Positions 1 through 34,310 of a DNA stretch of 34,310 nucleotides are shown one piece after another. The DNA is taken from positions 1 through 34,310 of the forward strand of contig CALMSP010000180.1 in assembly GCA_937872405.1 (NCBI GenBank). Direction: 5' to 3'. Both the position numbers and the translations under genes were made by a program. Position 1 is the first letter of the stretch; every line of letters starts with the position of its first letter. The stretch is from an uncultured Saprospiraceae bacterium (lineage in GTDB: Bacteria; Bacteroidota; Bacteroidia; Chitinophagales; Saprospiraceae). The notes beneath the pieces are model-generated. The model saw only the letters and a program-made list of their open reading frames with translations. It was not told where the DNA came from and did no database searches.

Positions 1-82
1 TTCGCCCGTTCAGGTCGGCGATGAGGCCCGTGCCACAGGCATCTTTTTCTAATTCAGGAATGTATAAGCCGCGTGGATTCAT
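1..82 (-). CDS. gltB: Glutamate synthase large subunit, N-terminal fragment (cut by window edge)
   Basis: Only the first 27 codons are inside the window. Reading from the ATG at 82, the peptide contains an EKDACGTGLIADLNG stretch, which matches the N-terminus of the glutamine amidotransferase domain of glutamate synthase. In that family the Cys of the CGxGL motif becomes the N-terminal nucleophile after removal of a short propeptide, and it releases ammonia from glutamine for transfer to 2-oxoglutarate. Here the Cys is residue 18, a propeptide length usual for Bacteroidota GltB. A TACTTTTG box at 223-230 on the same strand could be its promoter. Identification rests on a short but characteristic motif; the rest of the gene lies outside the window. 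Confidence 0.8.
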   Translation of the reverse strand, partial: MNPRGLYIPELEKDACGTGLIADLNGR

Positions 83-222
83 GTTTGCCTTTTAAATGCG
101 AAATAGCTTTTGCGCGCTATGATGTGATTGGTGAATAAGGTTTTTGAGCTATGGCTAATCTGGCAGATTGACACCTGCGTACAACCCTACCACTAAATAA
201 CTACCCACGACAACGCAACTTT

Positions 223-230
223 CAAAAGTA
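223..230 (-). promoter_or_regulatory. Possible -7 box for gltB
   Basis: On the minus strand this reads TACTTTTG and fits the Bacteroidota -7 consensus TAnnTTTG. It would give a leader of about 135 bases before the gltB ATG. No TTTG box is seen at the right distance upstream, so the call is weak. Confidence 0.35.
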
Positions 231-622
231 AAGCATATTTTTCGGGAATTCGTTGCGATTTTTTTATCAAATACGATTTTAAAATGTCATTTTTATAAAA
301 AAATGAATCGCCTTTGTTGATTTTGTAAAATTTTGAATTTTAATTTATATTTGGCGAGCGGTGCATTTTACCATAAGATTATAATCCGAAATGATATTTA
401 ACCAACAAAAACGCTGTTTTGCAAATAGGCAGCAAATGCGCTATGGGAGTAGGAAACTACACTTTCTAAAGCAGTGGGCAGCTCTCAGGAACGTATCGGT
501 GAGAAATAGAATTTTAATACAAATAATTGATTAACAAATTTTTACACATATAAAAATCGTAAAAATACAGCTAAGTACTTTTTGATTTTTTGTGTTTTAA
601 CGATTAGCAACAGTCGAATGTA

Positions 623-630
623 TATCTTTG
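623..630 (+). promoter_or_regulatory. -7 box of the folA promoter
   Basis: The sequence TATCTTTG fits TAnnTTTG and lies 23 bases before the folA ATG, so transcription would start about 15-20 bases before the gene. A TTTG -33 box at the usual spacing is not visible. Confidence 0.5.
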
Positions 631-653
631 AAATCAATTATTGAATACCAACC

Positions 654-1166
654 ATGCAAATTATCATTGTGGCTGCAACCTCCGCCGAGCAAGTGATCGG
701 TCGGGCAAATGAGTTACCATGGCATTTGCCTAATGATGAGGCTTTTCTGCGACGCACTATCGCGGATGGCTGGCTGCTTACGGGGCGGCGTTCGTATGAA
801 TCGGCTCAAGGCTCGGAAATTTTTCAGGATGGCAGGCGTACCGTCGTTGTCACGCGGCAGCTTGATTATCAAGCACCTGTAGCGGCTGTGGTGCATACCG
901 TGCAAGCAGGGATAGACGTGGCGCGGGCGCAAGGTGCGCTGCGCTTGTATGTGTTGGGCGGCGGAGAAGTTTATGCGGCGGCTATGGAACACGCAGATCA
1001 GCTGATTATCACAATAATACACATGACGTTTGATGGCGATACATTTTTTCCTACGATTGACCCAAATCAGTGGCAGGAGGTATGGCGCGAATGCCACACC
1101 CCAGATGCGGAAAATGCGTATGCGCATGATTTTGTGCGGTACAATCGTCGGCACAATGCAGGATAG
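654..1166 (+). CDS. folA: Dihydrofolate reductase
   Basis: The 170-residue protein is a full-length dihydrofolate reductase, which reduces dihydrofolate to tetrahydrofolate with NADPH in the cytoplasm. Visible signatures: VIGRANELPWHLPNDE (residues 14-29) containing the Met20-loop equivalent and Asp28, the counterpart of E. coli Asp27; LLTGRRSYES (residues 41-50) for cofactor binding; VLGGGEVYAAA around residues 100-110, the GGxxVY NADPH-binding turn; and DGDTFFP near 126-132. The ATG start at 654 gives the usual N-terminus and follows a TATCTTTG box. The usual partner thyA is not next to it; the upstream gene is divergent gltB and the downstream gene encodes an unrelated secreted protein. 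Confidence 0.95.
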   Translation: MQIIIVAATSAEQVIGRANELPWHLPNDEAFLRRTIADGWLLTGRRSYESAQGSEIFQDGRRTVVVTRQLDYQAPVAAVVHTVQAGIDVARAQGALRLYVLGGGEVYAAAMEHADQLIITIIHMTFDGDTFFPTIDPNQWQEVWRECHTPDAENAYAHDFVRYNRRHNAG

Positions 1167-1278
1167 CCCAAGCACGTTTTAATTGTGATGGGTGTATCAT
1201 AGTTGTTATTACAGGTCGGAAATTTTTGTAATAATTTTTTACAATCATTTGATTTTCAACTTTTAAAACCATAATAAT

Positions 1279-2115
1279 TTGTCACATTTTTTTTCACTTG
1301 CTCCTGTGGCGCGCATATTGCTACGCTCGTGCGTGCTTGTGTGTTGCATGGTCGCGAGTGGTACATTGCCGGTAGCAGCGCAATCGGGTAGCCTTTTTTC
1401 AATTCCTGTAAATGCGAAGTGGATGGCCACGGATAAGTTGCAGCAACTCTACGTGGTGACTACAGCGAATGAGGTCATCAAATACTTGGCTAACGGCCAG
1501 GAGCAGTATCGCTTTAGCAATAATATACTGGGGGCACTGACACATGTAGATGCCACCGATCCATTCAATTTATTGCTGTATTACTTTGATTATCAGACAG
1601 TTGTACTGCTTGATCGCACCTTAAACAAAACTGCTGAATACAAACTGACCAACGCTGGCTTTGCGCAAGTGCGCACGGTAGGCACAAGCAACGACGGGGC
1701 GATTTGGGTGTATGATGAGGCCGCATTTCGATTGTATAAAATAGATCGGCAGGCAAAGATTCTTCACGAAAGCCCTGATCTTAGTTTGTTATTAGGGCAA
1801 GCACCGCAGCCTACGCAACTCCTTGCACGCGACAATTGGGTATATATGAGTGATCCTCAATTGGGTATTTTAGTATTTGATAATTTTGGGCAATACGCCA
1901 AAACCCTTGATATTAAAGGGGTTTCGCAGTTTCAGATTATAGATAATCGCCTGGTGTTTCGAGAGGGAGCGCAATTACAAATAACTGATTTGCAATCTTT
2001 TCAGTATGGTACGATGGCGCTACCGGAGGCGGCTGTTAATGCGGCACAGGTATTAGTACACAAAAATCGCTTGTATATTCGGAATCAGGTGGGCATCATC
2101 GTGCAGACATTTTAA
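1279..2115 (+). CDS. Secreted protein of unknown function, probable beta-propeller
   Basis: The protein (278 residues from a TTG start) begins with a signal peptide ending near PVAAQ (about residue 35). A GTG at 1306 would leave an equally good signal peptide beginning MARILLR, so the start is uncertain. The mature part has repeating short strand patterns of the kind LYVVTTANEVIKY, IWVYDEAAFRLYKID and VYMSDPQLGILVFDNFGQ, typical of propeller proteins with NHL- or WD-like blades. No catalytic motif is visible. The last 65 residues and the following 94 bases occur again at 14766-15054, fused to a tex fragment. The role is unknown; an envelope or scaffold function is only a guess. Confidence 0.7.
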   Translation: MSHFFSLAPVARILLRSCVLVCCMVASGTLPVAAQSGSLFSIPVNAKWMATDKLQQLYVVTTANEVIKYLANGQEQYRFSNNILGALTHVDATDPFNLLLYYFDYQTVVLLDRTLNKTAEYKLTNAGFAQVRTVGTSNDGAIWVYDEAAFRLYKIDRQAKILHESPDLSLLLGQAPQPTQLLARDNWVYMSDPQLGILVFDNFGQYAKTLDIKGVSQFQIIDNRLVFREGAQLQITDLQSFQYGTMALPEAAVNAAQVLVHKNRLYIRNQVGIIVQTF

Positions 2116-2209
2116 ATCACGCATTTTTTGCCATACCACTTTCATTTTAAAAGACGAGGTATTCCATTCTTTTTAATTCGATGCCTCTTTATAGAGCTGT
2201 AAATCGAAC
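1918..2209 (+). repeat. Duplicated 292-bp segment, copy 1 (intact gene context)
   Basis: This stretch covers the last 65 codons of the propeller gene plus 94 bases after its stop. Its counterpart is 14766-15054. By hand alignment they differ at about 18 positions and one 3-base gap, so they are roughly 93 percent identical; most changes are transitions. The match stops abruptly at both ends. Confidence 0.9.
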
Positions 2210-2318
2210 TTCAAATGCCGTAAATGTAAGATAGCATAAGAACCTTTTCAAGGGAAAAAATGTAACTAATTCTAATACCCTTTTCAATTGAAAATGACGC
2301 ATTTGTTTATTCTCAAAG

Positions 2319-2350
2319 CCTTGTTTTTCAATGCTTTACAAAATATAAAA
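2319..2350 (+). repeat. Dispersed intergenic motif, copy A
   Basis: Contains CCTTGTTTTTCAAT followed by a TTTACAAAAT-like tail. The first 14 bases recur exactly at 24438-24467 on the other strand; looser copies lie at 10457-10485 (minus) and 25482-25506 (plus). Confidence 0.4.
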
Positions 2351-2550
2351 TCAGACCTCTAAAATCGTAAATGGTATAAGGCATACATAAAAAGCCTGCC
2401 GTAAAAGTCCAATCCTTGTAATAAGTATGGGTTCAAACTAATTTACCCTGTTCCGAATTCAATGCTACTGTCCGTATTGCTCCCATCTTTTTGGCAACAA
2501 ATTTAATCCTTTATATCCGTTTATTTTTGTCTCGTTACTTAAGATATTGA

Positions 2551-2580
2551 ATATTAGGATATTAAATATTAGGATATTAA
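2551..2580. repeat. 15-bp perfect tandem duplication
   Basis: Two perfect head-to-tail copies of ATATTAGGATATTAA, flanked by degenerate partial units. A related ATATTGGG tandem lies at 25407-25435. Confidence 0.75.
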
Positions 2581-2651
2581 ATAGTGAGAATCCGTTGTTT
2601 TTGAATCAGGGAGGGGCAATGCAATCAAGTGCTTGCAAATGATTTATTGTT

Positions 2652-3065
2652 TTATAAAAAATATTCGATTGCCAATTCGTAGCCGCGCAATCCTAACCCG
2701 ACGATGCACCCCACGCAGCTGGGGCTGAGGTAAGAATGGTGCCGGAAAAGCTCTCGATCAAACACATTAGAAATATGCACTTCAACCACCGGCGTGCGTA
2801 TGGCGGCGATGGCATCTGCGAGCGCAATGCTGGTATGTGAATAGCCCCCAGCATTGAGGATAATACCATCATAACTGAAGCCCACTTCATGCAGTTTGTC
2901 TATCAATTCACCTTCGTGGTTGCTTTGAAAATAGTGAAGAGTTACAGTTGGATAATCCAATTGCAAGCGGACAAAAAAATCCTCGAAGGTCTCTCGCCCA
3001 TAAATATCTGGCTCCCGCGTACCTAGCAGATTAAGGTTTGGCCCGTTGATGATGATTAGTTTCAT
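2652..3065 (-). CDS. aroQ: 3-dehydroquinate dehydratase, type II
   Basis: This 137-residue protein catalyses the third shikimate step, dehydration of 3-dehydroquinate to 3-dehydroshikimate; type II enzymes work through an enolate and form dodecamers. Seen in order: INGPNLNLLGTREPDIYG at residues 6-23 with catalytic Tyr22 and the flexible-loop Arg17; QSNHEGELID near 47-56; NAGGYSHTSIA at 71-81 with Asn71 and His77; EVHISN at 95-100 with the general-acid His97; and FRHHS with Arg108. The length is slightly short but usual for Bacteroidota AroQ. It starts 33 bases after the stop of the lipoprotein gene at 3099-4037, in the same direction, so the two are probably cotranscribed. Confidence 0.96.
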   Translation of the reverse strand: MKLIIINGPNLNLLGTREPDIYGRETFEDFFVRLQLDYPTVTLHYFQSNHEGELIDKLHEVGFSYDGIILNAGGYSHTSIALADAIAAIRTPVVEVHISNVFDRELFRHHSYLSPSCVGCIVGLGLRGYELAIEYFL

Positions 3066-3098
3066 GGCTTCGTAATTTTAGAGAAACCATCGCATCGC

Positions 3099-4037
3099 CT
3101 ATTCCACATTCGCGCGCACCCAGCGCAGTACCTCTTGGGTATTTTTAGCGGCTATGTTGGCGGGGAGTTCCACACGCCGGTGCGCCAACAAATCAAAGGC
3201 TACGGCCTGATTGTTTTCTGCTGCGCGCAATACGATGTAACGGTTGTTGGCAGCGCTCTGCTGGATATTCGAATGGAGTTGTATAGGTTCGGTGAAACCC
3301 GGATGGATTTCAAATTCGTTGGTTTCGCGTTTGTATTCTGGCATGATGGCTTGCACACCTTCGCCTTCCGGCTGCAATAGGAATAGCGGCGCGAAGTTTA
3401 TTTCATCCATCCGATACTCCGCTACGGGCATCACGGGCTGTGGCGATTGCCGATTTTTCAGGTCAAATACAAATACGCCATGATCCTGCGCGTAGCCAAC
3501 AAGATAGTTTTCCCAAACCTCCAGTCGTTGAATCTGACCAGATTGTGCATCCGCCGATTCGCGTGTACTGCGATACTTTGGGGTCATACGGGGCATGAGA
3601 CGCCGCGCTTGCACATCGTAGCAATAGACCGAAGTAGGGCCTTTGATTGCTACAATTTGGGTGATCTTATTATAGGTAATTTCTGCGATGTAATAAGCAA
3701 AATCAGGGCTGATATCCACAGGTAGTACTTGGCGAAGTATCCGGCTGCAATCTTTTGTATCATATACCTCCAGAATACGGTGGCCTTCCGCCTCTAATTC
3801 CGTATTGTACGTAGCGGAGTCGGCTACCACGGTTACCAGCACTTCCGCATCGCGCACCCAAAACTGATTACCATCGAGCATATTGCCGGCGATTGTGCAA
3901 TTGTGCGTGGCACGCGGCGCAGCCTCTATGCCGCGCTCTGTTACCGTGTTTTCCTGATTGCTGGAAGGCTTATCAGAACGGCAGGCTACAGCTCCTAATA
4001 AGGTGCTTGCAACCAATATCAAGGTATGTGATTTCAT
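3099..4037 (-). CDS. Predicted lipoprotein of unknown function
   Basis: The 312-residue product starts with a lipoprotein-type signal ending LLGAVAC (Cys19), so it should be lipid-anchored in the envelope. The -3 position is Ala rather than Leu, making the lipobox weaker than ideal. The mature part has many beta-rich stretches such as VWENYLVGYAQDHGVFVFDL and IVAIKGPTSVYCYDV, resembling the repeated strands of propeller lipoproteins, but I cannot assign a family. It sits directly upstream of aroQ, 33 bases apart, which suggests shared transcription rather than shared function. A TACTTTTG box lies about 118 bases before its start. Confidence 0.7.
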   Translation of the reverse strand: MKSHTLILVASTLLGAVACRSDKPSSNQENTVTERGIEAAPRATHNCTIAGNMLDGNQFWVRDAEVLVTVVADSATYNTELEAEGHRILEVYDTKDCSRILRQVLPVDISPDFAYYIAEITYNKITQIVAIKGPTSVYCYDVQARRLMPRMTPKYRSTRESADAQSGQIQRLEVWENYLVGYAQDHGVFVFDLKNRQSPQPVMPVAEYRMDEINFAPLFLLQPEGEGVQAIMPEYKRETNEFEIHPGFTEPIQLHSNIQQSAANNRYIVLRAAENNQAVAFDLLAHRRVELPANIAAKNTQEVLRWVRANVE

Positions 4038-4154
4038 TATAGCGGTATTTTAAGATACTAAGTTAGGTATTTTTTTGCTCTGTGGCATCCGAAAATTAGC
4101 ACGCCGTGTTTAAAATTTAATCTTTTTACGCCAAAAAATGGTTACCATAACGGG

Positions 4155-4162
4155 CAAAAGTA
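4155..4162 (-). promoter_or_regulatory. -7 box for the lipoprotein-aroQ operon
   Basis: On the minus strand this reads TACTTTTG, a match to TAnnTTTG, about 118 bases upstream of the ATG at 4037. No properly spaced TTTG -33 element is seen. Confidence 0.4.
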
Positions 4163-4229
4163 AGGTATTCAAAGCGATAAGGCGCATTCAGCATATATTT
4201 TATAATCATTTAAAAACACTTGGATAACT

Positions 4230-4835
4230 GTGGAAATTGATATTCAACAGATTGCTTTCAGTAAAAATCAAGGGCTAACGCCGGCTATTGTGCAAGACGC
4301 CAACACCGGTAAGGTGCTTATGCTGGGCTACATGAATGCGGAAGCGCTCCAAAAGACCATCACCGACGGCGTGGTTACATTTTTTAGCCGCAGCAAAAAT
4401 AGGCTTTGGACAAAAGGAGAAACCTCGGGGCATTTCTTGCATGTATTAGAATTGCGTACCGACTGCGACCAGGATACTATTCTCATCAAAGCACGCCCAA
4501 ACGGACCGGTTTGCCACACAGGCGCGGATACTTGTTTTGATGAAGTAAATGACGCCCCCAATTTCCTTTATACACTTGAAAAAATTATTCACGATCGTAA
4601 AGCACAGCCCAAAGCAGGGTCTTATACCACATCACTTTTTCAGCGAGGTATCAACAAAATAGCCCAAAAAGTAGGCGAAGAAGCCGTAGAACTGGTCATT
4701 GAAGCGAAAGACGACAACCCTGAGCTGTTTCTCGGAGAAGCTGCCGACCTGTTGTACCACTACCTCATCCTGCTTGCTGCAAAGGGCTACCACTTACACG
4801 ATGTGCTCCAAGTGCTCGAAAACAGGCATCATTAG
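4230..4835 (+). CDS. hisIE: Bifunctional phosphoribosyl-AMP cyclohydrolase / phosphoribosyl-ATP pyrophosphatase
   Basis: The protein carries out steps 2 and 3 of histidine biosynthesis. The N-terminal HisI domain (about residues 1-110) shows MLGYMNAEAL, TFFSRSKNRLWTKGETSGH, and the zinc/magnesium-binding set LRTDCDQD and GPVCHTGADTCF. The C-terminal HisE domain (about 112-201) shows KVGEEAVELVIEAK and EAADLLYHYLILL, the Mg-binding helices of the MazG-like fold. Its 201 residues match the usual bifunctional length. It starts at GTG. No other his biosynthetic gene is nearby (hisS at 12671 is a tRNA synthetase). Its 3' end overlaps the convergent ArsR gene by 4 bases. Confidence 0.96.
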   Translation: MEIDIQQIAFSKNQGLTPAIVQDANTGKVLMLGYMNAEALQKTITDGVVTFFSRSKNRLWTKGETSGHFLHVLELRTDCDQDTILIKARPNGPVCHTGADTCFDEVNDAPNFLYTLEKIIHDRKAQPKAGSYTTSLFQRGINKIAQKVGEEAVELVIEAKDDNPELFLGEAADLLYHYLILLAAKGYHLHDVLQVLENRHH

Positions 4836-5158
4836 CTCTTGATGCTGCCCTCCGCATCCCGTAAAAAGGCATTTACTGCGGTAATGGCCGTGCGCAGCCG
4901 CCCATAGTCAATACTATAATGCACATACTTGCCGTCGCGTTCGGTTTGTACTAATCCGGCTGCACGCAGTATCCGCAGGTGTTGGGAAGTAATGGATTGC
5001 TCTAACTTTAGGGTGTTGTAAATTTTGTTTACATTAATCATTTCGTTTTGATCAATGAATTCGAGGATTTTGAGACGCAACGGATGCGCAACGGCACGCA
5101 AAACTTCCGAGGATTCTTGGAGCTTTTCGTGGTTAATGTCAACTTTTGTATTTCTCAT
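4832..5158 (-). CDS. ArsR-family winged-helix transcriptional regulator (first of two)
   Basis: This 108-residue protein is an ArsR-type winged helix regulator. The recognition region is NTLKLEQSITSQHLRILRAAGLVQTERDGKYVHYSI at about residues 46-81: helix-turn-helix followed by the wing. The ELCVCD-type cysteine metal site of classical ArsR/SmtB sensors is absent, and the protein has no cysteine at all, so it probably senses something other than thiophilic metals, or another signal. A paralog with the same architecture lies at 5531-5869, and both begin MRxxK. A full promoter pair is visible at 5309-5338. Confidence 0.9.
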   Translation of the reverse strand: MRNTKVDINHEKLQESSEVLRAVAHPLRLKILEFIDQNEMINVNKIYNTLKLEQSITSQHLRILRAAGLVQTERDGKYVHYSIDYGRLRTAITAVNAFLRDAEGSIKS

Positions 5159-5308
5159 AGTTTTTAAAAATTATGATTGTGTAGTTTCAAAAAAATCAAG
5201 CTATGTAACAACGCTTGTAGTTTTCTATTTTTAGCGGCAGCATCGCTCTTGGCTCCAGCAATTGCATACCCTTTGTACGGCCAATGCTCCGGTCACGCTC
5301 CCACATGC

Positions 5309-5338
5309 CAAAGCTATGCCATACACTTTGCAGGCAAA
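5309..5338 (-). promoter_or_regulatory. Promoter of the first ArsR-type gene
   Basis: On the minus strand: TTTG (5338-5335), 18 bases, TAGCTTTG (5316-5309). This is a good match to the Bacteroidota TTTG-N19-TAnnTTTG promoter and gives a leader of about 145 bases. Confidence 0.5.
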
Positions 5339-5444
5339 TATGCGTCTTTAATCGTATTTTTCAAAACAAAAAAATGGTAATTCGTAACGGAACGGCGTTA
5401 CTGCATGTTGTGGTGAGCCTCTCTTTGCTTCCGCAAATATATAT

Positions 5445-5479
5445 AAAAGCTGTGAAAGTAGGTGACTTTCACAGCTTTT
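5445..5479 (-). terminator. Hairpin terminator after the second ArsR-type gene
   Basis: A perfect 15-base stem, AAAAGCTGTGAAAGT and its complement, closes a 5-base loop. It lies about 50 bases downstream of the stop at 5531, followed on the minus strand by an AT-rich tract, and probably ends that transcript. Confidence 0.75.
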
Positions 5480-5530
5480 CCTTTAGTATCGAGTGAAAAA
5501 ATATTGATTGGGTAAATAGCCTTCGCGCGC

Positions 5531-5869
5531 TTAGCCAACCAAGTCTTCTACCAGCTTAGAAATCTGAGCTAAACGGTCTTTGTCCAAAGAGTAGTTGATA
5601 AATTTTCCACTGCGTTCAGTAATCACTACACCTGCGCGACGCAGGATAGCCAAATGCTGCGATGCTACCGATTGCTCTAAGCGTAAGCGGATGTAGATAT
5701 CCGTCACGGTCATTTGTCCATGTTCCTCCAGTAGGTCAATCATGCGCTGGCGAAGTTTGTGATTGATCGCTCTCAACACCAGTACCGCTTTGCGCAACTC
5801 TGCATAGTCGAGCTGAATATCGGTTTGTCCTTTCTTCAGCACGATGGTTTCACTTTTTTGCTTTCTCAT
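5531..5869 (-). CDS. ArsR-family winged-helix transcriptional regulator (second of two)
   Basis: The 112-residue protein has the ArsR fold: VTDIYIRLRLEQSVASQHLAILRRAGVVITERSGKFINYSLD (residues 55-96) contains the helix-turn-helix and wing. Like its neighbour at 4832-5158 it has no cysteines, so no thiol metal site is present. The two proteins share the LEQSxxSQHLxILRxAG core and appear to be paralogs from an old duplication. A promoter with both boxes lies at 5986-6016, and an imperfect palindrome that could be its operator is at 5902-5920. Targets are unknown; neither neighbour is a transporter or a metal-resistance gene. Confidence 0.9.
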   Translation of the reverse strand: MRKQKSETIVLKKGQTDIQLDYAELRKAVLVLRAINHKLRQRMIDLLEEHGQMTVTDIYIRLRLEQSVASQHLAILRRAGVVITERSGKFINYSLDKDRLAQISKLVEDLVG

Positions 5870-5901
5870 AATAATGTTTTTGTTTTTTGAAAAATAGAAT
5901 C

Positions 5902-5920
5902 AAACACACCAGGGGTGTTT
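5902..5920. promoter_or_regulatory. Possible operator upstream of the second ArsR-type gene
   Basis: AAACACACC-A-GGGGTGTTT is an inverted repeat with 8 of 9 pairs, lying in the leader 33 bases before the ATG. ArsR proteins commonly bind such palindromes and regulate themselves; binding here is inference. Confidence 0.3.
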
Positions 5921-5985
5921 CAAATACTGTACCAGTTTTTGGCATTAACCCTGATGATGCTTTTGGGTTGTGTTTTATTTCATAA

Positions 5986-6016
5986 CAAAATTACAAAAAT
6001 ATCTGGAAAATACAAA
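5986..6016 (-). promoter_or_regulatory. Promoter of the second ArsR-type gene
   Basis: On the minus strand: TTTG (6016-6013), exactly 19 bases, TAATTTTG (5993-5986). This is a textbook Bacteroidota promoter, giving a leader of about 110 bases. Confidence 0.6.
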
Positions 6017-6045
6017 TATGTAAGGAATCAACGTAAATATCTGAC

Positions 6046-6699
6046 TCAGAATTGCTCTGGCGCCTCCAAAATTTCCAAAATTTCATCCATTTCCTCAAAG
6101 GATTTGTAGCCTGTCTTTTCTTCTACTCCTCCTTTGACGCACCAACCGGCTTTAGGTAACATTTTTAACATATCTTTAATATACGCTACATCTAAATCTA
6201 TTTGCATGAGTATGGGATAGCTTTGACAAATATCGCGTAAGTGCTCTTGGTGTAAAATGCTGTTTTTCAGGCGTTTCCATGTGATGTTGTTTTTAGTGAA
6301 GTCAAGCAAAAACCATTGCACACGCTCGCTGCACTGCGCTAATTGCTGTTGCAATATAGTAGGTGAAGTAGAAATTTCTATTACAATCTCCTGAATTACA
6401 GGTAATTCTGTTGGTAGTGCGGATAAGGTTTCGGGTGGCGTCACCATGCTCAGTTGCACGGCATCCAATCGTAAGAACTCAACGGTGCGGCAGATATATT
6501 CGGGGTGCTCCAGCCCAAAGCTGCCTACAATTTGCACGCCGCTCACCCAATCGCGTATGGCTAATATCTGTGCAGGCGGCAGATAATTGCTCATACCTTC
6601 GCTACATTCAAAACCCAGCCAGGTAACTTCCCTTGCCGCAAAGTAGCGCGCATCGGTCAGATTGGTAATTGGGCCCGCCTTTATGTTGGTTTGCAGCAT
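6046..6699 (-). CDS. TrpF-like TIM-barrel protein lacking the catalytic cysteine
   Basis: The 217-residue protein resembles phosphoribosylanthranilate isomerase: KAGPITNLTDARYFAA at residues 7-22 aligns with the family's KICGLTNxEDA start, LGFECSEGMSNYL with the LGF-SPRY loop, VQIVGSFG with the third strand, LDAVQL with VQLHG, LLDF with the catalytic-Asp strand, and KGGVEEKTG with the C-terminal GG phosphate loop. The general-base Cys of KxCG is replaced (K-A-G) and the QLHG His is Ser. No trp genes are nearby. Bacteroidota have a widespread paralog family of this type, so a non-isomerase role is more likely than a working TrpF; the true function is unknown. Confidence 0.7.
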   Translation of the reverse strand: MLQTNIKAGPITNLTDARYFAAREVTWLGFECSEGMSNYLPPAQILAIRDWVSGVQIVGSFGLEHPEYICRTVEFLRLDAVQLSMVTPPETLSALPTELPVIQEIVIEISTSPTILQQQLAQCSERVQWFLLDFTKNNITWKRLKNSILHQEHLRDICQSYPILMQIDLDVAYIKDMLKMLPKAGWCVKGGVEEKTGYKSFEEMDEILEILEAPEQF

Positions 6700-6974
6700 A
6701 TCTTATCGTATTTTTCGGTACTTTGCCGACGCGGTAAAAATAATAAATAATGCGGATTGAAAAAAGAGCCTGATTTTTGGTGTTGCAAAACAATTGATTG
6801 TCAATCGCAGACCATCTCAACGAATTTGGTTGGAGCTTTGGAAGATTCCAGCACTCTTTTGAACAAAGATTCCGGCTCATTTGTAAACAGGAGAGATTGA
6901 ACAGCAAAGGGTCGTCATATTGCAAAAACATCATAAAAGCATCATAAAAATACGGATGCGTTATAATTAATATC

Positions 6975-8504
6975 ATGGAAGTAGCTACAAAAATTAAATT
7001 GCGCAACCTGCAAATCGAGGATTACCGAGACCTGAAAGAGTCCATGGCCGAAGCCTATGCGGGTATTGGAGGAGAATACTGGAGTAAAAAATCGGTGGCC
7101 CGATTGCTCAATACTTTTCCAGACGGGCAGCTTTGCATCGAAGTGGATGGCAAAGTGGTAGCTGGGGCGCTATCTGTCATTGTTAATTATCGCAAATATG
7201 GTGACGATCACACGTACAAGCAAATTACGGGCAATTATAGCTTCAATTCGCATGATCCTGATGGCGATGTACTCTATGGCATTGATGTGTTCGTTCATCC
7301 AAACTATCGCGGTATGCGCTTAGGGCGCCGCTTGTACGATGCGCGTAAGGAGCTTTGCGAAAATCTCAACCTGCGCTCCATCATGGCGGGCGGGCGTATT
7401 CCAAATTACAAAAATTTTGCCGATACCCTCACGCCCCGCGAATACATTGATAAAGTGAAGCTCAAGGAAATCTACGATCCGGTGCTGACCTTTCAGATGT
7501 CGAATGATTTTCACGTCAAAAAAGTGCTGCGCGGCTACCTCCCCGGCGATACAGAATCCAAAGAATACGCCACTCTATTAGAATGGAATAATATTTATTT
7601 TCAGGAAAAAGAGCAACTCATCAATGCGCCAAAGGAGGTGGTACGCTTGGGGCTTGTGCAATGGCAGATGCGCTTGTTCAAAGATTTTGATGCGCTGGTA
7701 GAGCAAGTGGAATACTTTGTGGATGCCGTGAGTAATTATAAATCGGATTTCATTTTGTTCCCGGAGTTTTTTAATGCGCCTTTAATGGCCGACTACAACC
7801 ACCTTGGCGAAGCATTGGCTATTCGAGAATTGGCAAAATATACGGATCCGTTGCGACGCAAATTTGTAGAATTTGCTATGGCTTATAATATAAATATCAT
7901 AACGGGTAGTATGCCCATTGTAGAAAATGGTAGCTTGCTGAATGTAACTTACCTTTGCCGCCGCGACGGCACATGGGAAAGTTTTTATAAAATACACCCG
8001 ACGCCATCTGAGGTAAGTGCTTGGGGGATGGTGGGTGGCAACAAATTAGAGGTGCTTGATACAGATTGCGGCCGCATTGGTATTTTAATCTGTTATGATG
8101 TAGAGTTTCCAGAATTGGCACGCATTTATGCAAAACAAGGTATGCAGATTTTGTTCGTCCCGTTCTTAACCGACACACAAAATGGCTACAATCGGGTGCG
8201 GCGCTGTGCGCAGGCTCGAGCCGTAGAAAATGAGTGTTATGTAGCTATTGCGGGCTGTGTAGGCAATCTGCCGCGTGTGAATAATATGGATATTCAGTTT
8301 GCACAGTCGGCTATCTTTACGCCTTCTGATTTTCAGTTTCCGACGGATGCCGTTTGTGCTGAAGCCACGCCCAACACCGAAATGACCATCATCGCAGATG
8401 TGAATATGTCGTTGCTTAAAGAATTGCACGAGTTTGGCAGCGTTCAAAATTTGAAAGATCGCCGCACGGATTTGTACGAAATTGTCTTCAAAGATTATCG
8501 CTGA
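6975..8504 (+). CDS. GNAT acetyltransferase / carbon-nitrogen hydrolase fusion
   Basis: The 509-residue protein has two domains. Residues 7-180 form a GNAT N-acetyltransferase, with the acetyl-CoA loop in VHPNYRGMRLGRRLY (108-121). Residues 223-505 form a nitrilase-superfamily amidohydrolase with the full Glu-Lys-Cys triad: Glu264 in LFPEFF, Lys339 in FYKIHPT, and Cys373 in GILICYDVEFPE. The fusion is known from many Bacteroidota and cyanobacteria genomes; the natural substrate is not established, though an amide or amine compound that can be both acetylated and hydrolysed is a fair inference. It appears to be a single-gene unit, convergent with the peptidase gene at 8538. Confidence 0.93.
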   Translation: MEVATKIKLRNLQIEDYRDLKESMAEAYAGIGGEYWSKKSVARLLNTFPDGQLCIEVDGKVVAGALSVIVNYRKYGDDHTYKQITGNYSFNSHDPDGDVLYGIDVFVHPNYRGMRLGRRLYDARKELCENLNLRSIMAGGRIPNYKNFADTLTPREYIDKVKLKEIYDPVLTFQMSNDFHVKKVLRGYLPGDTESKEYATLLEWNNIYFQEKEQLINAPKEVVRLGLVQWQMRLFKDFDALVEQVEYFVDAVSNYKSDFILFPEFFNAPLMADYNHLGEALAIRELAKYTDPLRRKFVEFAMAYNINIITGSMPIVENGSLLNVTYLCRRDGTWESFYKIHPTPSEVSAWGMVGGNKLEVLDTDCGRIGILICYDVEFPELARIYAKQGMQILFVPFLTDTQNGYNRVRRCAQARAVENECYVAIAGCVGNLPRVNNMDIQFAQSAIFTPSDFQFPTDAVCAEATPNTEMTIIADVNMSLLKELHEFGSVQNLKDRRTDLYEIVFKDYR

Positions 8505-8537
8505 AAACCATCGGCATGATTCTTTTTGCCATCCAAA

Positions 8538-10319
8538 TTATGCCGTCCCGACAGCGCACTTTGCTTGCAACCAAGCGGCTTCGTCGGCGCGAAGTAGTGG
8601 CGATAGAGCGCGGTACACTTGTTGATGATAATCCTGCAACCACGATTTTTCCTCTTTCGTAAGTATTTTAAAATCAATAAGTTGTGTGTCAATTGGAAAC
8701 AGTGTAAGTGTTTCAAACTGCAAAAATCCTGGCTCAGGAGCGGGTACGCACCATACTAAATTCTCGATGCGAATGCCATAAGCCCCGATTTTGTAAAAGC
8801 CCGGTTCGTTAGAACTGAGCATGCCCGCCAGATGCCCCGTGCTGCCGCGCTGGGCGCTCGGATTGGAAGCGAACCCTTGTGGTGGCTCATGCACATTGAG
8901 AAAAAAACCAACCCCATGGCCCGTGCCGTGCCCATAATTGAGTCCGTATCGCCAAAGCGGTGCCCGCGCCAGCGTATCGAGTTGCGCACCGGCGGTACCT
9001 TCCGGAAATTTTGCTTGAGCCAATGCGATATGACCTTTGAGTACCAGCGTATTATGCAGTTTTTGTTCATCCGTAGGCGTGCCCAGTGCTATGGTTCGCG
9101 TGATGTCGGTAGTGCCCTGCAGGTATTGTCCGCCGGAATCAAGCAACAAGATGCCTTCTGGCTTGATCGTTGCCGCGTGTTGCTGCTCAGGCCGATAATG
9201 AATAATAGCGCCGTTCGCATTATAACCAACAATAGCAGAAAAACTTTCACCGAAATAATCGCCTTGCTCCCTACGCAAAGCATCCAACTGACGGCCTGCC
9301 GTGTATTCTGTGACGGTTTCTCCTGCTTTTAGTGCTTGTTCTAACCACCGGAAAAAACGGGTAAGTGCTACGCCGTCTTTGCGCATTGCTTCCCGTAAGT
9401 GCCCGATTTCGGTTTCATTTTTAATTGCTTTCAGCAGCATCGGTATATTTTCACCCAATAGGCGCCAACGTGCAGGTATGGCATCATATAGGCGCATATT
9501 GAGGGAGTGGTCATCCACCAAAATGGGTTGATCCAGCTTTTGCAGAAAAGCGGCTATATCCGTGTATGGTTTTACAATAACACCGTCCGCGTTCAGGCTG
9601 TGCTTAATGGCATCAGGTACCTTGTCGGGGTGCATAAAAAGATACGACATTTGTTCGCCAACAACCAAATAGCCAATGGCCACAGGATTGTAAGCAACGT
9701 CCGCGCCACGCAGATTAAGCGTCCAGGCAATATCATCAAGGGTTGTAATGAGGTGAAAAGCAGCGCCCTCGGCGGCCATGCGTTTGCGGATGTGCTGGAG
9801 CTTTACGGCACGGGTCTCGCCAGTAAAAGCGACATCGTACTCAAAAACGGTAGTAAGTGGCAACGGCGGACGGTCTTTCCAGATGATCGCTGGTAGGTCG
9901 AGGGTGTAATTTACTTTGATTTGACGTACTGACAAATGCTTTTCCAGATGCCGAATTTGACCTGCCGAAAACAGTGCCCCATCGCAACCTACCGTGTTGC
10001 CCGCAGGGAGCTGATCGCGCAGCCAAGTTATGTGTTCGGGGGCACCCTGTACCACTTGCCGATGCAGTTGCACCTCCGTGCCAGCCAGTTCGGCTTCGGC
10101 TTGCAAAAAGTAGCGCCCGTCGGTCCAAAGCCCTGCGTGTTGCTGCGTGATGATGACTAAACCTGCCGAACCCGTGAAGCCCGATATCCACTCGCGGGTT
10201 TGCCAGTGCGCCGCAACATATTCGCTCTGGTGCGGATCGCTGGAGGGAATCACATAGGCATCAACGCCGTGCGCGCGCATCGCCTGCCGGAGCAGGTTTA
10301 TTTTTTCATTTACCGTCAT
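8538..10319 (-). CDS. Xaa-Pro aminopeptidase (aminopeptidase P, M24 family)
   Basis: The 593-residue enzyme removes N-terminal residues that precede proline. It has the three-part layout of large cytosolic aminopeptidase P: two creatinase-type N-terminal domains (about 1-300) and the pita-bread metallopeptidase domain. Metal ligands are visible in LLLDSGGQYLQGTTDITRT (two Asp), GHGTGHGVGFFLNVHEPP (His), SSNEPGFYK (Glu) and GIRIENL (Glu). I start it at the ATG at 10319 (MTVNEKINLLR), because the family starts there; the frame stays open 14 codons further to 10361. No signal peptide is present, so it should be cytoplasmic. Confidence 0.94.
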   Translation of the reverse strand: MTVNEKINLLRQAMRAHGVDAYVIPSSDPHQSEYVAAHWQTREWISGFTGSAGLVIITQQHAGLWTDGRYFLQAEAELAGTEVQLHRQVVQGAPEHITWLRDQLPAGNTVGCDGALFSAGQIRHLEKHLSVRQIKVNYTLDLPAIIWKDRPPLPLTTVFEYDVAFTGETRAVKLQHIRKRMAAEGAAFHLITTLDDIAWTLNLRGADVAYNPVAIGYLVVGEQMSYLFMHPDKVPDAIKHSLNADGVIVKPYTDIAAFLQKLDQPILVDDHSLNMRLYDAIPARWRLLGENIPMLLKAIKNETEIGHLREAMRKDGVALTRFFRWLEQALKAGETVTEYTAGRQLDALRREQGDYFGESFSAIVGYNANGAIIHYRPEQQHAATIKPEGILLLDSGGQYLQGTTDITRTIALGTPTDEQKLHNTLVLKGHIALAQAKFPEGTAGAQLDTLARAPLWRYGLNYGHGTGHGVGFFLNVHEPPQGFASNPSAQRGSTGHLAGMLSSNEPGFYKIGAYGIRIENLVWCVPAPEPGFLQFETLTLFPIDTQLIDFKILTKEEKSWLQDYHQQVYRALSPLLRADEAAWLQAKCAVGTA

Positions 10320-10891
10320 GGTTACATCGCTTTGTATGATTGGAATACTTTTATACCGCACAAATTAAGTAAATCATAGCTATCCTGAAAGGATTGCCGC
10401 TTGATGCCATTATTTTTAATTCATCGCTTTGATCGTTTACGATTGACGAAATCGCTTTTTTTATTTTATAAACCATTGAAAACCAGCATATTGAAAAGCA
10501 AATGCACTATATGAAACAGAATGCAATAGGTATTTTTGATGTTTGGTTACTACCAACGAACGAATAACCCGTCGGGTGCAATTATTTACATAAAACATCT
10601 ACATACGTCTATGTTTTTAACAATGCGTTACGTGCAGCCTTAGCTGGATCATACTATCAAAATATCAAGATATTTTAATGTTTTTTTAACGTTTTGAAGC
10701 AGTTGATTTAGCTTTTATGCTGAAATTTTCTGCTGCTTTTGCCGTTAGGATGATATAAAGGTGGCAAGCCAGTAAATTTTTTTCATCGGCACCATCAAAA
10801 AATGAACCTAAACTGGAACCTTCCAGAATTTCCATTTGTATTGTTATTGATAATCAATGAATTAAGTTTTTAACATAGGAAAGTAAACAAG
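10320..10891. other. Intergenic region between divergent genes
   Basis: A long AT-rich spacer. It contains one copy of the dispersed motif (10457-10485) and an isolated TATTTTTG box at 10531-10538 (plus) far from the next gene. No gene or RNA was recognised. Confidence 0.5.
10457..10485 (-). repeat. Dispersed intergenic motif, copy C
   Basis: Read on the minus strand: CTGGTTTTCAATGG followed by TTTATAAAATAAAA, similar to copies at 2319-2350, 24438-24467 and 25482-25506. Confidence 0.3.
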
Positions 10892-11116
10892 ATGCCAGTG
10901 ATTCGTAATCGCAAAAAACAATATGTGGAACACTACGAAGAGTATGTGGGAGAAGAAGCCAAGCCTTATGTGGCTTATCTGACAGAAGAACCTATGCGCT
11001 ATGAGAAAGGAAATGCACAACAAAAGACAAACGAGCCTACAGCGCCGCTGGAGCCGGTTGCTCCTGCTAAGCGTTCATTGCCTTTCTGGAAAAGAATAGC
11101 CGCTCTATTTAGTTGA
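10892..11116 (+). CDS. Small charged protein of unknown function
   Basis: The 74-residue product begins MPVIRNRKKQYVEHYEEYV, is rich in Glu, Lys and Tyr, has a Pro-rich stretch (TNEPTAPLEPVAPAK, residues 46-60), and ends in an amphipathic FWKRIAALFS tail that could touch a membrane. It has no signal peptide or Cys. AGGAAAG, ten bases before the ATG, could serve as a ribosome site. Codon use resembles the neighbours. No family is recognised; it is listed as a likely real small gene, not a certain one. Confidence 0.5.
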   Translation: MPVIRNRKKQYVEHYEEYVGEEAKPYVAYLTEEPMRYEKGNAQQKTNEPTAPLEPVAPAKRSLPFWKRIAALFS

Positions 11117-11257
11117 GTACTGTCTGGTATATTTTTTCGCGTCTTTATAAAAAGTGTTCGCCCAATCAGCACATACCCCGCATGATTGGTGGCCCCACCT
11201 ATATCGCTTAATTGCCTCATTTTTTGAAAAGCCTCAGTTGCCGGGCTACTTTGTGCT

Positions 11258-11565
11258 TCAAGCCTCTTGCCCTGTATTGTCGGCGTCGGGTTTGTTGTGG
11301 CGCTGGAATACAATGATTGCAATCACCACCGGAATACCTATTAAGAGCATGTTTAAATTTCATACTTTGGTCTGCAAATGTTCATCTATGGAACCTCACT
11401 TTGCCTTTTTCTCGCTCCGTAGCGCTGCTATGCAGCTCAAAAAACGCTTCGTGAGAACCCAAATCTGATCATTTTCGACTTCAAAAACGAATTTTAAACA
11501 TACTCTAAGATGAGCGTCATGAAAAGCATAAGTGCATTTGCCTGAAACCAGTTGATCAGATACAT
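11258..11565 (-). pseudogene. Small membrane-protein gene interrupted by a MITE
   Basis: Removing the MITE (11345-11505) and one copy of its TAA duplication restores an open frame from ATG 11565 to TGA 11258. The restored protein has 47 residues: a MYLINWFQ start, one hydrophobic segment (about residues 10-32, containing LIGIPVVIAIIVF), and a polar tail QRHNKPDADNTGQEA. With the insertion the frame ends after LILEYV at a TAA inside the element. A full promoter (11590-11620) lies directly upstream, which supports this start and shows the gene was real. No family is recognised. An upstream in-frame ATG at 11643 lies before the promoter and is unlikely to be used. Confidence 0.6.
11345..11505. 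mobile_element. MITE, copy 1 (161 bp, IS5-like ends)
   Basis: The element has terminal inverted repeats GAGCATGTTTAAATTTC and, at the other end, GAGTATGTTTAAAATTC read inward: 17 bases, two mismatches. It is flanked by a direct TAA (11342-11344 and 11506-11508). It has no transposase. A TNA 3-bp duplication and GAG ends are typical of the IS5 family, IS1031 group, so the mobilising enzyme is probably such a transposase elsewhere in the genome. It is identical over all 161 bases to the copy at 13996-14156, in the same orientation. Confidence 0.88.
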
Positions 11566-11589
11566 AATCTCGATTGTTTTGATGAATTT

Positions 11590-11620
11590 CAAAAATATGC
11601 ATCCACGCTGCACAAGCAAA
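11590..11620 (-). promoter_or_regulatory. Promoter of the interrupted small gene
   Basis: On the minus strand: TTTG (11620-11617), exactly 19 bases, TATTTTTG (11597-11590). Transcription would start about 18 bases before the ATG at 11565. Confidence 0.6.
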
Positions 11621-11833
11621 TGATTTTTGTCAGCATAGAACATGCACCTTCGCTTGCTTTATTTATACTGCATAATCTCATCGTGTATTCGCTATTATTT
11701 AAATCATTAATGCTTTGATAATCAGGTTTTTGTAAAAAATACAATCTCTACGCATTTTAAAGCAGCTGCTTACTATCTAAAATTTTATAAAATAAAATGA
11801 GGCTCAAGTGTAAATTATATGATATAAACTAAA
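11621..11833. other. AT-rich intergenic sequence
   Basis: Together with 11117-11257 and the features between, this forms the long stretch without an intact gene between 11116 and 11910. I see nothing further in it. Confidence 0.4.
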
Positions 11834-11879
11834 TAAAAAAACAGCATGTTGCGATTATTGCCAACCGCATCATACTGTT
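11834..11879 (-). terminator. Intrinsic terminator of the DUF2911 gene
   Basis: A 14-base stem (AACAGTATGATGCG against AACAGCATGTTGCG, 12 pairs) with a 12-base loop is followed on the minus strand by seven Ts. It sits 31 bases after the stop of the gene at 11910. Confidence 0.85.
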
Positions 11880-11909
11880 CTCGATGATTGTTCGGTCTTC
11901 CGGAAAACC

Positions 11910-12482
11910 TTAAAACACAATAGGTACGCTTACCATCGTATTGTCCCAGCCGATCAGCATATTGGCGCCATTGTCCGCTTTTTCAAACATGATACCCATA
12001 GCTTCTGCGGTTTTGCTGGTTTTTTTAGTCGCAACAGTGATTTTGGCGATAGTACTTTGGGCAGGATTGAAAGCATAATGCCCCCAGCCGTCGGTGTCTG
12101 TACTGAAATGCACTTCCCAGTTGTCCTGCTGCGGCACGGCGTAGATTGTGTAGCGGCCAGCCTTTACATCGGTACCACCGATTTTTACATCCTGGAAAAA
12201 CATAATTTCGGTGGATTCATTAGCGCCCACGCGCCATATTTCGCCATATTTTACCAACTCCCCAAAAACGACGCGATCATTTTTCATCGGCCGCGAATAA
12301 ATAACCCGAATAACGGGCTTGGCATTTTTTTCTTCGTCAGTTTTGCCGAATGCCCGAAACGCTACGCGAGGCGGATAGTAGGCCACGTCCAGTGGGCTTT
12401 TGTCAATAGCTGGAAAATCTTGAGCGCTTAGCGGACTTAGCCCGATCATGAGCAGCAAAGTAACAACGAGTAAATATCTCAT
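11910..12482 (-). CDS. Secreted DUF2911-family protein
   Basis: The 190-residue protein has a signal peptide (MRYLLVVTLLLMIGLSPLSA, cleavage near residue 20) and the DUF2911 fold: VIRVIYSRPMKNDRVVFG (about residues 57-74), YGEIWRVGANESTEIMFFQDVKIGG (79-103), AGRYTIYAVPQ and the C-terminal MLIGWDNTMVSVPI. The family is common in Bacteroidota, exported to the envelope, and of unknown function. It is transcribed alone, divergently from hisS, and ends at the terminator at 11834-11879. Confidence 0.9.
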   Translation of the reverse strand: MRYLLVVTLLLMIGLSPLSAQDFPAIDKSPLDVAYYPPRVAFRAFGKTDEEKNAKPVIRVIYSRPMKNDRVVFGELVKYGEIWRVGANESTEIMFFQDVKIGGTDVKAGRYTIYAVPQQDNWEVHFSTDTDGWGHYAFNPAQSTIAKITVATKKTSKTAEAMGIMFEKADNGANMLIGWDNTMVSVPIVF

Positions 12483-12609
12483 AATTTAGTTTTTATGTTG
12501 GTGATACAATTTGAATGTAACAACATTAATAGGGGCTTAAAGTTGTGACGGTTGCTTAAAATTAGGCGCGGCTTAGCAAAACAAGGAACAGATGTCCTTC
12601 AAAATGTAT

Positions 12610-12617
12610 TAACTTTG
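12610..12617 (+). promoter_or_regulatory. -7 box of the hisS promoter
   Basis: TAACTTTG fits TAnnTTTG and would start the transcript about 45-50 bases before the ATG at 12671. No correctly spaced TTTG element is seen. Confidence 0.45.
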
Positions 12618-12670
12618 CACCTTCCCGAAAAGGGATACTCAATTTGTTAATAGAAAAGGTTTGATACAAA

Positions 12671-13996
12671 ATGAAGCCAGGTATTCCAAAAGGCACGCGC
12701 GACTTTGGTCCTGAACAGGTGCTCAAACGCAATTACATTTTTGATACCATCAAACAGGTATTCATCAAATATGGCTATCAGCCGATTGAAACACCTACTA
12801 TAGAATTGCTTTCCACGCTCACAGGCAAGTATGGCGAAGAGGGGGATCGTCTGCTGTTTCGAGTGCTAAAGCGCGGCGACAAGCTAGCAAAATCCCTTGA
12901 AAATCAGCCATCTGCGAATGATTTGGCAGAAGAAGGGCTGCGCTACGATCTTACAGTGCCCTTTGCACGCTATGTGGTGATGAATCAACAGTACCTCACG
13001 TTTCCCTTCAAGCGGTATCAGATACAACCCGTCTGGCGGGCGGACCGGCCGCAACGTGGGCGCTACCGCGAATTTTATCAATGCGACGTGGACGTTATCG
13101 GCTCGGGGTTGCCCCTGTACGGAGCAGAAATGGCGCAGATTTACGACGACCTTTTCACCAAGCTGGGCATTGATGTTATTATTAAAATCAACAATCGCAA
13201 AATACTGGCGGGTATCGCTGAGGTGGCGGGTATCAGCGAACAGTTCGTGGATATGACTATCGCCATAGATAAGTTGGACAAAATTGGCATCGAAGGCGTT
13301 CGGCAAGAGATGCAAGCGCGCGGCATTCCAGCGAATGCGATTGACAAAGTAGCCCAGCTATTGCAAATAGCCACTCCAGCCGATTTAAAGCCATTATTGG
13401 CGAGCAGCGCAACGGGCGCCGCCGGCATTGAAGAGGTAGCACAAGTATTTGACTTTTTGGAAACGTCAACGACGCAGGAAGTCCAGTTTGATGTGACCTT
13501 AGCGCGTGGCTTAAATTATTACACCGGCTGTATCTTTGAAGTGCAGGCTAAAAACGTGCAAATGGGTAGTATTGGTGGGGGCGGCCGTTACGATGATCTC
13601 ACGGGCATCTTCGGTTTGAAAGGCGTTTCGGGCGTGGGCGTAAGTTTTGGGGCGGAGCGCATCTACGACGTCATGGAGGAATTGCAACTTTTCCCAAGCG
13701 ACACAGCTTCGAGTCTGCAAATATTGTTCATCGCATTTGATGCTACTACGCACCGCTTTGCTTTTCAATGCTTACAATCTGTGCGCGCTGCAGGTATTCA
13801 TGCAGAGTTGTACCCCGATCCGGGCAATCTGAAAAAGCAAATGAAGTATGCCAACAGTCGGCACGTACCTTACGTGGCACTTATCGGCGAAGCAGAAATG
13901 ACCAATGGGCAGCTTACCCTCAAAGATATGGTTACCGGCGAGCAGGCCTCACTCCTATTAACAGATATCATCCTTAAAATACAGCGCCGTACTTAG
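12671..13996 (+). CDS. hisS: Histidine-tRNA ligase
   Basis: The 441-residue class II synthetase charges tRNA-His. Motif 1 lies in KGTRDFGPEQVLKRNYIF at residues 6-23; motif 2 is in RYQIQPVWRADRPQRGRYRE (115-134); the two histidine-specific signatures are LARGLNYYTG (277-286) and GSIGGGGRYDDL (299-310); motif 3 includes GVSFGAERI (322-330). The anticodon-binding domain follows from about residue 345. Everything needed for activity is present. Its TAG stop is shared with the inserted MITE: TA belongs to the target duplication and G is the first base of the element. Without the insertion the stop would also have been TAG. Confidence 0.97.
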   Translation: MKPGIPKGTRDFGPEQVLKRNYIFDTIKQVFIKYGYQPIETPTIELLSTLTGKYGEEGDRLLFRVLKRGDKLAKSLENQPSANDLAEEGLRYDLTVPFARYVVMNQQYLTFPFKRYQIQPVWRADRPQRGRYREFYQCDVDVIGSGLPLYGAEMAQIYDDLFTKLGIDVIIKINNRKILAGIAEVAGISEQFVDMTIAIDKLDKIGIEGVRQEMQARGIPANAIDKVAQLLQIATPADLKPLLASSATGAAGIEEVAQVFDFLETSTTQEVQFDVTLARGLNYYTGCIFEVQAKNVQMGSIGGGGRYDDLTGIFGLKGVSGVGVSFGAERIYDVMEELQLFPSDTASSLQILFIAFDATTHRFAFQCLQSVRAAGIHAELYPDPGNLKKQMKYANSRHVPYVALIGEAEMTNGQLTLKDMVTGEQASLLLTDIILKIQRRT

Positions 13997-14156
13997 AGCA
14001 TGTTTAAATTTCATACTTTGGTCTGCAAATGTTCATCTATGGAACCTCACTTTGCCTTTTTCTCGCTCCGTAGCGCTGCTATGCAGCTCAAAAAACGCTT
14101 CGTGAGAACCCAAATCTGATCATTTTCGACTTCAAAAACGAATTTTAAACATACTC
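13996..14156. mobile_element. MITE, copy 2 (161 bp, IS5-like ends)
   Basis: It is identical to 11345-11505 over all 161 bases and has the same orientation. It is flanked by a direct TTA duplication (13993-13995 and 14157-14159), again of the TNA type. The insertion point is between the second and third base of the hisS stop codon. The element also separates hisS from the truncated tex gene. Confidence 0.88.
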
Positions 14157-14267
14157 TTAGGCTAAAGCCATCACTAATGGAATAGCTTTTTAAAACGTTC
14201 GATTAGATGCTCCTAATTCGATGCTAAGGCATCGGTATAAAACGCCTTCATTAAAAGTTCTTAACTA

Positions 14268-14963
14268 ATGACCGAACGAATTACCCCACTCATTAGCGAC
14301 AAGCTGTCTATTGGCCAGTTGCAGGTGGCGGCCACCATCGAATTGCTGACAAGCGGTGCTACCATTCTCTTTATTTCGCGTTACCGCAAAGAGGCAACCG
14401 GTAGCCTCGACGAAACGCAAGTAGCTGCCATTGATGCCGAGATGAAGCGCTTGGATACCCTCATCAAACGCAAGGAAACCATTCTGAAAAGCATCGGCGA
14501 GCAGGAGAAACTTACCCCGGAGTTGGAAGCTAAAATCAATAACTGCTGGGACACTACCGCCCTCGAAGACCTTTATCTGCCCTATCGCCCCAAGCGCAAA
14601 ACCCGCGCCAGCATGGCCCGCAAACGGGGGCTGGAGCCTTTGGCTACGCTCATACTGGAACAACGCGAACGCAACCTTGAACTGCGCGCCGAGCTATTTC
14701 TCACCGACGATGTACCCGACGTAGAAGCGGCCTTAGCCGGCGCACGCGACATCATCGCCGAGCGAGGTGTTTCGCAGTTTCAAATTATAGATAATCGCCT
14801 GGTGTTTCGGGAGGGAGCGCAATTACAAATAGCTGGTTTACAATCTTTTCAGTACGGCACGATGGCACTACCGGAGGCGGCTGTTAATACGGCACAGGTG
14901 TTAGTACACAAAAATCGCTTGTATATTCGGAATCAGGTGGGCATCATCGTGCAGACATTTTAA
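14268..14963 (+). pseudogene. tex: tex truncated after 166 codons, fused to the end of a propeller gene
   Basis: Residues 1-166 are the N-terminal region of the transcription accessory protein Tex: GATILFISRYRKEATGSLDE (residues 30-49), LDTLIKRKETILKSIGEQ and LEDLYLPYRPKRKTRASMA are diagnostic. Complete Tex proteins have roughly 700-780 residues and continue through YqgF-like, HhH and S1 RNA-binding domains; none of these is present. At 14766 the frame runs without interruption into 65 residues nearly identical to the C-terminus of the protein at 1279-2115, ending at that gene's own stop. The chimera is most likely non-functional as Tex. An intact tex elsewhere in the genome is possible. Confidence 0.88.
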
Positions 14964-15054
14964 ATCATGCATTTTTTGCCATACCGCTTTCATTTTAAAA
15001 GACGGCACATTCAATTCTTTTTAATTCGATGCTTTATAGAGCTGTAAATCGAAC
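14766..15054 (+). repeat. Duplicated segment, copy 2 (joined to tex)
   Basis: The 289-bp counterpart of 1918-2209. It begins at the GGTGTTTCGCAG of the fusion junction and ends 91 bases after the stop codon; the AT-rich cassette begins immediately after. Identity to copy 1 is about 93 percent, so copy 1 is probably not the direct donor of a recent event. Confidence 0.9.
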
Positions 15055-15088
15055 CGTCAAAGAAACAACATTTGGAATAAAATGCAGT

Positions 15089-17740
15089 TCATGAATTATT
15101 ATGTTTGAAATACCATTTCAAACCCAGTAGTACTTGTCCGCGAAAAGATTTAAACGAATCTGTCTGTATATATACTGGATTAAAAGTTGTGAAATAGTTG
15201 TTTGACGGAATTATATTGAGTACATCATAAACTTTAATATTTAACTCAAAATTTTTAATTACTTTCTTCCGAGACAATTCAAAACTTAATGCATGATATA
15301 AATTTTTAGATTCGTTTATTTTGTTATACATAAGTTGATACCAAATTCTCCCCTGTAGCATACCTTTGTCCCACCCAATAGATGCCCTTGGCCTTAAGTA
15401 TGTATTTAAAGTCTGCGATACACTGCTTTCGCGTTGGGATAATCTTATGTCTATACCCGATGATATCCTAATGTTTTTTAATTTTAAATAGTTTACTAAA
15501 AAACTCGATGTGAATGTTTTATCTTTAATGAAGTCATCTTCCAGAAGGAGTTGCGAATTACTACCCATTACATTTATGCTGTAATTCCAAAACCTGAATT
15601 TTTCACTATAGAATAATTGAAATCTTGATTGATTGTCTTTCTCAAGAAGTTCGTAAGATTTGACTTGAAAGAAAGAATCAAAATCATAAACAGGAATTAT
15701 TTCGGATGTTTTGGGAATAAATGAAAACATCATATTGAAAAATGTTATCTCCTCTCCTATTTCAAAAGATCTAAATAGACTGAAGTTATAGGTTTCAGTT
15801 ACACCAACATCCTGAATTTCGGCACCCCCTTCCCATACACTTAATTGGCTATTTAGTGTCTGTAAATTATTTACTTGGATAACAGATGGTTGGTATAGCT
15901 TTGTGGAATAACTGGACGAAACATTCCATTTTGAGTTGATGCGATACATTAAAAGAATGTTAGGTCTGAGAAAAATATTTTCGGCATCTCCCCAGGTTGC
16001 TTTGATATTAGAATGAGAATGAATAATGCCTAATACAACCCGAAATGAATTTTTATCATACCTTGACCGGAAAGAATTCGTAAAATTGGTAAACTCCAAT
16101 TTTTCTGAACCAATAAATGGATGATCGAAATTGTAAAGAGATGAGTTAGAAAGATTTTCATTAGTTGTTTCTAAGGATATATTATATTGAATATCAACAT
16201 TTTGAATCTTTTTCCTGAGCCTGATTTGATTGTTAAAATAAGAAGATGAATAGCTACTCGTTTGATCTGTTAAAAATATAGATTTTGTAGGGTCGAATAC
16301 AAAATTTCGAGCGATACTATCTTTGCTGGAGATGTAGAGATTATCTGTGTCTTTTGTGAATGTGTTCATCCCAAAAGCCGAAAGTGTCACTCCGTTTGAA
16401 AATGTTTTGTGAAATTTATAGATAGGCGCGATAGAAAGTTGCTTCGTATAAGCATTGCTTTCATTTTCATACGAAGCACCTAAAAATGTACCATCTTCTG
16501 ATATATCCTTATTTTTCGTTGTAAATGAGACAGGAATATTTACTTCCAAATTACTTGATGAATTAAACGCAATAGATAAATTGTTATTTAATAAGACATT
16601 CCAGATATTATTAGTCGTCAGTTGAAGAAAATCTTGATTTGAAACAGTACCTGAAAAAAACTGTCGCACACTAAAAACATCTTGATTTTCAGTGCGTTTT
16701 TGAATCAATAAATTTGATTTCACACTATATTTTTCTGCAAATTTGGCATCAATAGCGGCTTTTATGTGCGTATTATTTTGAGTGAAGTAATTAGATATTT
16801 CTACATCTACATCCTGATGCATATTCATTTGTGAAAGTAGGTGATGATAACCTTTGAATAATGAATTATTTTCTACTTCTTTTATGAAGTTATTAATATC
16901 CATTTCCTTTGTATTTGTACCTCTATTAGAACTGGTAGCCACTATGCGAAAAGCGGTCTTGCTGTTGGTCTTTATCAAAGTCGTAGCAGCATCATATATA
17001 TTCTTATAGCCTCCATTGGCATATAATGTTCCTTGGTATTTATTGCTGTACTTTGCTTTTATTTTTATATCCAAAGCAAGTTCATTATCATCTTGTTTAT
17101 CTTTATAAGGTTGAAAAGAATCAGAATAGCGTTCTATTATTCTTAAATCCTCTACGCTTTCGTAATGAATAGCATCGGTAAATTCAGTATGATTACCATC
17201 GGCTATATCTTTGCCATCAATTAGTACTTTCTTGATTGGCTTATTTTGAAAAAAATATTGTGTTCCATTTACAGTAAATCCGGGAATTTTCATCATAATG
17301 TCTGAAACTGATTGTTCTGAGCCACTTTCAAATGCTTTAAGATTAAAAATAGTAGTATCACCGGATTTCTTCATCGTGTACACTTTATCTATGACCGATA
17401 TTTCCTTCAGATTGATAGATAGAGGAGTTAACTCTATGCTTTTTAAATCAATATTCGTTTGGTTACACTGCACCAGTATTTGAGTACTATTATAACCAAA
17501 TTGCGTAATATGTAATTTATAAAAACCTTTTCTGACATTATCAAATTTGAAATAGCCGGTGCTATCTGTTGTCCTAAATTGAAATAATTTCGTTGCCGTG
17601 GTATCTAAAAGCTGAATCATAATCCCTTCTTTTTGATTATCATCAGAAAGGGACACGTAGCCGCCTATTGTACAATTTTGAGCAAATAATTTGCTACTAC
17701 ATAAAAATAGGATTAATAAATATCTTAAATAATAAGTCAT
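15089..17740 (-). CDS. TonB-receptor-like outer-membrane beta-barrel protein
   Basis: The 883-residue protein has a signal peptide (to about residue 20, LFAQ), a carboxypeptidase-regulatory-like Ig domain (about 22-110: GGYVSLSDDNQKEG, GYFKFDNVRKGFYKLHITQFGY), a plug-like domain (about 120-215: SGDTTIFNL, SVSDIMMKIPGFTVNG, IKKVLIDGKDIADG), and a C-terminal barrel of about 650 residues rich in alternating aromatic strands, ending WYF-KHNNS. This layout is common among Bacteroidota transporters. It overlaps the GLPGLI gene by ATGA, so translation is coupled. The gene is distinctly richer in A and T than its surroundings, which suggests transfer from another genome. The substrate is unknown. Confidence 0.85.
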   Translation of the reverse strand: MTYYLRYLLILFLCSSKLFAQNCTIGGYVSLSDDNQKEGIMIQLLDTTATKLFQFRTTDSTGYFKFDNVRKGFYKLHITQFGYNSTQILVQCNQTNIDLKSIELTPLSINLKEISVIDKVYTMKKSGDTTIFNLKAFESGSEQSVSDIMMKIPGFTVNGTQYFFQNKPIKKVLIDGKDIADGNHTEFTDAIHYESVEDLRIIERYSDSFQPYKDKQDDNELALDIKIKAKYSNKYQGTLYANGGYKNIYDAATTLIKTNSKTAFRIVATSSNRGTNTKEMDINNFIKEVENNSLFKGYHHLLSQMNMHQDVDVEISNYFTQNNTHIKAAIDAKFAEKYSVKSNLLIQKRTENQDVFSVRQFFSGTVSNQDFLQLTTNNIWNVLLNNNLSIAFNSSSNLEVNIPVSFTTKNKDISEDGTFLGASYENESNAYTKQLSIAPIYKFHKTFSNGVTLSAFGMNTFTKDTDNLYISSKDSIARNFVFDPTKSIFLTDQTSSYSSSYFNNQIRLRKKIQNVDIQYNISLETTNENLSNSSLYNFDHPFIGSEKLEFTNFTNSFRSRYDKNSFRVVLGIIHSHSNIKATWGDAENIFLRPNILLMYRINSKWNVSSSYSTKLYQPSVIQVNNLQTLNSQLSVWEGGAEIQDVGVTETYNFSLFRSFEIGEEITFFNMMFSFIPKTSEIIPVYDFDSFFQVKSYELLEKDNQSRFQLFYSEKFRFWNYSINVMGSNSQLLLEDDFIKDKTFTSSFLVNYLKLKNIRISSGIDIRLSQRESSVSQTLNTYLRPRASIGWDKGMLQGRIWYQLMYNKINESKNLYHALSFELSRKKVIKNFELNIKVYDVLNIIPSNNYFTTFNPVYIQTDSFKSFRGQVLLGLKWYFKHNNS

Positions 17741-18462
17741 TTTTTAAACGTTATCCATTTTCCTTTTGGAGTATTTTTATCAATTATAATTGCCTTTTCC
17801 GCTCCTAAAGATCTTATTTCATCATAAGATAAGTTTATTTCCCTTTCATTTTGAACCAATTTCAGCTTAGGAACTTCTACAATCTTATTATGTATAATAA
17901 TATCTTTTGCTATCCATTTTGAATTGGGGGTTTCAAGCGATAGCACAAGTCCTGGAAGGTTAAAAACCCCATGCTGCGGACCATCTGGATAGGGTAGTTG
18001 TGGTGCAAACCAAGCCGTATAGCCCTTAGGTGAAACCGCTTTATTGCACTCCATACCTGCAATAACTTGCTTATCCTGACTTATTCTCCATTGAAAGTTA
18101 TTGCTTTCTGATATGTGGGATATTTTTTTCTCCAACCCATACCCTTCCTTATAGCGTCCGCTATGCCTGATCCAGGAATCTGCATTATAATCTTTATATA
18201 TTTCTTCAAAATTCCAAACTTCTTTGTAGTTGATATCGGGAACCGAAATAATAAAGGTACTGTCTCTTGAAAATTTGGAAAAACTCTTATAGATGTTTAA
18301 TGAATAATATGATTTTTTATTATACTCAGAAAGTTCCGGAATTTTTTCCAATATCTCAGGCGTTTGAATTGTGTATGCCTCATAAACAATAGAGAGGCTT
18401 TGGCTACTTGCCTCATAAATGGCGAAATGGAAAATGATAAATACGGTTAGAAGGTTTTTCAT
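17737..18462 (-). CDS. GLPGLI-family exported protein
   Basis: The 241-residue protein has an N-terminal signal (MKNLLTVFIIFHFAIYEASS, residues 1-20) and the family motif as FNLPGLVLSLE at residues 167-177, preceded by the typical TAWFAPQLPYPDGPQ. GLPGLI proteins occur only in Bacteroidota, usually next to a TonB-receptor-like barrel, as here; their biochemical role is not established. The gene overlaps the barrel gene by 4 bases and follows the small peptide gene by 78 bases, all on one strand. Base composition is AT-rich, as in the rest of the cassette. Confidence 0.9.
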   Translation of the reverse strand: MKNLLTVFIIFHFAIYEASSQSLSIVYEAYTIQTPEILEKIPELSEYNKKSYYSLNIYKSFSKFSRDSTFIISVPDINYKEVWNFEEIYKDYNADSWIRHSGRYKEGYGLEKKISHISESNNFQWRISQDKQVIAGMECNKAVSPKGYTAWFAPQLPYPDGPQHGVFNLPGLVLSLETPNSKWIAKDIIIHNKIVEVPKLKLVQNEREINLSYDEIRSLGAEKAIIIDKNTPKGKWITFKK

Positions 18463-18485
18463 ATTAATGTCTTTTGAGATGCTGA

Positions 18486-18515
18486 ATAGACCCTAACAAC
18501 GAAGAAAGGGCCTAT
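18486..18515 (-). other. Stem-loop between the peptide gene and the GLPGLI gene
   Basis: ATAGACCCT and AGGGCCTAT pair over 9 positions with one mismatch around a 12-base loop. No T tract follows on the minus strand, so it is more likely a processing or stability element than a terminator. It could raise the amount of peptide relative to the barrel; this is inference. Confidence 0.35.
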
Positions 18516-18540
18516 CCAGTAAAAATAAACTGTTTACGAG

Positions 18541-18795
18541 TTAATTATCACATCTAAAAAAGGCTATACCATTATCTGCGCCTTCATTATCCACAACGAT
18601 GCAATCAGAGCCATCGTTATAAATGGTATGCACACAACGCCAATTGCCATCTGGGTCATTGCCGCACTGGATAACCGTAGTTTCAATACCTTCCGGCAAA
18701 TTTAAATTATAATGTAAATTGTCATCCGCTTGAACAGGTGTGAAAGACACCGCAACAGCGAATACTAAACTGGTAATAAAAGATAATATTTTCAT
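18541..18795 (-). CDS. Small secreted four-cysteine protein, unknown function
   Basis: The 84-residue precursor starts MKILSFITSLVFAVAVSF and has a clear signal peptide ending PVQA (residue 23), leaving about 61 acidic residues. Four cysteines, in VIQCGND, NWRCVH, GSDCIVV and FFRCDN, could form two disulfides. It is the first gene of the AT-rich cassette and follows a full promoter at 18911-18939. The order peptide, GLPGLI, barrel suggests that the peptide is a substrate, ligand or effector linked to the barrel. No family is recognised. A simple exported housekeeping peptide cannot be excluded. Confidence 0.7.
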   Translation of the reverse strand: MKILSFITSLVFAVAVSFTPVQADDNLHYNLNLPEGIETTVIQCGNDPDGNWRCVHTIYNDGSDCIVVDNEGADNGIAFFRCDN

Positions 18796-18910
18796 AAATA
18801 AAAGATTTACTTTGCCCCTACTTCTTGTTCTAGGAGTTTTCGGGATCGCCTCCTGCCCGCGCTACTTTTTTACTTTGGCTCCTTCTCGAAAATAGCCGCA
18901 CTGACAGATA

Positions 18911-18939
18911 CAAAATTACCCCTTTTTGCAATACGCAAA
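18911..18939 (-). promoter_or_regulatory. Promoter of the AT-rich three-gene cassette
   Basis: On the minus strand: TTTG (18939-18936), 17 bases, TAATTTTG (18918-18911), with transcription expected near 18904, about 110 bases before the first ATG at 18795. Confidence 0.6.
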
Positions 18940-18967
18940 TCGGGCATAATCGGGCGTTTTCGGACAT

Positions 18968-19162
18968 TTACATTTTTTTCTGCTGCACCGGCTTGGGTTT
19001 GCCAAATGTTTGGTAGATGATTTCCTGTTCGGCAGGCGTAACTCTACCTTTACTCAGCACGATGCCCGCCTCCTTGAGCCAGCGATACAGGGTTTTTGCG
19101 TCAACGCCATACTCGGCGGCGATTTCTTTACGCGTTTTGGAATTTGGATTTTGGAATGACAT
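18968..19162 (-). CDS. Small helix-turn-helix protein
   Basis: From the ATG at 19162 the protein has 64 residues. Residues 7-34 (NSKTRKEIAAEYGVDAKTLYRWLKEAGI) form a homeodomain-like helix-turn-helix of the type seen in transposase N-termini and small phage-like regulators. The rest (KGRVTPAEQEIIYQTFGKPKPVQQKKM) has another short helix and a basic tail. The frame stays open to 19207 but the internal ATG matches the domain start. Its base composition is like the housekeeping genes, not like the AT-rich cassette. Five perfect 12-bp repeats lie upstream and could be its binding sites. Confidence 0.7.
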   Translation of the reverse strand: MSFQNPNSKTRKEIAAEYGVDAKTLYRWLKEAGIVLSKGRVTPAEQEIIYQTFGKPKPVQQKKM

Positions 19163-19207
19163 ATCAACACGGTTTATAGGGTTAAAGAATAATCTTTTTG
19201 AACCCAC

Positions 19208-19588
19208 ATCAGCCAGGATGCCGACGGGTTCATTTTGTGTACTCTTTGTCTAACTTTCCCTTGTATTCTCTACGGCAGTAAAATTGGCAGTAAAATTGGC
19301 AGTAAAATTGGCAGTAAAATTGGCAGTAAAATTAAAAGATATTTTAGAAAGAGGCAAGATGTATTAAAAATTTAACATCGCAGTTTGATGGCCGTATCCT
19401 TTTTAAACTTTTATCTTCATAGCTCGGTCGTGCAAAAAGATGTATGATAATTGTGTAAAAAAACGGTTGTGTTTTGGAGTGTATGATTAATATTTTTTGC
19501 TAAAATGTTAAACCTATAAAGGAAATTTTTTTTTATGTAAAACCATAATACAATACACCTAAAAAATCAAGTGATCTTTATTTTTATT
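19208..19588. other. Intergenic region with tandem repeats
   Basis: Apart from the five 12-bp repeats at 19274-19333, this stretch is AT-rich with no recognised gene or strong terminator for the cyclase gene whose 3' end borders it. Confidence 0.5.
19274..19333. repeat. Five perfect tandem copies of a 12-bp unit
   Basis: The unit is GGCAGTAAAATT (AATTTTACTGCC on the other strand). All five copies are identical and adjacent. They lie 112 bases upstream of the start of the small HTH gene, which is read on the minus strand. Confidence 0.95.
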
Positions 19589-21229
19589 TTATACGGCCAT
19601 AGCGCCCGCCAGTTCGCGCTTGACGTAGTACATGTCAATGGCGCCTTTGTTTTTGGCTTCTACCTTGCCGCGATAGAAGCATTCGAAGCGTGACGCCACC
19701 CATTGGTAAGTGGTTTGAGAGATGTTGATCTGCCCTTCTTCGCAGCTGGCTTCCATGCGCGCAGCAATGTTGACGGTATCGCCCCAGATGTCGTAGGCAA
19801 ATTTTTTTACGCCTACCACGCCTGCTACGACGGGTCCTGTGTGGACGCCAATGCGTGCCTCAAAGTAGGGCCGCCCCAAGCGGATGTTCTCTTGTTTTTG
19901 CTCGGCGAGGAACTGCTGCATTTCGAGTGCAGCGCGGATAACATTATCGGGGAAAGTAGCTTTATTGGTGAGACCGCTAGCACACATATAGGCATCGCCA
20001 ATGGTTTTAATTTTTTCAATATCAGGGTATTGCTGAATAATGAAGTCGAACGCCTTAAAGCATTTGTCCAATTCATTGACCAATTCTTCTGGGCCAAGCT
20101 TTTCGGCTATTTGAGTAAAGTTTTTGAAATCCGTGAGCAGCACCGTCACTTGTTCGAAGCGCTGGGCGCGGGCTTTGCCGTGTTGTTTTAGTTCGTCGGC
20201 AATGGGTTTGGGCAGGATGTTGAGCAGGAGATTTTCAGAATTTTCGCGCTCTTGTTCAATGATTTTGTTTTTCTCTTCTAAAGCAATTTTGGCACGGCGA
20301 CTGGAGCGGTAGCGACTAAAAAATAATAGTGCTAAAACCAACACAAATCCAGCACCAATGATCGCCAAATTGCGAATGTTTTGGCTGCGCTCATTTTCGA
20401 GTTGCAACTCTGCCAGATTGGCGCGGGTAGAAGCGAGTACGGTCTCTTTTTCTAAGGCTTCTCGCGACAATAACTTTACTTCCTCTTCTTTGGCTTGCAC
20501 CAGCGCCGCTACCTTTTCCCGTTCCTCGGATACCGTTACGAGAGCTTCTTCTTTGGCGTTAATTTCCTTTTCCACGCGCTCTCTGGCTCGCACAAGTTCG
20601 GTTTGGCGGGCCTCCAGCGCCGTCTTGTCCGTACTTAGTTGGTCTCGTTCGGATGATAGGCTGCTGATTTCACGTTCTAAGCGCGCCTTTTCCTGCGCCA
20701 ACTCGCGTTTATCTTTTTCGATCTGCGTTTTTTGCATTTCGTATTTGCGCTCTAAGTCGCTGATGCTGGTGCCCTTACCGCTAAAGTAATCGAAGGCTTC
20801 TTGATTAACTTCATAAGCCTTGCGGTAGTTGCGCTCTTTGGTGGCGAGCTTGCTGCGTTTGTTTACGCTATTGATGATGAGGTCGGAATCACCGGCCGCT
20901 TTGGCAAAATTGAGGGTGGTGCGCAGCCATACTTCGGTATTCTTGTCGTCGCGTAGGCGTTCGTAAGCATCCGCTACCAAGTAGGCAGTTTGGGCAGCCA
21001 TGCCATTATTTTTCGAATCCGAAGCCAATTGATGCGCTTGGCGGCCATAGTCCTTAGCTTTATTGGCATCTGTACGCAAGTAGTTTTGCCCCAGTTCGTA
21101 CAGCAGATTCATTCGGGTTCGGCTATCGTTGGCTTCTTTGAGCTGCTGTTCCAGTTCGTCCACTGTTTGCGCCAAGCCCATGGTGGCAATGGTGATCAAA
21201 CACAGCAGGAATATTATTTTTTTCATCAT
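19589..21229 (-). CDS. Membrane-anchored class III adenylyl cyclase
   Basis: I start the protein at ATG 21229 (546 residues) because a promoter box lies at 21276-21283 and the frame's first ATG (21355) is upstream of it. A signal-like segment (residues 1-21) is followed by helical TPR-like repeats (about 25-150), a long coiled coil (about 158-284), a membrane segment (about 286-305), and a class III catalytic domain (about 355-540). Metal-binding Asp367 (LLTDF) and Asp412 (GDAYM) are present. The specificity pair is Lys408 (IKTIGD) and Asp480 (YDIWGD), matching ATP rather than GTP, and Asn487 and Arg491 are in NIAARME. The product is therefore cAMP, with an outside sensor region. Confidence 0.92.
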   Translation of the reverse strand: MMKKIIFLLCLITIATMGLAQTVDELEQQLKEANDSRTRMNLLYELGQNYLRTDANKAKDYGRQAHQLASDSKNNGMAAQTAYLVADAYERLRDDKNTEVWLRTTLNFAKAAGDSDLIINSVNKRSKLATKERNYRKAYEVNQEAFDYFSGKGTSISDLERKYEMQKTQIEKDKRELAQEKARLEREISSLSSERDQLSTDKTALEARQTELVRARERVEKEINAKEEALVTVSEEREKVAALVQAKEEEVKLLSREALEKETVLASTRANLAELQLENERSQNIRNLAIIGAGFVLVLALLFFSRYRSSRRAKIALEEKNKIIEQERENSENLLLNILPKPIADELKQHGKARAQRFEQVTVLLTDFKNFTQIAEKLGPEELVNELDKCFKAFDFIIQQYPDIEKIKTIGDAYMCASGLTNKATFPDNVIRAALEMQQFLAEQKQENIRLGRPYFEARIGVHTGPVVAGVVGVKKFAYDIWGDTVNIAARMEASCEEGQINISQTTYQWVASRFECFYRGKVEAKNKGAIDMYYVKRELAGAMAV

Positions 21230-21275
21230 GCAAAACCGTTTGTAAGAAGTTGGCTGACATAAGAACGCAATAATC

Positions 21276-21283
21276 CAAAAATA
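21276..21283 (-). promoter_or_regulatory. -7 box of the adenylyl cyclase gene
   Basis: On the minus strand: TATTTTTG, fitting TAnnTTTG, about 47 bases before the preferred ATG at 21229. A TTTG element at the right spacing is not seen. Confidence 0.45.
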
Positions 21284-21387
21284 GTTACACCCTTGTAGCA
21301 GGTAATACGGCAATAAAAATACGAATTCTGCGCGATTACTGGTAGCAATCGGCAAAACCTTTGTGAGAAGCTACTGTTAGTTTGTCC

Positions 21388-22101
21388 ATGCAACATTCAC
21401 AAATTGTAACCATCACTTTTTTTCGATATCATGGCTTCTTGCCACGTTGGCGGGCCTTCGGGCGAATGGGGCGCGCCGTAGCAGCCATGCAGGGCATTCC
21501 TGGGCTTAGTTTTGGCCGGATGCTGGGCAGCGGCGGCGATAAAGGGTTCAGCATCTGGCCAAACTGGGGGGTGTATGGGCTACTGGCGGTTTGGGAATCT
21601 GAAGCAGCGGCACAGGCGTACTTTGCATCGGATGCTTTTTTTGCGGCATGTAGCGCCTCCAGTACAGAACGCTGGACCGTTTATATGCGTACCTACAAAG
21701 TACACGGCGCTTGGGATGGCATGATTCCTTTTCAAATCACGGCTCCTGCCGAAACTGCGCAACCCATTGGCGTGCTCACGCGGGCGACCATTCACGCGCA
21801 TCATCTATGGCGTTTTTGGCGCTTTGTGCCGTCGGTGAGTCGCTCGGCCGTGCAACGTGAAGGGCTTATTTTTTCAATAGGCATCGGCGAGTTGCCGCTT
21901 ATCCAACAAGCCACGTTTAGCCTTTGGACAGACAGCCTCGCCATGCAGCGCTACGCTTATCAAAGCCCGCACCACAGTGCCGTTGTGCGCAAAACACGCG
22001 AATTGGGTTGGTACAAGGAAGAACTTTTTGCGCGCTTCGTGCCGTATAAAACGGAAGGCAACTGGGAGGGTATCAATCCGCTTCAAGACTACTTACAATA
22101 A
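21388..22101 (+). CDS. Spheroidene monooxygenase-like (CrtA-like) protein
   Basis: The 237-residue protein matches the CrtA family along its length: QIVTITFFRYHG (residues 5-16), GLSFGRMLGSGGDKGFSIWPNWGVYGLLAVWES, LTRATIHAHHLWRFWRFVPSVS, FSIGIGELPLIQQATFSLW and the C-terminal WYKEELFARF and GNWEGINPL. CrtA introduces keto groups into carotenoids and is heme-dependent. The start at ATG 21388 fits the family; a TTG two codons earlier is possible. No other carotenoid genes are nearby, so whether it acts on a carotenoid or on another lipid is open. A weak hairpin terminator follows at 22135-22154. Confidence 0.85.
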   Translation: MQHSQIVTITFFRYHGFLPRWRAFGRMGRAVAAMQGIPGLSFGRMLGSGGDKGFSIWPNWGVYGLLAVWESEAAAQAYFASDAFFAACSASSTERWTVYMRTYKVHGAWDGMIPFQITAPAETAQPIGVLTRATIHAHHLWRFWRFVPSVSRSAVQREGLIFSIGIGELPLIQQATFSLWTDSLAMQRYAYQSPHHSAVVRKTRELGWYKEELFARFVPYKTEGNWEGINPLQDYLQ

Positions 22102-22134
22102 GCTAATTCTGTCGAAAGCCGATTCGTAATTGCA

Positions 22135-22154
22135 GTGCGTAAGCCGCATTTTTT
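22135..22154 (+). terminator. Weak hairpin terminator after the CrtA-like gene
   Basis: GTGCG and CGCAT form a short stem around five bases, followed by six Ts. The stem is short, so the call is tentative. Confidence 0.35.
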
Positions 22155-22301
22155 ATAATATTGTGGCAGCATTTCGATTTCTTAGTTGCGGATCAGTTAT
22201 GATTTTTTCTAAATTCATAATGCATTTTCAATCAATACTTTGTAAAATTAATTTTAGAATAAAATAATTTGTTACTATATTCATTCAAAAAACAACCAAC
22301 T

Positions 22302-23219
22302 ATGGCGATTTCCTGGCAAGGGGTCTATCCGGCCATTACAACCAAATTTACATCCGATGGTGCGCTGGACATATCCGCTTTTCTAAACAATATTCAAGCG
22401 CAGATAGACGCTGGCATTGACGGGCTAATCATTGGCGGCTCGCTGGGCGAATCCAGTACGATTAGCCATGACGAACGTATTCAGCTACTGCAGGTCACGC
22501 TTGATTTTGTAAAAAACCGCATACCGGTACTGGTCAACATCGCGGAAGGCGCTACGCATCAGGCTGTGGCGCTGGCCCAACGTGCGCAGGACAATGGCGC
22601 TGCTGGGCTTATGGTGTTGCCCCCCATGATGTACCGACCAACCGATCGGGAAACAATGGATTTTTTTAAAACCATTGCCATGAGTACCGATTTACCTATC
22701 CTAATTTATAACAATCCGGTGGATTATAAGGTAGAAGTCACGCCAGCGATGTTTGAAATATTATTACAATATGACAACATTCAAGCGGTTAAGGAGAGTA
22801 CCCGCGATGTATCGAATGTAACCCGACTGCTCAATCACTTTGGCGAGCGCCTAAAAATTCTTTGTGGCGTGGACACGATCGCGCTCGAAAGCCTACTCGT
22901 GGGTGCACATGGTTGGGTAGCAGGGCTGGTGGCAGCATTCCCCCGCGAAACCGTTGCGATTTATCGGTTGGTAAAGGCTGGCCGTATCCCCGAAGCCATT
23001 GCCATTCACCGCTGGTTTCTGCCTATTCTGGAGTTAGACATCAGCCCGCAGTTGGTGCAAAATATTAAATTGGCGGAAGTTATGACTGGGCTTGGTACCG
23101 AGCACATGCGTCCGCCGCGCCAGCCGCTTATTGGCAAAGAACGAGCGCGCGTGCTTGCAATTTTGGAAGCCGGCTTAGATACGCGCCCTACATTGCCATC
23201 TAATCTACCCAATGCCTGA
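22302..23219 (+). CDS. DapA/NAL-superfamily aldolase or lyase
   Basis: The 305-residue protein has the N-acetylneuraminate lyase / dihydrodipicolinate synthase barrel. Schiff-base Lys164 is in QAVKEST, the catalytic Tyr136 in ILIYNNPVD, and the substrate loop is GGSLGESSTI (residues 45-54). True DapA has two Thr in the GTTGE loop; here they are Ser47 and Leu48, so it is probably not the lysine enzyme but a related class I aldolase or dehydratase acting on another 2-keto acid. The first in-frame start, TTG at 22269, is less likely. The glycosyltransferase gene follows after 6 bases, so the two are cotranscribed. Confidence 0.88.
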   Translation: MAISWQGVYPAITTKFTSDGALDISAFLNNIQAQIDAGIDGLIIGGSLGESSTISHDERIQLLQVTLDFVKNRIPVLVNIAEGATHQAVALAQRAQDNGAAGLMVLPPMMYRPTDRETMDFFKTIAMSTDLPILIYNNPVDYKVEVTPAMFEILLQYDNIQAVKESTRDVSNVTRLLNHFGERLKILCGVDTIALESLLVGAHGWVAGLVAAFPRETVAIYRLVKAGRIPEAIAIHRWFLPILELDISPQLVQNIKLAEVMTGLGTEHMRPPRQPLIGKERARVLAILEAGLDTRPTLPSNLPNA

Positions 23220-23225
23220 GAGCTT

Positions 23226-24353
23226 ATGCGCATTGTAGTTAATGCCCGTTTTTTGCTGAAAGACCATCTGGAAGGCGTGGGCTGGTTCACGAAAGAAGTG
23301 CTGCAACGCTTGACGAGCGAGCATCCGGCACATGAATTTATTTTTTTGTTTGACCGCCCTTACGATGACGCCTTCCGCTTTAATGAGCGCATACAAGCAG
23401 TGCTGCTGCTGCCGCCTGCCCGCCATCCGCTGCTGTGGCTGTGGTGGTTTGAAGTGGCGGTGCCTTTTGTATTGCGCAAGTACCGAGCTGATATTTTCCT
23501 TTCGTTCGATGGTTACTGCTCGCTGCATAGTAGGGTGCCCACGGTTATGGTCACGCATGATATTGCCTACAAGCATCTGCGTAAGCATACGCCTGCCCAA
23601 TCGCGTTGGTACAGTGATCTGTTTGTGCCTCGCTACTTGCGTCGAGCGGATCGGATTGTAACGGTTTCTGAATTTTCCAAGCAGGATATACTGTCCCACT
23701 TCTCGATTGAACCAGCGAAGATCAAAGTAGCCTGCAATGGCGTGCGTGACGGTTTCCAACCTTTACATGCCGATGAGCAAGCAGCCGTGCGTGCGCAATA
23801 TGCAGCCGGGCAGCCGTATTTTTTTTACATCGGATCCGTGCATCCGCGAAAGAATGTGCATCGGCTGATTGCCGCATTCGATCAGTTCAAAAAAAACACA
23901 GCCGCCCCAGTAAAATTGCTCATCGGCGGGCGCTTTGCTTGGCAAACGGGTGCAGTCAAAACAGCTTTTGAAACAGCTCAGCATCAGCAAGATATTCATT
24001 TTTTGGGTTATATATCTGATACCGAACTAACCCGACTCACAGGCGCGGCCTTAGCGCTCACGTATGTGTCGCTGTTTGAGGGTTTCGGCGTGCCTATCTT
24101 GGAGGCGATGCACTGCCATACACCGGTTATTACTTCTAATACCAGCTCGATGCCAGAAGTGGCAGGTGATGCAGCACTTTTGGTGAATCCAACCGATGTG
24201 GCGGGTATTGCTGCGGCCATGCAACAGCTATATGAAGATGAAGCGCTTCGTAACAAACTGATTTTCAGGGGTAATTTGCAAAAAATACAATTTTCTTGGC
24301 GCAAGGCAACCGATGTTATTTGGGAAAGTATGCTCGAACTTGCAGGGGAATAA
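23226..24353 (+). CDS. GT4-family glycosyltransferase
   Basis: The 375-residue protein is a GT-B fold glycosyltransferase, family 4. Residues 1-175 form the acceptor domain (MRIVVNARFL, VTHDIAYKH, ADRIVTVSEFSKQDI). The donor-binding domain shows YFFYIGSVHPRKNVHRLIAAF (197-217) and the family EX7E motif, EGFGVPILEAM (about 283-293), followed by TPVITSNTSSMPEVAGDAALLVNP, the nucleotide-binding end. No signal peptide or membrane segment; it should act at the cytoplasmic face of the membrane. It starts 6 bases after the DapA-like gene; a joint role in making or modifying a sugar acid is possible but not shown. Confidence 0.93.
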   Translation: MRIVVNARFLLKDHLEGVGWFTKEVLQRLTSEHPAHEFIFLFDRPYDDAFRFNERIQAVLLLPPARHPLLWLWWFEVAVPFVLRKYRADIFLSFDGYCSLHSRVPTVMVTHDIAYKHLRKHTPAQSRWYSDLFVPRYLRRADRIVTVSEFSKQDILSHFSIEPAKIKVACNGVRDGFQPLHADEQAAVRAQYAAGQPYFFYIGSVHPRKNVHRLIAAFDQFKKNTAAPVKLLIGGRFAWQTGAVKTAFETAQHQQDIHFLGYISDTELTRLTGAALALTYVSLFEGFGVPILEAMHCHTPVITSNTSSMPEVAGDAALLVNPTDVAGIAAAMQQLYEDEALRNKLIFRGNLQKIQFSWRKATDVIWESMLELAGE

Positions 24354-24437
24354 TGTCGCGGTGGCTACAAGTTATGACACAACTACCTGCTAAACGCAAC
24401 TCCAGACCTATGCTATCGGTTTTTAGAATTCACAACG

Positions 24438-24467
24438 TTTTATTTTATAAAATATTGAAAAACAAGG
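24438..24467 (-). repeat. Dispersed intergenic motif, copy B
   Basis: On the minus strand: CCTTGTTTTTCAATATTTTA followed by TAAAATAAAA. The first 14 bases are identical to copy A at 2319. Confidence 0.4.
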
Positions 24468-24512
24468 TTTTGCAAAAAAGGTATGTAATTTAAATCCGTT
24501 GTTTTACTTTTC

Positions 24513-24545
24513 AGATTTCGCAAATCTTAAAGATTTACGAAATCT
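24513..24545. repeat. REP-like palindrome after the glycosyltransferase gene
   Basis: Two 16-base arms (AGATTTCGCAAATCTT and its complement with one mismatch) flank a single base. Each arm is itself nearly palindromic. It can act as a cruciform or hairpin, and may stabilise or end the upstream transcript. Confidence 0.7.
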
Positions 24546-24609
24546 CATCCACTGTTTTGACGCATTACCAAATCAGAAAAACGTCACGTTCAATTAAAAA
24601 ATAGAAAAA

Positions 24610-25407
24610 ATGAAAAAAATAGCACCTTTTTTATGCATCGCAGGCTGGCTGGCTGCTCTTGGCTGCCAACAGCAAGACAAATCAGCAGAGACCCGCTCCA
24701 TGCCGAGGCCATTAACGACCACCAACCAGGCAGATTCTATTGTAAATCAGTCCATTATACAATACGGTGGCGATTTATACGATAATTCCATTATCCGGTT
24801 TACCTTCCGCAATCGGCGGTACAAGGCGCGCCGTCGGGGCGGATCGTTTGAGTACGAGCGGGTGTTCAGCGATTCGCTGGGGCAGACGGTACGCGATGTG
24901 TTCAACAATGGTGGGCTGTATCGAGAAATAAATGGTAATCGTCTGAAAATCAGCGAAAAAGATAGTTCCGCGTATGCCAGTTCTGTCAATTCGGTCGTGT
25001 ACTTTGCGCTGTTGCCAGCACCTTTGAACGACCATGCGGTCATCCGAGAGTACCTCGGCGAAACCACTATTAAAGGTCAGCCTTATCACAAAATAAGAAT
25101 CACGTTCCGGCAAGACGGCGGCGGCAAAGATTTTGAAGATGAATACGTGTATTGGTTTCATCGTGATGAAGGTACTATGGCTTATTTGGCTTATAATTAC
25201 TTGACCGACGGCGGTGGCGCGCGCTTCCGGGAAGCCTTCAATATCCGCGATGTAAATGGTATTCGCTTTGCCGATTACATCAATTACAAGCCTAAAGATG
25301 CCAATAATCGGGATGTGCGCACCTTTGATCAACTTTTTGAAGCGGGCCAACTCGAAGAGCTGTCTCGCATTGAAACGGAAGCGGTAGAGGTGATCATTAT
25401 TCAATAA
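24610..25407 (+). CDS. Predicted lipoprotein, DUF6503-like
   Basis: The 265-residue protein has a lipoprotein signal (MKKIAPFLCIAGWLAALGC, Cys19) and is therefore expected in the envelope. The family features are IIQYGGDLYDNSIIRFTFR (49-67), the SLGQTVRDVFNNGGLYREING stretch, YFALLPAPLNDHAVIREYLGE, KGQPYHKIRITFRQDGGGKDFEDEYVYWFHRDE and the C-terminal RFADYINYKPKD. Proteins of this kind are widespread in Bacteroidota and have no established function. A Gly/Asp-rich loop (QDGGGKDFEDE) could bind a cation; this is inference. It appears to be monocistronic. Confidence 0.8.
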   Translation: MKKIAPFLCIAGWLAALGCQQQDKSAETRSMPRPLTTTNQADSIVNQSIIQYGGDLYDNSIIRFTFRNRRYKARRRGGSFEYERVFSDSLGQTVRDVFNNGGLYREINGNRLKISEKDSSAYASSVNSVVYFALLPAPLNDHAVIREYLGETTIKGQPYHKIRITFRQDGGGKDFEDEYVYWFHRDEGTMAYLAYNYLTDGGGARFREAFNIRDVNGIRFADYINYKPKDANNRDVRTFDQLFEAGQLEELSRIETEAVEVIIIQ

Positions 25408-25435
25408 TATTGGGATATTGGGATATTGGGATATT
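25407..25435. repeat. ATATTGGG tandem repeat
   Basis: Three perfect 8-base units plus ATATT start at the last base of the DUF6503-like stop codon. A related 15-bp duplication is at 2551-2580. Confidence 0.85.
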
Positions 25436-25481
25436 TTAAGTTATGCTTTTATAAAAAACTGTGTTTAATTCTTACTAATAC

Positions 25482-25506
25482 GCTGTTTTTCAGTGTCTTA
25501 TAAGAT
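25482..25506 (+). repeat. Dispersed intergenic motif, copy D
   Basis: GCTGTTTTTCAGTG followed by TCTTATAAGAT; resembles copy C at 10457-10485 most closely. Confidence 0.25.
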
Positions 25507-25537
25507 CATAATTAAACTTCGTAAACTGTAAATTACA

Positions 25538-26533
25538 TCACCCGCCTATTGTGGACATGGATTCCTGTACAGGCAGCCCAAATTGTCGCTTCTGCTCGGC
25601 CTCCCAACCGTCTTTGGCGCGGTGGCTGATGGCTTCGTGGAAGGCGGTTTCCAGTTCGGCATCCGTGGCACCGGCACGCATCAGATTGCGCACATTGAAA
25701 ACCCCCGAATCATAAAGGCAAGTCTTGAGGCCGCCCTGCGGCGTGATGCGGATGCGATTGCAGGTGCCGCAAAAGGTGCGGGAATACGCAGCTATAATGC
25801 CTACTGTGCCTTGATGGCCGGGTACCTGATAATTGTAGGCAGTAGAATTCGGCGGATCGGGTATTTTGTAAATATCGGGAAATGTTGTTTTTATATGATT
25901 TAAAATAGCGATATGATTCCAATGTAATGTTTCATAATGCGCACCTTCGCCATTGAAAGGCATCTCCTCGATGAAGCGCACGCTCACCGGATGCTGGCGG
26001 GTCAATTCGACCATAGGTATCAGATCGGTAATATTTTTACCATCCATTACCACCGCATTTATTTTAGTCGGAATATCATATTTTAAAAGCAGGTGGAATG
26101 TCTGCATTACTTGTTCAGATTCGTCGCGGCGGGTGATCTGAAAAAAGCGCTCCCGATCTAATGTATCGAGGCTCAAATTGACCGAACTAATCTGCAACGC
26201 CTTCAGTTCTGGCACGAGCGGTGCTGTCAGTGTACCATTGGTAGTGATATTAATCTGGCGGATGCCTTTAATTTGGCGTAAAGCCCGCAAAAAATCCATC
26301 ATATCCTTACGCACAAAAGGCTCGCCCCCAGTGATGCGTACTTTTTCGATGCCCATACCCGCCAGCAGGCGCATGAGGCGTAGCATTTCTTCGTAGGTCA
26401 GTAGGTCATTTTTTGGGGCATACTTGATCCCCGCCTCCGGCATACAATAGAAACACCGTAGATTGCAACGGTCGGTCACCGCCAGCCGCACGTAGTTGAT
26501 CAGTCTGCCATGATTGTCTGTTAGCTTCTGCAC
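25538..26533 (-). CDS. moaA: GTP 3',8-cyclase (molybdopterin synthesis)
   Basis: The 331-residue radical-SAM enzyme starts molybdenum-cofactor synthesis by rearranging GTP. The first 4Fe-4S cluster is held by Cys23, Cys27 and Cys30 (CNLRCFYC). The second cluster is held by Cys255, Cys258 and Cys272 (FCGTCNRIRITPQGGLKTCL). SAM-binding ITGGEPFVR (67-75) and the conserved C-terminal Gly-Gly (TIGG) are present, so it should be active. It begins at GTG 26533. No other moa genes are in the window. The upstream esterase gene reads the same way, 84 bases before, with overlapping hairpins between them. Confidence 0.96.
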   Translation of the reverse strand: MQKLTDNHGRLINYVRLAVTDRCNLRCFYCMPEAGIKYAPKNDLLTYEEMLRLMRLLAGMGIEKVRITGGEPFVRKDMMDFLRALRQIKGIRQINITTNGTLTAPLVPELKALQISSVNLSLDTLDRERFFQITRRDESEQVMQTFHLLLKYDIPTKINAVVMDGKNITDLIPMVELTRQHPVSVRFIEEMPFNGEGAHYETLHWNHIAILNHIKTTFPDIYKIPDPPNSTAYNYQVPGHQGTVGIIAAYSRTFCGTCNRIRITPQGGLKTCLYDSGVFNVRNLMRAGATDAELETAFHEAISHRAKDGWEAEQKRQFGLPVQESMSTIGG

Positions 26534-26545
26534 AATGCCCTCGCT

Positions 26546-26615
26546 GTTGAAAGGTTGAAAAGATGAAGTGTTGAAGGGTTGATATGAGGCGGGTTCAACC
26601 TTTCAACCCTTCAAC
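26546..26615 (-). other. Two overlapping hairpins between the esterase gene and moaA
   Basis: The arms 26546-26559 and 26594-26607 are perfect 14-base complements (GTTGAAAGGTTGAA). The arms 26570-26582 and 26603-26615 are perfect 13-base complements. They share 26603-26607, so only one full hairpin can form at a time. The region lies in the moaA leader and directly after the esterase stop, and can be a terminator, an attenuator or a repeat-derived element. Confidence 0.65.
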
Positions 26616-26617
26616 TT

Positions 26618-28360
26618 TTAATATCTCCAGGACGTCAGATCCGCTCCTTTCGGTGCGCGCTTCTTTGCTTGTTCGGCCCATTTAGTGATGAACATCTGGT
26701 GGTAGCGCAAACGCGAGATAGCGTTAGGCTGCGTGTGGTCGCCATTCCAGCAGTGCTCGGCGCGGTCGCCATAGTCCACTTCGCCATCGTAGTACGGGTC
26801 GGTTGACTCCAGTATTTCCTCTGTAAGATAGACCGCATTATTAAGATAATAGTTGTCCATGTCACCACAATAGATATGAATTTTGCCTTTGAGCTTGGGT
26901 CCTATCGTTTTCCAATCGCGTTTGAGGATATAAGCCAGGTCATAATTTTCGCGCCAATAGGCAGCCACTTCGGGGTCTATGTCGCCCGTCATTTTGTTCC
27001 AAATAGGCTTGGGATAACCATCTGCACCCACTGGCGAATAAACGGCCTCCCAAATATCCCACTGCTGGCCGGAGCGACTTTTAGTGCCTAATGCCAATTC
27101 GCGGTAATTCATTTCTTGTAAAGTAGCGGATACATGCCCAAGATAATTGCGATGCCCCGGACGCGGTGTCTTCTTGAAAGCACTTTCTAAGAAGTAAGCG
27201 TTTTTGTCTTCATAAATATTTATCACCGTATAAGCCCGAAAATCAATAGGATCAGGGCAAGCAGCATAGCAGCCGTTGTACTCGTCTGGGTAGAATACTT
27301 GCGCGGCCAGCGCCTCCCAGCCGCCCGTGGAGCCGCCATACAAAAAGCGCGCCCAGCCCTGCCCAATGCCTCTGAATTGCTGCTCGATGTAAGGAATCAA
27401 TTCATAGGTAATAGCATCGCCATAGGGCCCCTGATTGGCCGAGTTGACCGCATAGGAATCATCATAAAATGGCGTAGGATGCTGAATTTCAATAGCCAAT
27501 ACACGCGGAAAGTTCGGGCCCGTCCAGCGTTTATAAAAACTCCAGGCCTCTTGCTCTTGAATGCGATTGTAACAGTCGAGCTGAAACCGGTCACTATATA
27601 CGCAAGGAATCGTGGTATCGGGGGGTGTCTCGCGCCAGTTGCTCAGATCGTAAGGGAAGTGCCCATGGAAAATAGCTAACGGATATTTGACCGTAGGGTG
27701 CTCGTCAAAACCTTCTGGCAATAGCACATGCGCGCCGAGATAAAAATCGCGCCCCCAAAATTTGGATAGCCGTTCGCTCTTTATTTTAATATGTTTCACA
27801 TATTTGGTATCCTTTGGTGGTTCAATAGCCTCTATTTCTTGGTCGAGCACGATCTTTATGGTCTTGCTGCTGCGTGGATCAAAGCTTATTTTTACAGGCT
27901 TATTGTAAAGATTGCCCGGTGCCCGATTCCACTGTTGCCCTTCACCGCGATCCATTGGCAACTTCACGGTATGCCCGTCGGCGCGTGTAAAGGTTTCGTA
28001 CTTATGTAGTAAAACCTGTACATAATAGTCGCCGGCTGGTACATCCGCTAAACGTTGAATCGGATAGCCAAAAGCAGAAGCATCTACTTTTTGGGCCTCG
28101 CCAGCGCGCCAGCCCTCTACATCTATGCCAAATACCAATTGGGTTTTGGGGCCATCTACAATCTGAAAACGCGGCTCGTTTTTGTCACTATCTGACAACA
28201 TCAGCAGGAGTCGTCCGTCAAACTGCTCGCCTTTTTCCTTCGGGAACGTAATAGAAAATGTAGGCGAAGTTTTCTTAGCGGTATCGCCGCCGCAAGCTGT
28301 TAGCAATAATAATACCGCGAAAAATAAATTTGATGTAACAAGAATAGGTTTCAGGCGCAT
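26618..28360 (-). CDS. Esterase-like lipoprotein (alpha/beta hydrolase)
   Basis: The 580-residue protein has a strong lipobox, LLTAC with Cys23, and an N-terminal beta-rich domain (about 35-200). From about residue 205 it resembles putative esterases of the esterase D type: LLPEGFDEHPTVKYPLAIFHGH (213-234) is the oxyanion region, FLYGGSTGGWEALA has the nucleophile Ser344, and a late His, possibly in YGDRAEHCWNG, may complete the triad. It would be anchored in the outer membrane or periplasm. It is transcribed before moaA, but no functional link is apparent. The substrate is unknown. Confidence 0.85.
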   Translation of the reverse strand: MRLKPILVTSNLFFAVLLLLTACGGDTAKKTSPTFSITFPKEKGEQFDGRLLLMLSDSDKNEPRFQIVDGPKTQLVFGIDVEGWRAGEAQKVDASAFGYPIQRLADVPAGDYYVQVLLHKYETFTRADGHTVKLPMDRGEGQQWNRAPGNLYNKPVKISFDPRSSKTIKIVLDQEIEAIEPPKDTKYVKHIKIKSERLSKFWGRDFYLGAHVLLPEGFDEHPTVKYPLAIFHGHFPYDLSNWRETPPDTTIPCVYSDRFQLDCYNRIQEQEAWSFYKRWTGPNFPRVLAIEIQHPTPFYDDSYAVNSANQGPYGDAITYELIPYIEQQFRGIGQGWARFLYGGSTGGWEALAAQVFYPDEYNGCYAACPDPIDFRAYTVINIYEDKNAYFLESAFKKTPRPGHRNYLGHVSATLQEMNYRELALGTKSRSGQQWDIWEAVYSPVGADGYPKPIWNKMTGDIDPEVAAYWRENYDLAYILKRDWKTIGPKLKGKIHIYCGDMDNYYLNNAVYLTEEILESTDPYYDGEVDYGDRAEHCWNGDHTQPNAISRLRYHQMFITKWAEQAKKRAPKGADLTSWRY

Positions 28361-28588
28361 ATTTTGATTTTTTATTTTAAATAAAGCGTGTATTTTTTAG
28401 ACATTTGCCGAAAGGTAAAAAATCCCGACCAGTAAAAAAACCTTATCGCTACACAGCATTCATTTTTGCTTGCCTTGTGCATGTGGAAAAAAATATGCGT
28501 TTCGCTTGTCTGAAAAAGGAGCATTTCGGGAACCCATCACCCGCTTGCGATGTTTTGCAACGCAGTTTTGTACGCCTAATTCGCCAAT

Positions 28589-30796
28589 ATGATAAAACGC
28601 CCGACTCTAACCATTGCCTTGCTTTTGCTGAACTTGTGCCTGCTGTATAGCAATAACGGCTTTGAGCAACCGCCTATTGTAGCAAAAAAAACCACACAAC
28701 CCATTGTACTCGACGGGCTACTCGACGAAGCCGCTTGGTACACCGGTACACCCGCCAAAGATTTCTGGGAATACTTTCCAACCGATAGCTTGCGTGCCGA
28801 GATAAGAACAGAGGTATATTTTACCTACGATGATAAATTTCTTTACATCGCCGCTAAATGTTATTCCAATCAACATAATTATGTTATTCCGTCGCTGCGC
28901 CGCGATTTTCGTGCCGGTGGCAATGACAATATTACGTTCATCCTCGACCCATTTAATGACCGCACCAATGCTTTTGTGTTCGGTACCAATCCCTTGGGCG
29001 TGCTGCGCGAGGCGCTTCTATCCAATGGCTGCCGTGACTTCGATACCGACTGGGATGATTCCTGGGACAACAAATGGAATGGCGTAGCTAAAATCCATGC
29101 CGATCACTGGTCGTGTGAGTTGGCGATTCCTTTTACTACTTTGCGTTTTAAAGCAGGTACTTCGGAGTGGCGATTCAATTGCTATCGCTTTGATACACAA
29201 TCCAATACGCGAACCGTCTGGAATCGTATTCCACAAAATCAGCTTATTGCCAATTTAGCCTTCACAGGCGTGCTGCGCTTTGAAGAACCGCTACAAAAGG
29301 CGGGATCAAGCGTTTCGGTGATTCCGTATATCACGGGCAACACCAATCGCAATTTTCAGGAAGGCACACCCGCCAAGCATGGCTTTGGCATTGGTGGAGA
29401 TGCCAAAATTGCGCTTAGCCCCAGCCTCAACCTCGACTTGACCGTCAACCCTGACTTTTCGCAAGTGGAAGTGGACCAGCAGGTGATCAATCTCGACCGA
29501 TTTGAGATCTTCTTCCCTGAACGCCGCCAGTTTTTTCTTGAAAATGCTGATCTCTTCGGCGCTTTTGGCGATCCGCGTATCAATCCATTTTTTTCCCGAC
29601 GCATTGGGGTAGCAATTGATACCTCCACCGGACAGAATATTGCTAATCCGATCTTATTTGGCGCACGATTGAGCGGTAAGCTCGACAACAACTGGCGCCT
29701 GGGCCTGCTCAATATGCAAACCGCCCGCGATGAACCAAATGGCTTGCCTAGCTTTAACTACACGGTAGCCGCGCTGCAGCGAAAGCTCTTTGTGCGCTCC
29801 AACGTAGGTGCGATATTTGTAAACAAGCAAACCTTCACGAAGACCGACAATAACGGCTCTTATAATGATTTTAATCGAGTAATTGGCTTGGATTATAACC
29901 TCGCTTCTTCAGACAATCGCTGGAATGGCAAAACGTTTTATCATCAGGGGTTTTCGCCAGAAGGCAGCCAAGGTCAAATGGCGCATGGCACGCGTTTAGA
30001 ATATCTTGTGCGCCCCTTTAGTGTCAGTTGGCAGCACCAATGGGTAGGCGCTAATTATCGGCCCGAGGTGGGCTTCGTACCCCGACGTAATTTTTTTAAT
30101 ATTAACCCGAACGTGCAAGCGTTTTTCTATCCTCGAAATAGCTGGCTCAACCAGCATTTGGTGGGTTTTGACGCTTTCGTACTTTGGACTCCCGAATACG
30201 GACGCACCGATCATAGCTATACGTTGTATTGGGATGCCGAACTCAATAACTCCAGCCGACTGAGCGCCGGCGTCGGGCATGAGTACACCTACCTGTTAGA
30301 GCCTTTCGACCCCTCGCGCAGTGGTGCTACGCCTTTGCCCGGCAATAAAGGCTACGGCTACACTTCCTTTGGTTTGTTTTATCAATCGGATCAGCGCCCC
30401 AAATTGTGGTACCGATTGGAGCCAAGCGTCGGACAGTTTTTCAATGGTTACCGCTACGAACTGAGTGGCTCGCTCAACTATCGCTATCAGCCCTTCGGGT
30501 TTATCGCGCTTAATTTCAATTATAGCTTCATTGATTTGCCTGCACCATATGCCAGTACAGGCTTGCTGCTGGTGGGCCCACGCATTGACTTGACAATAAC
30601 CCGCAGCCTTTTTATCACTACCTTCATTCAATACAATGATCAAATTGATAATGTGAATATCAACGCCCGGCTGCAATGGCGATTTGCGCCAGTTAGTGAC
30701 TTTTTCCTCGTTTTTACGGACAATTATTTTGGATCCGATTTCTCAGTTAAAAATCGAGCAGTTGTAGCAAAATTGACGTATTGGCTTAATTTATAA
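28589..30796 (+). CDS. Outer-membrane protein with CBM9-like domain (DUF5916 type)
   Basis: The 735-residue protein has a signal peptide (to about residue 22). Residues 35-225 form a CBM9-like domain: PIVLDGLLDEAAW, VYFTYDDKFLYIAAKCY, FILDPFNDRTNAFVF, WSCELAIPFTTLRF. From about 240 a DUF5916-type region follows with LNLDLTVNPDFSQVEVDQQVINLDRFEIFFPERRQFFLENADLF, the most characteristic block, and a C-terminal barrel of amphipathic strands ending AVVAKLTYWLN. It would sit in the outer membrane with the CBM9-like domain exposed. The role is unknown; carbohydrate binding is inferred from the fold only. It stands alone, with about 230 bases on its 5' side. Confidence 0.9.
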   Translation: MIKRPTLTIALLLLNLCLLYSNNGFEQPPIVAKKTTQPIVLDGLLDEAAWYTGTPAKDFWEYFPTDSLRAEIRTEVYFTYDDKFLYIAAKCYSNQHNYVIPSLRRDFRAGGNDNITFILDPFNDRTNAFVFGTNPLGVLREALLSNGCRDFDTDWDDSWDNKWNGVAKIHADHWSCELAIPFTTLRFKAGTSEWRFNCYRFDTQSNTRTVWNRIPQNQLIANLAFTGVLRFEEPLQKAGSSVSVIPYITGNTNRNFQEGTPAKHGFGIGGDAKIALSPSLNLDLTVNPDFSQVEVDQQVINLDRFEIFFPERRQFFLENADLFGAFGDPRINPFFSRRIGVAIDTSTGQNIANPILFGARLSGKLDNNWRLGLLNMQTARDEPNGLPSFNYTVAALQRKLFVRSNVGAIFVNKQTFTKTDNNGSYNDFNRVIGLDYNLASSDNRWNGKTFYHQGFSPEGSQGQMAHGTRLEYLVRPFSVSWQHQWVGANYRPEVGFVPRRNFFNINPNVQAFFYPRNSWLNQHLVGFDAFVLWTPEYGRTDHSYTLYWDAELNNSSRLSAGVGHEYTYLLEPFDPSRSGATPLPGNKGYGYTSFGLFYQSDQRPKLWYRLEPSVGQFFNGYRYELSGSLNYRYQPFGFIALNFNYSFIDLPAPYASTGLLLVGPRIDLTITRSLFITTFIQYNDQIDNVNINARLQWRFAPVSDFFLVFTDNYFGSDFSVKNRAVVAKLTYWLNL

Positions 30797-30849
30797 CTAA
30801 TTAAAATCTGATTATCAGTAATTTAAGGGCAAGAAGTTATTTCTGGTGC

Positions 30850-31245
30850 TCAAACATAATGCTGCCGAATCGTGCTCGCCACTGCCATCAGTTCTTCTTG
30901 CGAAGGAGCAAGAAAACCTTTGTCAAAACTCAGATCATGGATGGTATTGATTGGAATAAGGTGAATGTGCGCATGTGGCACTTCCAGACCAATAACAGCC
31001 ACACCAATACGCACGCAAGGTACGGCTGCCCGCAAGGCCTTTGCTACCCGTTTTGAAAAGACCATCATGCCGCCAAGCAGGTCATCCTCCATGTCAAAAA
31101 TATAATCCACTTCCAGCTTAGGAATAACTAAGGTATGCCCTTCCGATACTGGCCGAATATCCAGAAACGCTAAATATTGGTCCGTTTCCGCGATTTTATG
31201 GCAAGGTAATTCGCCCTGCACGATTTTAGTGAAAATCGTAGCCAT
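30850..31245 (-). CDS. HIT-family nucleotide hydrolase/transferase
   Basis: The 131-residue protein (from ATG 31245, MATIFTKIVQGELPCHKIAE) is a histidine-triad protein of the HINT type. The active site HAHIHLIP has His91, His93 and His95; RPVSEGHTLVIPK (31-43) is the second conserved block. These proteins hydrolyse adenosine phosphoramidates and similar nucleotides. The longer frame to 31305 lacks support. It lies 65 bases after greA, in the same direction; this greA-HIT order is common in Bacteroidota. Confidence 0.94.
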   Translation of the reverse strand: MATIFTKIVQGELPCHKIAETDQYLAFLDIRPVSEGHTLVIPKLEVDYIFDMEDDLLGGMMVFSKRVAKALRAAVPCVRIGVAVIGLEVPHAHIHLIPINTIHDLSFDKGFLAPSQEELMAVASTIRQHYV

Positions 31246-31310
31246 AATTGAGTGAATAGATCGTAGCAATGCTTTCAGATACAGCCGTTCCGAAGCACCT
31301 GCCACGCATG

Positions 31311-31787
31311 TTAGTCAATAGAAATATTAAGCACTTCAAATTCCAGTTTGCCGCCGGGTGTAGTCACTTGCGCTACTTCACCAACGGTTTTGCCCAGCAA
31401 GCCTTGCCCGATAGGCGAGCCAACGGATATCTTACCTGCTTTCAGATCAGCTTCCTGCTCCGATACGAGTTTATAGACTAATTGCTTGCCATTTTTAACA
31501 TTTTTGATGGTCACTTTTGAAAATACCGTCACTTTTGACGTATCTAATGTGCTTTGGTCGAGTACTCGCGCATTGGAAAGCGTTTTTTCTAATTCGCTAA
31601 TTTTCAGTTCGAGCATGCCTTGAGCTTCCTTCGCTGCGTCGTATTCAGCGTTTTCCGAGAGGTCGCCCTTATCTCGTGCTTCGGCAATAGCGCGTGCTGC
31701 ATCCTGCCGGCCTTTTGTTTTAAGCTCTTCTAATTCGGCTTTAAGTCTGTCGTATCCTTCTTGGGTTAAATAACTGTAAGCTGCCAT
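31311..31787 (-). CDS. greA: Transcription elongation factor GreA
   Basis: The 158-residue protein rescues backtracked RNA polymerase by stimulating cleavage of the transcript. The N-terminal coiled coil (about 1-75) includes YLTQEGYDRLKAELEELK, and its tip carries the acidic pair in EARDKGDLSENAEYDAAKE (residues 40-58). The C-terminal FKBP-like domain has SVGSPIGQGLLGKTVGEVAQV. The length is standard. A HIT-protein gene follows 65 bases downstream. Confidence 0.97.
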   Translation of the reverse strand: MAAYSYLTQEGYDRLKAELEELKTKGRQDAARAIAEARDKGDLSENAEYDAAKEAQGMLELKISELEKTLSNARVLDQSTLDTSKVTVFSKVTIKNVKNGKQLVYKLVSEQEADLKAGKISVGSPIGQGLLGKTVGEVAQVTTPGGKLEFEVLNISID

Positions 31788-31949
31788 AATTGTACGTTTT
31801 TAAAAATCGGCTGGTTCCCCTGCTTTTCTGATTGTTACATCAAAAAATTTAGCATCAACCAACTTATAATATTTTGATAATCATTAGGATGTAACTCCTT
31901 AGAAACGAAAGGAATCCTTTAGAACAGGAATAACTGGCCTCGCGCTAAT

Positions 31950-31981
31950 TTTGTACGAATAATAGTCCAAATTCGTACAAA
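31950..31981. promoter_or_regulatory. Perfect inverted repeat upstream of greA
   Basis: TTTGTACGAAT and ATTCGTACAAA flank 10 bases. It may be a regulator binding site or a secondary hairpin; no T tract follows. Confidence 0.35.
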
Positions 31982-32018
31982 TTGGAAGCGATAGCCGGTT
32001 TTCTACATCCGGGTCAGT

Positions 32019-32057
32019 AAAAAACAAGAACGCTTCCTGCATTGGAAACGTTCTTGT
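32019..32057 (-). terminator. Intrinsic terminator of the porV-like operon
   Basis: A 14-base stem (ACAAGAACGCTTCC with one mismatch) around six bases is followed on the minus strand by six Ts. It sits 60 bases after the stop of the PorV-like gene. Confidence 0.9.
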
Positions 32058-32117
32058 CATTAAAATGCAAATATAAAACAATTACAGCTAAAATTCAAGT
32101 GTTGGGTATAAAATGCT

Positions 32118-33170
32118 TTAAATGCTGATGCGTACACTTAGATTGTGTGTGCCATTCCATACGCGCGTTTGGCGATAAGCATAATCAATACCGAGGCGTG
32201 TTTTTTTGTTTTCTTTGCTCAGCGGCAGTTCTACGCTGGCACCAGCGCTCGGGCCCGTATATAACGAGGATTGAATGATCTCGTCAGCGCCCATTTCATA
32301 GCGATACCCTGCGCGCAGCATGAATAATTCATTGAGCGAATATTCCAATCCGCCGCCGATTTCGTCGCGGGAGAAAGAATTGGCGGTAAAGTTACCTACT
32401 GCCGTAATGCGGTTATTGCCAGGCAGCAAAAAATCATACGACAAACCGATATTGAGCAAGGAGGGCAATTCAAAGCTGGCTGCCCGCTGCTCGTAAGTGA
32501 GTGCGTAGCCGCCCTGATTGGGGCTGGGCGCAGGCGTAGCAAGGCCTTCGCCGCCAAAGGTCATCCGGGAGCCTACGTTGCGCAGAGAAATCCCGAACTT
32601 GAAATTGTCCTGTTCGCCGGTTACGTACTGCACACCCGCATCAATGGCAAAACCAAAAGCGCTGACATCCGCAATGGCTTCGGAGATACCTCTGAAAGTA
32701 ACGCCCACCGAAACTTTATTCTCAAAAAGGTGCGAATAGGAAAATCCAATATTGAAAAAACTTGGTGAAAAGGTTGCCCCCGTACCCTCCGGAAGGTTGG
32801 TGGTGGTCACTGCAATGTCTCCAAAATCCAGTGCCATGATACTCACGCCAAATGCACCGTTTTTGCCCATGCGTTGTCCGAAACCAAAAGCGTTGGTACG
32901 CATATCCGTACCTTGCAAGTAGATGCTGTGCCCCATGAGCACTTCGGTGCGGTTGATCCTAGCTAATCCCGCCACATTGAGTTGTAGCGCCTCTACACCT
33001 GTGACTAAAGAAGTGGTCATAGTATGTAAACCAGCGCTCCGTGCCCACGGATTCATCAATAGTTCGTAAGCACCGGCTTCGCCCTGCCGGTCGGGGTTGC
33101 CGGCCCAAGCTGCGGATGTAATAACCGCGCATAAAACCGTGATATAAAAAGAGTGTAGCAATCGCTTCAT
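32118..33170 (-). CDS. PorV/PorQ-family outer-membrane protein
   Basis: The 350-residue protein is a FadL-like barrel of the PorV/PorQ group, associated with type IX secretion. It has a signal peptide (MKRLLHSFYITVLCAVITSAAWA, ATG 33170), a near-N-terminal YELLMNPWARSAGLHTM segment, and ALQLNVAGLARINRTEVLMGHSIYLQGT, all usual for the family, followed by barrel strands to the C-terminal LSVRISI. The frame opens to 33272 but the signal peptide fixes the start. It follows the gene for a large secreted protein by 64 bases, the typical arrangement, and is ended by the terminator at 32019-32057. Its role may be in passing cargo to the cell surface. Confidence 0.9.
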   Translation of the reverse strand: MKRLLHSFYITVLCAVITSAAWAGNPDRQGEAGAYELLMNPWARSAGLHTMTTSLVTGVEALQLNVAGLARINRTEVLMGHSIYLQGTDMRTNAFGFGQRMGKNGAFGVSIMALDFGDIAVTTTNLPEGTGATFSPSFFNIGFSYSHLFENKVSVGVTFRGISEAIADVSAFGFAIDAGVQYVTGEQDNFKFGISLRNVGSRMTFGGEGLATPAPSPNQGGYALTYEQRAASFELPSLLNIGLSYDFLLPGNNRITAVGNFTANSFSRDEIGGGLEYSLNELFMLRAGYRYEMGADEIIQSSLYTGPSAGASVELPLSKENKKTRLGIDYAYRQTRVWNGTHNLSVRISI

Positions 33171-33234
33171 GGAAATGTTTTTTGAAATATGGAGCAGGTT
33201 TCCGCGAACTGGCTCGCGGAAACCCACAAAATAA

Positions 33235-34310
33235 TTACAACCCAGACGGATCAAACTTCCGATTGATGCCAAACCACTTAATGGTGCGTTCGCCTAACCC
33301 ATCTGCTTTTACATTAATCAGATACACGCCGCTGGCCACTGGAATCCCTTTATTGTTGCGTAAATCCCATTCCAAATCGGGTATAATCTGCTGTCGTTCA
33401 ATAGCGCGATTCACGCCGCGCGGCAGAGCGCCCTGTTCATCACGGGTGTACTGGCGGATGAACTTACCATCGAGCGAATAAATCGTAACCACACATTTGG
33501 CCGGCAGATTCGTAATCTTGATCGTATTGGTGAATTGAGAGATTTCATAATCCGAAAAACCATAATATGGGTTAGGTACAACATTGATCATATCCAGCGC
33601 AGATTCAATACCTACGCGGTCAAGCACTTTGGCTTGTTTGTTTTCAATTTTAAAACGATACGTCGGATAGCCTCTAAAAGCGCCGGTACCTTTGAAAGCA
33701 GCGTAAGGATTGTTAACCCGCAACTTCACGATCACCTCATCCGGAACCAACCCATTTTGATAAGACAACATCTGCTGCCCTTGACCCGGTAGCAGGAAGC
33801 CCGCCCAGGTGATTTCGCGGATGGCGCGCGACTTGGCTACCCCCGACAATCTTAAGGTAGTACGAATTTGAGCGCACTCGTCGTATGGCTGTTTTGTCAC
33901 ATACACAAAGTGCTGTCCGCCAGCATAATATTGGAAGATGTTCGGAATACCGGCTAAAGGCAATAGTATTTGCGAAGAGGGATTCCACATCATGTCACGC
34001 CCGGTTGGTCGGCCTTGGTAAGCCTCTGGCACCAAAGAACCGTTGTAAACTGAGTTTTCGCCAAAGAAGATATTGAGTCGTTGGCCTGTTTCTACATCAA
34101 TAGCGTAACCCGGGAACCAGCCCATCCCTTCGCCGAGGTCGTTCGGGTCTTCATCGGGCAGGCCGTCGCCATTATTATCAAACTTAGTTACACTGCGTGC
34201 AGCGCGCAAATCGAAGGTACGGCGGTTACCTTGCGTTGGTAAGCTCAATTCTTCGTAAGTACGGGTTGGGGTGTGTCTTTTACCACACCAGGTCCCGACG
34301 AATCTTTTAT
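33235..34310 (-). CDS. C-terminal part of a large secreted protein, probable T9SS partner (cut by window edge)
   Basis: The last about 358 residues are in the window; the frame is open through 34310, so the N-terminus lies beyond. Visible features: a D-rich loop TKFDNNGDGLPDED that looks like a calcium site of the dockerin/thrombospondin type 3 kind, and an Ig-like C-terminal domain with NVVPNPYYGFSDYEISQFTNTIKITNLP, CVVTIYSLDGKFIRQYTR and LEWDLRNNKGIPVASGVYLINV, which resembles type IX sorting domains though it continues about 30 residues further. It is followed by the PorV-like gene, a pairing seen repeatedly in Bacteroidota. Export by type IX secretion is likely but inferred. Confidence 0.7.
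   Translation of the reverse strand, partial: KRFVGTWCGKRHTPTRTYEELSLPTQGNRRTFDLRAARSVTKFDNNGDGLPDEDPNDLGEGMGWFPGYAIDVETGQRLNIFFGENSVYNGSLVPEAYQGRPTGRDMMWNPSSQILLPLAGIPNIFQYYAGGQHFVYVTKQPYDECAQIRTTLRLSGVAKSRAIREITWAGFLLPGQGQQMLSYQNGLVPDEVIVKLRVNNPYAAFKGTGAFRGYPTYRFKIENKQAKVLDRVGIESALDMINVVPNPYYGFSDYEISQFTNTIKITNLPAKCVVTIYSLDGKFIRQYTRDEQGALPRGVNRAIERQQIIPDLEWDLRNNKGIPVASGVYLINVKADGLGERTIKWFGINRKFDPSGL

Follow-up and report, generated by a model that had tools for sequence, protein, structure and literature searches.

A probable chimeric gene remnant in an uncultured Saprospiraceae bacterium, combining a xenologous tex fragment with the copied 3' end of a resident gene

An open reading frame that starts as a clear Tex protein and ends with the last codons of another gene raises the question of how the two came together and whether the product can still matter to the cell. 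The window analysed here is one whole contig (C180, 34,310 nucleotides) from the genome of an uncultured Saprospiraceae bacterium, the assembly of which comprises 3.7 Mb in 318 contigs with an estimated completeness of 87% and an estimated contamination of 2%. The frame lies at 14268-14963 on the forward strand, as do its parts and the resident source-like gene, and codes for 231 amino acids with Tex_N as the sole Pfam match (residues 4-76, E 3.2e-24 in a profile search). The solved Tex structures 3bzc and 2oce align with it from residue 16 on. Homology to tex at the DNA level covers 14263-14762 (E 2e-222), i.e. 5 bp upstream of the start and 165 codons counted from the ATG. The stretch 14765-15054 is in turn 93% identical to positions 1917-2209 (E 1e-121), with one 3-bp indel past the stop, and contains the last 66 codons, the stop and a 3' tail of about 90 bp of the gene starting at 1279. 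These E values put chance far out for both matches. Direct alignment to both sources places the in-frame junction within about 14763-14767, at codon 166 (CGA). The frame is a chimera of two sources, a composition seen directly in the alignments.

The initial annotation had described a tex gene cut after 166 codons that runs on in frame into a duplicated gene end; the in-frame fusion to a duplicated end stands, while the count has to be corrected to 165. The abrupt ends of the matches, the repeat of about 93% identity to 1918-2209 continuing past the stop, and the junction reading GAGCGAGGTGTTTCGCAG were all recovered as it gave them. It was also right that the RNA-binding domains HhH and S1 are lost, since Pfam finds Tex_N alone. 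Measured against the parts of a functional Tex, Tex_N is present, and almost the whole central region, the YqgF-like domain, HhH and S1 were not found in the frame, whereas an intact Tex of 708 amino acids in a sister genome has all of them.

The source-like resident gene (1279-2115, with a TTG start as mechanically called) has orthologs in three genomes (G001, G017 and G006), which makes it a real family of secreted proteins. Its product is a predicted beta-propeller (AlphaFold2 pLDDT 84.5; best Foldseek matches to NHL propellers, E 6e-11), so that the label of propeller given at first sight was appropriate. The propeller part of the chimera differs from this gene by a dS of 0.21 and has it as its sole counterpart in the assembly. 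A search for further copies of the 290-bp segment, which had been proposed as a check, returned just two in the assembly, 1917-2209 and 14765-15054, and a dispersed repeat was therefore rejected as its source. No intrinsic terminator was detected in the shared tail, which had no significant fold (z of -1.05 and -0.23) and no terminator match. Downstream of the 1279 gene there is an intergenic repeat of about 110 bp (approximately 2271-2380) that recurs many times in the sister genome at about 80% identity.

This sister genome, uncultured Saprospiraceae bacterium SRR2107179_bin.64 (G001), is the only other genome of the genus that was compared. Its intact tex (contig C39, CALMSO010000039.1) is 94% identical in DNA to 14263-14762 (pS 0.163, dS 0.18), and residues 1-165 of the chimera are 95% identical to its Tex. 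Vertical orthologs compared between the two genomes reach only 66-80% DNA identity, with synonymous sites near saturation: pS was 0.63-0.79 for eight orthologs in the window (hisS, nitrilase-like, aroQ-like, pepP-like, hisIE, ArsR-like, the 3099 gene and the 1279 gene) and for the ortholog of the peptidase gene next to the sister tex (contig C317). Elsewhere in the 34-kb window all gene regions match the sister genome at about 80% or less, and short dispersed repeats alone exceed this value. The flanks of the sister tex match other contigs of the window genome (C317, C257, C58) at 69-78%, leaving tex alone as anomalous, and in the window genome no tex adjoins the ortholog of the gene immediately beside the sister tex. 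An identity of 94% and a dS of 0.18, where the synonymous sites of neighbouring orthologs are close to saturation, indicate that the tex piece is foreign, a xenolog by its sequence and not vertically inherited. It carries both marks of a horizontal fragment, an identity far above that of vertical orthologs and a genomic context unlike that in the sister genome. The homology has an abrupt left edge, 5 bp ahead of the ATG, and the intergenic stretch that separates it from a MITE-like element (14157-14262) gave no homolog and differs from the upstream region of the sister tex. Similarity limited to tex, the unlike flanks and the abrupt left edge suggest that tex entered alone or lost its context on both sides. 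The transfer may have gone from the sister lineage into the window genome. The earlier proposal of a native tex cut at 14766 does not agree with a xenologous piece whose homology starts abruptly at -5.

Profile searches found Tex_N once in the assembly. The search for an intact tex elsewhere, also proposed at the outset, yielded none in the 87%-complete assembly, and no other remainder of tex either, an absence for which incompleteness may account. The best matches to the missing part of Tex were four short ones of about 32-39% identity; three of them lay in a single frame of 581 amino acids and covered the S1 end of Tex, and the fourth (34%) came from a different frame. Among 275 good genomes of the family, 58 gave no Tex match, and losing or lacking tex therefore appears to be common in it. 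The fusion of Tex with a propeller end was found in none of 398 family genomes, nor in the other genome contigs and viral contigs searched, so the evolved fusion family that would have spoken against a break was not seen in relatives. The sister genome has no locus with both sources in order, its tex, hisS (C17) and 1279 ortholog (C46) being on separate contigs.

Gene order in the window (1-34310) is almost fully scrambled with respect to the sister genome, and neighbours in the window lie on different contigs there. A MITE-like element of 160 bp is located at 13997-14156 and again at about 11341-11508, with ends GAGCATGTTTAAA and TTTAAACATACTC. Nearly all of the 23 copies checked have 3-bp target duplications, TTA or TAA, and the copy after hisS re-creates the stop codon of this gene. 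The window genome contains about 40 near-identical copies, and several more in the sister genome are 96-99% identical, which suggests that the element was recently active and spread between species. Another dispersed repeat, of about 80 bp (approximately 24492-24573), occurs in dozens of copies (82-96%) in the window genome and also several times in the sister genome, and at 19274-19333 the 12-mer GGCAGTAAAATT is present in five perfect tandem copies.

The short homology GTTTCG, which had been put forward as the means of joining tex to a paralog, is absent from the junction position in all 33 tex genes compared (the sister genome, which reads GAGTGGGTCAATGAA, and 32 others). A joint with very short or no homology is taken as the default. 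A 12-bp direct repeat, TAATTCGATGCT, is found near both ends of the chimera (14214-14225 and 15022-15033) and may be due to chance. Among other vehicles, an integron cassette was considered given that homology starts just before the ATG, and was dropped after a core-site scan gave no match to RYYYAAC or GTTRRRY at either end. A phage origin was discarded, the viral contigs searched containing no relative of the frame, and so was capture by the MITE-like element: this element is complete, is flanked by a TTA target duplication of its own and stops some 106 bp short of the start of tex homology, so that it does not delimit the chimera.

Both halves of the chimera have a low dN/dS (0.126 in the tex part and 0.145 in the propeller part) and the frame is open. 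Their dS values from the nearest relatives are similar (0.18 and 0.21), which is consistent with one event within a wide error. When a neutral chimera branch holding half of the divergence was simulated, so few replacements appeared in 6% of the cases, and in 3% when the absence of a stop was also required; with 20-30% of the divergence on the branch neutrality was not rejected. The low dN/dS together with the neutral expectation of about 3% therefore points either to a recent fusion of diverged, unsampled donors or to a constrained chimera. At the protein level, Pro34, invariant in the 36 aligned relatives, is Leu in the chimera, residue 119, mostly acidic in relatives, is Lys, and residues 18 and 143, mostly polar in relatives, are Leu. 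In the predicted model the helical Tex part is retained (pLDDT about 74-93), but the 66-residue tail has no confident structure (pLDDT about 37-46). The loss of Pro34 and a tail lacking a confident predicted fold suggest that Tex function is gone and that the product is inactive as Tex. A scan for sigma-70 types of promoter found no match upstream.

In our view the chimera is probably what is left of a tex obtained by horizontal transfer and attached to a diverged duplicate of a resident gene's 3' end, and this outcome of transfer and illegitimate joining most likely has no function. All or part of a tex gene would have been passed horizontally from the sister lineage, would have come to lie downstream of hisS, and would have been reduced to its first 165 codons. 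Illegitimate recombination would then have joined these codons to the diverged copy of the propeller gene end, which would have provided the in-frame tail of 66 codons and the stop. This order of events and the joining mechanism are what we infer, and the low dN/dS, the open frame and the 87% completeness of the genome were counted against such a remnant. The initial annotation had instead proposed that a local deletion fused a native tex to a 1279 paralog lying downstream, a mechanism with precedent, as fusions born of deletion have been described in bacteria (PMC12803068), and one that agrees with the common orientation, the in-frame join and an assembly devoid of other tex. It is very unlikely nonetheless: the dS of the tex piece is far from the near saturation of vertical orthologs, the left edge of homology at -5 is an extra breakpoint that a single deletion does not make, GTTTCG is at the site in none of the tex genes compared, and the second full paralog that it needs was not found elsewhere in the assembly. 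A deletion after the transfer may still have taken part.

That the chimera is a young functional gene under selection, with the Tex N-terminal helical domain and a new tail, is unlikely, in spite of the low dN/dS, the intact frame, the similar dS of both halves, as if one fusion had since diverged, and a joint chance of about 0.03 under neutrality if the divergence is split evenly. The predicted folding of the Tex part and breakpoints situated just before the ATG and within a frame are also in its favour. Against these weigh the loss of the invariant Pro34 and of the strongly conserved acidic residue, the tail without a confident predicted fold, the missing match in the sigma-70 promoter scan and the restriction of the fusion to this one genome among those searched, and the low dN/dS may predate the fusion. 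Its more specific version, in which purifying selection would maintain a new, expressed gene whose product might serve as a decoy for a Tex-binding partner, is highly improbable. An artefact of assembly or binning that joined sequence of two organisms is quite unlikely; the fragmentation, completeness and contamination of the assembly and the resemblance of the tex part to another MAG would fit it, but it requires three joins, near 14262, 14765 and 15054-15062, and at none of them is there a long overlap. Moreover, both parts are 6-7% away from the nearest relatives compared, so they are not copies from elsewhere in the assembly, and the other genes of the contig match the sister genome at just 66-80%. 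All in all, we read the remnant as donor pieces that had already diverged when they were recently joined and that are now decaying, and see a small chance of a new gene under selection.

If so, a fragment was exchanged between two species of a genus with near-saturated synonymous divergence in the rest of the genes compared, and captured in frame by a resident 3' end. Such chimeras mislead annotation, here by a Tex_N match that suggests a Tex protein that is absent, and they are raw material for new bacterial genes, even if this one by itself is probably an ordinary remnant. Compared with the transcription accessory protein Tex (3bzc/2oce, PF09371), residues 1-165 are clearly the N-terminal part, and the chimera differs in lacking YqgF, HhH and S1 entirely and the central region almost entirely, and in the replacement of the invariant Pro34. 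Fusion genes born from structural change, including rearrangement and deletion, have been described (PMC12803068), and the likeness lies in two gene pieces within one new open frame; here, in contrast, one piece is foreign by its sequence and the other arose as a duplicate, and the simple deletion of a resident stretch would not suffice. Failed horizontal transfer is a large source of pseudogenes (PMC522871), and these resemble the present case in the truncation of a recently transferred gene and in an assembly without a functional copy, while here the frame is undisrupted and receives an in-frame tail from a resident gene. The chimera is a new example of these described processes and not a new kind.
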